This document shows, piece by piece, positions 1-64,000 of a stretch of 64,000 bases of DNA. The DNA is taken from contig NZ_CP094527.1 in the NCBI RefSeq assembly GCF_022811725.1, forward strand, positions 2,046,001 through 2,110,000, given 5' to 3'. The DNA comes from Mucilaginibacter sp. SMC90. Its GTDB lineage: Bacteria; Bacteroidota; Bacteroidia; Sphingobacteriales; Sphingobacteriaceae. Position numbers and translations under genes: made by a program. The notes under the pieces are model-generated. The model was not told where the DNA came from. It did no database searches and worked only from the letters and a program-made list of their open reading frames with translations. Position 1 is the first letter of the stretch. Each line of letters starts with the position of its first letter.

Positions 1-2
1 GG

Positions 3-6277
<6,275 letters not shown>

Positions 6278-6281
6278 TAGT

Positions 6282-8324
6282 ATGAAAAGGATTTTTAAAT
6301 ACATTGGAATTGCATTGTTGTTAAGCTGCACTGTTAAACTTTCGGCCCAAAACAAGGCCCTGGTAAATACCAGCAAAAGTAATTACGCCAAACTCAGCAG
6401 CCTTGACATGGGGGCAGTACAATGGACAGGTGGCTTTTGGGCCGACAGGTTCAAGGTTTGTCGTGATACCATGATCCCAAACTTGTGGCGTGTTTATACC
6501 GATCCAAAGATCAGTCACGCTTACCGCAATTTTGAAATAGCTGCCGGACTGGATACCGGTTCGCACGAAGGGCCACCTTTTCATGATGGTGATTTTTATA
6601 AATTGTTTGAAGCTGTGGCCAGCATGTACGCCGCCACACATGACCCAGCGCTTGACAGGTTGATGGATAAAACCATAGCCGTTATCGCCAAAGCGCAACG
6701 GGCCGACGGCTATATCCATACACCAACCAATATCGAGGAACGTAAAAAGAGCGGCAAGGAAAAGGCATTTAACGACCGCCTCAACTTTGAAACTTATAAT
6801 CTTGGTCACCTCATGACCACCGCCTGTGTGCATTACCGCGTAACAGGCAAAACAACTTTGCTGAAAGTAGCTATCAAGGCTACCGACTATCTCTATAAGT
6901 TTTATAAAACAGCTTCGCCCGAACTGGCGCGCAATGCCATTTGCCCATCGCATTATATGGGCGTGGTGGAGATGTACCGTACCACCCGCGATCCCAAATA
7001 TCTCGAACTGGCTAAAAACCTGATCGATATCCGGGGTTTGATGAAAGATGGAACGGATGACAACCAGGACCGGGTACCCTTCCGTCAGCAAACGCAAGCT
7101 ATGGGCCATGCGGTACGTGCCAACTACCTGTTCGCGGGCGCTGCTGATGTTTATGCCGAAACCGGTGACACTACACTTATGCATACCTTAAACCAGATGT
7201 GGAATGATGTGGTGAACCGCAAAATGTATATCACGGGTGGCTGCGGATCGTTGTATGACGGCGTTTCGCCCGACGGTACGTCTTACAACCCTAACGATGT
7301 ACAGAAAGTACACCAGGCTTACGGACGCGATTACCAACTGCCAAGTTTCACAGCCCATAACGAAACTTGCGCCAATATAGGCAATGTGCTCTGGAACTGG
7401 CGCATGCTGCAAATAACCGGCGACGCCAAATATGCCGATGTGATGGAGCTGGCGCTATACAATAGTGTGCTTTCGGGCGTCAGCTTAAGTGGTCGTGATT
7501 TTTTGTATACCAATCCGCTGGCTTATTCGGATAGTTTACCGTTTAAGCAGCGTTGGTCTAAAGATAGGGTCGGGTACATTAAATTATCTAACTGCTGTCC
7601 GCCGAATGTAGTACGTACCATTGCCGAGGTGAGCGATTATGCTTACAGCGTATCGGATAAAGGTTTGTGGTTTAACCTGTATGGCAGCAATACCATAACG
7701 GCTAAACTAAAAGATGGTACGCCGATAAAAATGACCCAAACTACCAATTACCCATGGGATGGAAAGATCCGCATCCGGTTTGATGAAGTGCCGGGCAATA
7801 AAGCATTCTCTGTATTTCTGAGAATTCCGGGCTGGTGTAAGGGTGCGAGTATAAAAATGGCAGGTCAGTCGGTTCCCCAGTTAGATACTACTCCCGGAGC
7901 CTACACCCAATTGAATGCCGTTTGGCAAAAGAGAATGACTATTGACCTTGATTTGCCGATGCCGGTTACTATGATGGAAGCTAATCCGCTGGTTGAGGAA
8001 ACCCGTAACCAGGTAGCGGTTAAACGTGGTCCGGTGGTATATTGTCTTGAATCAGCAGATCTGGCGAAGGGGCAAAAGATCTTCAATGTTGCTTTGTCGG
8101 CAGGCAGCAAACTTAAACCCGAAATGATCAAAATAGATAACAGCGAGATCATGAGCCTCACAGGTAAAGCCGACTTGCGGGATGAGAATAATTGGAGTAA
8201 CCTGCTTTATAAAGAAGTATCCGCACCGAAACAAAACGCCGTTGAGATCAGGCTCATTCCTTATTATGCATGGGGTAATCGCGGGCATGTGGATATGGAG
8301 ACGTGGATGCCGTTGGATTTTTGA
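6282..8324 (+). CDS. GH127 beta-L-arabinofuranosidase (DUF1680 family)
   Basis: The 680-residue protein has a signal peptide ending near LSAQ and an (alpha/alpha)6 barrel. The zinc/cysteine site of GH127 is visible: Glu361 and Cys363 in HNETCANIGN, and Cys438-Cys439 in SNCCPPN. In the characterised family member HypBA1 one of the paired cysteines is the nucleophile. The expected reaction is removal of terminal beta-L-arabinofuranose, as found in rhamnogalacturonan II, extensin or other plant glycans; related families also act on other sugars. It ends the GH2-GH106-GH127 operon and faces the convergent minus-strand operon across a palindromic element. Confidence 0.9.
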   Translation: MKRIFKYIGIALLLSCTVKLSAQNKALVNTSKSNYAKLSSLDMGAVQWTGGFWADRFKVCRDTMIPNLWRVYTDPKISHAYRNFEIAAGLDTGSHEGPPFHDGDFYKLFEAVASMYAATHDPALDRLMDKTIAVIAKAQRADGYIHTPTNIEERKKSGKEKAFNDRLNFETYNLGHLMTTACVHYRVTGKTTLLKVAIKATDYLYKFYKTASPELARNAICPSHYMGVVEMYRTTRDPKYLELAKNLIDIRGLMKDGTDDNQDRVPFRQQTQAMGHAVRANYLFAGAADVYAETGDTTLMHTLNQMWNDVVNRKMYITGGCGSLYDGVSPDGTSYNPNDVQKVHQAYGRDYQLPSFTAHNETCANIGNVLWNWRMLQITGDAKYADVMELALYNSVLSGVSLSGRDFLYTNPLAYSDSLPFKQRWSKDRVGYIKLSNCCPPNVVRTIAEVSDYAYSVSDKGLWFNLYGSNTITAKLKDGTPIKMTQTTNYPWDGKIRIRFDEVPGNKAFSVFLRIPGWCKGASIKMAGQSVPQLDTTPGAYTQLNAVWQKRMTIDLDLPMPVTMMEANPLVEETRNQVAVKRGPVVYCLESADLAKGQKIFNVALSAGSKLKPEMIKIDNSEIMSLTGKADLRDENNWSNLLYKEVSAPKQNAVEIRLIPYYAWGNRGHVDMETWMPLDF

Positions 8325-8366
8325 GGGGAAAGGTTAAAGGCGAAAGGTCGGAATTAAAAAGCTCCG

Positions 8367-8517
8367 CCGCCGCTCGGCTCCAGCCGAGTGGCTATTATCA
8401 TGGCGGCCTCTGGCCGCCGGGGATAGAATCTTAACATGTAACGTTAGTTTGGCACGCGTCATTTCGGCGGCCAGAGGCCGCGTAATAGTTACCACTCGGC
8501 TGGAGCCGAGCGGTGGC
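8367..8517. repeat. REPIN-like long inverted repeat between convergent genes
   Basis: Arms at about 8367-8418 and 8466-8517 are near-perfect reverse complements separated by about 47 bases. Each arm holds two smaller palindromes, CTCGGCTCCAGCCGAG and GGCGGCCTCTGGCCGCC. The pair can fold into one long stem or several hairpins. It sits between the stops of two convergent operons, where it could also stop transcription in both directions. No T-tract marks it as a classical terminator, and no ORF is present. Confidence 0.85.
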
Positions 8518-8536
8518 GTAGGAATGACGGGTAATT

Positions 8537-10849
8537 TTATTGCCCCAAAATCACCGTAATATCTTTCTTCCTCTCTTCCGACAAAACCTTCATGTCAACC
8601 ACTTTTCCATCCCTCATGGTAGCTTCAATAGTAGTATTATAAGGCGCATGAAGTTTAAAATGAACATCCCAGTCCTTTGGCCAGGCCGGGAACAGCATGA
8701 TCTTTTTATCGTCAACCTGCATCAACATTTCCTGCAAACCGATCATGCCCGAGCTGCCCCAGTTATGATCGGGTGTCCAGTCGAAACCGGGGCCCCAAAA
8801 GGCCGGGAAGCGCCTGCCGGAGTTTTTGAGTTTGAAGGTGGTTAGTTTGGCCGCTTCATCAGTAAGACCTAATCGGGCAGCAAAAATGTTATCCTGTTTC
8901 CAGCCAATGCCACTCCTGAATTTGGCTACAAGGGTATCCAGTTTCCAGGTGTTCAAAGCGGTATCCAATCCCGGTTTGCCTAAGCCAAATATGCCCCATG
9001 GAAATACCGGGTAAAATTGAGTGTTCTCTTCGTTATTCACCCGCTCCCATGATTTTGCCGGAGTAAGGGTTTTGTGACCGTCGATTTCCGCAAATGTTAA
9101 TGGGGGAATCCGTTTCAGCAAGGCGGTCAATTTCAAGCGCTCGTCGCTTGTTAAATAGTTATCCGGCAAGGCCAGCATTCGTTTGGTAATGGTTTGCAAG
9201 GCCGCTATGGTTGAGTTGGAGTTGTTAGCCATTTTAAAAGTTTCGGCAGATGAGCCGGGGTACAAAACAAGGTGCCCGTTGCCGTCAAGCGCTTTGGCGC
9301 TTCGTTTGCGTGACAGGTATTGGTAATGCTCATCAAAAAACGTGAGGCAGCTTTCAATAAAGGGAATGTATTGATGGATGTCATCGCTTTTGTACCGCTC
9401 CGTTTCCAGCATCATGAGGCAAAATTCAAAAACGGTATCCCAGGTGTATTCCAGCCAGGCATTGTACTCAAGTCCTTTGTCAAAATCGGCAGGTCGTTTC
9501 CAGGTATATTCAGCACTATTGGGCAGACCGAAATTCTCCACCTGCTCCGTAAAGCAGGCACCATTATGACCCCAGTAAACCTTGCTGCGCAACTCGGCGT
9601 TTTTCAGGGAACGGAGATAGAAATCGAACTCCGGTTTCATCATATCAATATCGCCGCTTTTGAGCATCGGGAAATAAACCAACCGTTGGTTTTGAGCCGT
9701 CATTAAACCTCCGCCCCAATTACGGAAATCGGGTGTAAAGGCATATTGCGGGTTTACGAAAACCGGATCGTAAGTGAACAATCCGCCGTTAAATTTAGTG
9801 GGCGCTTGTCCGTAAGCATTGCAACCCAGCATGTACCTGAACAGCTGATAGTTTTTACCGCTTTGCCATGCTGAAGTATCATTGGCTGGCTTATCGGCGT
9901 TGATGTAGATAAAGCTTCTGTCCCAATATTGTTTCCACCAGTCGGCTGTTTTTTGCCATGAGGTTTTAGTTTTAGCTTCAGCTTCCTGAACTACTTTTTG
10001 CAGGCCTTGCTGCCATTCATTTACCGATGCTGTTTGTAGAGTATTGAGGTAAATCTCGATATCCTGGTTGGCAGTAGGTTTGATGCTTTCCAGTTTCCAT
10101 CCTTCAAAATCTGTATTAAGATATTGCCCTTTTGTAGTACCTGCTGTTTTTAGATTTTTACCCTGCATCAGCCCGCCAAAGGTTAGGTTTTTAAGCGGGT
10201 TGTACATTTGATCCTTTACCGCATCCATGCCTTGCTGCTTTACAGTAACATCAAATATGGTGGAGTCGAGGTTGTGGTGACAGAACTGAATGGTGTTGTC
10301 TTTAAATGCGATATTGTCCTTTAGCGTTTTGACATCATTGCGCGGGGCAAATTTCCATGAGCCTTCATTTTTTTCGAGGCCTTTAACTTCTCTGTCGCGG
10401 TAGCGCCAGCTTTCAAAAATGGCTTCGGTTTTAACGGCTTTATTACTGGTGATGTTAACGTGGATCACTGGGCGGTAAACGTCGACCCAAAGTTTTACTT
10501 CGGTTTTTAAATCACCGTTTTTTCCGCTGATGAGTACCGAACCATTTTGGAGTTTCAGTTCCTGTTTAAAATCGTTGCCATCAAAAGGGTTGGGCGATAG
10601 TTTAACCCTCACCCGGCCGGGTTTGAGCATGGCATTATTTTCATCAAAAGTGCCGCTTCGGGCTATATAAAAAAGCAGCTCGCCCTTTTCAACCCACACG
10701 TTCAACCCAATATCGCCGCCGCCGCAGGGCATCGATTGGCCCGAGTTTTGGCTTTGGCTTGTCCACACTTCATTGTATTGTTCGATGCCCTTGTTTTGGG
10801 CTAATGCGATATTGCAGTACAGGAAGCAGAGCAGCAGGAGTTTTTTCAT
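8537..10849 (-). CDS. DUF5703-family secreted protein, probable glycoside hydrolase
   Basis: The 770-residue protein has a signal peptide (MKKLLLLCFLYCNIALAQ). The N-terminal block with MPCGGGDIGLNVWVEKGELL and SGTFDENN is the hallmark of the DUF5703 N-terminal domain. The rest has the aromatic-rich pattern of an (alpha/alpha)6 toroid, for example WGPGFDWTPDHNWG near the C terminus, similar in plan to GH95-type enzymes. I do not know a proven activity; periplasmic hydrolysis of a plant glycoside is an inference from context. It is the last gene of the seven-gene minus-strand operon, one base after the esterase gene. Confidence 0.75.
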   Translation of the reverse strand: MKKLLLLCFLYCNIALAQNKGIEQYNEVWTSQSQNSGQSMPCGGGDIGLNVWVEKGELLFYIARSGTFDENNAMLKPGRVRVKLSPNPFDGNDFKQELKLQNGSVLISGKNGDLKTEVKLWVDVYRPVIHVNITSNKAVKTEAIFESWRYRDREVKGLEKNEGSWKFAPRNDVKTLKDNIAFKDNTIQFCHHNLDSTIFDVTVKQQGMDAVKDQMYNPLKNLTFGGLMQGKNLKTAGTTKGQYLNTDFEGWKLESIKPTANQDIEIYLNTLQTASVNEWQQGLQKVVQEAEAKTKTSWQKTADWWKQYWDRSFIYINADKPANDTSAWQSGKNYQLFRYMLGCNAYGQAPTKFNGGLFTYDPVFVNPQYAFTPDFRNWGGGLMTAQNQRLVYFPMLKSGDIDMMKPEFDFYLRSLKNAELRSKVYWGHNGACFTEQVENFGLPNSAEYTWKRPADFDKGLEYNAWLEYTWDTVFEFCLMMLETERYKSDDIHQYIPFIESCLTFFDEHYQYLSRKRSAKALDGNGHLVLYPGSSAETFKMANNSNSTIAALQTITKRMLALPDNYLTSDERLKLTALLKRIPPLTFAEIDGHKTLTPAKSWERVNNEENTQFYPVFPWGIFGLGKPGLDTALNTWKLDTLVAKFRSGIGWKQDNIFAARLGLTDEAAKLTTFKLKNSGRRFPAFWGPGFDWTPDHNWGSSGMIGLQEMLMQVDDKKIMLFPAWPKDWDVHFKLHAPYNTTIEATMRDGKVVDMKVLSEERKKDITVILGQ

Positions 10850-10850
10850 A

Positions 10851-12272
10851 TTACCAATCGTCGGTTCTGAATGAGGAAACGGGGAGCCCGTTGGTGCCGA
10901 ACAGATCGCCTACAACAAAATCTTTGAAGGCATAACGCACGGCCACGGGCTCTTTTACCAAAGGTGAAGATACAATAATTACACTGCCCGATATCATGGC
11001 TTGCGCCGGGTAAAACATTTTATCTTTACCGGCAACCTCAAAGTTTTGAATGGGCTTGTTGAAGGAGGTTAGCCCGTTATCGGCATGCTCAAACCTGATG
11101 GTAGCGCGGTTGCCATCAACAGTCATTTCTTTATACAGCGGGCTCGCATAGTCAAATCCTTTATTGCCGTAGGTTTGAGCTAAGGCAATATAAGCCAGCC
11201 GCGTACCTACGGGTTCTTTACGTGGAGGATGAATGGTAACCTGGTCGCCAATATCCAGTAATACAGCCATGCCGCTATTAGGGATCACTTTAAGTGATTT
11301 ACGCTGAGCATCGCGCAGGTAAGCCGAATTGTATTTGCCTCCCGCATTGTATGGGGGCAATTGGGTATAATCGTAAGGGGCTATTTGTGCGTAATAAAAG
11401 GGGAAGTCGCCTTGCTGCCAAAGCTCGCGCCAGCGTTTCACCATGGCCGGGAATAGTTTTTCGTATTGATCGGGGCGGTCGTAATTTGATTCGCCCTGGT
11501 ACCAGATACAGCCTTTGATGCCGTAGCCGATCACCGGGTTCAGCATACCGTTGAACAAAGTAGTTGGCGTGCGGGATACTGCTTTAATGGAATCGGTTTT
11601 AGCCGGAATTTTGATCTCCGGGAAACCTTTTAACCCTTCTGGGTCCATCCAGGCTTCGGCACTTGAACCACCGTAACAATCACTGATGAGGCCGATAGGC
11701 ACGTGCAGCATTTCGTTCAGTAACCTGCCAAAATAATAACCTGTAGCACTAAAATTGGCAACAAACTCAGGCGAAGCCACATGCCACTCCGACGGTTTGC
11801 TGTTTTCCTGAACCTCGGTTACCGATGAATGCGGTACCGTATAAATGTGGATATTGCTATTGGCCGATTTCAGGATCGCATCAACGGATCCGGTTATCGG
11901 CTGACTTTTATAGCCTTTCATCGGAATCTCCATATTTGATTGCCCGGTGCAAAGCCAAACTTCGCCAATAAGCACGTTGTTTAGTTTAATGGTATTACCA
12001 TCGCTGATGGTGATAGTATATGGCCCACCGTATACCGGGGTAGCAACTTTAACAAGCCATTTGCCGGCGGCATTTACTTTGGCTTTATAGCTTTTTTTAT
12101 TCCACGAGGTGTTGATGGTAACAGTTGAGCCTGCTTTGTCCCATCCCCAGATCGGGGCTTCGCTTTGCTGCTGAAGCACCATGTTATCGGTAAAAATGGA
12201 AGCCGGTTTCATCTGCGCTTGCGAAGATATGAACAGGAACAAACCAAGGCCTGATGCCAGTAACTTTTTCAT
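10851..12272 (-). CDS. Sialate O-acetylesterase-like SGNH esterase
   Basis: The 473-residue protein has a signal peptide (MKKLLASGLGLFLFISSQAQ). The nucleophile motif is GQSNM, with Ser112. The block WYQGESN and a later D-x-x-H-like segment (DQVTIHP, near residue 345) complete an SGNH esterase site. In Bacteroidota PULs this family often removes O-acetyl groups from pectin or other acetylated plant glycans rather than from sialic acid. No sialidase is nearby, so the sialate name should be read as a family label. It is the sixth gene of the operon; the spacing to its neighbours is 9 bp and 1 bp. Confidence 0.87.
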   Translation of the reverse strand: MKKLLASGLGLFLFISSQAQMKPASIFTDNMVLQQQSEAPIWGWDKAGSTVTINTSWNKKSYKAKVNAAGKWLVKVATPVYGGPYTITISDGNTIKLNNVLIGEVWLCTGQSNMEIPMKGYKSQPITGSVDAILKSANSNIHIYTVPHSSVTEVQENSKPSEWHVASPEFVANFSATGYYFGRLLNEMLHVPIGLISDCYGGSSAEAWMDPEGLKGFPEIKIPAKTDSIKAVSRTPTTLFNGMLNPVIGYGIKGCIWYQGESNYDRPDQYEKLFPAMVKRWRELWQQGDFPFYYAQIAPYDYTQLPPYNAGGKYNSAYLRDAQRKSLKVIPNSGMAVLLDIGDQVTIHPPRKEPVGTRLAYIALAQTYGNKGFDYASPLYKEMTVDGNRATIRFEHADNGLTSFNKPIQNFEVAGKDKMFYPAQAMISGSVIIVSSPLVKEPVAVRYAFKDFVVGDLFGTNGLPVSSFRTDDW

Positions 12273-12281
12273 TGCTGTAAA

Positions 12282-13847
12282 TTATTTGGTAAGCTTTCCG
12301 GCGCGCTTAGCCTCAAGCCACCCGCTGAAAAGGAGGTTTTTATTCAATTCGGGTTTGGGGAAAAACAGGCTGGCCAGAGAGCCAACTATGATCACCACTA
12401 AATGACTATACACGCCCAGCATGTATTTATGTTGGGTGAAATTGTATTTACCCAGATCGAGCAGGATATGTTTATCAGCACCAAGGCCAATTTTGGCAGA
12501 AGTTAAAAAGGCATAACCGGTAAAAAGAATACAGGCTATGATGCCGATATTCAAGCCCTGACGGTTAGCCCGGCTGCTGAATAGGCCCAGCAAAAAGATG
12601 CCCGCTATACCACCCGAAAAAATGGCGTACAGGGTAAAAACTATGCCCAATGCGCCCTCATCACCGGCCAGCAGGTATAGGGTGGCTATGCCCATCGCCC
12701 CTAAGCCGGCCAACACCACTATCCATCTTCCGGCTTTCAAATATTCTTTATCAGACCTGTTAGGCCTGAACTTTTTGTAATAATCCTCCACACCAATGGC
12801 CGACAGGCAATTGAGGTCGGCCCCTAAACTGGAGATGGCTGCTGAGATCAGCGCCGCCAGTATCAGCCCTACAACGCCGGTAGGCAGTTTGCTCATTATA
12901 AAATAAGGGAACACTGCATCGGCTTTGATACCTGCAGGCAATGGGTTTTGCTGGTAGAAAGCAAACAAAGCAGTACCGATAAACATAAACAATGCCCAAA
13001 GCGGTACGGTAAGCGCAACGCCTAATATCGACGCCCTGATGGCAGCCTTATCGGTTTTGGCGGTAAGATAACGCTGTACCATGGTTTGATCGGTACCGTA
13101 TTTTTGAATAGCGTAAAAAACACCGTTAATAGCCATTACGATGAAGGTGAGTTTTTTGAAATCCCAGGAATAAGGTCCGAAGTTATTTTTATGGTTCACG
13201 CTGGCAATGTGCCAAAGCTCGGGGAAGCCACCTTTGATGGAGCAGATGAGAATGATGAACGAAGCAATCCCACCGGCTATCAGCAAAAAGCCCTGTACCA
13301 CATCGGCCCAGATCACGGCTTCGATACCGCCTATAAGGGTAATAACAATGATCACCACACCAATTATCCAGATGATCACGAAGGTATTGGTGTTGGTCAT
13401 GTTGGAGAGCGCCAGTGCCAGCAAAAAAAATACCGTGCCCATTTTTGAAAAATGGGTTAACACAAAGCTTATGGAGCTATAAAACCGGGCAAACAGACCG
13501 AACCGTTTTTCAAAATATTCGTAAGTGCTTACGCCTATCACTTCGCGGTAAAGCGGCACAATAAACCATACCATTAACAATAATACGATTGGCACCATCA
13601 ACCCTTGCACCAGCAGGATCCAGTTAGATGCAAAACCTTCGCCGGGATAGGCCAGGAAGGTTACGCTGCTGATAAGCGTAGCCATTAACGACATGCCTAT
13701 GGCCCATGCGGGGATAGAGCCGCGAGATACGAAATATTTTTTAGTGGAGTTTTGTCCTTTTGAAAACCTGAGACCGATGGTTAATGAAATGGCCAGTGCC
13801 AGTGCTATGATGATATAATCTGCCAGGTGCAGGGTTTCATGTTTCAT
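12282..13847 (-). CDS. Sodium:solute symporter (SSS family)
   Basis: The 521-residue protein is almost entirely hydrophobic, with about 13 membrane helices. It has the SSS-family features of an early Gly/Ser-rich helix (GMSLMATLISSVTFLAYPGE) and GGIEAVIWADVVQG in the middle. These proteins import sugars, sialic acid, carboxylates or amino acids with Na+. Its place directly after the acid-sugar kinase gene, with a 4 bp overlap, suggests that it brings the acid sugar or parent monosaccharide across the inner membrane. The exact substrate cannot be read from the sequence. Confidence 0.9.
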   Translation of the reverse strand: MKHETLHLADYIIIALALAISLTIGLRFSKGQNSTKKYFVSRGSIPAWAIGMSLMATLISSVTFLAYPGEGFASNWILLVQGLMVPIVLLLMVWFIVPLYREVIGVSTYEYFEKRFGLFARFYSSISFVLTHFSKMGTVFFLLALALSNMTNTNTFVIIWIIGVVIIVITLIGGIEAVIWADVVQGFLLIAGGIASFIILICSIKGGFPELWHIASVNHKNNFGPYSWDFKKLTFIVMAINGVFYAIQKYGTDQTMVQRYLTAKTDKAAIRASILGVALTVPLWALFMFIGTALFAFYQQNPLPAGIKADAVFPYFIMSKLPTGVVGLILAALISAAISSLGADLNCLSAIGVEDYYKKFRPNRSDKEYLKAGRWIVVLAGLGAMGIATLYLLAGDEGALGIVFTLYAIFSGGIAGIFLLGLFSSRANRQGLNIGIIACILFTGYAFLTSAKIGLGADKHILLDLGKYNFTQHKYMLGVYSHLVVIIVGSLASLFFPKPELNKNLLFSGWLEAKRAGKLTK

Positions 13848-15010
13848 ATGCAGGTATAGTTATTGGTTTCCCAAACGGGGGCTGGCCAGGGGTAGCTGCC
13901 GGGTTTTAAAGTTAAACATAATTGGTTATTGCCCGCTATGCGCATATGAATAACTCCGGGAGCTATTAGTTTTGAGGGATATAATTTTTCGATGTTTAAA
14001 CGCTCAAGTATGGCCCAGGCGGTTGCGCCACCCTCTATCAGCAATTCGTGAAGGGAGGTGTGCTCAATAACCTGTTTTACAATAGCTGCCATTTTATGGC
14101 TCAGCAACACCGGGTCTACTTTAATGTCCTTGATAAAATCGGGGTTTATGGCAATGATGGCATTGTTTCCTGCTACAATACTGGATGCCACATGGCTGGC
14201 AAAAAGAGCATGTACATTGTCGCCGCTGGTTTCGGCACAAATGGTGGCCGCGGGTACATAATGCACCGGGATATTGTTATGCTTGCCATCGTTTAAGTTT
14301 AGCTTGCCCTGGTAAAAAGTGCTGCCAAATACAAATAAGCGCCTGCCTGTGGTTTCAGGATCGGGTGTTTCAATCTTTTGCGGTGACGTTAAGTGTTGAA
14401 GCAGGGTGGTAAACAAATTTGCCGAACCTGCCAGCAGCGTGTCCTTGCCTGTTTTTTCAATCCAATATTTCAGGTCGTCTTCGTTATCGGCAGCTCCAAT
14501 AATGATTCCCGTTGATGGCAGTTTATCATCTTTTTTAACAAGGCGGATTTTTTCATCAGCTCTTAATAATTCAACAATATTCGAGCTTAAGGCCGGAAAG
14601 GTTGGATCATTGGCAAAATCACTGAGATGGATAGGCGCGCTATTGTAATAAAACGTATCGCCAATAAGTTTCTTTGAATGGTGAGGATTGCCGGGTACGA
14701 TCAGCGCCCTTTTTAATCCGGACGCTGTAAGCTGGCTTTGCAGCTCCTCAATAATGTGCCCCCGTAAAACGGAATCTATTTTCTTGAAGATAAAGCGTGG
14801 CTGTAATTGCAAGAGTTGAACCGAGAGATCGTGCATGACCTCCTTCGCTGTGGTTACAGGAAGTGAGCGGGTATCGGTAGCTATGATCAACAGATCCGCA
14901 TCGCAGCGTTCATCAACAGTGGTGCTCACCTCGGTTCTTAACCCGTGGTTGAGGCCAATTCCCGCAAGCTCGGCTGCCCCTGTTAAATCATCTGCAATTA
15001 CAGCGATCAT
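13844..15010 (-). CDS. Four-carbon acid sugar kinase family (DUF1537)
   Basis: The 388-residue protein starts with IADDLTGAAELAG, the signature of the DUF1537/OtnK kinase family. It also has KKIDSVLRGH in the N-terminal domain and GGATAW in the C-terminal nucleotide-binding domain. Characterised members phosphorylate D-threonate, L-threonate, D-erythronate or 3-oxo-isoapionate with ATP. The neighbouring PdxA2-like gene (4 bp away) is the usual partner that oxidises and decarboxylates the 4-phosphate to dihydroxyacetone phosphate. The first product is therefore probably a 4-phospho acid sugar. Which stereoisomer is used is not decided by the sequence as I can read it. Confidence 0.88.
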   Translation of the reverse strand: MIAVIADDLTGAAELAGIGLNHGLRTEVSTTVDERCDADLLIIATDTRSLPVTTAKEVMHDLSVQLLQLQPRFIFKKIDSVLRGHIIEELQSQLTASGLKRALIVPGNPHHSKKLIGDTFYYNSAPIHLSDFANDPTFPALSSNIVELLRADEKIRLVKKDDKLPSTGIIIGAADNEDDLKYWIEKTGKDTLLAGSANLFTTLLQHLTSPQKIETPDPETTGRRLFVFGSTFYQGKLNLNDGKHNNIPVHYVPAATICAETSGDNVHALFASHVASSIVAGNNAIIAINPDFIKDIKVDPVLLSHKMAAIVKQVIEHTSLHELLIEGGATAWAILERLNIEKLYPSKLIAPGVIHMRIAGNNQLCLTLKPGSYPWPAPVWETNNYTCI

Positions 15011-15014
15011 ATAT

Positions 15015-16055
15015 TTATACTTTTATCCTGTTTTTGCTCAACTGCACCGCCGACTCAATAGCCAGTATCATGGCATCACTGCTGGCAACGCCCTTCCCTG
15101 CAATTTCAAAAGCTGTACCGTGGTCAACCGAAGTGCGGATGATGGGCAAACCCATAGTAATGTTAACGCCTTTTACACTATCCATTTGCTGTTTTTCGGC
15201 ATTCCATTTAAAGCCGGTAAGCTTAAAGGGGATATGCCCCTGATCGTGATACATGGCTACCACTCCGCCATAATAGCCGGTTGATGCCTTGGAGAATAAG
15301 GTATCGGCAGGTACAGGGCCTTCCACATCATAACCTAATTTTAAAGCTTCCTGTACAGCAGGCAGGATCTCCAAATCGTCTTCGGTACCGAATAAACCAG
15401 AATCTCCGGCATGGGGGTTAAGCCCGGCGATGCCGATCTTCAGGTTTTTCTCGCCTAAAGAGATGAGGCCATCCTGTAAAAGTTCAACTACTTCTACTAT
15501 CCGGTCTTTTTTAACCAGATCGCAGGCCTGCCTTAATGATACATGGGTTGATACATGGATCACCTTCATATTATGCTCAACCAGCAGCATAGCATATTTT
15601 TTTGTGCCGGTGTAATGCGCGTAAATTTCAGTATGCCCGGCAAAATGGTGCCCGGCTTCGTTAATTGATTTTTTGTTGATAGGGCCGGTTACGGTAGCGT
15701 CAACTTCGCCGTCAATTGCCAGTTCAATAGCTTTTTTAACGGCTTCAAATGAGGCATTGCCTGCCATGGCCGAGATTTCGCCAAAGCGCAGTTGTTCCAT
15801 ATCTACATTTTGCAGATCAAACACATCCGGCTTGCCGAAAACAAACTGTGCGTTACGGATATCTTTTATAGAATTGATAGTGGCGTTTAAGCTCAATCTT
15901 TTTACGATATCAAAAAATACACCTGTATCGCCAATGATCACCGGGCGGCAGATGTCATACAGCCTTTCGGTAAGCAGGGCTTTAACGGCTATCTCGGGGC
16001 CAATACTGGCCGGATCGCCCATGGTTATCGCTATGATCGGTCGCTCGGCTATCAT
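15015..16055 (-). CDS. pdxA2: PdxA2-like 4-phospho-acid-sugar dehydrogenase
   Basis: The 346-residue protein has the PdxA family blocks MGDPASIGPE, FAGHTE, GLNPHAG, YHDQGHIP and VDHGTAFEIAG. The conserved histidines in these blocks bind the divalent metal. True PdxA makes vitamin B6, but paralogues next to a DUF1537 kinase oxidise 4-phospho-threonate or -erythronate, giving DHAP and CO2. The context (kinase, symporter, aldolase, esterase) supports the catabolic role. The gene overlaps the upstream DapA-like gene by 4 bp and is followed by the kinase after 4 bp. Confidence 0.87.
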   Translation of the reverse strand: MIAERPIIAITMGDPASIGPEIAVKALLTERLYDICRPVIIGDTGVFFDIVKRLSLNATINSIKDIRNAQFVFGKPDVFDLQNVDMEQLRFGEISAMAGNASFEAVKKAIELAIDGEVDATVTGPINKKSINEAGHHFAGHTEIYAHYTGTKKYAMLLVEHNMKVIHVSTHVSLRQACDLVKKDRIVEVVELLQDGLISLGEKNLKIGIAGLNPHAGDSGLFGTEDDLEILPAVQEALKLGYDVEGPVPADTLFSKASTGYYGGVVAMYHDQGHIPFKLTGFKWNAEKQQMDSVKGVNITMGLPIIRTSVDHGTAFEIAGKGVASSDAMILAIESAVQLSKNRIKV

Positions 16056-16984
16056 TGGTATATTGGTAAGCTAAGGTTTTCAACATTAAGCATGCGCTGC
16101 AGTTTTATTTGAAGATCTGCTGCTTCGGCTTCGCTAACCTGCAATAAAGGCGGCATCATGTAAGTACGGCATAGTCCTGCGCTTTGCATTAATGATTTTA
16201 ATGCGGCCAATGACTCGCCCAACAGGCGTTTGCCCTGGTAAATATCGCCAACTAAGTTGGAATGCCTTTGTAATTGCAGGGCAGCGGCTTCGTCATTGTT
16301 ATCGGCAGCTACTATCATTTTATAATAAATATCCGGGAACAGGTTGCCGGTGCTTGGCACCAGGCCGTCACTGCCGGTAAACAGGGCATGGGCAGATTGT
16401 GCGCCCCAGCCCAAAAAGTGGCTGAAATCGGCCCTGCCAGCCCATAGTTTAAGGGAATCCTTTAAACGGTCATGGTTCCGTTCAGAATCTTTAGTGCCCA
16501 CAATATTATCGTGATAACTTAATTCGTCGAGAAGGTTCAGGTTTATAGATACATTGGTGGTGGCCGGGATATTATAAACTATCAGCGGGATAGGTACCTC
16601 GTTGGCCAGTGTTTCAAAGTATGTTTTAATTTCATATTCGGTTAAGGTAAAATAGGCAGGCAGGTGTGCTACAGCAACGTCAATACCTTCATCTGCACAG
16701 CGTTTGGCCAGTTCAATTGAGTCGGCCAGGCAGTTTGATGAAATTCCTGCATAAAGCAACCGGCCCGGTTGTCTTACTGATGTTGCCAGCTTAACAAAAT
16801 CAAGCTTGACATCGTTTGGCAATGAAGCAGATTCGCCGGTAGTGCCCAGGATAAATGGTACACCGCCATAGTTGAAAATATTATCAAATATTTTTTCAAC
16901 CGCTTCGTGGTCAAGTTTGTAGCTATCGGTAAGTGGTGTAATTGATGGCACTACCAGGCCATTATATTTCTTTTTTAGTTTCAT
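16052..16984 (-). CDS. DapA/N-acetylneuraminate lyase superfamily aldolase or dehydratase
   Basis: The 310-residue (beta/alpha)8 protein has the family motifs LGTTGESASL, YNIPA (catalytic Tyr) and GTKDSE (Schiff-base Lys). Members cleave or form 2-keto acids with pyruvate, or dehydrate acid sugars. The lysine step lysine biosynthesis (DapA) is unlikely in this catabolic operon. A 2-keto-3-deoxy-aldonate aldolase or related lyase, releasing pyruvate and an aldehyde, fits better. The GTTGE form is not specific enough to choose among activities. The gene lies 9 bp after the alcohol dehydrogenase gene and overlaps pdxA2 by 4 bp. Confidence 0.85.
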   Translation of the reverse strand: MKLKKKYNGLVVPSITPLTDSYKLDHEAVEKIFDNIFNYGGVPFILGTTGESASLPNDVKLDFVKLATSVRQPGRLLYAGISSNCLADSIELAKRCADEGIDVAVAHLPAYFTLTEYEIKTYFETLANEVPIPLIVYNIPATTNVSINLNLLDELSYHDNIVGTKDSERNHDRLKDSLKLWAGRADFSHFLGWGAQSAHALFTGSDGLVPSTGNLFPDIYYKMIVAADNNDEAAALQLQRHSNLVGDIYQGKRLLGESLAALKSLMQSAGLCRTYMMPPLLQVSEAEAADLQIKLQRMLNVENLSLPIYQ

Positions 16985-16993
16985 TAGTATGTA

Positions 16994-18160
16994 TTAATAA
17001 GCAGCCTCGTAAATGGTAACAGCGTCATCAATGTTTATCGGTCGCGGGTTGTTTTTAAGCAAGCGTGTAATTTTCATGGCGTCGGCCGCCATTTGCGGTA
17101 TGGTATTTTTATCTATATCTATTTCTTTTAAGCTTGCCGGAATGCCGCATTCTTTAATCAACTGGCGGATCTTTTCTACACCGGCGTACGCTGTTTCAAA
17201 ATCATTGATACTGCTATTACAGGCCAATGCACGGGCAACTGCGGCATAACGTTCCGGCGCTGCAGGGATGTTATACTCCATTACAAAAGGAAGTAACAAC
17301 GCATTTGACAAGCCATGTGCAATATGATACAGGCTGCCCAATGGGTAGGAGAGCGCATGCACGCCGGCTGTATTAACCGGGCCCAAACAAAAACCACCCA
17401 TTAAACTGCCAATGGCCAATTGTGTACGAGCGTCCTCATCAGTACCATCGTTTACAGCTTTAACCAAATTAGCAGCGATGAGCCTGATGCCTTCAAGTGC
17501 GTACATATCAATAAAGGGATGAGCATATAAATTGGTATAAGCTTCAAGGCAATGGGTTAAGGCATCAAGACCTGTAGCTGCAGTAACCTCTGCCGGGAGA
17601 CTGATCATCAAAGCTGGATCAATGATCACTACATCCGGCACCAGGTAGGGGCTAATAATGCCTTTTTTCTGGTTATCAGCATCATCAATCAATATAGCGT
17701 TGGGCGATGCCTCGCTGCCAGTACCAGCTGTTGTTGGTACGCAGATTAGCTTTTTAGTGCGGCTTTTAAGCAAGCCGATGCCTGTTATCTCCGCCAGTGT
17801 TTGGTGATTATTAATCTGAGCGGCTATGAGTTTGGCTACATCAAGTACGCTACCGCCGCCAATGCCTATGATCACATCGGCTTCGGTACCTTTTACCGAT
17901 GCAAGCAGATCTTCAAAGTCCTTGAATGAAGGCTCACGTACTATTGAGGTATCGATATGAACAGCAATCCCGGCTTGTTTAAGCTGAGCTAAAAGCGGTT
18001 CAAGCTTTCCTGATAGCGGACTGATGGCAATGATCAAAGCCGATTTATACTCTTGACCAATAATCTCATCAGTGAGTTTAAAAAGCGAGTTTTTACCAAC
18101 AATTACCTGGCCCGGAAACCGGATAGTGATGTCGCGGTAAGAATGTTCAGTTTGCGGCAT
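16994..18160 (-). CDS. Iron-containing (group III) alcohol dehydrogenase
   Basis: I chose the ATG at 18160 (MPQTEHSYRDITIRFPG), giving 388 residues. The frame stays open 24 codons further upstream, but that stretch does not look like the family. Motifs are GIGGGSVLDVAK for NAD(P) binding, TTAGTGSEAS, and a metal site from the Asp/His in DALTHCLEAY and the His residues in LYHIAHGLSNALLLP. It should interconvert an aldehyde or ketone with an alcohol, perhaps the aldehyde released by the DapA-like enzyme. It is the first gene of the seven-gene operon, so its promoter should lie in the 408 bp space shared with fbp. Confidence 0.88.
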   Translation of the reverse strand: MPQTEHSYRDITIRFPGQVIVGKNSLFKLTDEIIGQEYKSALIIAISPLSGKLEPLLAQLKQAGIAVHIDTSIVREPSFKDFEDLLASVKGTEADVIIGIGGGSVLDVAKLIAAQINNHQTLAEITGIGLLKSRTKKLICVPTTAGTGSEASPNAILIDDADNQKKGIISPYLVPDVVIIDPALMISLPAEVTAATGLDALTHCLEAYTNLYAHPFIDMYALEGIRLIAANLVKAVNDGTDEDARTQLAIGSLMGGFCLGPVNTAGVHALSYPLGSLYHIAHGLSNALLLPFVMEYNIPAAPERYAAVARALACNSSINDFETAYAGVEKIRQLIKECGIPASLKEIDIDKNTIPQMAADAMKITRLLKNNPRPINIDDAVTIYEAAY

Positions 18161-18568
18161 ATACTTATATATAAATGATAGCAGGCCCTTAATTAATTGG
18201 TTTTGATATAAAACAAAGATGGATAATGCCATCTCCCGTTTTTATCCAACCGTTATCAAATTATTGTACGATATTATCAAAAGGTATATCTGCCAATGCC
18301 TTATTATGATATGATCTGCCTGTAATTGGCTTTTATGGATGACAATGGTGGTAAATGATCACCAAAATGCCGGGAGACGGGGCATGACAGTTCGGTAATA
18401 AAAGGCCGGTAACTTAGCAAAAAGGTGATTATGAGATAATAGGGCAAAGTTTTAGCTGTTTAAATAGCTGCCAATGCGCTGCCTTATGATTTATCAACCC
18501 ATCAAATTATAATTATAAACCAGCCGGCCAGATACCGGTACTTTTTTAATATTTCTGTTAACCAATAA
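18161..18568. other. Divergent intergenic region between acid-sugar operon and fbp
   Basis: These 408 bases must hold promoters for both directions. I found no clear TAnnTTTG box on either strand. A partly repeated word, CTGCCAATGC followed within a few bases by CCTTATGAT or CTTATTATGAT, occurs near 18289-18310 and 18470-18492 and might be an operator. No ORF or RNA is evident. Confidence 0.4.
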
Positions 18569-19624
18569 ATGCACATGCCCATGAAAGTAGTAAAAACGTT
18601 AGGACAATTTATTATAGAGAAACAGGCAGATTTCCCTTTTGCTAAAGGCGAGCTGTCAAGGCTTTTGCGGGATATAGGTATTGCCGCTAAAATTGTGAAC
18701 CGTGAGATAAGCAAAGCAGGGCTTATTGATATTATTGGAGAAACGGATTCGGTAAACTCGCATGGTGAACGACAGAAAAAGATGGACGTTTATGCCAATG
18801 AGCAATTTATTTCTGCGTTACGGAGTGGGGGGGAGTGCTGCGTTGTGGCTTCTGAAGAAAATGACGAACCTGTTCTGATTGAATCGGAGATCTCAAAACA
18901 TGCTAAATACATCGTTGCTATTGACCCGCTGGATGGTTCATCAAATATAGACGTGAATGTGAGCGTGGGGACTATATTTTCTATTTATCGCCGTAAATCC
19001 ACCAACGGTGCTGCTACTCTTGAAGATGTGCTGCAAAAAGGTACCGAACAGGTTGCAGCAGGCTATGTGATCTACGGTTCATCAACCATGCTGGTTTATA
19101 CCACGGGTAAAGGTGTTAATGGCTTTACACTTGATCCGTCGATAGGTGAATTTTGCCTGTCGCTCCCCGATATTAAGATGCCCAAAGAAGGCTACATCTA
19201 TTCTATAAATGAGGGGTATTATACACACTTTCCTTTGGGCGTAAAAAAATACATTAAATATTGCCAAGTTGAGGATAGCGCAACCAGCCGTCCGTATACA
19301 TCAAGGTATACGGGTTCGATGATTGCTGATATTCACAGAAACCTGATCAAAGGAGGGGTTTTTCTATATCCAACTACAGCACAATATCCAAACGGGAAAT
19401 TGAGATTAGTATATGAATGCAATCCAATGGCTTTTATCATTGAACAGGCAGGAGGAGCGGCATCTACAGGTTATGATCGCATACTTGATCTGGATGTTAA
19501 TGAGCTTCACCAGCGTTCGGCCATTTTTATCGGTTCGGAAAATATGGTTAAACGTGCAGAAGAGTTTATGCTGGCCTTTTCTCCGCAGCAGCCGTCTATT
19601 ACTCAACACAAACAGGTTATTTAA
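18569..19624 (+). CDS. fbp: Class I fructose-1,6-bisphosphatase
   Basis: The 351-residue protein has the class I FBPase metal and substrate motif [13 protein letters not shown] near residue 120, preceded by EENDEP. The N-terminal block [20 protein letters not shown] matches Bacteroidota FBPases. The enzyme hydrolyses fructose-1,6-bisphosphate in gluconeogenesis. Three in-frame ATGs lie at codons 1, 3 and 5, so the start is uncertain by a few residues. It is divergent from the acid-sugar operon, whose predicted products (DHAP, pyruvate) would need this step for hexose synthesis. The link may be chance. Confidence 0.93.
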
Positions 19625-19630
19625 TTAACG

Positions 19631-19670
19631 GATAGCCCCAATATGTAATTTAGCTGCTATTTGGGCTGTC
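19631..19670 (+). terminator. Possible terminator hairpin after fbp
   Basis: GATAGCCCCAATA and TATTTGGGCTGTC form an imperfect 13-position stem just after the fbp stop. A run of T follows only after about ten bases, so termination strength is doubtful. Confidence 0.4.
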
Positions 19671-19751
19671 ATGGTCGGTATTTTTATATTCTTTAATTTA
19701 AAAATTAGGTAAGACTAATTTTTTTTATTTGTTTTGTATATTGTTTATGAT

Positions 19752-22229
19752 ATGCAAAAACGAATGAAGAAATTATGTACGATATATTTTTTATTGATCT
19801 CGGTTGCGGTTTGCGCACAGCAAGGCTCTCTTAAAGGAAAATTAACGGCCGGCAGCGAACCGCTCTCTTTTGCCACTGTTACCCTAACCGGAACATCTAT
19901 TGGTAGTACTACAAATGATAAAGGTTATTACCATTTAAAAAATGTTCCGGCAGGTACGTATACGGTGGTTTTTTCCAATATCGGTTATGTTACCGGGCGA
20001 TATAAGGTGAGCGTAAAACCTGATGAGGCCACTTTGTTGAATGGCAATCTCCAGGAAAGCAGTTCCAAATTAAATGAAGTAACGGTAACCGGTGTTTCAA
20101 GGAAAACCGAGCTTCGGAGTAATCCTATCCCTATTGCAGTAATGACTAAGAAGGAGATGGATCAGAATGTAAACAACAATGTTATTGATGCCATTGTGAA
20201 AGGAGTGCCGGGTGTTAACGCGGTTACTACAGGGCCTAATATTTCCAAGCCATTTATCAGGGGATTAGGCTACAACCGGGTTTTAACCCTATATGATGGT
20301 GTGCGCCAGGAAGGGCAGCAATGGGGCGATGAGCATGGTATTGAAATAGATCAATATGGTATTGGCCGTGCCGAGGTAGTGAAAGGGCCGGCAAGTTTAA
20401 CCTATGGCTCGGATGCATTGGCGGGAGTGATCAACATGATCCCATACCTGCCGGTTGGCGAAAACAATGTTTTACATGGAGATTATATTGCCGATTATCA
20501 TACCAATAACGGCATGATCGGCACCTCGCTGGGCTTATCCTACAAAAAGAACGATTGGCGTTATGCCTTCAGGGCAACGGCGAAGGCTGCACATGATTAC
20601 CACAACAGCATTGACGGCTATGTATACAATACCGGTTTTCGCGAATACAACTTATCGGGCATGGCCAGGATTGATAAAAATTGGGGCTATTCGCAGATAG
20701 CAGCAACTGTTTATGACAACCGGCAGGAAATTCCCGATGGCAGCAGGGATTCGCTTACAAGACAATTTACCAAACAAATAGCCGAAAGCAGTACTGATAA
20801 TATCAGGAACAGGCCAATTGTAAGTGATGATGAGTTAAGATCGTACAGTATAACCCCGCTGCATCAGCGTATTCAGCATTACCGGATCTATTCGCACAAT
20901 GAGTTTAAACTGGGCGAAGGCAGTAGTATCAATGCGTCGCTCGGCTTGCAGCAGAGCATCCGCAGGGAATATAACCACCCTACACTGGCAACTCAACCGG
21001 GATTGTATGTGGTGCTTAATACCCTTAATTACGATCTGAAATATAATTTGCCAACCATAGCAGGCATAGAGAGTACCCTCGGCGTAAATGGTATGTATCA
21101 GACCAATCGCAGCAAGGCGGCAACAGATTTTCCGATCCCGGATTATAACCTGTTTGATGCCGGGACATTCCTGTTCGCCAAAAAAACTATTGGAAAAGTT
21201 GATATCTCGGGCGGGATCAGGTATGATAACCGGCACATCCGTTGGAATGATTTTTATGTGGGGCCAAACTCCAAAAATGGGTTTGAACAGCATGTGAAAT
21301 TGCCGGATACGTCAGGTGCGCATTTGCAATTTCCTTCTTTCAGGCATGTTTATCAGGGTGTTTCGGGTAGTTTGGGCATAACCTACAATATCAGTGAACG
21401 CTTACTGTTCAAGGCCAACATCGCTCGGGGATACCGTGCACCTAATATTACCGAAATCGGTTCAAACGGACTTGATCCCGGTGCGCATATCGTATATTTA
21501 GGCAACCGAAGCTTTAACCCCGAATTTAGCTTGCAGGAGGACCTGGGTTTCATAGCTTACCTGAAAGATGTTGATCTGATTGCCGAGCTGTTTAATAACC
21601 ATATCAACAATTACATTTACCAGGCTAAACTAACCGACGCCAGTGGCAACCCTGTGGTAATTGTGCCGGGTAACAGCACCTATCAGTATCAACAAAGCAG
21701 CGCCCGTTTATATGGCGCCGAGTTTACCGTGAATGTGCATCCGCAAAATGTGAAGTGGTTGGCTTTTAATAACAGCCTGGCTTATGTAACCGGAATCAAC
21801 GGCAACAAACAGCTCATTGATGAATCTGACGGTGCAGCTAAATATTTGCCTTTTATCCCTCCGCTGCATATCCGGTCGGAGTTTAAGGCAAGCTTGCAGC
21901 AGGCCTATGGCGCATTTTCAAAAATTTATTTCAAGGCCGAAATGGATGCCTATACTACGCAAAACCGCTTTTATGCTTTGGATAATACAGAGACAGCCAC
22001 ACTCGGCTATGCTTTGTTTAATATCGGGGCAGGTGCGTCTGTCAAGAATAAAGCGGACAAAACCATTTGTGAGCTTTTTTTGCAGGTAGATAATTTGTTT
22101 GATAAGGCTTACCAATCTAACCTAAACCGTTTAAAGTATTTTGAATACTACCAGTCGTCGCCAAACGGGCACCTTGGCATTTATAACATTGGTCGAAACA
22201 TCAGCTTTAAGGCGATTTTCCCTTTTTGA
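19752..22229 (+). CDS. TonB-dependent outer-membrane receptor, non-SusC type
   Basis: I chose the ATG at 19752; ATG 19764 is also possible, and the frame is open upstream to a TTG at 19734. A signal peptide (MKKLCTIYFLLISVAVCAQ) leads into a CarboxypepD_reg-like domain (about residues 25-100), a plug with RGLGYNRVLTLYDGVRQEGQ, and a 22-strand-type barrel ending in aromatic Phe. At about 826 residues and without a SusD partner it is closer to siderophore, metal or vitamin receptors than to glycan SusC proteins. The acidic/His segment WGDEHGIEID follows the plug loop. No ligand can be assigned. The last 20 codons are partly duplicated downstream. Confidence 0.85.
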   Translation: MQKRMKKLCTIYFLLISVAVCAQQGSLKGKLTAGSEPLSFATVTLTGTSIGSTTNDKGYYHLKNVPAGTYTVVFSNIGYVTGRYKVSVKPDEATLLNGNLQESSSKLNEVTVTGVSRKTELRSNPIPIAVMTKKEMDQNVNNNVIDAIVKGVPGVNAVTTGPNISKPFIRGLGYNRVLTLYDGVRQEGQQWGDEHGIEIDQYGIGRAEVVKGPASLTYGSDALAGVINMIPYLPVGENNVLHGDYIADYHTNNGMIGTSLGLSYKKNDWRYAFRATAKAAHDYHNSIDGYVYNTGFREYNLSGMARIDKNWGYSQIAATVYDNRQEIPDGSRDSLTRQFTKQIAESSTDNIRNRPIVSDDELRSYSITPLHQRIQHYRIYSHNEFKLGEGSSINASLGLQQSIRREYNHPTLATQPGLYVVLNTLNYDLKYNLPTIAGIESTLGVNGMYQTNRSKAATDFPIPDYNLFDAGTFLFAKKTIGKVDISGGIRYDNRHIRWNDFYVGPNSKNGFEQHVKLPDTSGAHLQFPSFRHVYQGVSGSLGITYNISERLLFKANIARGYRAPNITEIGSNGLDPGAHIVYLGNRSFNPEFSLQEDLGFIAYLKDVDLIAELFNNHINNYIYQAKLTDASGNPVVIVPGNSTYQYQQSSARLYGAEFTVNVHPQNVKWLAFNNSLAYVTGINGNKQLIDESDGAAKYLPFIPPLHIRSEFKASLQQAYGAFSKIYFKAEMDAYTTQNRFYALDNTETATLGYALFNIGAGASVKNKADKTICELFLQVDNLFDKAYQSNLNRLKYFEYYQSSPNGHLGIYNIGRNISFKAIFPF

Positions 22230-22256
22230 TTATTTGAAATATTTGCAATAACGTAC

Positions 22257-22286
22257 CATCAGGGTCTCTCGCAGAGGACCCTGATG
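22257..22286. repeat. Palindrome CATCAGGGTC / GACCCTGATG
   Basis: Ten-base arms are perfect reverse complements around a ten-base centre (TCTCGCAGAG). The word CAGGGTCTCTCGCAG recurs inverted at about 22646-22660. The palindrome sits 28 bases after the receptor stop and might also act as its terminator. Confidence 0.7.
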
Positions 22287-22344
22287 TATACGCCACGCAG
22301 GTTCGGTGTTCTGATTATCCCTGTAGATGTTTGGAACGTGGTTG

Positions 22345-22665
22345 AACCTCAGGGGCCTCTGCGAGTTTAAGTTAACCCACAAAATTGTTTTGCCGTTTAA
22401 TCAGCAAGGCGTTTTGTTTTGCCCCTCTGGGGCAAAGGGTATTTCTATACTTTTTATGCTACAAACCTTTTGCACCTCTGGTGCATCTGGCCTTAAGCAT
22501 CTCAATCAATACCTGATTATGTTGTAAAACCTTGTCGGCCCCAGCGGGGCCACGTGTTTATAGCATTAAAAGAAGGCATTTTTTGGCTCCGTAGGTGCCT
22601 CCTATTGAAATTTCAGGTTGCTGAATTTTGTGGGTAAACTTAAACCTGCGAGAGACCCTGAGGGG
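22345..22665. repeat. MITE-like element with inverted ends and internal palindromes
   Basis: The ends at 22345-22386 and 22624-22665 are about 42-base imperfect inverted repeats sharing GTTTAAGTT-ACCCACAAAATT. Between them lie at least three short palindromes: GCCCCTCTGGGGC near 22421, GCACCTCTGGTGC near 22472 and GGCCCCAGCGGGGCC near 22538. There is no transposase ORF. The element and its flanks fill the 647-base gap between the TonB receptor and the GH89 gene. Confidence 0.75.
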
Positions 22666-22677
22666 ACACGACAACTC

Positions 22678-22750
22678 ATCACCAAACGGACACCTTGGTA
22701 TTTATAACATTTGGCGAAAATCAACTGTGATTATTTGAAGTATTTGCAAT
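22678..22750 (+). pseudogene. Decayed duplicate of the TonB receptor 3' end
   Basis: This stretch repeats bases of about 22157-22251, which encode the last residues of the receptor plus its downstream flank. CCAAACGG-CACCTTGG and TTTATAACATT are kept, as are GATTATTTGAA and TATTTGCAAT. An internal deletion of about 20 bases has removed the final codons and stop. It cannot be translated as part of a gene. Confidence 0.75.
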
Positions 22751-22876
22751 GAAATATGCCTTTTTTTGTTTTTATTGCCCTGATATTGTACATCATGTGA
22801 GTGCGCGGTAAAAAATTCAAAAATCATCGGTCGATGTTCATAAAAACTCAGTGATTTTATAAAATATTCAAAGTAA

Positions 22877-25090
22877 ATGACAGGTAAAACAAAAGTTTTC
22901 ATTTGCATGCTGCTGTGCGGTGTACTCGGTGGAATAATCAGTACCCAGGCACAGTTGCATGTACCATCTTCTTATGCTTTAATTAAACGGGTGGTGCCCG
23001 GTTATGCGCAAAATTTTGTTGTACAGCCACTCGCTGAAAGTGAAGCCAAAGACGTTTTTGAAGTAGAAGGAAATAAAGGGAAAATTATATTAAGGGGTAA
23101 TAATGGTGTTGCGGTGGCATCGGCCTTATATTATTACCTCACCGAATATGCACATTGCCAGATCACATGGAACGGAACTAACCTTAATTTGCCATCACGC
23201 TTGCCAGTACCCGCCAAAAAGATCCATAAAACTACTCCTTACCAATACCGGTACTACCTTAACTATTGTACCTATAGCTACAGCATGAGCTGGTGGGACT
23301 GGAAACGATGGGAAAAAGAAATTGACTGGATGGCCCTTCATGGAATCAACATGCCGCTGGCCATAACCGGGCAGGAGTATGTATGGGATAAAGTTTATAA
23401 AAGCATGGGCTTTAGTAATAAAGACATGCAGGACTTTTTTACCGGGCCAGCCTATTTTGGCTGGTTTTATATGGGTAACATAGATAAATGGGACGGCCCG
23501 CTACCCGCAAGCTGGATAAGCGGTCATAAGGATTTACAGGTTAAAATATTGCAGCGCGAGCGCGAGCTTGGAATAAAACCCGTGCTTCCTGCATTTACAG
23601 GACATGTGCCGGCATCGTTTAAAACACATTTTCCTAATGCCAAACTGAAACAAACCAGCTGGAACAACGGCTTTGCCGACACTTACATCCTTGATTCGGA
23701 AGATCCGTTATTTGCAGAGATCGGCAAGAAATTTATACAGGAGCAAACCAAGGTTTATGGAACTGACCATTTGTATTCTGCCGATACTTTTAACGAGAAT
23801 GAGCCCCCTTCAAATGATCCGAAATTTTTGTCGGAACTGAGCGCGAGGATCTATGACGGCATGAAAGAGGCCGATCCAAAAGCTGTTTGGGTGATGCAGG
23901 GCTGGTTGTTTTTCAGCGACCGTAAATTTTGGCAAAACGAACAGATCAAGGCATTATTGAATGCGGTGCCTGATGATCATATGATCGTACTTGACCTCAA
24001 TACCGATTATGAACCGATCTGGAAGCGAACCGAGGCATTTTATGGTAAACCATGGATCTGGAACATGCTGCATAACTATGGTGGTAACAATAGTTTATTT
24101 GGCAGGATAGAGGCAGTGGCAACACAGCCGGCTCAGGCCCTTAACGATCCAAAATCGGGGCGTATGGTGGGTATTGGCTTAACCATGGAAGCCATTGAAC
24201 AAACCCCTGTGCTTTATGAATTAATGACGCAAAATACCTGGCAAAACAAGCCAATTGATCTTGATCAATGGCTGCCGGAGTACTTATTTAACCGTTATGG
24301 TGTAAAAAGCAAGGATGCACTTGATGCCTGGCAAACGCTCAGGACCACTGTTTTCAATGGTAAGGATATCCGCGATGGAGCAGAGTCAATCGTCACCGGC
24401 CGGCCAACGCTTGATTCGGCTGCAGTATGGACCCGCACCCGCTTAAACTATAACCGGAAAGACCTGCTGCCCGCCTGGGATAAAATGGTAGCCGCTATAC
24501 CCGCATGTAAACAAAGCAGTGGTTTTAATTATGACCTGGTTGATATTACCCGCCAGGTGCTGGCTAACTACGGCAGGCCAATTCAATTAAAATGGATCAA
24601 AGCCTATCATGATAAGGATGAAAAAGCTTTCGGCAAGTATACTGTTGAATATATTAACCTGATAGCCGATATGGATAAACTACTGGCTACCCAAAAGGAT
24701 TTTATGTTGGGCCCTTGGATAGCCGACGCCCGTAGCTGGGGAACTAATCCAAGCGAAAAAGCACTTTACGAAAAAAATGCCCGCAACCTGATAACACTTT
24801 GGGGCAATGCCGATAGTCCGCTGCACGAATATTCCTGCCGGCAATGGAGCGGTTTGCTCAATGATTTTTATAAGGTACGCTGGCAAAAATTCTTTGAGCT
24901 GCTGAAAGGATCAATAGAAACAGGTAAAGAACCCGACTTTAAACTATTTGATAAATCAATAAGCAACTGGGAATGGCAATGGGTTAATTCATCCAAGACT
25001 TATCCTGTTGTTCCTGCAGGTAGCAGTACAGTTGTTGCACAACAGTTATATGAAAAGTACAGAACAATCATGGGTAACGATCTTAAATAA
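22877..25090 (+). CDS. GH89 alpha-N-acetylglucosaminidase (NAGLU-like)
   Basis: The 737-residue protein has a signal peptide ending near ISTQAQ. An N-terminal alpha/beta domain carries GVAVASALYYYLTEY, and the barrel carries YRYYLNYCTYSYSMSWWDW and WMALHGINMPLA, all typical of NAGLU. The catalytic pair fits Glu307 (TFNENEPP) and Glu438 (GLTMEAIEQTP). Their spacing of 131 is close to the human enzyme (Glu316/Glu446, as I recall). It should release terminal alpha-linked GlcNAc in the periplasm. The stop overlaps the start of the acetyltransferase gene (TAATG), so the two are coupled. Confidence 0.92.
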   Translation: MTGKTKVFICMLLCGVLGGIISTQAQLHVPSSYALIKRVVPGYAQNFVVQPLAESEAKDVFEVEGNKGKIILRGNNGVAVASALYYYLTEYAHCQITWNGTNLNLPSRLPVPAKKIHKTTPYQYRYYLNYCTYSYSMSWWDWKRWEKEIDWMALHGINMPLAITGQEYVWDKVYKSMGFSNKDMQDFFTGPAYFGWFYMGNIDKWDGPLPASWISGHKDLQVKILQRERELGIKPVLPAFTGHVPASFKTHFPNAKLKQTSWNNGFADTYILDSEDPLFAEIGKKFIQEQTKVYGTDHLYSADTFNENEPPSNDPKFLSELSARIYDGMKEADPKAVWVMQGWLFFSDRKFWQNEQIKALLNAVPDDHMIVLDLNTDYEPIWKRTEAFYGKPWIWNMLHNYGGNNSLFGRIEAVATQPAQALNDPKSGRMVGIGLTMEAIEQTPVLYELMTQNTWQNKPIDLDQWLPEYLFNRYGVKSKDALDAWQTLRTTVFNGKDIRDGAESIVTGRPTLDSAAVWTRTRLNYNRKDLLPAWDKMVAAIPACKQSSGFNYDLVDITRQVLANYGRPIQLKWIKAYHDKDEKAFGKYTVEYINLIADMDKLLATQKDFMLGPWIADARSWGTNPSEKALYEKNARNLITLWGNADSPLHEYSCRQWSGLLNDFYKVRWQKFFELLKGSIETGKEPDFKLFDKSISNWEWQWVNSSKTYPVVPAGSSTVVAQQLYEKYRTIMGNDLK

Positions 25091-26262
25091 TGGATACATC
25101 AGCAGTTAAACCTGGAAATACTGTTACTAAGCCGGCGCGGTTACTATCGTTAGATGCACTTCGTGGTTTTGATATGTTTTGGATCATGAGCGGGGAAGGG
25201 GTAGTGCATGCCCTTGCTAAAGCCACCGGCTGGCCGCTCATGGTGTGGATGTCGGGGCAATTGCATCATACTGAGTGGAACGGGATCACCTTTTATGATA
25301 TGATCTTTCCTTTGTTCTTGTTTATTGCAGGTGTTTCCATGCCTTATTCAATGGGAGGTAAAGCTGGCAAATACGGCGTGGCTTACCCATACCTATTACC
25401 GTCTACCGCAAAACGGGAGATTTACGGCTCCATGATCAGGCGTACCATTACCCTGCTTTTTTTAGGGATGGTTGTTAATGGCTTGTTTAAGTTTAACGGT
25501 TTGGAGAATACCCGGTTTGCAAGCGTGCTGGGACGTATCGGCCTTGCGTGGTTCTTCGCAGGTGTCATTTATCTTAATTTTAACATCCGGAGGCAGGTTT
25601 TATGGTTCGGCATTTTGTTGTTGGGCTACTGGGCAGCTATGGAACTGATCCCGGTGCCCGGTTACGGAGCAGGGGTTTTAACAATGAACGGCAGCCTGGA
25701 ATCATACATCGACCGTTTATTACTCCCGGGCAGGCTGCATGATAAAGTGCATGATCCTGAAGGCATATTATCCACTATCCCGGCTATCGGTACCGCCATG
25801 CTGGGCATTTTTACAGGCCAGTTCCTGAAGCTTGAATCTGCAAAATGGCCGATGTGGAAAAAAGGCATTGGGCTATTAGCAGCAGGTATTTTACTTATCG
25901 GGTTAGGCTTGCTGTGGAATATTGCTTTCCCTATCAACAAACGTTTATGGACGAGCTCGTTTGTATTGTTTGTAGGCGGATGGAGCCTGGTTTTCCTTTC
26001 GGTATTTTACCTGGTGATAGATGTTGCCGGGTACAGGAAGTGGGCATTCCCTTTTGTGCTGATCGGGGTAAACTCCATAGTGATCTATCTCGCAGCTGAA
26101 GGGATGGTTGATTTTCAGCATACAGCCAATTTTTTCTTCGGGGGAATTATCGGTCATCTCGCTCAAAGCTGGCAACCGGTATGGGCGGCTATTTCCATTG
26201 TTTTTGTGCAGCTTGCTTTGTTATACTTTTTATACCGCAATAAGATTTTCTTGAAGATATAA
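25090..26262 (+). CDS. HGSNAT/DUF5009-like inner-membrane acetyltransferase
   Basis: The 390-residue protein has roughly ten hydrophobic helices. The N-terminal motif SLDALRGFDMFWIMSGE and the block YDMIFPLFLFIAGVSMPYS are typical of the heparan-alpha-glucosaminide N-acetyltransferase (HGSNAT)/NagX group. Human HGSNAT moves an acetyl group from cytosolic acetyl-CoA to a terminal glucosamine across the membrane. The coupling by a one-base overlap to a NAGLU homologue suggests the same two-step use here, but acetyl transfer has not been shown by the sequence. A role in transporting or modifying another amino sugar is the main alternative. Confidence 0.8.
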   Translation: MDTSAVKPGNTVTKPARLLSLDALRGFDMFWIMSGEGVVHALAKATGWPLMVWMSGQLHHTEWNGITFYDMIFPLFLFIAGVSMPYSMGGKAGKYGVAYPYLLPSTAKREIYGSMIRRTITLLFLGMVVNGLFKFNGLENTRFASVLGRIGLAWFFAGVIYLNFNIRRQVLWFGILLLGYWAAMELIPVPGYGAGVLTMNGSLESYIDRLLLPGRLHDKVHDPEGILSTIPAIGTAMLGIFTGQFLKLESAKWPMWKKGIGLLAAGILLIGLGLLWNIAFPINKRLWTSSFVLFVGGWSLVFLSVFYLVIDVAGYRKWAFPFVLIGVNSIVIYLAAEGMVDFQHTANFFFGGIIGHLAQSWQPVWAAISIVFVQLALLYFLYRNKIFLKI

Positions 26263-26336
26263 ACTTATGGGCGCTTTAAATCATATGCGCAATTAGGAAG
26301 TCGATAAATGGAAAATCTTTACACTAACTTTTACGT

Positions 26337-26399
26337 ATTAATCGAATTACACGAATTTTTTAATTGGAATTAATTAGAGATTCGTGTAATTCGATTAAT
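26337..26399. repeat. Perfect 20-bp inverted repeat
   Basis: ATTAATCGAATTACACGAAT at 26337-26356 is exactly inverted at 26380-26399, with a 23-base AT-rich loop. It lies 75 bases after the acetyltransferase stop. There is no T-tract, so it looks like a repeat family member more than a terminator. Confidence 0.85.
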
Positions 26400-26508
26400 T
26401 GTGGCAAGCCTGCAAAATATTGGTGTGAAAATTTTTCAGTGCGATTTATTCAAATAGATCCAATTATTTAGAACTCAATTTCTCAGCGGCGGCTTTTGTT
26501 CTAAGAAG

Positions 26509-26664
26509 CTGTTTAAAAACAAATGGAAAGTTTTTTGTAGAGACGCATCACATGCGTCTCCCGTTGGACAAGCCTATTCAAAAGTCTTCTAATTCCGTCG
26601 GAAATTGCACGCAGGAGACGCATGTGATGCGTCTCTACATCTAAAAGCAATTGTTTTTAAACAG
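26509..26664. repeat. REPIN/MITE-like nested inverted repeat
   Basis: Outer arms CTGTTTAAAAACAA (26509-26522) and TTGTTTTTAAACAG (26651-26664) are perfect. Inner arms of 25 bases at 26537-26561 and 26614-26638 are also perfect reverse complements. Each inner arm contains GAGACGCAT..ATGCGTCTC and is itself palindromic. No ORF is inside. With the hairpin at 26337-26399 it accounts for most of the 503-base gap before the GH43 gene. Confidence 0.88.
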
Positions 26665-26765
26665 TCTCTGAGAGAAAAACAGGGAAAATAATTGAGATAA
26701 AATCATGAAAAATTAGTTAATTGTTAAAATAACACTTAATATTGAAGTGTTTTTATTTCACCAAT

Positions 26766-27725
26766 ATGACCAAGCGCCTGTTTCTCCTTTTTATCCTTGT
26801 TTTGGCTGGCACAGTTTCGCGTGCGCAGAAGCAAATGATCCCCAATCCAATAACCGGCGGATACTTTGCCGATCCAACTATTGTAAAAGATAAGGGCCAT
26901 TTTTTCATTTATGCCACAATTGATCCCTGGGGCGATAAGGAACTGGCCGTGCTGGAAACTACGGATTTTATCAAGTTTACGCGGCACCACATCAATTGGC
27001 CTACCAAACAAGCCTGTACCAGTCCAACGGCTCTTAACGAAATGGTTTGGGCGCCATCGGTAGTAAAAGGAAAAGATAATAAGTTTTACATGTATGTAGC
27101 CGTAGGGGGCGAGGTTTGGGGAGGCGTGAGCAATACACCGCTTGGTCCCTGGAAAAACTTAAAGAGTGACAATACACCTATGGTTAAATCTACCGATTAC
27201 CCCAACGTGCATAATATCGATCCTGATTGCTTTATTGATACTGATGGCAGTGTATACCTGTATTGGGGATCGGGCTATAAATGGATCAACGGGCATTGCA
27301 TGGCCGTAAAGCTGAAGAATGATATGGTTTCGTTTGACGGAGCACCAAAAGACATCACCACCCCGCATTTTTTTGAAGGTGCACATATGGTTAAACGCAA
27401 TCAAATCTATTACCTCATGTTTTCGGAAGGTAAAGCGATTGATGCCACCTACCAGGTAGGTTACGCGAAAGGTGCGGGCCCGCTTGGCCCTTTCCAGGAA
27501 GATGAGCACAGGGTTATATTAAATACTTCTGCCGATAGCATCGTGATTGGCCCCGGTCACCACACCACCTTTGTTGAAAAAAGACAACGCTATATTTTAT
27601 ATCACCGCATTTTTCCGCAAAAGGAATCATTTGTGTTGAGGCAACTGTGCCTTGACAGTTTAAATTTTGACGCGGATGGTAATATCAAAAAGGTGAGCAC
27701 CAAAGGAGTACAAAAGTTCAATTAA
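26766..27725 (+). CDS. GH43 family glycoside hydrolase
   Basis: I chose ATG 26766 (MTKRLFLLFILVLAGTVSRAQ, a signal peptide), giving 319 residues; the frame is open 8 codons upstream from a TTG. The five-bladed propeller triad of clan F is visible: Asp36 (YFADPT, base), Asp154 (IDPDCF, pKa modulator) and Glu204 (FFEGAHM, acid). Members remove alpha-L-arabinofuranose, beta-xylose or beta-galactose; arabinofuranosidase fits the GH51 neighbour. It is the first gene of a three-gene operon, 14 bp before the GH51 gene. Confidence 0.88.
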   Translation: MTKRLFLLFILVLAGTVSRAQKQMIPNPITGGYFADPTIVKDKGHFFIYATIDPWGDKELAVLETTDFIKFTRHHINWPTKQACTSPTALNEMVWAPSVVKGKDNKFYMYVAVGGEVWGGVSNTPLGPWKNLKSDNTPMVKSTDYPNVHNIDPDCFIDTDGSVYLYWGSGYKWINGHCMAVKLKNDMVSFDGAPKDITTPHFFEGAHMVKRNQIYYLMFSEGKAIDATYQVGYAKGAGPLGPFQEDEHRVILNTSADSIVIGPGHHTTFVEKRQRYILYHRIFPQKESFVLRQLCLDSLNFDADGNIKKVSTKGVQKFN

Positions 27726-27739
27726 CCTTATAACCTGTT

Positions 27740-29722
27740 ATGATGAGAAAAATGCGCTACACAACGCTGGTGTTAATGTTGGCATTTACCTGGTTGGGAG
27801 CCTCTGCCCAGCAAAAAGCAAATGCGGCAAAACCAAAAAAGATCAGTCCTGATCTTTTCGGGATCTTTTTTGAAGACTTAAGTTATGCTGCTGATGGAGG
27901 GCTTTATGCCGAACTTATTCAAAACCGATCGTTTGAATATAGCCCGGCAGATAACCGCGACTGGAATTCGATGACTGCCTGGAAATATGAGACCGATGGT
28001 TTTGGTTATGGTACCATTTCGGTTGAGACTGCTGCTCCTGTTCATCCCAATAACCCGCATTATATTTTGCTTGATATTCAGGATGAAGGGCAAAAAGGGG
28101 TAGGGCTTGAAAATTCAGGGTTTGATGGTATCCCCGTTAAGGCAGGTAAAAACTATAATTTTTCGGTTTTTTTGAATGTATTGTCGAGGCAATCTTTGCC
28201 TGTAAAAGTGGCTCTTATTGACCGGAAGGGTAAAGAATTAGGCTCTTCCTCATTTACAACAGCCAATAAAGGCTGGAAAAAATATGCCGAACAGATTCAC
28301 GTGAATTTTGATAATGACAGCGCCAAACTGGTATTGTTGATCAAGGCAAAAGGGAAAGTTGGCATTGATATGGTGTCTTTGTTTCCTGAGGAAACGTTTA
28401 AAAATCATCAAAATGGATTACGGGCCGATCTGGCGCAGGTTATTGCCGATATAAAGCCAAAGTTTATGCGTTTCCCTGGCGGCTGCCTTACTCACGGTGA
28501 TGGTATTGCCAATATTTACCGTTGGAAAAATACCATCGGCCCGGTTGAGCAACGTGTAGAACAACGTAATATCTGGAATTATCATCAGTCGGTAGGCTTG
28601 GGATATTTTGAATATTTTCAGTTTTGTGAGGATATAGGCGCAAAGCCGGTACCTGTGCTTGCGGCAGGCGTGAGCTGTCAAAATTCGGGCGGCACCTGGA
28701 AAATAGGCGGCACCGGGCAAAAGGGCATCCCTATGGAAGAAATGAGCGCCTATGTACAGGATGTGCTTGACCTCATTGAATATGCCAACGGACCGGCCAC
28801 CTCTACATGGGGTGCAAAACGTGCCGCGGCAGGACATCCTGCACCTTTCAATTTGGAATACCTTGGTATAGGTAATGAAGATAAGATCACCGGTGTATTT
28901 GAAGAACGTTTCCGGATGATCTATGATGCTGTGCACAAGGCCCATCCCGAAATTAAGATCATCGGTACTGTTGGGCCAAGCCCTAACGGGGAAGATTTTG
29001 ATAAGGGATGGAAACTGGCCGATCAGCTTTCGGTTGGTATTGTTGATGAACATTATTATGAAAAATCGCAGTGGTTTTTAAAAAATACCGCGCGTTATGA
29101 TTCATATAACAGGCTAAGATCAAAAGTATATATAGGCGAATATGCTTCGTGGAGCAATACCTTGTTCAATGCCCTGGCAGAAGCTGTATACATGACCAAT
29201 TTAGAGCGTAATGGTGATGTTGTAAGGATGGCGTCATACGCTCCGCTTATCGCCAGGATAGGTCATACTTCATGGAACCCGAACCTGATATATTTTAATG
29301 GCACTAAGGTTTTCCCAACGGTAAACTATTATGTTCAGCAGCAGTTTTCCGCTAATTCAGGCAATGAGTATTTGCCAGGTATAATAAAGCTGAAAGGCGA
29401 GAAAGCAACAATTGACACTACGGCGGGCACATCAGTTGTAAGCGATTCTACAACCGGGGATATCATCCTGAAAATAGCTAATGCGGGCAATACCGAGCTT
29501 TCGGGAGAAGCCGATCTGTCAAAAATTGGTCAACTGCCTAAATCCGCGACGCTTACTGTAATTACAGGAAAGCCGGAAGTGAAAAACTCGCCCGACAATA
29601 CGCAAGCCATTCTTCCACAATCCTCCGTAATAAAACTGCGAAAAAGGTGGGTTTTCACTGTACCTGCTCATTCGTTGACCGTAGTAAGAATTAGCAGTGC
29701 AAATGCGAAAAAGAGCAAATAA
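27740..29722 (+). CDS. GH51 alpha-L-arabinofuranosidase
   Basis: The 660-residue protein has a signal peptide (MMRKMRYTTLVLMLAFTWLGASAQ, cleaved near ASAQ). The N-terminal barrel start LFGIFFEDLSYAADGGLYAE is diagnostic. An inserted carbohydrate-binding jelly roll covers about residues 95-210. The catalytic residues are Glu380 (GIGNEDK, acid/base) and Glu467 (YIGEYASW, nucleophile), and a beta-sandwich follows. It should remove terminal alpha-L-arabinofuranosyl residues from arabinan, arabinoxylan or arabinogalactan. Here it is exported, whereas many GH51 enzymes are cytosolic. Confidence 0.93.
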   Translation: MMRKMRYTTLVLMLAFTWLGASAQQKANAAKPKKISPDLFGIFFEDLSYAADGGLYAELIQNRSFEYSPADNRDWNSMTAWKYETDGFGYGTISVETAAPVHPNNPHYILLDIQDEGQKGVGLENSGFDGIPVKAGKNYNFSVFLNVLSRQSLPVKVALIDRKGKELGSSSFTTANKGWKKYAEQIHVNFDNDSAKLVLLIKAKGKVGIDMVSLFPEETFKNHQNGLRADLAQVIADIKPKFMRFPGGCLTHGDGIANIYRWKNTIGPVEQRVEQRNIWNYHQSVGLGYFEYFQFCEDIGAKPVPVLAAGVSCQNSGGTWKIGGTGQKGIPMEEMSAYVQDVLDLIEYANGPATSTWGAKRAAAGHPAPFNLEYLGIGNEDKITGVFEERFRMIYDAVHKAHPEIKIIGTVGPSPNGEDFDKGWKLADQLSVGIVDEHYYEKSQWFLKNTARYDSYNRLRSKVYIGEYASWSNTLFNALAEAVYMTNLERNGDVVRMASYAPLIARIGHTSWNPNLIYFNGTKVFPTVNYYVQQQFSANSGNEYLPGIIKLKGEKATIDTTAGTSVVSDSTTGDIILKIANAGNTELSGEADLSKIGQLPKSATLTVITGKPEVKNSPDNTQAILPQSSVIKLRKRWVFTVPAHSLTVVRISSANAKKSK

Positions 29723-29759
29723 TTATCCTGAACATTTGAAAAAGACAAACCAATTATAC

Positions 29760-31901
29760 ATGAAGAAAATAGTTTTACTGGGCGTTTTAGTTGGCTTATA
29801 TACAGCGGCTATAGCGCAGTCGCAGCAAAAATATAGTGCCTACCTCTTTACTTATTTTACAGGTGGAAAAGGCGGAGAAGAAATTCGTTTTGCCCTTAGC
29901 AACGATGGTTATCATTTCCGCGCGTTGAATAACAACCGCCCTGTTTTAAACTCGGCTGATATCAGTATTACAGGAGGCGTACGCGATCCTCATATTATGC
30001 GTACTGCCGACGGTAAAACTTTTTACATGGTGGCAACTGATATGAACACCGAAAAATACGGCTGGGGGCCGGATTATTCGATGGTGTTGCTAAAATCAAC
30101 CGACCTGGTTCACTGGACCTCAAAAACAATTGATATCACCAAACTTTATGAAAAATTTGCGGGTGTAAACAGGGTATGGGCCCCGCAAACTATTTATGAT
30201 CCGCAGGCTAAAAAATATATGATCTATTGGTCGATGCGTTTTGGCGAAGAGGCTGATAAAATCTATTATGCTTATGCCAATAAGGATTTTACAGGCCTGG
30301 AAACTGAGCCTAAACAGCTTTTCTTTAAGCCAGATGGCGGCGCCTGTATCGATGGGGATATCGTTTATAAAAACAATAAATATTACCTGTTCTTTAAAAC
30401 AGAAGGATCGGGAGCGGGTATAAAAATAGCTGTATCGGATAAACTAACCTCGGGATATGTATTGCGCGATAAGTATGTACAACAAACCAAGGACCCGGTA
30501 GAAGGGGCGGGTACTTTCAAATTAAACGACGGCAGCGGGTATATTTTGATGTATGATATGTATACCCAAGGTAAATACCAGTTTACCAGGACAACCGATC
30601 TTGAAAATTTTAAACTGATCGATGACGAGGTATCTATGAATTTTCACCCGCGCCATGGCACGGTAATGCCAATAACTTCAAAAGAAACGGCCGCGTTGAC
30701 AGCCAAATGGGAAACACCCGAAGATGTGATACTTTCTCCCATTAACAAGCAGATAAAAACCATCAATATCGTTTTGGATACCGCAGCCGGTAAGGTTCAC
30801 CTGCCTGTAAAACCGGGTACTGACTTAAAATCGTTTGATCCTCGTTTTACTTTGTTTCCTGGCGTTACTATCAGCCCTGCAAAGCCGCAGGATTTTACGA
30901 AAGGGGCGGTTAAATATTCAGTGACCATAGCAGGTAAAAGAGCGCAGGTTTTTGAGGTTACCGCTCAGGAAACCCATAACCCGGCTATAGCAGGATATTA
31001 TGCTGATCCGGAGATCTTGTATGCCGAAAAAACAGGCAAATTTTACATCTATCCAACCAGCGATGGTTTTGACGGTTGGTCGGGCAAATATTTTAAGGCG
31101 TTTTTTTCGGATGATATGGTAAACTGGAAAGATGAGGGTAAGATCCTTGATTTGCCGCAGGATGTGAGCTGGGCGAAAAAGAATGCCTGGGCACCTTGCA
31201 TCATCGAAAAAAAGATTGGCAACGAGTATAAATACTTCTATTATTTTGCTGCTGCGCAAAAAATAGGGGTTGCAACCGCAAATGACCCTGCTGGGCCGTT
31301 CACCGACTCGGGTAAACCTTTGGTAGCACAACTACCAGAAGGTGTTAAAGGTGGGCAACAGATCGATGCGGATGTTTTTGCAGATCCGCAAACAGGTAAA
31401 AACTATCTGTACTGGGGCAATGGTTATATGGCCGTAGCCGAATTAAACGATGATATGGTTTCGTTGAAGCCGGGCACCACTAAAATCCTAACGCCGTATG
31501 CTCATTATAACGAAGGTACCTACGTGTTTTACCGTAATGGTACCTACTACTTCATGTGGTCGGAAAATGATACCCGCAGCCCTAATTACAGTGTGCATTA
31601 CGGCACTTCAAAATCTCCTTTGGGGCCAATCGAAATCCCTCAACAAAACACGGTTATTGCCAAAGATGCTGCCAAAGGTATTTATGGTACAGGTCATAAT
31701 TCAGTGATCCAAATCCCGGGTACCGACGAATGGTATATCGTTTACCACCGCTTTAACTATCCTAAGGGAATTACCATGGGCGATGCTGCGGGATATAACC
31801 GTGAAGTGTGTATCGATAAAATGGAATTTGATGATAAAGGACTGATCAAACAGGTTACGCCTACGCATGAAGGTATAAAACCGGTACATGTAAAAAAGTA
31901 A
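29760..31901 (+). CDS. Tandem GH43-GH43 secreted arabinosidase/xylosidase
   Basis: I chose ATG 29760 (MKKIVLLGVLVGLYTAAIAQ); the frame extends upstream over the GH51 stop from a GTG, which lacks a signal peptide at its start. The 713-residue protein has two propellers. The first (about residues 20-310) shows RDPHI, IDGDIV and VEGAGTF; the second (about 410-705) shows YADPEI, IDADVF and YNEGTYVF. Both triads look complete. An Ig-like linker of about 80 residues separates them. The two domains may act on different linkages of the same arabinose-rich side chain. It is the third gene of the GH43-GH51 operon. Confidence 0.88.
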   Translation: MKKIVLLGVLVGLYTAAIAQSQQKYSAYLFTYFTGGKGGEEIRFALSNDGYHFRALNNNRPVLNSADISITGGVRDPHIMRTADGKTFYMVATDMNTEKYGWGPDYSMVLLKSTDLVHWTSKTIDITKLYEKFAGVNRVWAPQTIYDPQAKKYMIYWSMRFGEEADKIYYAYANKDFTGLETEPKQLFFKPDGGACIDGDIVYKNNKYYLFFKTEGSGAGIKIAVSDKLTSGYVLRDKYVQQTKDPVEGAGTFKLNDGSGYILMYDMYTQGKYQFTRTTDLENFKLIDDEVSMNFHPRHGTVMPITSKETAALTAKWETPEDVILSPINKQIKTINIVLDTAAGKVHLPVKPGTDLKSFDPRFTLFPGVTISPAKPQDFTKGAVKYSVTIAGKRAQVFEVTAQETHNPAIAGYYADPEILYAEKTGKFYIYPTSDGFDGWSGKYFKAFFSDDMVNWKDEGKILDLPQDVSWAKKNAWAPCIIEKKIGNEYKYFYYFAAAQKIGVATANDPAGPFTDSGKPLVAQLPEGVKGGQQIDADVFADPQTGKNYLYWGNGYMAVAELNDDMVSLKPGTTKILTPYAHYNEGTYVFYRNGTYYFMWSENDTRSPNYSVHYGTSKSPLGPIEIPQQNTVIAKDAAKGIYGTGHNSVIQIPGTDEWYIVYHRFNYPKGITMGDAAGYNREVCIDKMEFDDKGLIKQVTPTHEGIKPVHVKK

Positions 31902-31987
31902 ACCATGATTATCGGATACCGGTAAGGTTCTTTAAACTACCACACGGATCTGCTTAGAAACTATTTGAAGATTAAATCTTTATTCAT

Positions 31988-32112
31988 TGCCGTTGACTTT
32001 AGTCAACGGTTAAAGAAATTAACAAAACGGCTTTAGCCCCAATATCCGAGCGGTATTTTGGCTAAAGCCGTTTGTTTTACTATCATTATTCCGTTGACTA
32101 AAGTCAACGGCA
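31988..32112. repeat. REPIN-like nested inverted repeat
   Basis: Outer arms at 31988-32009 and 32091-32112 are perfect reverse complements. Each is itself the palindrome CCGTTGACTTTAGTCAACGG or its complement. A second pair, AAACGGCTTTAGCC (32025-32038) and GGCTAAAGCCGTTT (32060-32073), is nested inside. It fills much of the 343-base gap between the GH43 operon and the AraC gene. Confidence 0.88.
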
Positions 32113-32193
32113 GTGAACTTTATGTGTAGTCAATAAATCTATCCCGTTTTTAAACGGTTACTTAGCAGTTCGCAAGCCGGCTTTTTATTTTTT

Positions 32194-32239
32194 GTTCCGT
32201 TTTTTACAATTCAGGAGGCTGTGTAGTATCCTATATTTG
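32194..32239 (+). promoter_or_regulatory. Promoter of araC-like gene: conserved box plus -7 element
   Basis: TTCCGTTTTTTACAATT (32195-32211) is a variant of the box found upstream of the two following genes. After 18 bases (counted from the equivalent box end) comes TATATTTG (32232-32239), a perfect Bacteroidota -7 TAnnTTTG element. The start codon follows after only five bases, so the transcript would be almost leaderless. Confidence 0.6.
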
Positions 32240-32244
32240 TATTA

Positions 32245-33060
32245 ATGGTTTTCAAAGAAATCCTTCCGGGCCCAAGGCTACAGCCTTATATCAAGTGCTT
32301 CTACCTGTACGAATCCGATTCGGACAGAAGCTACGATGATATCGTGTTTCCGAGCGGAACCATGGAAGTGATCTTTAACCTCGGTGCTGGGAACTGGAAA
32401 TCAAAAAAAGGCGACGAGTTTTTTACCACTCCGCCTGTTGAACTTTGGGGGCAGATCACCAAGCCATTGGCTATACAGTCGGTAGGGAGAAATACGATGC
32501 TTGGATTTCGTTTCTACCCGCATTCGGCGGCTTATTTCTTTGACGAAAATGTATCAGAATTTAATGACGAAATTGTTGATGCCACGCACGTATTCGGCCC
32601 TAAATTGAGAACGCTTTATTTAAAATTATTAGAAACTGCCGACCTGAACACAAAGGTGGTCATGATTGAAGATTATTTATGGAGCCGCTTATCTGTTACT
32701 GAAAAAAAACATTCAAAGATCAAATTCATCGGGGATATCGTCAGCAATCTTAAAAAGAACTACAGCGACGATAATATCCTCTCCATTTCCAGTCGTTATA
32801 ATATCTCCTCAAGGCATTTAAATACCCTTTTTTCTCAGTACACCGGTTTGCCGCCAAAATTGTTTTATAAGATAAACCGCTTTCAGCATAGCCTTAACCT
32901 GGTAAGCGCTAACGAAGAAAAGCTGACCAACGTAGCCTATAGCGCCGGTTATTTTGATCAGGCCCACTTTATAAAAGAATTTAAACTTTTTACAGGTTTT
33001 ACACCCAACTCTTTTGCCGCGCATGCATCGCCTATAAACCAGGTATTGGCAGGCAGTTAA
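32245..33060 (+). CDS. AraC-family transcriptional regulator
   Basis: The 271-residue protein has an N-terminal effector-type domain (about 1-150) with LQPYIKCFYLYESD, FPSGTMEVIFNLG and GFRFYPHSAAYFF. This resembles the DUF6597-type sensor of AraC regulators. The C-terminal part (about 165-262) holds two helix-turn-helix units, ending in NVAYSAGYFDQAHFIKEFKL and FTGFTPNSFA. A conserved 17-20 bp box occurs upstream of this gene and both downstream genes, so the protein probably controls itself and them. The effector is unknown. Confidence 0.88.
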   Translation: MVFKEILPGPRLQPYIKCFYLYESDSDRSYDDIVFPSGTMEVIFNLGAGNWKSKKGDEFFTTPPVELWGQITKPLAIQSVGRNTMLGFRFYPHSAAYFFDENVSEFNDEIVDATHVFGPKLRTLYLKLLETADLNTKVVMIEDYLWSRLSVTEKKHSKIKFIGDIVSNLKKNYSDDNILSISSRYNISSRHLNTLFSQYTGLPPKLFYKINRFQHSLNLVSANEEKLTNVAYSAGYFDQAHFIKEFKLFTGFTPNSFAAHASPINQVLAGS

Positions 33061-33065
33061 TATCG

Positions 33066-33110
33066 CTTCCGTTTTATACAATTTTGGGCTATTTAAGCCA
33101 TATAGTTTTG
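33066..33110 (+). promoter_or_regulatory. Promoter of NTF2-like gene: conserved box plus -7 element
   Basis: CTTCCGTTTTATACAATTTT (33066-33085), then 17 bases, then TAGTTTTG (33103-33110), a TAnnTTTG box. The start codon is 47 bases after the box end. The same box with identical spacing precedes the gene at 33662. Confidence 0.7.
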
Positions 33111-33132
33111 CTGTTAATAAAAATACAACAAA

Positions 33133-33513
33133 ATGAAATCAGCAAAAACACCACAGGAAGTGCACGCAGTACTTGCGGCAGCTTTTAACACCAAAGATGT
33201 AAATGTAGTTATGAATGTATATGATGCCAACGGCATCATTTTTCCTGAACCGGGAAAAGAAGTATCAGGCAGGGCCCAGTTTGAAGAAGCTGTAAAAAGC
33301 ATCTGCGCTGTTCCCGGAGTAATGGAAATTAAAACCGTTTACTGCCTGCAATCGGGCGATGTGGCCGTAGGCCGGTCGGAGTGGAGCGTAACGGATAATG
33401 GGAAAACACAAGTAGCTGCAAAGGGCATCGAGCTGATGAAACAGGAACCCGACGGCAGCTGGAAAATTATCATCGATCACGCCTTCGGAGCAGAGGCTAA
33501 TCTCGTAGCCTGA
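33133..33513 (+). CDS. SnoaL/DUF4440-like NTF2-fold protein
   Basis: The 126-residue cytosolic protein has the NTF2-like cone pattern: an N-terminal helix pair (VHAVLAAAFNTKDVNVVMNVY), a segment NGIIFPEPG, and C-terminal strands with GIELMKQEPDGSWKIIIDH. Such proteins include isomerases, hydrolases and unknown stress proteins; no catalytic residues can be named. It has its own promoter and is followed by a hairpin, but shares the upstream box with its neighbours. It is probably part of one AraC-controlled response. Confidence 0.75.
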   Translation: MKSAKTPQEVHAVLAAAFNTKDVNVVMNVYDANGIIFPEPGKEVSGRAQFEEAVKSICAVPGVMEIKTVYCLQSGDVAVGRSEWSVTDNGKTQVAAKGIELMKQEPDGSWKIIIDHAFGAEANLVA

Positions 33514-33523
33514 TTTAAATTCA

Positions 33524-33563
33524 GAAACAACAATGGCCGGGTTTACCCTGCCATTGTTGTTTC
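33524..33563 (+). terminator. Terminator-like hairpin after the NTF2-like gene
   Basis: GAAACAACAATGGC (33524-33537) and GCCATTGTTGTTTC (33550-33563) form a perfect 14-bp stem with a 12-base loop. It begins 11 bases after the stop. A heptamer repeat rather than a T-run follows, and the stem is rich in A on the left and T on the right, so it may work in both directions. Confidence 0.65.
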
Positions 33564-33588
33564 ACCTTTCACCTTTCACCTTTCACCT
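33560..33588 (+). repeat. Heptamer tandem repeat (TTTCACC)x4
   Basis: Four exact copies of TTTCACC plus one T. The array lies directly upstream of the conserved AraC box of the next gene (33595). Copy number could vary by slippage. Confidence 0.85.
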
Positions 33589-33594
33589 CAATCT

Positions 33595-33639
33595 CTTCCG
33601 TTTTATACAATTTTCGAGAAAAAAGTAGCGCTACTTTTG
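33595..33639 (+). promoter_or_regulatory. Promoter of ICL/PEPM gene: conserved box plus -7 element
   Basis: CTTCCGTTTTATACAATTTT (33595-33614), then 17 bases, then TACTTTTG (33632-33639). All 20 box bases and both spacings (17 to the -7 box, 47 to the ATG) match the promoter at 33066. Confidence 0.7.
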
Positions 33640-33661
33640 AGGTATAAATTAAAATACGATC

Positions 33662-34438
33662 ATGAAAAATAGATTTAAAGAATTTTTGGCCCTGCACCAT
33701 AAAACCGAACTTTTTCAAATTGGCAATGTATGGAACGCGCAAAGCGCACAGGTTTATGATAAGTTAAATTTTGAAGCAATTGGCACATCAAGCGCTGCTG
33801 TTGCCGCAACATTAGGTTTTGCCGATGGCGAGGAGATGAGTTTTGACGACTACTTTTTTGTTGTCAAACACATCGCTGCAAAAGCATCCGCTATTTTATC
33901 GGTTGATCTTGAGGCTGGTTACGGTAATACGCCCGAAGAAATCTGCAACAATATCATCCGTTTGCATAGCATTGGAGTGGCGGGTATTAACATCGAAGAT
34001 TCAATTGTAATTGAAGGCAACAGGAGTATCGCTGATGCAAATGAGTTTGCCGCAAAGCTTAAGCAGCTTACCGATCTACTGGCTAAAGCAGGAGTAGAAG
34101 TATTTATAAATGTACGTTCAGATTCATTTTTACTTGGTTTGCCCAATGCGCTTGAAGATGCCCTGAACCGCACTAAACTTTACCAGGGATCCGGCGTGCA
34201 TGGTTTGTTTTTTCCCTGCATAACTCAAATAGCAGATATTGAAAAGATAACAGCCTTGTCTACCCTTCCTGTGAGTGTAATGTGTATGCCTGATCTTCCT
34301 GATTTTAAAAAATTACAGGATGCCGGGGTAAAGCGAATAAGTTCAGGCAACTTTTTAAATACTAACATCTATAATGTATTGGAAAATACAGTTGAAAAAA
34401 TAGTTGCCGAAAACAGTTTTGCGAGTGTGTTTCATTAA
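33662..34438 (+). CDS. Isocitrate lyase/PEP mutase family protein
   Basis: The 258-residue barrel protein has the family layout: NVWNAQSAQVYDKLNFEAIGT near the start, SVDLEAGYGNTPEE with the Mg-binding acidic residues, and GVAGINIEDS. The typical isocitrate lyase KKCGH loop is not present, so it belongs to the PEP mutase-like group. That group includes oxaloacetate decarboxylases, 2-methylisocitrate lyases and phosphonopyruvate hydrolases. Substrate is unknown. It ends the AraC cluster and is followed by a strong terminator. Confidence 0.85.
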   Translation: MKNRFKEFLALHHKTELFQIGNVWNAQSAQVYDKLNFEAIGTSSAAVAATLGFADGEEMSFDDYFFVVKHIAAKASAILSVDLEAGYGNTPEEICNNIIRLHSIGVAGINIEDSIVIEGNRSIADANEFAAKLKQLTDLLAKAGVEVFINVRSDSFLLGLPNALEDALNRTKLYQGSGVHGLFFPCITQIADIEKITALSTLPVSVMCMPDLPDFKKLQDAGVKRISSGNFLNTNIYNVLENTVEKIVAENSFASVFH

Positions 34439-34539
34439 GCCGCCGCGTCTCAACTACAGGTTGTAAAAAATTGAAAACCATACAACCCTGTTTTAAGTTA
34501 CTTTAAGGTAGTTAATCTACAAATAAGTTTAGGTTAAAG

Positions 34540-34576
34540 GTCCCTGCGGCGAGCGTCAGGGACTTTTATTTTTTTA
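34540..34576 (+). terminator. Intrinsic terminator of the ICL/PEPM gene
   Basis: GTCCCTG and CAGGGAC form a stem with a ten-base loop, followed directly by TTTTATTTTTTT. It separates the AraC cluster from the riboswitch operon. Confidence 0.88.
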
Positions 34577-34798
34577 CAGGAATAGTTTCAAAAGGTTTAG
34601 AGATAATCTAACCAGCGTATAATTAATTGCATTGACAATAAACCGATGCCGGTACACTTATTTGATTTTCCTGCGGCCTAAGCTATGTTTTCTAACTTAA
34701 TAAAATCCTGACCTTAACATAACACTGCAAAACTTGCCAGCCTTAATTCATTTTATTGCAATAATTATATAATGTCTATGGTTTTAGTAGAAATTATA

Positions 34799-34806
34799 TA
34801 TATTTG
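34799..34806 (+). promoter_or_regulatory. Candidate -7 box of the riboswitch operon
   Basis: TATATTTG matches TAnnTTTG and lies about 30 bases before the riboswitch aptamer. No clear -33 element was identified. Confidence 0.55.
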
Positions 34807-34835
34807 CATTGTCAAAACGGTTCTTTGAATATTTT

Positions 34836-34946
34836 ATTATCAAGAAAGACTGAGGGAAAGGCCCTGTGATGTCTTAGCAACCTGTAAGCCCATTGTTATA
34901 AAGGTGCTAATTCCTGTCTGCCCAAATAGGGTGGAAAAGATAATGT
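34836..34946 (+). ncRNA. SAM-I (S-box) riboswitch
   Basis: The aptamer shows the SAM-I core in order: TTATCAAGA, GAGGGA, GGCCCTGTGATG, GCAACC, AAGGTGCTAATTCC and closing GATAAT. ATTATC and GATAAT pair as P1, which can extend through neighbouring bases. SAM-I elements usually lower expression when S-adenosylmethionine is plentiful. I did not find a strong terminator in the 110 bases before the tlpA-like start; a small palindrome CCTGTATATACAGG lies at 34960-34973, so the mode of control is open. The downstream genes should thus be part of the sulfur/methionine regulon. Confidence 0.9.
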
Positions 34947-35055
34947 AATAAATTATTGTCCTGTATATACAGGGCTGTATCTGCTTCTTTTCTCCCTTCT
35001 ATTCTTGCTGTTTAAAATATCGAAATATTACTGAGTTGATTTAACGTATATAGCA

Positions 35056-35622
35056 ATGAAAATTAAACATTTACTTATTACCTGCTCGCTTTCAATAACA
35101 ACATTGCTTGCTGCTGCACAAACAAAAACTACTGCAGACCCTAATGCAGATCGGGGTTATATTGTAAAGACGGGTGACGTGGCCCCCACCGATTTTGAGC
35201 TTGTACTAACCGATGGTACCAAAACATCACTGAAGCAATTACGTGGTAAAGTGGTTGTCCTGCAATTCACCGCAAGCTGGTGCAGCGTATGCCGGGAGGA
35301 AATGCCGCATCTGGAAAAAGAGATCTGGCAGGCTTATAAAGATAAAGGACTGGTTTTAATAGGAGTTGACCGCGATGAGCCGCTTGAAAAAGTAAAGGGC
35401 TTCCACCAGGTTATGCATATCAGTTACCCATTGGCCCTTGATCCCGGTGCTGATATATTCGGTCGCTTTGCCAATAAAAAAAGCGGTGTCACGCGTAATG
35501 TGGTTATCGACCGCGATGGCAAAATTGTTTACCTGACCCGTTTATACGATAAGCAGGAATTTGCCTCAATGCTAAAAGCTGTGGATGCTTTGGTAAACAA
35601 TAAAACAGCATCTGTTAACTAA
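35056..35622 (+). CDS. TlpA/ResA-like periplasmic thioredoxin
   Basis: The 188-residue protein has a signal peptide ending near LLAAAQ and a thioredoxin fold with Cys76-Ser-Val-Cys79 in ASWCSVCREE. The position usually held by the cis-proline after the central helix reads GVTRNVVID, so proline seems replaced by threonine. It probably reduces disulfides or thiol adducts in the periplasm. It is the first gene after the SAM riboswitch and is followed by a Cys-rich leader ORF and SusC/SusD genes. A role in handling a sulfur-containing nutrient is inferred. Confidence 0.85.
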   Translation: MKIKHLLITCSLSITTLLAAAQTKTTADPNADRGYIVKTGDVAPTDFELVLTDGTKTSLKQLRGKVVVLQFTASWCSVCREEMPHLEKEIWQAYKDKGLVLIGVDRDEPLEKVKGFHQVMHISYPLALDPGADIFGRFANKKSGVTRNVVIDRDGKIVYLTRLYDKQEFASMLKAVDALVNNKTASVN

Positions 35623-35694
35623 AAAATGCTGATGGTACGCCTGCTTGCCATCAATAAAAAGAGAATCTATCTGCACTTATTTAATATCGTTTTT
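35623..35694 (+). other. Spacer between tlpA-like gene and Cys leader ORF
   Basis: No terminator with a T-tract and no clear TAnnTTTG box are seen here, so read-through from the riboswitch transcript into the leader and susC is likely. The rest of the 373-base gap is covered by the leader ORF, the hairpin and about 130 bases of unassigned untranslated leader before susC. Confidence 0.4.
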
Positions 35695-35802
35695 ATGAAA
35701 ACAAAAACTACCCCCTTACACAAAAATGATTTCGCTTCGGTAAGCCTGTCAACCTGTAAATCCATCTATCCTGATATGCAAAGCATGCGTTGTTGCTGTT
35801 AA
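35695..35802 (+). CDS. Leader-peptide-like ORF ending MRCCC
   Basis: This 35-codon ORF (ATG 35695, TAA 35802) begins MKTKTTPLHKNDF and ends with Met-Arg-Cys-Cys-Cys just before the stop. One further Cys lies at codon 21. It has no signal peptide or membrane segment. Runs of one amino acid at the end of a short upstream ORF are the classic form of attenuation leader peptides; terminal Cys runs are known from cysteine-responsive leaders in other bacteria. It lies between tlpA and susC, 193 bases before the susC start, and is followed after 21 bases by a stable hairpin. Translation is inferred, not shown. Confidence 0.6.
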   Translation: MKTKTTPLHKNDFASVSLSTCKSIYPDMQSMRCCC

Positions 35803-35823
35803 TCTTTTACAGCTTGCATGATG

Positions 35824-35864
35824 TGTTTAAATGCGGACTTGCTGCAGCTTGCCGTAGTTAAACA
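35824..35864 (+). promoter_or_regulatory. Candidate attenuation hairpin after the Cys leader
   Basis: TGTTTAAATGCGG (35824-35836) pairs with CCGTAGTTAAACA (35852-35864), with one mismatch and one G-U pair; the 15-base loop contains palindromic GCTGCAGC. It starts 21 bases after the leader stop. There is no T-tract, so it could act through RNA folding or processing rather than simple termination. Alternative pairings were not computed. Confidence 0.5.
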
Positions 35865-35995
35865 GCTAACATCCCCTAATCAATTCTTTACAGTTACAAT
35901 TGGTTTATGAGCCGGGCAAATTTTGCCTGCTAAGGCTATCGCCATGTTTCAGTATCTGTATCGGCATCAAAAATTAATTACAAACATTAATTATC

Positions 35996-38900
35996 ATGTT
36001 AAAACTTTACAAGTTATTGCTGGCAGTTGTATTGCCATTTATCCTCACCCAAACGGTTGCTGCGCAATCTGTTAAAATAAGCGGAGTGGTAACCGCTAAA
36101 TCTGACGGGCTGCCGCTGCCGGGCGTTAGCGTATCTGTTAAAGGTAAAACCACAGGTGCCCAAACCAATGTTGATGGTAAGTTTACCATCAGTGCCAATG
36201 TAAATGATGTGCTTAGGATAAGTTACATTGGCTTTACAACCCAGGAAGTGCCGGTTACTCAAAATTCATCAACGTTAAATATTGTGTTGGTTGAAGCCGC
36301 TAATTCATTAAATGAAGTAGTTATAACGGCGCTCAATATCTCAAAGGACAAAAAATCATTGGGTTATTCAGTACAGGGATTAAAATCAAAGGATATTTCT
36401 GAAGCCAAGGAAACCAATTTTGTAAACGCGCTTGCCGGTAAAGTTGCCGGTGTACAGGTTACAAACAGCCAGGGTGATATGGGCTCCTCACGCATCATCA
36501 TCCGTGGCGAAACTTCTATAAATAAAGATAATCAGCCCTTGTTTGTGGTTGACGGGGTTATTGTTGACAATACTCAATTTTTAGGGACTAATGGCTCAAG
36601 AGATTTTGCCAATGCACTTTCTGATCTTAATTCGGAAGATATAGAGTCGGTAAGTGTATTGAAAGGGCCAAATGCGGCAGCCCTATACGGTTCACGCGCT
36701 GCAGCCGGTGTTGTGCTTATCCGTACCAAAACCGGTAAGGGGGCAAAAGGGCTTGGGATAACCATAAACTCAAACACCAGTTTTGCAAGTGTGCAGGTAT
36801 TGCCCGATTATCAGAACCAGTATGGTCAGGGTTCGAACGGGAAGTTTAGCTATGTTGATGGTAAAGGCGGCGGCGTAAATGATGGCGTTGATGAAAGCTG
36901 GGGACCGGCGCTGGATGGTGCATTAATACCTCAGTTTAACTCTAATGGCAAGGCTGTTCCATTTGTAGCGCACCCCAATAATGTAAGAGACTTTTTTAAT
37001 ACAGGTGTTACGTTGAATAACGGTATCGCGTTTGCCGGCAGTAATGAAAAAAGCGATTTCAGGGTATCATATAATAACCTGCACCAAACAGGCATCGTTC
37101 CAAATACATCGCAGGGACGTAACTCATTCGCTTTAAATTCAAGCTACCGTTTCAACTCTAAATTAACGGTAAATACCACGGTTAATTATATTAAGGATGA
37201 TGCCGACAACCTGCCTGGTGCATACGGAAAACGTGCAACCAGTACCATGCTTCAGTTTACGTGGTTTGGCCGCCAGGTTGATATCAGTCAGTTAAAAAAT
37301 TATAAAGATGCCAATGGCAACACCTTTAACTGGAACAACAGCTATTACAGCAACCCTTATTGGCTGGCTTATGAAAACACGGTTGGCCAGCACAAAAATC
37401 ACCTCATCGGAAGCGTTGAGTTGAATTATAAGATCGTTGATGGCTTATCTGCAAATTTCCGCTCAGGTACTGATTTTTATAACGATCGCCGTAAGATCAA
37501 AGTAGCGTACGGTACCAACGGAACTCCGTTTGGCTCGTATGAGGAAGATGCGTATAATGTAAATGAAAATAACACCGAAGGCAGGTTGCAATACAATAAA
37601 AAGCTGAACAATGATTTCTCGCTCGATGCATTTGTTGGTGGTAACATCTCTGTAAAAACAATCGAACAAAATGATCAGTTAGCGCCTAAGCTTGCAATTC
37701 CGGGGCTGTATAACATGAGTAATTCGCGCGATCCGCTGGTTTCAACAAATAATTATTATAAACTTAAAACTAACAGTGTATTTGGCTCGGCACAGGTTGG
37801 ATTCAGGAACTACGCCTTCGTTAACGTAACTGCACGTAACGACTGGTCGTCATCATTGCCAATCGAAAACATGTCATACTTTTATCCATCAGTAAACGGA
37901 AGTTTAATATTATCTGAAGCGTTGGGTATTAAAAGCGATGTGCTTACCTATGCTAAATTAAGAGGTGGCTGGTCAAAAGTAGGTAAGGCCACTGATCCTT
38001 ATTCGTTAAGAAACATATTTGCTTTAGGTGTCCTTTTAGGTTCCAATCCGCAGCAAAGTTTGCCGGCTATTGATGCCAATAACAAATTGAAGCCGGAAAG
38101 CACAACTTCGGCAGAAGCCGGTTTTGAACTTGGTTTTTTCCAGGATAGGCTTCATCTTGATGTAAGTGCATACAATACCAATAGCGTTAACCAGATAATT
38201 CCGGTGCAGGTTAGCTCGGCAACCGGTTTTAGCCAAAAAATTATCAATGGGGGGCGTATTAACAATAAAGGTATTGAGGTGCAATTGGGCATAACACCAA
38301 TTAAATCAAAAGATTTTACCTGGGATATTACTACCAATTATTCGTTGAACCGCAGTAAGGTAGTTTCGCTTGATGCCGAAGGCCGTTTGCAGTCCCTTCC
38401 TATCGGGTCCGACCGGACAGTACAGGTAATGGCAGCAGTTGGCCAGCCTTACGGGGCACTTTATGGAACTGCTTATCAGCGTAATGCTACCGGACAGATC
38501 ATTATTGACGCCAGCGGCATACCGGTACTTGATGCAACTAAACGTTACCTGGGTAAATTTACACCAAACTGGATGGGGAGCATCAATAATAGCTTTAGCT
38601 ACAAGGGCATAAACCTGAGCTTTTTGGTCGACGCACGTTTTGGCGGATCTATTTACTCAAACACCAACCGCACCGGAACATACACCGGGGTATTGGCCTC
38701 AACTTTACCGGGCCGCGGTGCTGCTAACGGAGGCTTAAGCTATTACTATCCTGATAATAAAACATCGAACCCTGCTGTCCAGGTAACCGGCGCAGCCCCT
38801 GCGGGTGCAACTGTGTATAACGACGGTATGATATTCAAAGGCGTTAAGGCCGATGGATCGGCAAATAACACAATTATACCGGCACAATCATACTATAAAG

Positions 38901-39178
38901 GCTTTACCAATATTGATGAGGCTTTTGTGTATGACGCTACCTACATCAAACTTCGCGAGGTGAAACTGGGGTATTCCTTACCGGCTAAATGGGTAAATAA
39001 AATAGGTTTCCAGGGTGCTACATTTTCTGTAGTTGGCCGTAACCTTTGGATCATCCACAAAAATGCTCCGAATATTGATCCGGAAACGGCCTTTAACGCA
39101 GGTAATGGCCAGGGATTGGAAGATCTTACCCTGCCAACTGTACGCAACATTGGTTTTAACGTAAACCTTAAATTTTAA
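35996..39178 (+). CDS. SusC/RagA-family TonB-linked outer-membrane transporter (sulfur-linked locus)
   Basis: The 1060-residue protein has a signal peptide ending near TVAAQ and a CarboxypepD_reg-like domain (about 25-105; SGVVTAKSDGLPLPGVSVSV). A plug follows, with NALAGKVAGVQVTNSQGDMG and IRGETSINKDNQPLFVVDG, then a barrel ending NVNLKF. With the SusD-like lipoprotein it should form the lidded importer that TonB energises. No glycoside hydrolase follows the pair, and the control elements upstream are sulfur-type, so the cargo is more likely a peptide, amino acid or organosulfur compound than a glycan. The substrate is inferred. Confidence 0.93.
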   Translation: MLKLYKLLLAVVLPFILTQTVAAQSVKISGVVTAKSDGLPLPGVSVSVKGKTTGAQTNVDGKFTISANVNDVLRISYIGFTTQEVPVTQNSSTLNIVLVEAANSLNEVVITALNISKDKKSLGYSVQGLKSKDISEAKETNFVNALAGKVAGVQVTNSQGDMGSSRIIIRGETSINKDNQPLFVVDGVIVDNTQFLGTNGSRDFANALSDLNSEDIESVSVLKGPNAAALYGSRAAAGVVLIRTKTGKGAKGLGITINSNTSFASVQVLPDYQNQYGQGSNGKFSYVDGKGGGVNDGVDESWGPALDGALIPQFNSNGKAVPFVAHPNNVRDFFNTGVTLNNGIAFAGSNEKSDFRVSYNNLHQTGIVPNTSQGRNSFALNSSYRFNSKLTVNTTVNYIKDDADNLPGAYGKRATSTMLQFTWFGRQVDISQLKNYKDANGNTFNWNNSYYSNPYWLAYENTVGQHKNHLIGSVELNYKIVDGLSANFRSGTDFYNDRRKIKVAYGTNGTPFGSYEEDAYNVNENNTEGRLQYNKKLNNDFSLDAFVGGNISVKTIEQNDQLAPKLAIPGLYNMSNSRDPLVSTNNYYKLKTNSVFGSAQVGFRNYAFVNVTARNDWSSSLPIENMSYFYPSVNGSLILSEALGIKSDVLTYAKLRGGWSKVGKATDPYSLRNIFALGVLLGSNPQQSLPAIDANNKLKPESTTSAEAGFELGFFQDRLHLDVSAYNTNSVNQIIPVQVSSATGFSQKIINGGRINNKGIEVQLGITPIKSKDFTWDITTNYSLNRSKVVSLDAEGRLQSLPIGSDRTVQVMAAVGQPYGALYGTAYQRNATGQIIIDASGIPVLDATKRYLGKFTPNWMGSINNSFSYKGINLSFLVDARFGGSIYSNTNRTGTYTGVLASTLPGRGAANGGLSYYYPDNKTSNPAVQVTGAAPAGATVYNDGMIFKGVKADGSANNTIIPAQSYYKGFTNIDEAFVYDATYIKLREVKLGYSLPAKWVNKIGFQGATFSVVGRNLWIIHKNAPNIDPETAFNAGNGQGLEDLTLPTVRNIGFNVNLKF

Positions 39179-39184
39179 AACATC

Positions 39185-40621
39185 ATGAAACTTAAATATA
39201 TAACCATATTATCCGGCGCGGTTTTATTATCCATAACATCGTGCAAAAAGGAACTTGCCAAAACAAATATAAATCCTAACGGATCGGAGGTTGCACAGCC
39301 CGATTACCTTCTTACAGCAGCTACCAAAGCCACCTCTGATACTTATTGGGGGGTAGCCAATAACATGGATGCCAGTTTGCTTTTTGCGCAGTACTGGTCT
39401 AAAATTCAATATACTGATCCCGACCGTTACATTTTTACCAGCAGTTCTTTTGAAGAACTTTGGTCTACAGGTTATTCAAAAGGCATCGTGAATTTCAATG
39501 AGCTTATTAAACTTGCCGATGCCCAGGCCAATCCAAATTATAAAGGTGTTGCTTTGATACTTCGCTCGTGGACGTTTAGCTTACTTGCTGATTCGTATGG
39601 TAATGTACCCTACAAACAAGCAGGCAATATTGACCAGTATCTTACTCCAGCTTATGACAATCAAAAAGACGTTTATTTTGCTTTACTCGATGATTTAAAA
39701 GCGGCCCAGGCAGCACTTGATGCTTCGGGTAAAACCATTGCCGGCGACTTGATATATAGTGGCAGCATTACGTCATGGAAAAAGTTTGCCAACTCCTTAA
39801 GGCTTCGCATAGCCCTACGCATTGCAGATAGGGAACCGGCCAAAGCTAAACAAGTGCTGGCAGATATTCAGGCCGAGGGTGGCTCATACATCAGCTCAAA
39901 TGCCGAAACTGCCCAGTTCACTTACTTGGATTCACCTAATCAAAACCCTGTAAGTAACCTGTTTGATACCCGGGATGATTATCGCATCAGCAAAACCATA
40001 GTTGATAAGCTGTTTGCGCTCAATGACCCCCGCTTAACGGTATACGCTGCTCAAACGCAGGATGCAACGCCTCAAAAGTATATTGGCCTGCCAAATGGTT
40101 TGTTAGTAGGCGATGCCAGCAATTATGGTTTTACCAAAACCTCAAAACCGGGTACTTATTTCAGGGCACCACATGCCCCGGCAGTAATTTTGAGTTATGC
40201 CGAAAGCTTGTTTGACAGGGCCGAGGCCGCTGCACGTGGTTTTAGCACCGAGGATGCGGCTTCGCTGTACCAGCAGGGTGTTACAGCAGCATTGGCTCAA
40301 TATAGCGTTGCTTCAACAGATATTGCGACTTATATAGCGCAGCCGGCTGTTAAATACGATGCTTCTAATTACAAAAAATCAATTGGCGAGCAAAAATGGT
40401 TAGCCCTTTTTGGGCAGGGGCTTGAGGGCTGGACTGAATGGCGCAGGCTTGATTACCCGCAGTTACAGCCGGCAGTTGCTGGTACCCTGAATGGTAAAAT
40501 ACCGGTAAGATTTATTTACCCTGGCACGGAGCAAACTTTAAACAAAACCAATTATCAGTCGGCTGTTGCTGCACAAGGGGCTGATGCGCTCACAACTAAA
40601 CTTTGGTTTGATGTAAATTAA
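39185..40621 (+). CDS. SusD/RagB-family surface lipoprotein (SusD-like_2 type)
   Basis: The 478-residue lipoprotein has a lipobox SITSC at residues 16-20. NPNGSEVAQPDYLLTAATKA and the TPR-like helical body, including AESLFDRAEAAARG, fit the SusD-like_2 group, which pairs with SusC proteins often not devoted to glycans. It lies 6 bp after susC and ends in front of a strong terminator. It should cap the SusC barrel and bind the ligand at the cell surface. Confidence 0.9.
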   Translation: MKLKYITILSGAVLLSITSCKKELAKTNINPNGSEVAQPDYLLTAATKATSDTYWGVANNMDASLLFAQYWSKIQYTDPDRYIFTSSSFEELWSTGYSKGIVNFNELIKLADAQANPNYKGVALILRSWTFSLLADSYGNVPYKQAGNIDQYLTPAYDNQKDVYFALLDDLKAAQAALDASGKTIAGDLIYSGSITSWKKFANSLRLRIALRIADREPAKAKQVLADIQAEGGSYISSNAETAQFTYLDSPNQNPVSNLFDTRDDYRISKTIVDKLFALNDPRLTVYAAQTQDATPQKYIGLPNGLLVGDASNYGFTKTSKPGTYFRAPHAPAVILSYAESLFDRAEAAARGFSTEDAASLYQQGVTAALAQYSVASTDIATYIAQPAVKYDASNYKKSIGEQKWLALFGQGLEGWTEWRRLDYPQLQPAVAGTLNGKIPVRFIYPGTEQTLNKTNYQSAVAAQGADALTTKLWFDVN

Positions 40622-40663
40622 ACTTGTGTTCTGAAAATATCAGCGCATTGAAATAAAGTTATT

Positions 40664-40698
40664 AAACGGGTTTCCCTGAACGGGAAATCCGTTTTTTT
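40664..40698 (+). terminator. Intrinsic terminator of the sulfur-linked susCD operon
   Basis: AAACGGGTTTCCC and GGGAAATCCGTTT form a 13-bp stem with one G-U pair and a five-base loop, followed by a run of T. The T-run touches an ATG at 40699 that opens the bestrophin frame, which argues against that ATG as the start. Confidence 0.9.
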
Positions 40699-40725
40699 AT
40701 GAAAAATAAAACTGAAATTTGCAGC

Positions 40726-41643
40726 ATGATTATCAGGAAGAAAGAGCATTGGTTCAGGATGCTGTTTATCTGGCATGGCTCTGTACTGCCGCGTTTACTG
40801 CCGCGCCTGGGTTTGTTGCTGGTATTATCGGTAATTATAGTATACCTGCATGGCTCTCTGTTTTCGTTCAAGGTGCCATTAAACCCTGCGCCGTTTACCT
40901 TGTTTGGCTTGGCGCTCGCCTTGTTTTTAGGCTTTAGGAATAACGCCAGTTATGATCGGTTTTGGGAAGGCCGAAAACTATGGGGCGCCTTGTTAAATGA
41001 TACGCGTTCGCTTGCGCGGCAGGCTCTCTCTACCACTGGTTATCAAACAGGTAACCAGGAGCCACAAGATTTTATTCAATTGCTTATAGCTTTAACATAC
41101 AGTCTTAAACATCAGCTTCGAGGTACAGATGCCAGGGCCGATCTGGAACAGCGGCTGCCGGCAGAATTGGCTGCACGCATAAACGGAGCTAAATATAAAC
41201 CCATCATGCTCCTGAGTGAACTGGGTAACTGGGTATTTAATATTAAAAGGCAAGGGAAAATTGATTCTATCGTGCAGGTTGCATTTGAAGAAAATTTCAA
41301 TAAAATATCAGACATTGTAGGCGGTTGCGAACGCATCGCGTCCACACCAATTCCGTATAGCTACCGGGTATTGCTTCACCGCACTGTTTACCTGTATTGC
41401 TTTATGCTGCCTTTTGGTTTGGTTGATAGCCTGGGTTGGCTTACGCCACTTATTGTGGTTTTTATAGCTTATACATTTGTGGCGTTTGAAGCAATTGCTG
41501 ATGAAATTGAAGAACCTTTTGGCACAGAAGACAATGATTTGGCTTTAAATGCTATGTGCCTCATGATAGAAACCACATTACTTGAAATAGCAGGGAAGCC
41601 TTTACCCAACGTTAAAGAGGTTGAACGAAGGATCATAGATTAA
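40726..41643 (+). CDS. Bestrophin-family membrane channel protein
   Basis: I chose ATG 40726 (MIIRKKEHWFRMLFIWHGSV), the usual bestrophin start, giving 305 residues. The frame is open to ATG 40699, but that codon touches the terminator T-tract. Motifs are NNASYDRFWEGRKLWGALLN and the C-terminal EPFGTEDNDLALN acidic block typical of bestrophins. The family forms pentameric anion or cation channels in the inner membrane. Gene position between two unrelated units gives no further clue. Confidence 0.9.
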   Translation: MIIRKKEHWFRMLFIWHGSVLPRLLPRLGLLLVLSVIIVYLHGSLFSFKVPLNPAPFTLFGLALALFLGFRNNASYDRFWEGRKLWGALLNDTRSLARQALSTTGYQTGNQEPQDFIQLLIALTYSLKHQLRGTDARADLEQRLPAELAARINGAKYKPIMLLSELGNWVFNIKRQGKIDSIVQVAFEENFNKISDIVGGCERIASTPIPYSYRVLLHRTVYLYCFMLPFGLVDSLGWLTPLIVVFIAYTFVAFEAIADEIEEPFGTEDNDLALNAMCLMIETTLLEIAGKPLPNVKEVERRIID

Positions 41644-41729
41644 GAGGTTAAACCTCAATATAAAAAGAAATAACACAAAATTCCGGGGATCAGCGTTTCT
41701 CATCAGGAAAGTAACAAAAAATATAGCGA

Positions 41730-42272
41730 GTGAAGATAGAAGAAACCGTGATTTTGGTTGATCGCGATGATCAGGAAACAGGTACTATGGAAAAAATGGA
41801 GGCGCACTTTCAGGGCAGGCTGCACCGCGCTTTTTCCGTTTTTATATTCAATAAAAAAGGCGAACTGCTATTACAGCAGCGAGCCAATGGCAAATATCAC
41901 TCTGGTGGTAAATGGACAAACAGCTGCTGCAGCCACCCAAGGCCCGGCGAAACTACTATTGGGGCGGCGCATCGCAGGTTGCAGGAGGAAATGGGAATGA
42001 CAAGTGAACTTGATTTCGTTTTTTCGTTCATATACTGCACAGCCATTCAGGATGACATTATCGAAAATGAGTACGATCATGTTTTTTTTGGTGTTACCGA
42101 TAATTTACCCGTGCCTGCCGCCGACGAGGTATCATCGTTCAAATACATATCTATGGCGCAATTGGCTGCAGATTTGAAAGAAAACCCGGATAATTTTACC
42201 CGGTGGCTCGCCATTTGTTTTGAAGAAGTGTTGGCGCATTATAAGCTATTAACAGTAGCTGATGCACAATAA
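41730..42272 (+). CDS. idi: Isopentenyl-diphosphate Delta-isomerase type 1
   Basis: The 180-residue Nudix-fold protein starts at GTG 41730, in the frame position where the family begins (VILVDRDDQETGTMEKMEAH). The next ATG would remove conserved residues. The active-site Cys lies in WTNSCCSHP, and REL-like RRLQEEMGM and ENEYDHVFFG supply the metal-binding residues. It interconverts isopentenyl and dimethylallyl diphosphate for isoprenoids. It stands alone between the bestrophin gene and the HTCS gene. Confidence 0.92.
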   Translation: MKIEETVILVDRDDQETGTMEKMEAHFQGRLHRAFSVFIFNKKGELLLQQRANGKYHSGGKWTNSCCSHPRPGETTIGAAHRRLQEEMGMTSELDFVFSFIYCTAIQDDIIENEYDHVFFGVTDNLPVPAADEVSSFKYISMAQLAADLKENPDNFTRWLAICFEEVLAHYKLLTVADAQ

Positions 42273-42431
42273 CGCCGCCACAGCTATGACAATAATTTCT
42301 TAATAACCAGGGCGAGATAATATTTTGTAACGGGTATTTTACATTTTTGCAATATTGTTGTTTATTTTACAATTAATTAGGTAGCTTTAATCTTCCAATT
42401 ATTTGTGTAATTCACAGCCTGCAATTTGTTA

Positions 42432-45400
42432 ATGAAAAAGGGATCCTTCTGTTGTTTTGTTCTTTTTTTGATTATTTCTTCGGCCTATGCCCAGTCGCCC
42501 ATCAAAAATAAGATTCTCAACTATTCTTTAAAAAATGGTCTTTCATTCGGCATTGTAAACAGCATAACGCAGGATGATAAAGGCTTTATGTGGTTTGCAA
42601 CTAACGATGGGCTTAACCGTTTTGATGGTACAAGCTTTAAGGTTTTTAAATCACGCGCGGGCGACTCAACCGCTTTGGCCAGCAATTATGTACAGAAGGT
42701 TTTGTGCGATATACATGGCAATATCTGGGCATCATCGCGCAATGGCTTAAGCAAGCTTGATACCCGCACCGAAAAATTTGTGCACTACAAGCTAAAGCTA
42801 AACAGGGCAGTAAAAAGCGACATTGGCAATATCACACAAAGCCATGACGGTAACCTGTGGATCACATCTTATAACCTGGGTTTCTCTTACTTCGATATCA
42901 AAACCGCCAGCTTTAATAATTATACCCAGGTTAATTTACCTCATTTGGCAAGTAACCGGGTAATTTGCTTGTTTGAAGACTCGAAAGGCTTGCTGTGGGT
43001 AGGAACGCAGGAGGGTGGTATAAACATATTCAGGCATCAGGGCGGGGTAATTAACAAAAGTGAAGGTTTAACGCCACAGATAGCCAATCTGCCAGCCACC
43101 AGGATAAATGATATTTTTGAAGATCATTTTCATAACATCTGGATAGCAACCGGCAGCGGGCTTGTTTATTATAACCGCCAGGCCAATAAATTTACATTAC
43201 TGCAAACCGATCAGCCTGGTGTTAAAAGCAAAAGGGATATTTCACTTAATGAAGATAATGATGATCAATTGCTTGTTGGCTTGCAGGATGGGGGGCTTTT
43301 TAAACTTAATATAGGCTCTAACCCAAACTTTAATACAGCTAATTACTTTTTACAGCCTGTAACCGGCGACGACGGTTTTTATCTTACCCAGCGCTCTGTA
43401 CAAACACTTTTTATTGATAAGGATAAAAATGTTTGGGCCGGAACTTATGGCGATGGTATCTATATGATCAGCAGCATTAAAGAAAAGTTTTCGCTGATCA
43501 CTAAAAAGAAATACGAAGTAAGCGGGGAAAGTCCGATAAGGTTTTATGGCATGTGCCAGGACCGCGACGGCTTTTTATGGCTTGGAACTGATGGCGAGGG
43601 GCTATTTAAAACAAGTCCCAACGGTACGCTTATTAAGCAATATAAGGCTGATGGCCGGGCCGGCAGTATTACAGACAATGCTATTTTATACGGTTATACC
43701 GATAAAGACGGAAATGTTTGGTTTGGCACCTATGCTAAAGGATTACTGCTTTATAGCAAAAAAACGGACTCATTTACGTCATATGCGCATAACGCCAATG
43801 ATAATAAAAGCCTTGGGGGCAACGATGTCAGGGTAATTTACCAGGATAGCCGCAAAAATATTTGGGTTGGCACTAACGGCGGCGGTTTAAGCTTGTTTGA
43901 TCCGGCTACTAAAACTTTCAGTAATTATACCCCTGCCAACAGCGGTATTACTGCTTATGATGTGCGGGCCATTACCGAAGACGATCAGGGTAACCTGTGG
44001 ATAGGTACTTACGGCGGCGGTTTGGATTTTTATGATGCCCGGCAAAAAAAGTTCAGTAGGTATTTTAAGCCCGCCGATGAAAAAAATAACCTGCCGGGAC
44101 AGGTGATATTTTCACTTTATGCCGATAAACAGCACCGCTTGTGGATAGCTACAGAGGGGGAGGGCCTCATAGCGTACAACCTTAAAAACAAATCATTTAA
44201 TAAATTCAACGAAACCAATGGCCTTGCCAATAATACTGTTTCTGCTTTTAAGGAAGTTGCCGACGGTACATTGTGGATGAGCACTAACAAAGGCCTGTCA
44301 AATCTTAACCCTGCAACCGGTAAAATATTAAATTACGATCAATCCGACGGTTTGCAGGCAGGGCAGTTTAACGCGGGCTCTGTTTTGTTTGATGCCGATA
44401 ATAGCCTCATGTATTTTGGAGGAACAGAGGGGCTTAATTTCTTCGATCCGGGAAAAGTAAATAAAAGCAATTATCAACCTAAAGTTATTATAACCGGTCT
44501 GCAGATATTTGGTAAGCAGGTTGAGGTTGGCGAGCAGGACAAAAACCGCACTGTTTTAACCCAGGCCATTAACGAAACCAGCCAGATCACGCTTGGGCCC
44601 GATCAATCAGTATTTTCAATTCAGTATGCTTCTTTGAACTATACCTATCCAAATAAAGGCGGCTTTGCCTATAAATTGGATGGTTTGGATAAAACCTGGA
44701 ACTATGTTGGCGATCAGCGCCTGGCCACCTACCGGTATCTTGAGCCGGGCGTTTACACGTTTAAGGTAAAAGCATCTAACCAGGATGGTTTATGGTTTGA
44801 TAATTATGCTACATTACAGGTTAAGATCCTGCCGCCATGGTATAAAACATGGTGGGCCTATTTAATTTACATAGCGGCGGCCGGCTTTGTTATCTACTAC
44901 TATATGCTGTACAGGGCGCGCCAAACCCGGCTCAAATATGAAATCAAAGTGGCCCAGCTTTCGGCCGAAAAAGATAAGGAGCTTAATGAACGTAAACTTT
45001 CCTTTTTTACCAATATCTCGCATGAGTTCCGTACACCTTTAACGCTTATCATCAACCCTGTAAAAGATATGTTGTTTGGCAAAAGCGAAGCCACCGACGA
45101 TGCCGGAAACCTTCATATTATTTATAAGAACGCGCGCCGTTTGCTGAGCCTGGTTGATCAGCTCCTGCTTTTCAGGAAAGCCGAAAGTGATACTGATAAG
45201 CTTAAAATTGTACGCCTTAATATCGTATCGCTTTGCCACGAGGTGTTTTTGTGTTTTAACCACCAGGCACGTACAAAGCATATCCAGTTTGATTTTATTA
45301 GCGAAAAAGATGCGATTGAAATTTATGCCGACAGGGAAAAAATGGAAATCGCCTTATTTAACCTGATCTCGAATGCATTGAAATTTACTCCCGAATATGG

Positions 45401-46619
45401 TTTGGTGAGTTGTACCATAACCGATCTAAATGATAAAGTTACCATCGAAATTAAAGATAGCGGCTGTGGTATAGCCGAGGGTACCGGCGATCAGCTATTT
45501 GGCAAGTTTTATCAGTTACAAAACTCGGCGCCATTGGCGGGCGGTTTTGGTATCGGGCTTTATCTTGTTAAAGCATTTATTGAAAACCATAAGGGAAATA
45601 TCAGTTATACCAGTCAGCAGGGGCAGGGTACGGTGTTTCATGTGTCGCTGCTAAAAGGCAGGGAGCATTTTGGGCAGCAGTTTGTTTTTGAAGATGTTGC
45701 CGAAACATCGGTATTCCTGGATGAGCTGATGGAAAACAAAGGCGAACTGGTAGCAGTTGAAGCAGTGAATACGGTAACAGCTAAGAGTCCGGAGGGGTTA
45801 AGCTCTGATACTAAAACTATGCTGCTGATTGATGATAACCAGCAGATCCGCACCTATCTAAAACAGATATTTAGTGGCGAATTTGAAATTTTTGAGGCCG
45901 ATAATGGTACCGATGGTCTTGAACTTGCTTATCACCTGGTGCCCGATATTGTGATAAGCGATGTGATGATGCAGGGTTTAAGCGGTATTGAGGTGTGCAG
46001 CCGCATTAAGGAGGACCCTGTTTTAAACCACATCCCGGTGATATTGCTTACTGCCAGTTCGTCGCCCGAAATAAAACTTAAAGGCATTGAGGGCGGGGCC
46101 GACGATTATATCAGTAAACCTTTTGAAAAAGAGATTCTGGTGGCCCGTGTAAACGGTATCCTGAAAAGCAGGAACAATCTGCAAAAGTATTTCTATAATG
46201 AAATAACGCTTAATAAATCCAACGACCTGAAAATTTCGCAGGAGTATAAGGAGTTTTTAGAAAAATGCCTGCAGATAGTTGAGCAGCATTTGACCGATCC
46301 TGATTTCAGTATTAAAACGCTTGCTGCCGAAATAGGCATGAGCCACTCTAATTTATATAAGCGCATCAAATCCATTTCGGGGCAATCGGCAAACAGTTTC
46401 ATCCGTTTTATCCGCTTGCGTAAGGCTGCCGAAATCTTGCTCACAACAGACAGCACTGTTTATGAAACAGCGTATAAAGTGGGTTTAAATGATTTGAAAT
46501 ACTTCAGGGAGCAGTTCAATAAACTGTTTGGGATAAATCCGTCAGACTATATCAAAAAATATCGTAAGCCCTTTCACAATAACTACAACGTGAACCGCGA
46601 CGTGATCAGGGAAAATTAA
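42432..46619 (+). CDS. Hybrid two-component system regulator (HTCS) of the galactan-type PUL
   Basis: I chose ATG 42432 (MKKGSFCCFVLFLIISSAYAQ), giving 1395 residues. Periplasmic two-component-regulator propeller repeats (patterns like GNVWFGTYAKG and KNIWVGTNGGG) fill about residues 25-690, followed by a Y_Y_Y domain and one membrane helix near 815-835. The histidine kinase has His864 in NISHEFRTP, then an HATPase domain, a receiver with Asp1177 (ISDVMMQG) and a C-terminal AraC-type helix-turn-helix (about 1290-1385). Such single-protein sensors detect oligosaccharides in the periplasm and switch on the neighbouring PUL, here the SusCD and hydrolase genes from 47099. Confidence 0.95.
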   Translation: MKKGSFCCFVLFLIISSAYAQSPIKNKILNYSLKNGLSFGIVNSITQDDKGFMWFATNDGLNRFDGTSFKVFKSRAGDSTALASNYVQKVLCDIHGNIWASSRNGLSKLDTRTEKFVHYKLKLNRAVKSDIGNITQSHDGNLWITSYNLGFSYFDIKTASFNNYTQVNLPHLASNRVICLFEDSKGLLWVGTQEGGINIFRHQGGVINKSEGLTPQIANLPATRINDIFEDHFHNIWIATGSGLVYYNRQANKFTLLQTDQPGVKSKRDISLNEDNDDQLLVGLQDGGLFKLNIGSNPNFNTANYFLQPVTGDDGFYLTQRSVQTLFIDKDKNVWAGTYGDGIYMISSIKEKFSLITKKKYEVSGESPIRFYGMCQDRDGFLWLGTDGEGLFKTSPNGTLIKQYKADGRAGSITDNAILYGYTDKDGNVWFGTYAKGLLLYSKKTDSFTSYAHNANDNKSLGGNDVRVIYQDSRKNIWVGTNGGGLSLFDPATKTFSNYTPANSGITAYDVRAITEDDQGNLWIGTYGGGLDFYDARQKKFSRYFKPADEKNNLPGQVIFSLYADKQHRLWIATEGEGLIAYNLKNKSFNKFNETNGLANNTVSAFKEVADGTLWMSTNKGLSNLNPATGKILNYDQSDGLQAGQFNAGSVLFDADNSLMYFGGTEGLNFFDPGKVNKSNYQPKVIITGLQIFGKQVEVGEQDKNRTVLTQAINETSQITLGPDQSVFSIQYASLNYTYPNKGGFAYKLDGLDKTWNYVGDQRLATYRYLEPGVYTFKVKASNQDGLWFDNYATLQVKILPPWYKTWWAYLIYIAAAGFVIYYYMLYRARQTRLKYEIKVAQLSAEKDKELNERKLSFFTNISHEFRTPLTLIINPVKDMLFGKSEATDDAGNLHIIYKNARRLLSLVDQLLLFRKAESDTDKLKIVRLNIVSLCHEVFLCFNHQARTKHIQFDFISEKDAIEIYADREKMEIALFNLISNALKFTPEYGLVSCTITDLNDKVTIEIKDSGCGIAEGTGDQLFGKFYQLQNSAPLAGGFGIGLYLVKAFIENHKGNISYTSQQGQGTVFHVSLLKGREHFGQQFVFEDVAETSVFLDELMENKGELVAVEAVNTVTAKSPEGLSSDTKTMLLIDDNQQIRTYLKQIFSGEFEIFEADNGTDGLELAYHLVPDIVISDVMMQGLSGIEVCSRIKEDPVLNHIPVILLTASSSPEIKLKGIEGGADDYISKPFEKEILVARVNGILKSRNNLQKYFYNEITLNKSNDLKISQEYKEFLEKCLQIVEQHLTDPDFSIKTLAAEIGMSHSNLYKRIKSISGQSANSFIRFIRLRKAAEILLTTDSTVYETAYKVGLNDLKYFREQFNKLFGINPSDYIKKYRKPFHNNYNVNRDVIREN

Positions 46620-46646
46620 TTGTTTATTATCCGATAGCTTACTCTC

Positions 46647-46681
46647 CCGGTCTGCACTTTTGCTGCATGACCGGCTTTTTT
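46647..46681 (+). terminator. Intrinsic terminator after the HTCS gene
   Basis: CCGGTC-TGCA and TGCA-T-GACCGG form a stem around CTTTTGC, followed by CTTTTTT. It separates the regulator transcript from the susC transcript. Confidence 0.8.
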
Positions 46682-46804
46682 GCTTTGTCATAATGTAAAA
46701 GCTTATTAGCTTTTGTTATAATTCGGCCTCGTTTCGTAATGCGGCGATAGTGAGTACGGGCAAACTGATAGCGGAGTAGGTAAATGTGTTGATATGTTTT
46801 TTGT

Positions 46805-46907
46805 CCCCCTTGCAAGTATTAATTTACCCCCTCTCCAAAAAGCCTCAAAATCACTGTTTTTGAAGGTTTTTTATCAAATACCCCCTGTCATAATCAGAAT
46901 TTACCCC
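46805..46907 (+). promoter_or_regulatory. Candidate HTCS operator: paired C-run motifs
   Basis: Four C-runs lie upstream of susC: CCCCC at 46805 and 46827, CCCCC at 46881 and CCCC at 46904. Within each pair the spacing is 22-23 bases, two helical turns. Two share the longer word AATTTACCCC, and a third reads AAATACCCCC. This is the main structure in the 479-base gap 46620-47098. A short open frame at 46794-47078 there has no coding signs. Confidence 0.45.
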
Positions 46908-47098
46908 TCACTCTTTTTTTGCTTTAAAACGCAATTTAGCCCTACCAATAACCAAGGTTTAAACCAAACTTTTGTACTGCACATAAAAGTTACCGGGGAA
47001 AAGGAGGCGGTAGTTATCGATACCAAATCTGCTTTCCTGATTTGTGCGGCCCGCAACCGTAAGGTTAAACCAATTTAAAAACCAATTTTAATAACCAT

Positions 47099-50000
47099 AT
47101 GAAACCAAATTTACTCGAAAAGGATTCTCCTCATCGGAAAAGGTCACCCCGCTTTTTCGTCGTTGCGGCCAGCATGGCCGTTGCTTGTTTCGCTACAGTC
47201 CAGATGCCGGTAATGGCTTTTGCGGGTACCATTAACGAGCAGCGCTTACCTGATGCCAGAATAACCGGTAAAGTTACCGACGAAAAAGGCGAAACATTGC
47301 CAGGTGTAAGTGTAGCTTTAAAAGGAACATCAACAGGTGTAGTTACCGATATTAACGGTAAGTTTAGCCTTAACGTTCCCAATGCCTCATCAGGTACGCT
47401 GGTGTTTAGCTACATTGGTTACACAGCCCAGGAGGTTATTCTGAATGGACAAACTACTATCAACGTACAATTAACAGCCGATTCAAAATCATTGAACGAG
47501 GTGGTTGTTGTAGGTTACGGTACCCAGAAAAAAGCAACTTTAACGGGGTCAATATCCCAGGTAAAAGGTGCAGAGCTGGTGAAAAGTCCTCAGCCCAACT
47601 TATCTAACTCAATAGCCGGCCGTTTCTCGGGCGTTATTGTTAACAACCGTAGCGGTGAGCCTGGTTATGACGGTTCAAATATCACCGTACGTGGTTTGGC
47701 TACAACAGGCAGCAACAACGTATTGATCGTTGTTGACGGTATTCCTGGTCAGATAGGTGGTTTGGAAAGGCTTGACCCTAACGATATCGAAAGCATGTCG
47801 GTATTAAAGGATGCATCTGCTGCTATTTACGGTAACCGTGCAGCAAACGGTGTTATCCTCATCACCACCAAACGTGGTAAAACAGGTAAGCCAACTATCA
47901 ATTACAGCTTTAACCAGGGCTTTGCTTCTCCTACCCGTTTGCCAAAAATGGCCGATGCAGCAACTTACGCCCAGATCATGAACGAGATCAACCTTGATTC
48001 GAACCCGAATGGTGGCCCGAACCAGGCATATACTGCTGATCAGATCCAGAAATTTAAAGACGGATCAGACCCGTTAAACTATCCGAATACTGACTGGGAA
48101 AAACAAACCCTTAAAGGCTCTGCTCTGCAAAACCAGCATAGCCTTTCAGTTAACGGTGGTAGCGAAGATGTAAAATACTTTGTGTCGTTAGGTACATTAT
48201 ACCAGGACGGTATTTACAAAAGTGGTGTTACCAAATATCACCAGTACAATTTCCGCTCAAACATTGATGCTAATGTTACCAAACGTTTAAAAGTTGGTTT
48301 ATCATTATCTGGCCGTCAGGAAGACAGACAGTTTCCGGTAACAGGTGCTGGTGATCTGTTCCGTTCTGTGTACAGGGCAAAGCCTATTGTTGCAGCGTAT
48401 TATCCTAACGGAGACCCAACAACAGGTATCGAAAACAATAACCCTGCAGTACAGGTAACTGATTTGGGCGGTACCAACAATAATCCAACACAAGTTTTCA
48501 ATGGTATTTTGAGAGGCAGTTACTCCATTCCGGGTATCGAAGGCCTTTCATTAGATGGCTTCTTTTCGGTAGATAAGTCTAATACCTTTGATAAAAACTT
48601 CAGCAAACCATATAATCTTTATAGTTACAGCGCCACTACAGATGTATATACACCTGTAATTGTTGGTGGTAACAATAACAAGGCAACGCTGTTTGAATCG
48701 CAGAATAACCAATCGCTTATTACCTCAAACATTAAGTTGAATTTTGTACGCAAGTATGGTTTACACGATATTAATGCATTTGTTGGCTATGAGCAAAGCA
48801 AAAACCATCTTGAATATTTTGATGCAACACGCTTCAACTACTTGTCATCGCAATTACCTGAACTTTCACAAGGTGGCGGTGCGGCAACCGATTATCTTAA
48901 CTCAGGTTACAGTTCAAACTATAACCGCCGAAGCGTGATCAGCCGTTTGGCTTATGCTTACGATGAGAAGTATTTATTTGAAGGCCAGTTTCGTGCTGAC
49001 GGCAGCTCAATTTTCCCTCCGGGAAAACAATGGGGCTATTTCCCTTCTGCATCGGTAGGTTGGAGAGTTTCAAAAGAAGACTGGTTTAAAAACAGCGTTA
49101 ACTTTTTTGACGACTTAAAGATAAGGGCTTCATATGGTTCGTTAGGTAACGACAACGTGAGTGGTTTCCAGTATTTTGACAATTATGTTTTGGTTAATAA
49201 TGGCTTGGTGGCAACTGCACCAGGAAGCGGTTCAAACACTGCACAGCCAAACGTTAATCTTGTAAAGCTTGCCAATCCTAACATCACCTGGGAAGTTGCT
49301 AAAAAACTGGATATTGGTATCAATGCCACTTTTCTGCACAACTTCACTATTGAGGCTATTTATTTCCAGCAAAAACGATCTGATATCCTAACAAACAGAA
49401 GCGCTTCGCTTCCGGGATCTTCAGGTATCGTGAACCCTTTCAATGATGGTTCTGCAACATATACTCCTTTAGTACCTTCAGAAAATATAGGTAAAGTAAA
49501 CAGTAAGGGTTTTGAAGCAACTTTAAGTTATAACCATACAGGTCGTGAATTTAGCTGGGGCGTAAGCGGTAACATTACTTATGCTAAAAGCAAGATCATC
49601 TTTATTGATGAAGCAAGCGGTACTTTAGATTATCAGCGTCAAACCGGGTTGCCATTAGGTACATCACTGCTTTACGATGCCATCGGTATTTTCCGCACCC
49701 AGGCCGATCTTGATGCCTATCCGCACGTAACCGGAGCAAAAGTAGGCGACCTGAAATACCTCGATTATAATAAAGACGGACAAATCACTGCCGACGACCA
49801 AACCCGTACAAAATACGGCAACATCCCACAAATCACCTACGGATTTAACCTTAATGCTGCCTACAAAGGATTTGATTTATCGGTGCTGTTTGCAGGCCAG
49901 GCCCAGGTTAGCCAATATGTATTACCAGAGGCCGGTAGCGTAGGTAACTTTTACAGTAGCTGGGCCGATAACCGGTTTAGCGCTTCAAACACAAACGGCA

Positions 50001-50296
50001 GCTATCCAAGGGTAACCGACCGTGCTTCAAACGCTATTAGTGGTGGTTTATATAACAACACCTTTTGGCTTAATGATGCATCATTCCTGAGGTTAAAGAA
50101 TGTGCAGTTAGGTTATAACTTCAATTCACCGTTCCTTTCAAAAATTAAGCTTGGTGGCTTAAGGGTGTACGCAAGCGCGTTTAACCTGTTCACCATTAGC
50201 AAAGTGAAAGATTATGACCCGGAAGGAATCAGCGGCAGCGGCCAGTTTTATCCGCAACAGCGAATTATTAACCTGGGTGTTAACGTGAAATTTTAA
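47099..50296 (+). CDS. SusC/RagA-family TonB-linked outer-membrane transporter (galactan-type PUL)
   Basis: The 1065-residue protein has a late signal segment (RFFVVAASMAVACFATVQMP) after a basic N terminus, a CarboxypepD_reg-like domain (about 52-130; GKVTDEKGETLPGVSVALKG), the SusC consensus EVVVVGYGTQKKATLTGSIS, a plug and a barrel ending GVNVKF. With the SusD-like protein 13 bp downstream it imports oligosaccharides. The complete set of four hydrolases after it and the HTCS before it mark a standard PUL. Confidence 0.95.
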   Translation: MKPNLLEKDSPHRKRSPRFFVVAASMAVACFATVQMPVMAFAGTINEQRLPDARITGKVTDEKGETLPGVSVALKGTSTGVVTDINGKFSLNVPNASSGTLVFSYIGYTAQEVILNGQTTINVQLTADSKSLNEVVVVGYGTQKKATLTGSISQVKGAELVKSPQPNLSNSIAGRFSGVIVNNRSGEPGYDGSNITVRGLATTGSNNVLIVVDGIPGQIGGLERLDPNDIESMSVLKDASAAIYGNRAANGVILITTKRGKTGKPTINYSFNQGFASPTRLPKMADAATYAQIMNEINLDSNPNGGPNQAYTADQIQKFKDGSDPLNYPNTDWEKQTLKGSALQNQHSLSVNGGSEDVKYFVSLGTLYQDGIYKSGVTKYHQYNFRSNIDANVTKRLKVGLSLSGRQEDRQFPVTGAGDLFRSVYRAKPIVAAYYPNGDPTTGIENNNPAVQVTDLGGTNNNPTQVFNGILRGSYSIPGIEGLSLDGFFSVDKSNTFDKNFSKPYNLYSYSATTDVYTPVIVGGNNNKATLFESQNNQSLITSNIKLNFVRKYGLHDINAFVGYEQSKNHLEYFDATRFNYLSSQLPELSQGGGAATDYLNSGYSSNYNRRSVISRLAYAYDEKYLFEGQFRADGSSIFPPGKQWGYFPSASVGWRVSKEDWFKNSVNFFDDLKIRASYGSLGNDNVSGFQYFDNYVLVNNGLVATAPGSGSNTAQPNVNLVKLANPNITWEVAKKLDIGINATFLHNFTIEAIYFQQKRSDILTNRSASLPGSSGIVNPFNDGSATYTPLVPSENIGKVNSKGFEATLSYNHTGREFSWGVSGNITYAKSKIIFIDEASGTLDYQRQTGLPLGTSLLYDAIGIFRTQADLDAYPHVTGAKVGDLKYLDYNKDGQITADDQTRTKYGNIPQITYGFNLNAAYKGFDLSVLFAGQAQVSQYVLPEAGSVGNFYSSWADNRFSASNTNGSYPRVTDRASNAISGGLYNNTFWLNDASFLRLKNVQLGYNFNSPFLSKIKLGGLRVYASAFNLFTISKVKDYDPEGISGSGQFYPQQRIINLGVNVKF

Positions 50297-50309
50297 TCAG
50301 TAAACAACA

Positions 50310-52016
50310 ATGAAACTACAATATAAAACCCCATTATATATGATGATGATATGCGGTACTATGCTAAGTATCACATCATGTAAAAAAGATCTGTTGAATG
50401 TGCAGGCTACCGACAGGATCTCTACAGTTGCTGTAGAGACGGATACGGCCGTATTTGAGGCATTCGTAGCTAACCGTTACATAGGTGCAAGATTACAGGA
50501 TAAAGAAGGCGATGGTTCAAACCCTGGTTTTGGCCGCGGCTTTGAGTATAGCATGTGGAGCTCCCTGACCGACGAATCTATTTATAATAATGATGACGCT
50601 ACCTGGCTTATTCAAAGAGGGCAGCTGGCACCCGAAAACTTAGGTGGCGCAGGTGTACTTTGGGCACGCAGCTACCGGAGCATCAGGGAATGTAACTATG
50701 CTTTGAGCATTTTGCCGAAAATAACCATGAGCGCGCCGCGTAAAACACGGCTTGAAGGTGAACTTAAATTTATCAGGGCTTTCCGCTACCAGGATTTGAT
50801 CCGTAACTATGGCGGCGTTGTTTTGATCGGCGATAAGGTTAGCGAGCTTACCGATAATTTACAAGACCCATCACTGTTTAAACGCGCTTCGATCAAAGAG
50901 AGTATTGACTACGCGGTTGCACAGCTTGATGATGCCGCTTCAAAATTACCGTTAGATAATGATGGCAGCTGGCTTTTAGGACGTGCTACAAAAGGCGCGG
51001 CGCTGGCTTTAAAATCGAGGTTGACCCTTTATGCAGCAAGTCCGCTATACGCTGCAGGTACCTGGGCTGATGCTGTTACAGCAGCGCAGGCCGTTATCAG
51101 TCTTAACAAGTATGGTATTTACACAGGCGGCTATGGCAACCTGTTTTTAACCAATGAAACCAATGAGGCTATTTTTGAGCGTTTATATACCAAAAATGCT
51201 AACCATACCCACCTGGAAATAGCTAACGGGCCAAACGGATACGGTGGCTGGGCAGGTAATACCCCGCTGCAAAATTTGGTTGATGATTATGAAATGGATA
51301 ATGGTAAAGCCATTACCGATCCAACATCAGGCTATGACCCAACACACCCTTATGATCACCGCGACCCAAGGTTTGCTGCGACCGTTTTATATAATGGTGC
51401 TCTTTACCGCGGACAAACAGTTGATTCTTATATCCCGGGTGGTAAGGATAGCAAAGACGGACCTGATAACTGGAACACTACCAAAACAGGTTATTATCTT
51501 AAAAAATACATGAATGATGCGTATCCGCTGCAAAACCCATGGGGTAATGCCGGTTTCCAGCCGTGGATCTATTTCCGCTATGCTGAGATCCTGTTAAACT
51601 TTGCCGAGGCTGCTAATGAGGCTTACGGGCCGGATGTTGTTCCTTCAGGTTCATCGTTCTCTGCACGTGCAGCTATTAACCAGATCCGTTCGCGTCCGGG
51701 TGTTAATATGCCTGCTTTAGCGGGCGGGCTTTCACAATCGCAAATGCGTGATGCAGTACGTTATGAGCGCCGTGTTGAACTTGCTTTCGAAGAGCACCGT
51801 TTTTATGACGTACGCCGCTGGAAAATTGCCGACGTTACCGAAAATAAACCGGCAGCCGGTGTGATCATCACCAAGAACGCCAACGGCAGCTTTGTTTATA
51901 CGCCGAAAGTAGCATTAGATGGTCGTATGTTTGCTACCAAACATTACTGGTTACCGATACCAAGGGCTGAAATCCAGGCATCAGGCGGTCAGCTACAACA
52001 AAACCCAGGTTACTAA
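50310..52016 (+). CDS. SusD/RagB-family surface glycan-binding lipoprotein
   Basis: The 568-residue lipoprotein has the lipobox SITSC followed by KKDLLNVQ. It has the SusD-type helices (RSYRECNYALSILPK-like, here RSIRECNYALSILPK), GEAKFIRAFRYQDL-like GELKFIRAFRYQDL, and the C-terminal VRYERRVELAFEEHRFYDVR-W motif. It pairs with the SusC at 47099. A terminator-like hairpin right after the stop may lower transcription of the enzyme genes relative to the transporter pair. Confidence 0.95.
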   Translation: MKLQYKTPLYMMMICGTMLSITSCKKDLLNVQATDRISTVAVETDTAVFEAFVANRYIGARLQDKEGDGSNPGFGRGFEYSMWSSLTDESIYNNDDATWLIQRGQLAPENLGGAGVLWARSYRSIRECNYALSILPKITMSAPRKTRLEGELKFIRAFRYQDLIRNYGGVVLIGDKVSELTDNLQDPSLFKRASIKESIDYAVAQLDDAASKLPLDNDGSWLLGRATKGAALALKSRLTLYAASPLYAAGTWADAVTAAQAVISLNKYGIYTGGYGNLFLTNETNEAIFERLYTKNANHTHLEIANGPNGYGGWAGNTPLQNLVDDYEMDNGKAITDPTSGYDPTHPYDHRDPRFAATVLYNGALYRGQTVDSYIPGGKDSKDGPDNWNTTKTGYYLKKYMNDAYPLQNPWGNAGFQPWIYFRYAEILLNFAEAANEAYGPDVVPSGSSFSARAAINQIRSRPGVNMPALAGGLSQSQMRDAVRYERRVELAFEEHRFYDVRRWKIADVTENKPAAGVIITKNANGSFVYTPKVALDGRMFATKHYWLPIPRAEIQASGGQLQQNPGY

Positions 52017-52029
52017 CAACCAATATTTC

Positions 52030-52060
52030 GGGGGAAGAGCATCTTTCTTCCCCCTTTTTT
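52030..52060 (+). terminator. Hairpin with T-tract between susD and the GH5 gene
   Basis: GGGGGAAGA (52030-52038) and TCTTCCCCC (52046-52054) form a 9-bp stem followed by six T. It looks like a complete intrinsic terminator inside the PUL, 14 bases after the susD stop. Confidence 0.8.
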
Positions 52061-52091
52061 CTCCCCCCAATTATAACCTATATAGCAAATT

Positions 52092-53594
52092 ATGAAGAAC
52101 GTAAGATTTTTATTATTAGCGATGTGTTGTTTGGTGACCGGGTGTAAAAAGGATATCGTAGCTGTAAAGCAATCATTTGCTCCGGATGAAGTAAAAACAG
52201 GAGATAAGCCTGTCACTATGGATTCGACCCCGGCAAGTGCACTGAAAGGTGTTAACTGGGCAGCCGATGGTGATAATTTTAGTGATGGGATACTGGTATT
52301 AAGCGGTTTGACATCTGCCGATAGTTATGCCACGGTTTCGGCCAAAGCCGATGCTGTTTTATCAGGTATACAAACCAACACAGGGGCCAATACAGTACGG
52401 CTGCCTGTAAATTATTCAACCGTGTCACAAACCTGGTGGAACTCATACACCGGTGTTATTGATAAAGCCCTGAGCAAGGGAATGAACGTAATATTAGGTT
52501 ACTGGGAAGCCAAATCATCTGAAGATGGTAAGATTGACAACACGACCGAGTTTTGGTCGATGTGGCAAACTATTGTTACTAAATACGGCAGCAATGCCCA
52601 TGTGTACTTTGAAATTTTTAATGAACCGCACGGCTATTCATTAGCCGACTGGACAACTATTTGCGCCCAATGGTTAAGTAATTATCCGTCAGTTCCGCAG
52701 GGCCGGATCCTCATCAGTGGTACTTCCTATTCGCAGGATATTACCGGTGTAGGGGCCGACAGCCGTTTTTCAGGCTGCCTTTTATCTATACATGATTATA
52801 CTTTTTTCAGTAACGGCACACTTACAACAGCGCTGCAATGGGAAAACCGCTTTAAAGCTAATATCGGCGCTTACAGCAGCCGCGCGGTGCTTACCGAGTT
52901 TGGCATCCCGATGACGGGCGGTAAAAACTATACCGGCGCTATTGGAGCTGACCAGGAAATAGCCTATATGCAAGGTTTAACCAACCAGGCACGTATTTAT
53001 GGTATGGGGGCCGTTTACTGGCCTGGCGTACGCACCGGCGATAGTTATGCCATTCAGCAACTAAGCGGTACGGGTACAAGCCTTACCGTATCAACAACAA
53101 ATGCATCGGGCTTAAGCCGTATCAAATATGCATGGGGCGTTGGTGCAGGTGGCACCGATACTTTTTATACTGGTGCTTACTACCGGTTTTTAAATGTTAA
53201 CAGCGGCCAGGCGCTTGATGTTAACGGCGGTTCAACTGTTAACGGGGCGGGCATTATACAATGGCCTCAAAACGGGGGTAACAATCAGCAATGGATTATT
53301 GCAAACAACGGCGGTGGTTATTACAAGGTAACTAACCGCAACAGCGGCCAGTCGCTTGATGTTAATATGAGTTCGACAGCTAACGGCGCTGGCATTATAC
53401 AATGGCCCTGGAACGGGGGTAACAACCAACAGTGGCAGCTTACTGCTACCAGTAATGGTATCTATAAAGTACTTAACCGCAACAGCGGGCTTGCGCTTGA
53501 TGTTAACGGGGCTTCAACCGCCAACGGCGCGGGTATTATACAATGGCCTTATGGCGGTAGCACAAACCAGCAATGGCAAATTGTGCAACAATAA
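52092..53594 (+). CDS. GH5-type endo-glycosidase lipoprotein with C-terminal ricin lectin domain
   Basis: The 500-residue lipoprotein has lipobox LVTGC near residue 17. The GH5-like barrel has the acid/base Glu178 in IFNEPHG and the nucleophile Glu269 in LTEFGIP, with the early motif NTVRLPVNYST. Residues about 360-500 are three 47-residue ricin-type repeats, each with LDVN and QQW. An endo-acting surface enzyme that cuts the polymer for SusCD is the usual role. Whether it is a glucanase, galactanase or mannanase is not decided by the sequence. Confidence 0.87.
   Translation: MKNVRFLLLAMCCLVTGCKKDIVAVKQSFAPDEVKTGDKPVTMDSTPASALKGVNWAADGDNFSDGILVLSGLTSADSYATVSAKADAVLSGIQTNTGANTVRLPVNYSTVSQTWWNSYTGVIDKALSKGMNVILGYWEAKSSEDGKIDNTTEFWSMWQTIVTKYGSNAHVYFEIFNEPHGYSLADWTTICAQWLSNYPSVPQGRILISGTSYSQDITGVGADSRFSGCLLSIHDYTFFSNGTLTTALQWENRFKANIGAYSSRAVLTEFGIPMTGGKNYTGAIGADQEIAYMQGLTNQARIYGMGAVYWPGVRTGDSYAIQQLSGTGTSLTVSTTNASGLSRIKYAWGVGAGGTDTFYTGAYYRFLNVNSGQALDVNGGSTVNGAGIIQWPQNGGNNQQWIIANNGGGYYKVTNRNSGQSLDVNMSSTANGAGIIQWPWNGGNNQQWQLTATSNGIYKVLNRNSGLALDVNGASTANGAGIIQWPYGGSTNQQWQIVQQ
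53199..53594 (+). repeat. Three 141-bp tandem repeats encoding the ricin lectin lobes
   Basis: AACAGCGG-type repeat starts lie at 53199, 53340 and 53481, exactly 141 bases apart. Each unit has GGCGCGGGTATTATACAATGG-like bases (first 20 similar in all) and ends in CAACAGTGG or CAGCAATGG. The last unit is cut short by the stop at 53594. Protein lobes alpha, beta and gamma of a beta-trefoil match the three units. Confidence 0.85.
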
Positions 53595-53600
53595 TATTGC

Positions 53601-53632
53601 AATAAAACAGCGCTGTTTAGTGCTGTTTTATT
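53601..53632 (+). terminator. Terminator-like hairpin after the GH5 gene
   Basis: AATAAAACAGC (53601-53611) and GCTGTTTTATT (53622-53632) are perfect complements with a ten-base loop. It sits 6 bases after the stop and 16 bases before the GH30 start, so it may stop part of the transcripts or shape mRNA ends. Confidence 0.6.
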
Positions 53633-53648
53633 TGTTGATTTAAATGAG

Positions 53649-55184
53649 ATGATAATAAAAACTACTATAAGAAAAGTACTGTTTGCAGCCGCGGCTTTAG
53701 GGCTTAATATCCCTCTTGCAAGCAGCCAAACCAAAGAGGCTACTATTGATATTGATCTTTCCAAAACGTATCAAACTATCAGCAATTTTGGCGCGTCAGA
53801 TGCATGGTCATGCCAGTTTGTTGGTAACTGGCCAGATGACAAGCGCAACAAAATTGCCGATTTGCTTTTTAGCCGGGATAACAATGCCGATGGTTCACCC
53901 AGGGGGATAGGTTTATCCATGTGGCGGTTTAATATCGGCGCAGGCAGTAGCCAGCAAGGGAATGATAGTGGTATTAAAGACGAGTGGCGCCGTGCCGAGT
54001 CGTTTTTAAATAGCGATGGTAGTTACAACTGGCAAAATCAGGCCGGGCAGGTGTGGTTTCTGAAAGCTGCTAAGCAACGCGGGGTTAAACAATTTTTAGG
54101 TTTTAATAATAGTCCGCCGGTGCAGTTTACTGTTAATGGTAAAGCTTATGCAAATGGCGGCAAAGTAAACATAGCTGCTGATAAATATGATGCTTATGCA
54201 TTGTTTTTGGCCAAAGTGGTAAAAGGCGTTGAGCAGGTAAGTAACGTGAAGTTTAATTATATAAGCCCTATAAATGAACCGCAATGGGATTGGAGTGATG
54301 GCGGACAGGAGGGTGCTCCATATAACAACACAGAGATAGCCGGAGTGATAAAGGCTATTAATAAAGAGTTTGTAAATAATAAAGTGGGTTCAAAAATCCT
54401 GGTTGGTGAAGCAGGCAGCATTAACTATTTATTTACCAAAGGCGATAAGCCGGGTAAAGGCAGCCAAATAGCAGATTTTTTTAAACCGGGATCAGAGAAT
54501 TACATAGGCGATCTGCCTTCGGTGGCCAAAACTATTTCGGCTCATAGCTATTTCACTACGTCGCCAATGGCATCATCAGTAAAAGCCCGTACGACACTGG
54601 CCGATAGTGTGGCAGTTGTAAAAGGGCTTGATTTTTGGCAATCGGAGTATTGCATTTTAGGCGATAACGCAGGTGAAATAAACGGCAACAAGCGTGATCT
54701 TGGTATTGACGCGGCGCTGTACCTGGCATCTGTGATCCATACCGATCTTACCGCAGCCAATGCCTCGGCCTGGCAATGGTGGACTTCCATATCTGCCTAT
54801 GACTATAAGGATGGCCTCATCTACATTGATAAAAATAAAACTGACGGAAACTTTTACGCCAGTAAAATGCTTTGGGCCCTGGGCAACTACAGCAGGTTTG
54901 TTAACCCGGGCGCAGTAAGGGTTGACGCTGTGGTTTCAGTATCTGCCGAAGGAAAGCCTTTGCTTGCTTCGGCATTTAAAAATGGGAAAAACGTAACTGT
55001 GGTTGTGATCAATCCGGGAACAAGCGATGTAACTGCAGCCCTTAACATCAATAGTGCTAAAGTTCAGTTTACGTCATCGTACTTAACATCACAGGCCGAT
55101 GAGCTTAAGGCCAATAAAATAACCGGCAGTAAAACTATTATTCCGGCCCGTTCTGTCATTACCATTACAGGTGTCATCAAATAG
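53649..55184 (+). CDS. GH30 glycoside hydrolase, candidate endo-beta-1,6-galactanase
   Basis: The 511-residue protein has a signal peptide ending near LASSQ. The GH30 barrel shows FGASDAWSCQFVG near the start, acid/base Glu210 in SPINEPQWDW and nucleophile Glu333 in FWQSEYCIL, followed by a beta-sandwich with LASAFKNGKNVTVVVIN. The INEPQW form and length resemble GH30 subfamilies that cut beta-1,6-galactan; other GH30 members act on beta-1,6-glucan, xylan or fucosides. The GH35 and GH2 beta-galactosidases next to it favour a galactan. Confidence 0.85.
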   Translation: MIIKTTIRKVLFAAAALGLNIPLASSQTKEATIDIDLSKTYQTISNFGASDAWSCQFVGNWPDDKRNKIADLLFSRDNNADGSPRGIGLSMWRFNIGAGSSQQGNDSGIKDEWRRAESFLNSDGSYNWQNQAGQVWFLKAAKQRGVKQFLGFNNSPPVQFTVNGKAYANGGKVNIAADKYDAYALFLAKVVKGVEQVSNVKFNYISPINEPQWDWSDGGQEGAPYNNTEIAGVIKAINKEFVNNKVGSKILVGEAGSINYLFTKGDKPGKGSQIADFFKPGSENYIGDLPSVAKTISAHSYFTTSPMASSVKARTTLADSVAVVKGLDFWQSEYCILGDNAGEINGNKRDLGIDAALYLASVIHTDLTAANASAWQWWTSISAYDYKDGLIYIDKNKTDGNFYASKMLWALGNYSRFVNPGAVRVDAVVSVSAEGKPLLASAFKNGKNVTVVVINPGTSDVTAALNINSAKVQFTSSYLTSQADELKANKITGSKTIIPARSVITITGVIK

Positions 55185-55205
55185 CATCTTTATTACTATC
55201 ATAAA

Positions 55206-57638
55206 ATGAAAAATAAAAATTATCTGCTTCTTATTTTACTCGGTATTGTATTGCTGCCCGGTGTGCTCAAAGCACAGGGGAGTGGCAAGCCGGCTTTATT
55301 TAATTCGGCCTGGGGTTTCCACAAAGGCGATATCAACGCAGGTATCAGCGGGATTGCAGCCGAAACACAATGGAAAACTGTTGATCTTCCGCATGACTGG
55401 AGCATTGAAGGCCCCTTCAGCAATGAGTGGGCAAGCGCCACCGGCTATTTGCCTGGTGGAATAGGCTGGTATAAAAAAACTTTTAATGGTAATGCCACCT
55501 GGAAAGGGAAGCAGGTGTATGTTTATTTTGATGGGGTATATAAAAACAGTGAGGTATGGATCAATGGGCATTCATTAGGAAAACGCCCAAATGGCTTTAT
55601 CTCGTTTCAGTATGAGCTAAGCAAGTATTTAAATTTAAATAGTAAAAATACTATAGCTGTAAGGGTAGATCATAGCGAGTTTGCCGATTCGCGCTGGTAT
55701 ACAGGTTCGGGTATTTACCGTAATGTATACCTGATTGTTAAAGATCGTGTACACATTGCCCCCTGGGATGTTGCATTTACAACACCTGATGTTTCGGCAG
55801 AAAAAGCTACCGTAAAGGTTAAAGTGAGCGTTACCAATAGCAACGCAGCAGATGCAGCCGTATCAGTTAAAGTAAACCTGCTTGATGAAAAGGGAAAAGC
55901 GGCTGTTGCCCTGCAAAAGCAAATAAAAGTAAAACCGGGCACTCATGATGTTGAGTTTGAGCAGGAGGTTAAATCTCCGCAGCTATGGGATACCGAACAA
56001 TCAAACCTCTACAAACTACAGGTATCGCTTAGCCGCAATGGTAAAGCATTTGACGAGGTAACGCAATCTGTAGGGATCAGAAGTATCCGTTTTGATAAGG
56101 ATAAAGGTTTCTTTTTGAACGATAAAAGTACAAAGCTTAAAGGCGTTTGTATCCATGACGACGCAGGTGCGCTGGGTGTTGCCGTTCCTGAAGAAGTTTG
56201 GGTACGCAGGCTGAAAATATTGAAAGATGTGGGTGTAAACTCACTCAGGTTAAGCCACAACCCTCATGCCGATTATTTGTACGATCTGTGCGATAAAATG
56301 GGCTTTTTAGTGATGGATGAAGCCTTTGATGAGTGGGAGGCAGGAAAAAACAAATGGGTAGCCGGCTGGAATGTGGGCACGCCATCTAAAAATGGGTATC
56401 ACGAATATTTTAAAGAATGGGCAGATAGGGATGTAGCGGATATGGTGCAGCGCTCGCGTAACCACCCATCAATTATCATGTGGAGTATCGGTAATGAGAT
56501 CGATTATCCTAATGACCCTTATACACATGAAGTATTAAACACTGGCCGTAACCCGCAGATCTATGGGAAAGGCTACCTGCCGGATCATCCGCCAGCAAGT
56601 GAATTGACACCTATAGCCAAACAACTGGTTAAGGCCGTTAAAGCCGTTGATACTACCCGCCCGGTAACCGCTGCTTTAGCCGGTGTGGTAATGTCAAACG
56701 AGGTAGGCTATCCGGAAGTGCTTGACGTTGTTGGTTATAATTACCAGGAATACCGCTATCCGGAAGATCATAAAAAATATCCTAACCGTATTATTTACGG
56801 CAGCGAGAATGGTATGGCCCAGCAAGCCTGGAACGCTGTTGATAGTAATGAATACATTTCGGCCCAATACTTATGGACAGGTATCGACTACCTGGGCGAG
56901 GCCGGTAAATGGCCGCAACGCAGTAACGGTGCCGGTTTAATTGATTTAGCCGGTTTTAAGAAGCCGGAGTATTTTTTCAGGCAAAGTTTATGGTCGGTAA
57001 AGCCAATGGTTTATGTGGGCGCGCGTGCAATAACCAGTACCGAAGACAAAGGGATCTGGAGCCATCGTACCGCCGAGCCCGTTTGGAACTGGCAGCCAGG
57101 CAGCAAAATAAAAGTTGATTGCTTTACCAACTGCCAGGAAGCCGAATTATTCCTGAACGGTAAATCGCTTGGTAAACAATCGCGCAGCACTGCAAAAGGG
57201 CAGGTTCCGTCATGGCAGGTTGATTATGAACCCGGCGAACTTGTTGTAAAAGGCTATAACAACGGTATTGAAGTTTGCACCAACAATATAAAAACAACAG
57301 GGGATGCTTATCAGCTAAAGGCTGTAGCTGATAATACCACTTTTGGCAGCGGCACAAAAGGGTTAAGCCAAATTGAAATTTACATTACCGATAAAGATGG
57401 TAACCATGTGTTCAATGCTACTGACGAGGTAACGGTATCAGTAACCGGGCCCGCTAAGTTATTAGGCCTGGAAAGCGGGAGTACCAGCAGCCATGAAAAC
57501 TATCAGGCTAATCAACGTAAGGTAGTGCATGGACATTTGTTAGCCTATATACAAACCACTGGTAACAAAGGCAATGTACAGTTGCAGTTTAGTGCCGGTA
57601 ACCTTAAATCATCAACCATAACATTAACCGTAAAATAA
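55206..57638 (+). CDS. GH2 beta-galactosidase-type enzyme with DUF4982-like C terminus
   Basis: The 810-residue protein has a signal peptide (KNKNYLLLILLGIVLLPGVL, cleaved near LKAQ). The jelly roll has DLPHDWSIEGPF and GGIGWYKKTF. The barrel has the acid/base Glu431 in SIGNEIDYP and nucleophile Glu534 in YGSENGMAQQ. C-terminal Ig-like domains follow (about 600-810; DCFTNCQEAELFLNGKSLGK). This short GH2 type removes terminal beta-galactose or related sugars. It lies 21 bp after the GH30 gene. Confidence 0.92.
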   Translation: MKNKNYLLLILLGIVLLPGVLKAQGSGKPALFNSAWGFHKGDINAGISGIAAETQWKTVDLPHDWSIEGPFSNEWASATGYLPGGIGWYKKTFNGNATWKGKQVYVYFDGVYKNSEVWINGHSLGKRPNGFISFQYELSKYLNLNSKNTIAVRVDHSEFADSRWYTGSGIYRNVYLIVKDRVHIAPWDVAFTTPDVSAEKATVKVKVSVTNSNAADAAVSVKVNLLDEKGKAAVALQKQIKVKPGTHDVEFEQEVKSPQLWDTEQSNLYKLQVSLSRNGKAFDEVTQSVGIRSIRFDKDKGFFLNDKSTKLKGVCIHDDAGALGVAVPEEVWVRRLKILKDVGVNSLRLSHNPHADYLYDLCDKMGFLVMDEAFDEWEAGKNKWVAGWNVGTPSKNGYHEYFKEWADRDVADMVQRSRNHPSIIMWSIGNEIDYPNDPYTHEVLNTGRNPQIYGKGYLPDHPPASELTPIAKQLVKAVKAVDTTRPVTAALAGVVMSNEVGYPEVLDVVGYNYQEYRYPEDHKKYPNRIIYGSENGMAQQAWNAVDSNEYISAQYLWTGIDYLGEAGKWPQRSNGAGLIDLAGFKKPEYFFRQSLWSVKPMVYVGARAITSTEDKGIWSHRTAEPVWNWQPGSKIKVDCFTNCQEAELFLNGKSLGKQSRSTAKGQVPSWQVDYEPGELVVKGYNNGIEVCTNNIKTTGDAYQLKAVADNTTFGSGTKGLSQIEIYITDKDGNHVFNATDEVTVSVTGPAKLLGLESGSTSSHENYQANQRKVVHGHLLAYIQTTGNKGNVQLQFSAGNLKSSTITLTVK

Positions 57639-57683
57639 CCACCCCATATATCGATAAATATAATTCCTGCATTTTTTTAATTT

Positions 57684-59519
57684 ATGAAGCTTATAAAACT
57701 ATTGTTCCTGTTTGTTATCCTGTTTGCATCTTCAACGCTAAAGGCTCAAACCAATAAACACAATTTTGCCCTTGGCGATACCACGTTTCTGCTGGATGGT
57801 AAACCTTTACAGATCATCTCGGGCGAGATGCATTATACCCGTGTTCCGCGCGAAGCCTGGCGTCAACGTATGAAAATGGCCAAAGCAATGGGCTTAAATA
57901 CCATTGGTACTTATGTTTTCTGGAATGTACACGAACCGCAAAAAGGACATTATGATTTTGCAGGCAATCATGACATAGCCGAATTTGTGAAGATAGCCAA
58001 AGAGGAAGGACTTTGGGTAATATTACGTCCCAGCCCTTATGTTTGTGCCGAATGGGAGTTTGGCGGCTATCCTTACTGGCTCGAAAAGGAGCAGGGTTTA
58101 GTTGTACGCAGCAAGGAGCCTAAATACCTGGAGGCTTATAAAAAATACCTTACTGAAGTAGGTAAGCAATTATCTCCGTTGCTGGTAAATCATGGCGGTA
58201 ACATTTTAATGGTGCAGATTGAGAATGAATACGGTTCATACGGCAGCGATAAAGATTATCTTGCCCTTAACCGCAAAATGTTCGTCGATGCAGGTTTTGA
58301 TTGCCAGCTTTATACCTGCGATCCGGAACCTGCCATTAAAGATGGCCATTTACCGGGTTTGTTACCTGCTATAAACGGCGTTGATGATGTAGCAAAAGTT
58401 AAAAAACTGATCAATGAAAATTATAATGGCAAAGGCCCTTATTTTATTGCCGAATGGTACCCTGCCTGGTTTGACTGGTGGGGTACGCCGCACCATACTA
58501 TCCCTGCAGATAAGTATGTACCGAAACTTGATTCGGTATTAGCGGCAGGTATTTCTATCAATATGTACATGTTTCATGGTGGTACAACCCGTGGTTTCAT
58601 GAATGGCGCAAACTATAACGATCAAAATCCTTATGAGCCGCAAATCAGTAGTTACGACTATGATGCGCCGCTTGATGAGGCCGGTAATGCCACCGATAAA
58701 TTCATGAAATTCAGGGCCGTGATCAGTAAGCACCTGCCTGCAGGTGTAACCCTGCCCGAAGTTCCGGCAGCTAAGCCCGCCATGAATCTTCCGGCTATTA
58801 ATTTTACCAAATCAACAAGTTTGTTTGATGTATTGCCGGCTGCTAAGATCAACAGTACGCCACTTACTTTTGAAGACCTGAACCAGGCATATGGCTTTGT
58901 ATTGTACCGCACAACAATTGACGGCGGTAAATCGGGCCTGCTTAAACTTAAAGACCTGCGCGATTACGGAATGGTTTATGTAAACGGCAAACGTGTGGGT
59001 ATTGTTGACAGGCGTAAATACCAGGACAGCCTGATGATCACTTTGCCTAAAGGAAAGGTGACATTAGATATCCTGGTTGAAAACCTTGGCCGCATTAATT
59101 TTGGCCCGTACCTGCTTAAAAACAAAAAAGGTATTACAGAAAAGGTGCTTTTTGCCGGCACAGAGGTTAAAAACTGGAAAATGTATTCGCTGCCATTTGA
59201 TGATATCAGCAAAGTAAAAGCAAACTCCGCAGCTAAAAAGACTGCTAATAACTCGCCTCAATTAAAGAAAGCTACTTTTAAAGTTGATAAATTAGCCGAT
59301 ACTTACCTTGATATGAGCAAGTGGGGTAAAGGTATCGTTTGGATCAATGGGCACAACCTGGGCCGTTACTGGTATTACGGTCCGCAACAAACCGTGTATG
59401 TACCGGTTGAGTGGTTAAAGAAAGGCGATAATGAAATAACCGTGCTTGAACTGATAAAACCATCGGTAAATAAATTGAATGCTATTGATCATCCTATTCT
59501 GGATGTTTTAGGGAAATAG
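57684..59519 (+). CDS. GH35 beta-galactosidase
   Basis: The 611-residue protein has a signal peptide ending near TLKAQ. The GH35 barrel has SGEMHYTRVPREAWRQRMKM, TYVFWNVHEPQKG and the acid/base Glu182 in QIENEYGSYG. The nucleophile is Glu257 in AEWYPAWFDWWG. C-terminal jelly rolls end with WGKGIVWINGHNLGRYWYYG, typical of the family. It should remove terminal beta-galactose from oligosaccharides. It is the last gene of the HTCS-controlled PUL and ends at a bidirectional terminator. Confidence 0.94.
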   Translation: MKLIKLLFLFVILFASSTLKAQTNKHNFALGDTTFLLDGKPLQIISGEMHYTRVPREAWRQRMKMAKAMGLNTIGTYVFWNVHEPQKGHYDFAGNHDIAEFVKIAKEEGLWVILRPSPYVCAEWEFGGYPYWLEKEQGLVVRSKEPKYLEAYKKYLTEVGKQLSPLLVNHGGNILMVQIENEYGSYGSDKDYLALNRKMFVDAGFDCQLYTCDPEPAIKDGHLPGLLPAINGVDDVAKVKKLINENYNGKGPYFIAEWYPAWFDWWGTPHHTIPADKYVPKLDSVLAAGISINMYMFHGGTTRGFMNGANYNDQNPYEPQISSYDYDAPLDEAGNATDKFMKFRAVISKHLPAGVTLPEVPAAKPAMNLPAINFTKSTSLFDVLPAAKINSTPLTFEDLNQAYGFVLYRTTIDGGKSGLLKLKDLRDYGMVYVNGKRVGIVDRRKYQDSLMITLPKGKVTLDILVENLGRINFGPYLLKNKKGITEKVLFAGTEVKNWKMYSLPFDDISKVKANSAAKKTANNSPQLKKATFKVDKLADTYLDMSKWGKGIVWINGHNLGRYWYYGPQQTVYVPVEWLKKGDNEITVLELIKPSVNKLNAIDHPILDVLGK

Positions 59520-59544
59520 CTATGTGATACTTTGTAAACACAAT

Positions 59545-59593
59545 AAAACTAAAAGAGGATGCCGCTTATGCAGTGGTATCCTCTTTTAGTTTT
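59545..59593. terminator. Bidirectional terminator between convergent genes
   Basis: AAAACTAAAAGAGGATGCC (59545-59563) and the matching arm at 59575-59593 form a 19-bp stem with one G-U pair and an 11-base loop. The A-rich left end and T-rich right end allow termination in both directions, serving the GH35 gene and the minus-strand membrane protein gene. Confidence 0.88.
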
Positions 59594-59623
59594 AATTAAA
59601 AATTGGGCTGTGGCAAATAAGCG

Positions 59624-60466
59624 TTAAGCTGCTTTTGTTTTCTTTAACAGATGAACTCCAATTAAATAAGGCATTATGAAGGCAATAGCAGGCACAGCCA
59701 CGAGATAGCTCACCGTTTTGAAAGGCTCGGGCCATGAGGGTGGTAGTACAACCAGCACCATGCCTGTTAAACCAAAGAAAATATAATATCTACACACAAC
59801 AGGATTAAAAAGCCCGGTGACTTTAAGTGAAACAGCAAAAAATACCGTACCGAGGTACATTAACAGCACCTCTGTTATGCTGATCATATAAAATAAACTT
59901 TTCACGGGCCCATACCAGTCGGGGCGTTTTGTAGCATCCAATTGTATAAAAATCCGGAATGCATCTGTCAGGTAATATCCCCAAAAAGCCATATTGATGA
60001 CAAAAAGAGGTACTGCAAGGTTTATAGCCGCTGAAGCCATTACTGAATACAGGTTTTCGCCTGCAGCCTGCAGTTTTACTTTTAATAGTGCAGAACCAAA
60101 TGCCAATAAAATACCGCCTGCAATGAGTATAGTATACCGTATCTGCTGCTCAGCAGCGCTGTTAACCCAGCCTTGCAATGTTGCAGGCGGCGGCCCCATG
60201 CCCGCGAATATTGAAAATAAGAGCCAGGGCGCAAACAGTAATAATGAAGTGGTTACCTGTTGCAGTATGCTGCGGTCGTTGCTTTTGAGTTGATAGCCGC
60301 CGAGGTTCCATGCAGCTACTATCATTAAACAGGCATTGATAAGCCAAACAGGCAAGTAAATTTGATAGCTTATATGCCCTATACCAAAACCAATAGCCGC
60401 CACTATCAATGGTATAAGGCATAAGTAAACGAGGCTTAGCTTTTGCGTAAATAAGAGTGATTTCAT
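59624..60466 (-). CDS. Unknown eight-helix membrane protein
   Basis: I chose ATG 60466 (MKSLLFTQKLSLVYLCLIPL), giving 280 residues. The frame is open 24 codons upstream to 60538, but that stretch is not hydrophobic and overlaps a possible gene remnant. About eight membrane helices are visible, with little loop sequence; GMGPPPAT and YGPVKSLFYMI are the most distinct segments. I do not recognise a family and assign no function. It is alone on the minus strand, sharing the terminator with the GH35 gene. Confidence 0.65.
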   Translation of the reverse strand: MKSLLFTQKLSLVYLCLIPLIVAAIGFGIGHISYQIYLPVWLINACLMIVAAWNLGGYQLKSNDRSILQQVTTSLLLFAPWLLFSIFAGMGPPPATLQGWVNSAAEQQIRYTILIAGGILLAFGSALLKVKLQAAGENLYSVMASAAINLAVPLFVINMAFWGYYLTDAFRIFIQLDATKRPDWYGPVKSLFYMISITEVLLMYLGTVFFAVSLKVTGLFNPVVCRYYIFFGLTGMVLVVLPPSWPEPFKTVSYLVAVPAIAFIMPYLIGVHLLKKTKAA

Positions 60467-60528
60467 GGATGTTAGCAGGGTAGGATAGTTGAAACTTTTT
60501 GTAATAATCAAGCGGGGGGCCAACCCGT

Positions 60529-60645
60529 TCAAAGCCATGTTGTCTTTTCCCTGGTTTTGGATATGGTTTTGGCAATTCCTTCAAATGGTATAACCAATAG
60601 TGCCGTTGCACTTATCAAGGTGTGTACAAATGAGTTTCGTTTCAT
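60529..60645 (-). pseudogene. Possible 5' remnant of a secreted protein gene
   Basis: The 38-codon ORF starts MKRNSFVHTLISATALLVIP and continues FEGIAKTISKTREK before a stop. This looks like a signal peptide plus the first residues of a secreted protein; it reminds me of leaders on exported cupin-like proteins of Bacteroidota. Nothing after it in the three frames continues such a protein. The rest may have been lost by deletion next to the membrane protein gene. A real short peptide is the alternative. Confidence 0.35.
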
Positions 60646-60821
60646 ATGGATTTCTGTTGCGTTGTTTGAACCAATGTGCCGGAGGGAATACACAAAGCAA
60701 ATAAACGCCATGCGGTATACAATCACTTTAGAGTTTGTTGCAAATACATTCGAGTTTGTGGCATTTTTAAACTTCCAGGCGAAAGCACAAAGAGGCCGGC
60801 TGCATAAATTAGTAACAGAAA

Positions 60822-63767
60822 TTATATAGCACCAACTGTTTTAGGTGCAAAGCCAAAATGCCGGGAAAAGCTTGCCGAAAAGCTGGCAGGGCTGCTAAAG
60901 CCAACCATATAGGCTACTTCGGCTACTGTAGCGATGCGACGTTGAAGCAGGCCATGGGCATATTGCAACCTTACTATTCGGATCAGTTCGCCGGGCGATT
61001 GGTTTATGAGATCCTTTAATTTACGGTGCAATTGGGTACGGCTCAGGCCCATATCCCGCGCAAGCTGATCGGCACTGTAACCTTCCTCGTTCAAATGACT
61101 TTCTACCGCACTGCGCACGCGGGTAATAAAGTCACGTTCTATCGATGGCATGGAAAGTGCATCGGTAAACCATAGGTCCTGCCTGTTGTAATGTTCACGT
61201 AACTGGTCACGCACACTGATCAGGTTATCAATAAGTGCAAACAATTCGCGTTTTTCAAAGGGCTTGGCCAGATAAGCATCTGCACCGGTTTCAATGCCCT
61301 GTATCCGGCTGTTAACATCGGCCTTAGCAGTAAGGATGATGATGGGTATGTGGCTGGTTTTTACGTCCTTTTTTAGTGTTAAACTAACTTCATATCCATC
61401 AACGTGTGGCATCATCAGGTCGGTGATGATAAGGCTGGGAATATGCTCCAGGGCAAAATCGATACCTTCCCTTCCGTCGGCCGCAGTTAACACCCGGTAA
61501 TTATCCTTAAGCGATTGAAAAATAAAATCCCGGAGTTCCTGATGATCTTCTATCAGCAATACCAACGGTTTATTTTCGTCGGTACTTGTTAGCGATGCAC
61601 GATCAGCTACAGACGGGGTAACTCCGGCAGGCAATAGTTCTGGTACAGGTTCGGATACGGCATTTGCGGGCTGGTATGGCATATTGATACTGACCTTTGT
61701 AAACAAGCCTTCCTTACTTTCTATCCGGATTTGCCCGCCCATCAGTTCAACCAGTTCTTTGGTAATGGCAAGGCCAATACCTGTTCCCTCGGCCGAGCGG
61801 GTATCTGAAGGATCGGCCTGGTAAAACCTGTCGAACACATAATTTATTTTACTTTCCGGAATACCTTTTCCTGTATCTCTTATTGTTAAAGAAAAAGTAT
61901 CCTCCGGTGCTTCATTGCCCTTTTTTAAAGTGATTTCCACCTCGCCCTTGTCGGTGAATTTTAAAGCATTTGATATTAAATTGATAATAATTGCATCCAG
62001 TTTGTCCCTGTCGCCAAATATCCAAAGCGTATTTTGGGATGAGGTAAAATGCAATGAGATCCCTTTTTGCTTTACTAATGACTCGTACGAAAGAATATGC
62101 ATCCTGACAAGCGCAACCAGGTTCAGAGGGGCAAGGTTAACTTCCATTGATCTATTTTCAAGCTTGCTTAAATCCAATAATTGATTGATGAGTTGCAGCA
62201 GACGGGATGCGTTGTTGAGGATGAGGCGGCTATATTGTTGAACCTCTTCATTGGCAGTTTTAGCTATTAATTCCTTTGCCGGATTAATAATGAGCGTTAG
62301 GGGTGTTTTAAACTCGTGGGTAATGTTGGTGAAAAAGCGCGACTTTACTAAGTCCATTTCACGCAATTTATTGGTCTGTTCCCGGAGTTCGGCGGTACGC
62401 AGTGCTACAATTTCTTCAAGACGCCGGGCTTCACCTGCTATCAATTCCCTTTTTTCGGCTTCTTGTGCAAGGGCCCGGGCCGATAATTTTTTTACCTCCA
62501 GAAGTTTTGCGGTGAGGCTTTCATTAGTCCGGGCAAAGTTAAGGGCCAGGTAAAGCGATAAACAAAGCGGTAAAATTAATTCGCCGGTAGCCATAACCAA
62601 TAAACGCAGGGAGTTGAGCTGATATGGCCACAAGCGAAATACATCATCCCAGGCAAAATAGTAAAGCAGTATAACTATAACTACACCGGCGCTTATGAGC
62701 CATACACCCTTTTGCCTTTTTTTAATAAGTCGAAATACCGACCAAAATCCATCTAATATGAAAATGAAGAACAACTGCGAGAAATAATCGGTCCAGGCCT
62801 CAATATGTTGTGAATACTTATAAATGTATGCGGCAAAATATAGCGTACTTACTGTAGTTAATACTATTATTCGCCAGCGGGGAATCCGGTTATAATCAAG
62901 TTTGTACAGCAGCATCACGGCAGCCCACAACATGATAACCTTGCCATCGTCTATTACTGTTTGAGCAATAAATTGTATTGCTGGGGTATTGGTGCGGTAA
63001 AACAGGTAGATGCCTATTTCGTTAATACCGATCAGCAACACAAAAAGTGCATAGTAAAGATTCAGTTTTTGCCTGGGATAAAAAAGGAACAATAAAAGAT
63101 GTACAAGCCCTAAAATAAGCTGCGCCGCCGCGCACATAAGCATAAAATTGAAGCGCTGATTAGCTGTTTGTATTTTAGGCGCAAGCTGATCGTAGTTGCC
63201 TATCCATGTTTGGAAGCCATAAAAGTTAGCATATACCTCAAAAAAATTGGAATAGTGGATAGCGATGAGGTGCGGGCGGGTGTCTGCGAGCCATATAGGG
63301 ATGAGTTCCCTTCTTGCGCTCATGGCCTGCATTTCTTTTGCCGAATTACCAACCTTGCCGTAACCGCCAATAGGTTTGCCATCTAAAAAGATCTCCGAAG
63401 CGCCGTCATGATTGATGCGTAGTGATAGTTTTTTGTTTACAAGGTCGCTGTCAACTCTGATCCAGGAGCCGAACCAGCCGACTCCCCGCCAGCCGTGCGG
63501 TGCATTTTGTTTTCCGAAAGCTGTGTAATGCAACGTGTCCCAACCTGTTGTACTTGCTGCGTTTTGCTGATGTGCAGACAGTTTGCCGGCATGAAAATAC
63601 CAAAGCGAATCATTGAAATATATTTCGTTTTGTATCCCAAAATTTCTTGAATGTATCAGGGCGGTGTCTTGAGCATGTGCACTTTTAAAAGCACACAAAA
63701 ACACAATGCACCATAAAAGCGCATACCAACGGATGAACATATTTGAAAAGATATTTCCGCGATACAT
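60822..63767 (-). CDS. Hybrid sensor kinase/AraC-type regulator with seven-helix membrane sensor
   Basis: The 981-residue protein starts at 63767; ATG 63740 (MFIRWYALLWCIVFLCAF) is also possible. A periplasmic domain (about 35-195) with GVGWFGSWIRVD and HDGASEIFLDGKPIGGYG looks like a jelly roll. Seven membrane helices (about 205-410) and a coiled-coil segment follow (ALAQEAEKRELIAGEARRLE). Then come a kinase with His484 in NITHEFKTP, HATPase, a receiver with Asp783 (ITDLMMPH) and an AraC-type helix-turn-helix at the end. The plan is 7TMR-DISM-like rather than propeller-type. No PUL of its own lies beside it in the window, so its target is unknown. Confidence 0.9.
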   Translation of the reverse strand: MYRGNIFSNMFIRWYALLWCIVFLCAFKSAHAQDTALIHSRNFGIQNEIYFNDSLWYFHAGKLSAHQQNAASTTGWDTLHYTAFGKQNAPHGWRGVGWFGSWIRVDSDLVNKKLSLRINHDGASEIFLDGKPIGGYGKVGNSAKEMQAMSARRELIPIWLADTRPHLIAIHYSNFFEVYANFYGFQTWIGNYDQLAPKIQTANQRFNFMLMCAAAQLILGLVHLLLFLFYPRQKLNLYYALFVLLIGINEIGIYLFYRTNTPAIQFIAQTVIDDGKVIMLWAAVMLLYKLDYNRIPRWRIIVLTTVSTLYFAAYIYKYSQHIEAWTDYFSQLFFIFILDGFWSVFRLIKKRQKGVWLISAGVVIVILLYYFAWDDVFRLWPYQLNSLRLLVMATGELILPLCLSLYLALNFARTNESLTAKLLEVKKLSARALAQEAEKRELIAGEARRLEEIVALRTAELREQTNKLREMDLVKSRFFTNITHEFKTPLTLIINPAKELIAKTANEEVQQYSRLILNNASRLLQLINQLLDLSKLENRSMEVNLAPLNLVALVRMHILSYESLVKQKGISLHFTSSQNTLWIFGDRDKLDAIIINLISNALKFTDKGEVEITLKKGNEAPEDTFSLTIRDTGKGIPESKINYVFDRFYQADPSDTRSAEGTGIGLAITKELVELMGGQIRIESKEGLFTKVSINMPYQPANAVSEPVPELLPAGVTPSVADRASLTSTDENKPLVLLIEDHQELRDFIFQSLKDNYRVLTAADGREGIDFALEHIPSLIITDLMMPHVDGYEVSLTLKKDVKTSHIPIIILTAKADVNSRIQGIETGADAYLAKPFEKRELFALIDNLISVRDQLREHYNRQDLWFTDALSMPSIERDFITRVRSAVESHLNEEGYSADQLARDMGLSRTQLHRKLKDLINQSPGELIRIVRLQYAHGLLQRRIATVAEVAYMVGFSSPASFSASFSRHFGFAPKTVGAI

Positions 63768-63934
63768 GGGTTAACAACTCAATCTGTGATAGTCAAAAAT
63801 AATGTTTTGACATGGGGTTACCAATCATGAACGCTATTAACTGCCTATGGTTTTGGTAATTAGTATAAATACTGAGAAGAGGATAGGGAAAAGTGAGAAG
63901 GGAACAGAAATGAATGGCCGGGGCGTCAAAAAAC

Positions 63935-63967
63935 AAAGCGGGTACCTGGAAAAACAGGCCCCGCTTT
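63935..63967 (-). terminator. Terminator-like hairpin, probably for a minus-strand gene beyond the window
   Basis: AAAGCGGG (63935-63942) and CCCGCTTT (63960-63967) form a stem with inner CCTG/CAGG pairing. On the minus strand it is followed by TTTGTTTTTTG, and stop codons on that strand lie at 63988-63994. It therefore probably ends a minus-strand gene whose body is outside the window. Confidence 0.6.
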
Positions 63968-64000
63968 ATCTAAAAGATTTTTGACTGTTAGTTAGCAGCG

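Follow-up and report, generated by a model that had tools for sequence, protein, structure and literature searches.

The window analysed here is a 64,000-nucleotide stretch of the Mucilaginibacter sp. SMC90 genome (NZ_CP094527.1, positions 2,046,001 to 2,110,000). Among the nutrient importers of Bacteroidota, SusCD pairs are abundant, and by default they are taken for glycan systems. The pair described here belongs to a unit spanning window positions 34775-40694, which runs from a 17-bp palindrome (pattern TCTAY-N7-RTAGA) through a TAnnTTTG box, a SAM-I riboswitch, a TlpA-like thioredoxin gene, a 35-codon Cys-ending ORF, susC and susD to a terminator:

34775-34791, no strand assigned: palindrome TCTATGGTTTTAGTAGA (WCTAY-N7-RTAGW), predicted operator beside the promoter box, based on its recurrence in orthologs
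34799-34806, plus strand: -7 box TATATTTG of Bacteroidota type (TAnnTTTG), from the sequence
34834-34946, plus strand: SAM-I riboswitch aptamer (RF00162, 84.9 bits, E 1.2e-18, full model 1-108, gathering cut-off 44.4)
35056-35622, plus strand: TlpA/ResA-like thioredoxin, 188 aa, WCSVC motif, signal-like N-terminus as judged by eye (PF08534/PF00578)
35695-35802, plus strand: leader ORF MKTKTTPLHKNDFASVSLSTCKSIYPDMQSMRCCC, 35 codons, ATG at 35695 and stop ending at 35802, last residues Met-Arg-Cys-Cys-Cys (Cys codons 35791-35799)
35803-35995, plus strand: gap of 193 nt between the leader stop and the susC start
35996-39178, plus strand: SusC/RagA TonB-dependent outer-membrane transporter, 1060 aa (TIGR04056, 650 bits, cut-off 368)
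39185-40621, plus strand: SusD-like lipoprotein, 478 aa, lipobox Cys20 (PF12771, 385 bits)
40664-40694, plus strand: intrinsic terminator closing the unit, a 13-pair stem followed by a T-run

The first-pass annotation of this DNA had named the promoter box, the aptamer, the thioredoxin, the Cys-ending ORF, SusC, SusD and the terminator, and all of these calls hold: the RF00162 search it had proposed was run and gave the match listed, and the thioredoxin carries a Redoxin/AhpC-TSA domain with a CxxC motif. The curated ResA and TlpA cut-offs of NCBIfam are not reached by this protein (81 vs 170 and 42 vs 230 bits, respectively). The SusD Cys20 is invariant in both ortholog alignments. The unit had also been described as free of glycoside hydrolases, and the ORF list and Pfam indeed reveal neither a glycoside hydrolase nor a glycan-type regulator between palindrome and terminator. 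Outside it lie two PUL-like genes, one of GH43 type (29697-31901) and one for a hybrid two-component sensor (42426-46619). The palindrome had been overlooked and represents a third control element beyond the two recognised initially.

Relatives of the unit were analysed as two partly overlapping sets that are never summed. The main ortholog set comprises 77 loci with a complete susC from Mucilaginibacter, Pedobacter, Hufsiella and Chitinophagaceae, namely the best 80 of 323 confirmed relatives minus three with an incomplete susC (L131, L156, L160); the second consists of 18 family loci, which together with the window supplied the 15 SAM-I sequences of model R1. Controls were 30 of the 56 SusC genes listed for the window's own genome, with upstream windows of 350 nt, repeated at 420 nt.

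RF00162 is the sole Rfam gathering match in the window. An in-sense SAM-I element lies upstream of susC at 60 of the 77 ortholog loci; in five of the other 17 (L134, L165, L171, L173 and L197) the DNA before susC is shorter than 2 kb (L197: 307 nt), and the element may in some cases have been cut off. In the second set, 16 of 18 loci carry the element in sense, while neither of two outgroups does. At 15 of the 60 SAM-I loci, all of them Pedobacter, the terminator finder placed a terminator behind the aptamer, and these terminators together with the riboswitch family suggest that the element works in the OFF direction. The whole-model match well above cut-off and the Pedobacter terminators thus liken the element to known SAM-I (S-box) riboswitches, whereas here it precedes an outer-membrane SusCD unit and stands behind a palindrome, and in the window the finder returned no terminator following the aptamer. 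Metabolite riboswitches in front of outer-membrane transporters have precedents in Bacteroidota, for cobalamin in the available text of PMC9723704 and for thiamine in that of PMC7366714. In those accounts the ligand is the presumed vitamin cargo, whereas in the present unit SAM would report on metabolism, and the riboswitch is stacked with two more elements.

A perfect dyad of the palindrome type is found 33-50 nt 5' of SAM-I (within 110 nt) at 50 of the 60 ortholog SAM-I loci and with one mismatch at nine more, against 0.2 perfect dyads expected from shuffles preserving letters only; the loci are mutually related, and the dyad rule was set after part of them had been seen. A dyad followed within 4-12 nt by TAnnTTTG, the sigma-A consensus of a flavobacterium according to an excerpt of PMC9723704, occurs at 39/77 loci (0.05 expected) and at 0/30 control SusC genes. 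The dyad also lies up to 1.8 kb upstream of susC at 13 of the 17 loci without an in-sense SAM-I. Sulfite-reductase loci are independent of the loci that defined the dyad. At 15 of 30 of them, with 0.16 expected, a copy with no more than one mismatch precedes TAnnTTTG by 4-12 nt, and three of these copies are perfect. An Rrf2 gene lies upstream in 11 of these 30 loci; the one beside the sulfite-reductase operon matches TIGR00738, and its CymR match falls below cut-off. Its position makes the dyad a likely binding site for an Rrf2-family regulator like the one encoded there. The likeness to Rrf2/CymR-type sulfur regulators consists of the dyad-like site in the sulfite-reductase promoter and the adjoining Rrf2 gene, dyad binding itself being a prediction.

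Genes were read, and named by eye, at 29 of 30 fetched family SAM-I loci: the 19 loci with a dyad all precede susCD, TlpA, cysteine-desulfurase or peroxiredoxin genes, whereas eight of the ten without one precede methionine/homoserine-pathway-like genes, the other two having no called ORF. The window's own genome contains 15 perfect TCTAYN7RTAGA sites, three of them just upstream of SAM-I elements. Genome-wide the pattern is not enriched (15 sites vs 27 for the reversed pattern), and six of the 15 are intragenic.

A leader ORF with at least three Cys among its last 12 residues is present at 52 of the 77 loci, compared with 1.8 expected from dinucleotide-preserving shuffles, again among related loci that had in part been seen before the rule was set. 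This excess is peculiar to Cys among the 20 residues (Met, 4 vs 0.4 expected). None of the 30 control SusC genes has such a leader at three Cys, and six or three of them do at two Cys, depending on the start chosen. Under the two-Cys rule, the leader is kept at 13 of the 17 loci without an in-sense SAM-I and is absent from six SAM-I loci. The ORF might have arisen by chance or encode an unrelated small protein without a regulatory role, as the loci missing the rule (25/77 at three Cys, 10/77 at two) and the lack of an NCBIfam match for seven Cys-tailed leader peptides would allow. We regard this as very improbable given the number of loci and the restriction to Cys; by eye, the Cys tail also stays constant while the rest of the peptide diverges, and the window's own genome has a comparable tail behind another SAM-I.

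How such a leader might act was approached through RNA structure, where no general switch was found around it, a point in favor of a chance ORF. Downstream pairing of the Cys codons shows no general signal (mean 0.39 vs 0.34 shuffled; 29/53 above shuffled), and terminator-like hairpins in leader gaps (5/67 vs 1.0 expected) lend no general support. A classical attenuator working through downstream pairing of the Cys codons was consequently rejected, individual hairpins such as that of L045 not being shared. Of the hallmarks of ribosome-mediated Cys attenuation, the recurrent Cys-run ORF is thus present and a coupled hairpin or terminator is not seen. Consecutive Cys codons upstream of a likely cysteine-linked gene are known from the polycysteine leader ORFs of mycobacteria (Canestrari 2020, as cited in an excerpt of PMC13236596) and from uORFC-8-2, the cysS leader of Rhodobacterales (available text of PMC8632094). 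Compared with the cases described in these excerpts, the present leaders belong to Bacteroidota, are often operon-internal and lie directly before susC, and neither a paired terminator nor a general hairpin turned up for them. An element resembling TTGCTTTGCC occurs before susC at 8/21 loci vs 2/30 controls under a loose pattern. Use of the CCC-stop pattern as a genome-wide regulon finder was dropped because at most sites read the frame was very short or the site fell within a larger ORF; among 30 loci fetched, L035 was the sole good case.

With respect to gene content, a small TlpA is found at 23/77 loci and a longer TlpA-like protein at 22/77, so that a thioredoxin of either length, present at 45/77, is common but not universal. 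A NifS-like cysteine desulfurase, whose best model stays below its cut-off, is encoded at 8/77 loci. A family 2A encapsulin lies beside susCD at 3/77 loci and also at the dyad at 4605257 of the window's own genome; shell and cargo both score above cut-off in L143, as does the shell in the own genome, while the encapsulins of L130 and L146 were assigned by similarity. At one further locus, L046, MetQ, MetN and Rrf2 genes adjoin susCD. Desulfurase, encapsulin and MetNQ neighbors thus occur in a minority of relatives, where this gene company is consistent with sulfur acquisition. A known counterpart is SrpI of S. elongatus, a family 2A encapsulin with a cysteine desulfurase cargo (excerpt of PMC8049743). 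The likeness to the system described there comprises shell and desulfurase cargo genes, both above cut-off in L143; it differs in that the encapsulin adjoins susCD at those three loci only and, in the window's genome, sits at another, dyad-sharing locus. A PIG-L gene was considered as a bacillithiol enzyme and rejected (BshB2, 51.6 bits vs a cut-off of 195).

BT2263-2264 and RagAB are peptide SusCD importers, and BT1762-1763 imports fructan. All share with the present pair a SusC/RagA transporter and a SusD lipoprotein lid, whereas here three sulfur-type elements are stacked, a thioredoxin is added and no glycan regulator or enzyme lies inside the unit. The nearest solved relative of SusC is the peptide importer BT_2264 (E 1.5e-135, 457 bits; next solved SusC, 179), a coarse ranking since only nine distinct solved SusC-type sequences lie above threshold. 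SusD, in contrast, finds its best solved matches in the chitin-binding Fjoh_4561 and in glucan binders, and Foldseek with its AlphaFold model (mean pLDDT 68) lists glycan-binding SusD proteins on top, with the BT2261-2264 complex first at rank 43. Peptide cargo, which had been suggested initially as part of a sulfur importer under sulfur control, is thus only one option, while the recurrence of the control elements in orthologs upholds the sulfur control itself.

We put at just short of even odds the narrower version of our main explanation in which the cargo consists of Met/Cys-containing peptides as in BT2264/RagAB, including cystine or glutathione-type disulfides reduced by TlpA; this gives the first-pass interpretation a more specific form. 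It draws on the similarity of SusC to BT_2264, mentioned as a peptide complex in the available text of PMC7782687, on MetQ/MetN in L046 and on the below-cut-off desulfurases; the SusD side points elsewhere, MetNQ adjacency is confined to a single locus, and the SusC ranking is coarse. The cargo may instead be a glycan, in view of the flanking GH43 and hybrid sensor genes and of a GH92-type cluster near 6/77 loci, one member of which was checked by Pfam. The pair could then be a glycan importer merely placed under sulfur control, and the SusD matches would fit; for example, the polymer taken up might be sulfated or built of amino sugars, or sugar uptake might be remodelled when sulfur runs short. 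We consider this unlikely: the unit itself lacks a glycoside hydrolase, subsets of relatives carry thioredoxins, desulfurases, encapsulin or MetNQ in or beside it, and SusC scores far higher with BT_2264 than with any other solved SusC.

Sulfur-type control of the SusCD pair, as predicted from its control elements, is well supported. Palindrome, SAM-I and Cys leader recur together in dozens of relatives, so a shortage of sulfur is the likely trigger that turns on the importer unit, whose predicted cargo is an organic sulfur compound; we give this explanation as a whole a probability of roughly 0.72. An Rrf2-family regulator on the palindrome, acting as repressor or activator, would set transcription. 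Plentiful S-adenosylmethionine, and hence methionine, would then lower expression through SAM-I. Translation of the leader through its Cys codons would serve as a read-out of charged tRNA-Cys and tune SusCD only, by a mechanism that is itself predicted. SusCD would pass the compound to the periplasm, and any disulfides in it may be reduced there by the thioredoxin of the unit. The co-location of a cysteine desulfurase in some relatives, and of an encapsulin sulfur compartment in a few, suggests that these would then use the sulfur.

More tentatively, and at clearly less than even odds for the reading as a whole, the unit may do for sulfur what a PUL does for polysaccharides, as a sulfur utilisation locus within one undescribed sulfur-starvation regulon of Bacteroidota; the listings from an open-licence library showed no such regulon for this phylum. 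SusCD would import thiol- or methionine-rich peptides or sugar-thiol conjugates, periplasmic TlpA, joined in some relatives by a secreted PIG-L hydrolase, would strip the imported compounds, and cysteine desulfurase would feed an encapsulin sulfur store. With the dyad-binding Rrf2 regulator, SAM-I and the Cys-codon leader in series, the importer would be made only when there is little reduced sulfur, little SAM and little charged tRNA-Cys at the same time.

A conserved SusCD class under stacked sulfur control would make upstream DNA a rule for spotting non-glycan pairs. It would also supply a sulfur-starvation regulon together with candidates for its operator and its regulator, and would connect outer-membrane import with encapsulin sulfur compartments in a way open to testing.

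The SusC/SusD (SusCD) unit of the window, located on the single 8.13 Mb contig of the SMC90 genome (own-genome positions are prefixed C1), is real, conserved and bears multiple sulfur marks. The first-pass annotation had described a promoter box, a SAM-I riboswitch, a TlpA-like gene, a short ORF ending in Cys-Cys-Cys, SusC, SusD and a terminator, and all of these parts were confirmed, in this order:

34834-34946, + strand: SAM-I aptamer (RF00162, 84.9 bits)
35056-35622: TlpA-like protein (Redoxin and AhpC-TSA matches, WCSVC motif)
35695-35802: Cys leader ORF (35 aa, C-terminus MRCCC)
SusC (TIGR04056, 650 bits)
SusD (PF12771, 385 bits)
40664-40694: terminator closing the unit (13-pair hairpin and T-run)

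No other Rfam gathering match was found within the window. The unit is flanked by a GH43 gene (29697-31901) and, on the other side, by a hybrid two-component sensor (42426-46619) that contains propeller repeats, both lying outside it.

The SusC is closest to that of Mucilaginibacter gossypiicola and its kin, with identity up to 89%. In a search of 121 family genomes, SusD identity falls sharply from at least 59% in 19 genomes (own included) to at most 41% in the remainder, and SAM-I is found upstream of susC in 16 of the 18 other orthologs vs 0 of 2 outgroups. Named genomes were scanned separately; of 323 confirmed relatives the best 80 were retained, yielding 77 orthologous loci with complete susC (L numbers denote individual loci); the two sets overlap and their counts are not summed. 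SAM-I lies in sense 5' of susC in 60 of these 77 loci, whereas L134 and L146 carry it on the opposite strand. The loci without a hit comprise 11 from Chitinophagaceae or unplaced records, 3 from Mucilaginibacter and 1 from Pedobacter, some of which have little upstream DNA. At least seven changes in SAM-I presence are required on the tree (FastTree). A small TlpA is encoded in 23/77 loci. The interval between SAM-I and susC is variable: it may hold this TlpA gene, one for a cysteine desulfurase, the two together or neither. A terminator follows SAM-I in 15/60 loci (0.8 expected), every one from Pedobacter (L182, L177, L194 and 12 more), with the T-run of the hairpin starting about 56-65 nt past the aptamer; in L200 a T-run begins at 81 nt, from a different hairpin. 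No such hairpin was found in Mucilaginibacter loci, nor was a terminator found after the aptamer of the window.

Cys leaders were called as ATG-initiated ORFs of 12-70 codons, no more than 420 nt from susC, with at least three Cys among the last 12 residues. This rule recovers leaders in 52/77 loci of the best 80 relatives vs 1.8 expected from dinucleotide shuffles, and a rule of at least two Cys recovers 67/77; when all 20 residues are treated alike, Cys alone stands out. Among 30 other SusC genes of the own genome, used as controls, none qualifies at three Cys and six or three, depending on the start chosen, at two. Under the two-Cys rule, 13 of the 17 loci without in-sense SAM-I retain the leader and 4 lack it, 6 loci have SAM-I and no leader, and at least seven changes in leader presence are required on the tree (FastTree). 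Downstream pairing of the leader Cys codons gives no general signal (0.39 vs 0.34 shuffled, 29/53 above) and terminators are scarce in the leader gaps (5/67 vs 1.0 expected), so the leader is not classed as a classical attenuator. Because it precedes susC and not tlpA, the leader would tune SusCD only. Searches of open-licence papers turned up no account of SusCD control by SAM-I or by Cys leaders, and none tying a SAM riboswitch to SusC in Bacteroidetes. One article mentions, for a flavobacterium, leader-peptide attenuation ahead of amino-acid biosynthesis operons and a TonB-dependent transporter preceded by a cobalamin riboswitch (PMC9723704).

A palindrome, WCTAY-N7-RTAGW, was first spotted while reading upstream DNA of the loci. 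It occurs within 1.8 kb 5' of susC in 53/77 loci (4.0 expected; controls 1/30), with free outer letters and a TAnnTTTG box 4-12 nt after it in 39/77 (0.05 expected; controls 0/30), and in either form in 57/77. Within 110 nt 5' of SAM-I, it is perfect in 50/60 loci and has one mismatch in 9 more (0.2 expected), the commonest spacing to the aptamer being 42 nt. All of these counts are partly circular, since the loci are related and some of them served to define the motif; the own-genome, sulfite-reductase and SAM-I-locus tests are the freer ones.

In the own genome, TCTAYN7RTAGA has 15 sites (6 inside genes) vs 27 for the reversed pattern and is therefore not enriched as such. Three of the 15 lie directly 5' of SAM-I elements, namely in the window unit and twice in a DsbD-like/TlpA-like/TonB-receptor cluster (names by eye), where one of the two sites faces a family 2A encapsulin operon. 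The dyad at C1:4605257-4605273 (L237 758-774; L008) separates an operon of a family 2A encapsulin, a cysteine-desulfurase-type gene and a serine acetyltransferase-like gene from a cluster with two SAM-I and DsbD-like, TlpA-like, YceI-like, MauG-like and TonB-receptor genes (several by eye), in which a Cys leader ending in CCCR follows the first SAM-I. Among 30 sulfite-reductase loci (from 35 matches across 34/41 genomes), 15 carry the dyad with at most one mismatch 4-12 nt before TAnnTTTG (3 perfect; 0.16 expected); the mismatch usually falls in the right half, making this a near-copy. An Rrf2 gene lies upstream in 11/30; no open-licence paper tying Rrf2 to sulfate assimilation and cysteine in Bacteroid bacteria was found. 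The genes of 29 family SAM-I loci were read (names by eye), and 19 of these loci have the dyad: 8 susCD, 7 desulfurase-first (2 of them also susCD loci), 3 peroxiredoxin-like and 1 TlpA-like without susC in view. The 10 without it comprise 8 before methionine/homoserine-pathway-like genes and 2 without a called ORF.

Several single loci were also observed. A peroxiredoxin-like gene (by eye) stands behind dyad and SAM-I in L106, L111 and L121 of other family genomes. In the own genome, dyad and promoter box precede an AhpC-TSA gene (C1:4689579, L240) and a 639-aa protein with glucosamine-6-phosphate isomerase and PIG-L domains (C1:7179473, L241), and an ORF ending in CICMCCCC (C1:3839549-3839560; L004, L009) follows SAM-I before sulfhydrylase/metX-like genes (by eye). 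At C1:1144494-1144605 (L035, L226), where none of the genome's six SAM-I matches falls, a dyad is followed first by a 15-codon ORF ending in CSCCC and next by a PhyH-family dioxygenase gene, possibly a further regulon member.

Accessory genes in the susCD neighborhood are each found in a minority of loci. A longer TlpA-like protein is encoded in 22/77 loci of the best 80 relatives; its gene is divergent in L146 and in 16 loci from Pedobacter, and lies 3' of susD in L159, L162, L164, L167 and L168. Cysteine desulfurase, called NifS-like with its best model scoring under the cut-off, is present in 8/77 (L136 adds a partial match): in sense 5' of susC in L158, L161, L163, L167 and L168, divergent in L146, and further downstream with its own SAM-I in L141 and L152. 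An encapsulin shell with desulfurase cargo occurs in L130, L143 and L146, both components exceeding cut-offs in L143. A PIG-L hydrolase lies behind susD in L127, L128, L135 and L137, and L146 has one in its divergent operon. In L046, a family-genome locus without SAM-I, susCD adjoins Rrf2 and methionine ABC transporter genes, with MetQ and MetN above cut-offs. Counting against sulfur company, a GH92-type cluster (one member checked) is near L132, L145, L147, L170, L172 and L175.

The first-pass annotation had inferred that the unit imports a sulfur compound. The cargo leads are split: SusC best matches BT_2264 (457 bits; next match 179), and one study mentions a Bt2263/64-peptide complex (PMC7782687), whereas the top SusD match by sequence and by fold is the chitin-binding Fjoh_4561, with BT_2263 ranking lower and the fold ranking resting on a mediocre predicted model (pLDDT 68). 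With its multiple sulfur-type marks, the SusCD unit is likely under sulfur-starvation control.
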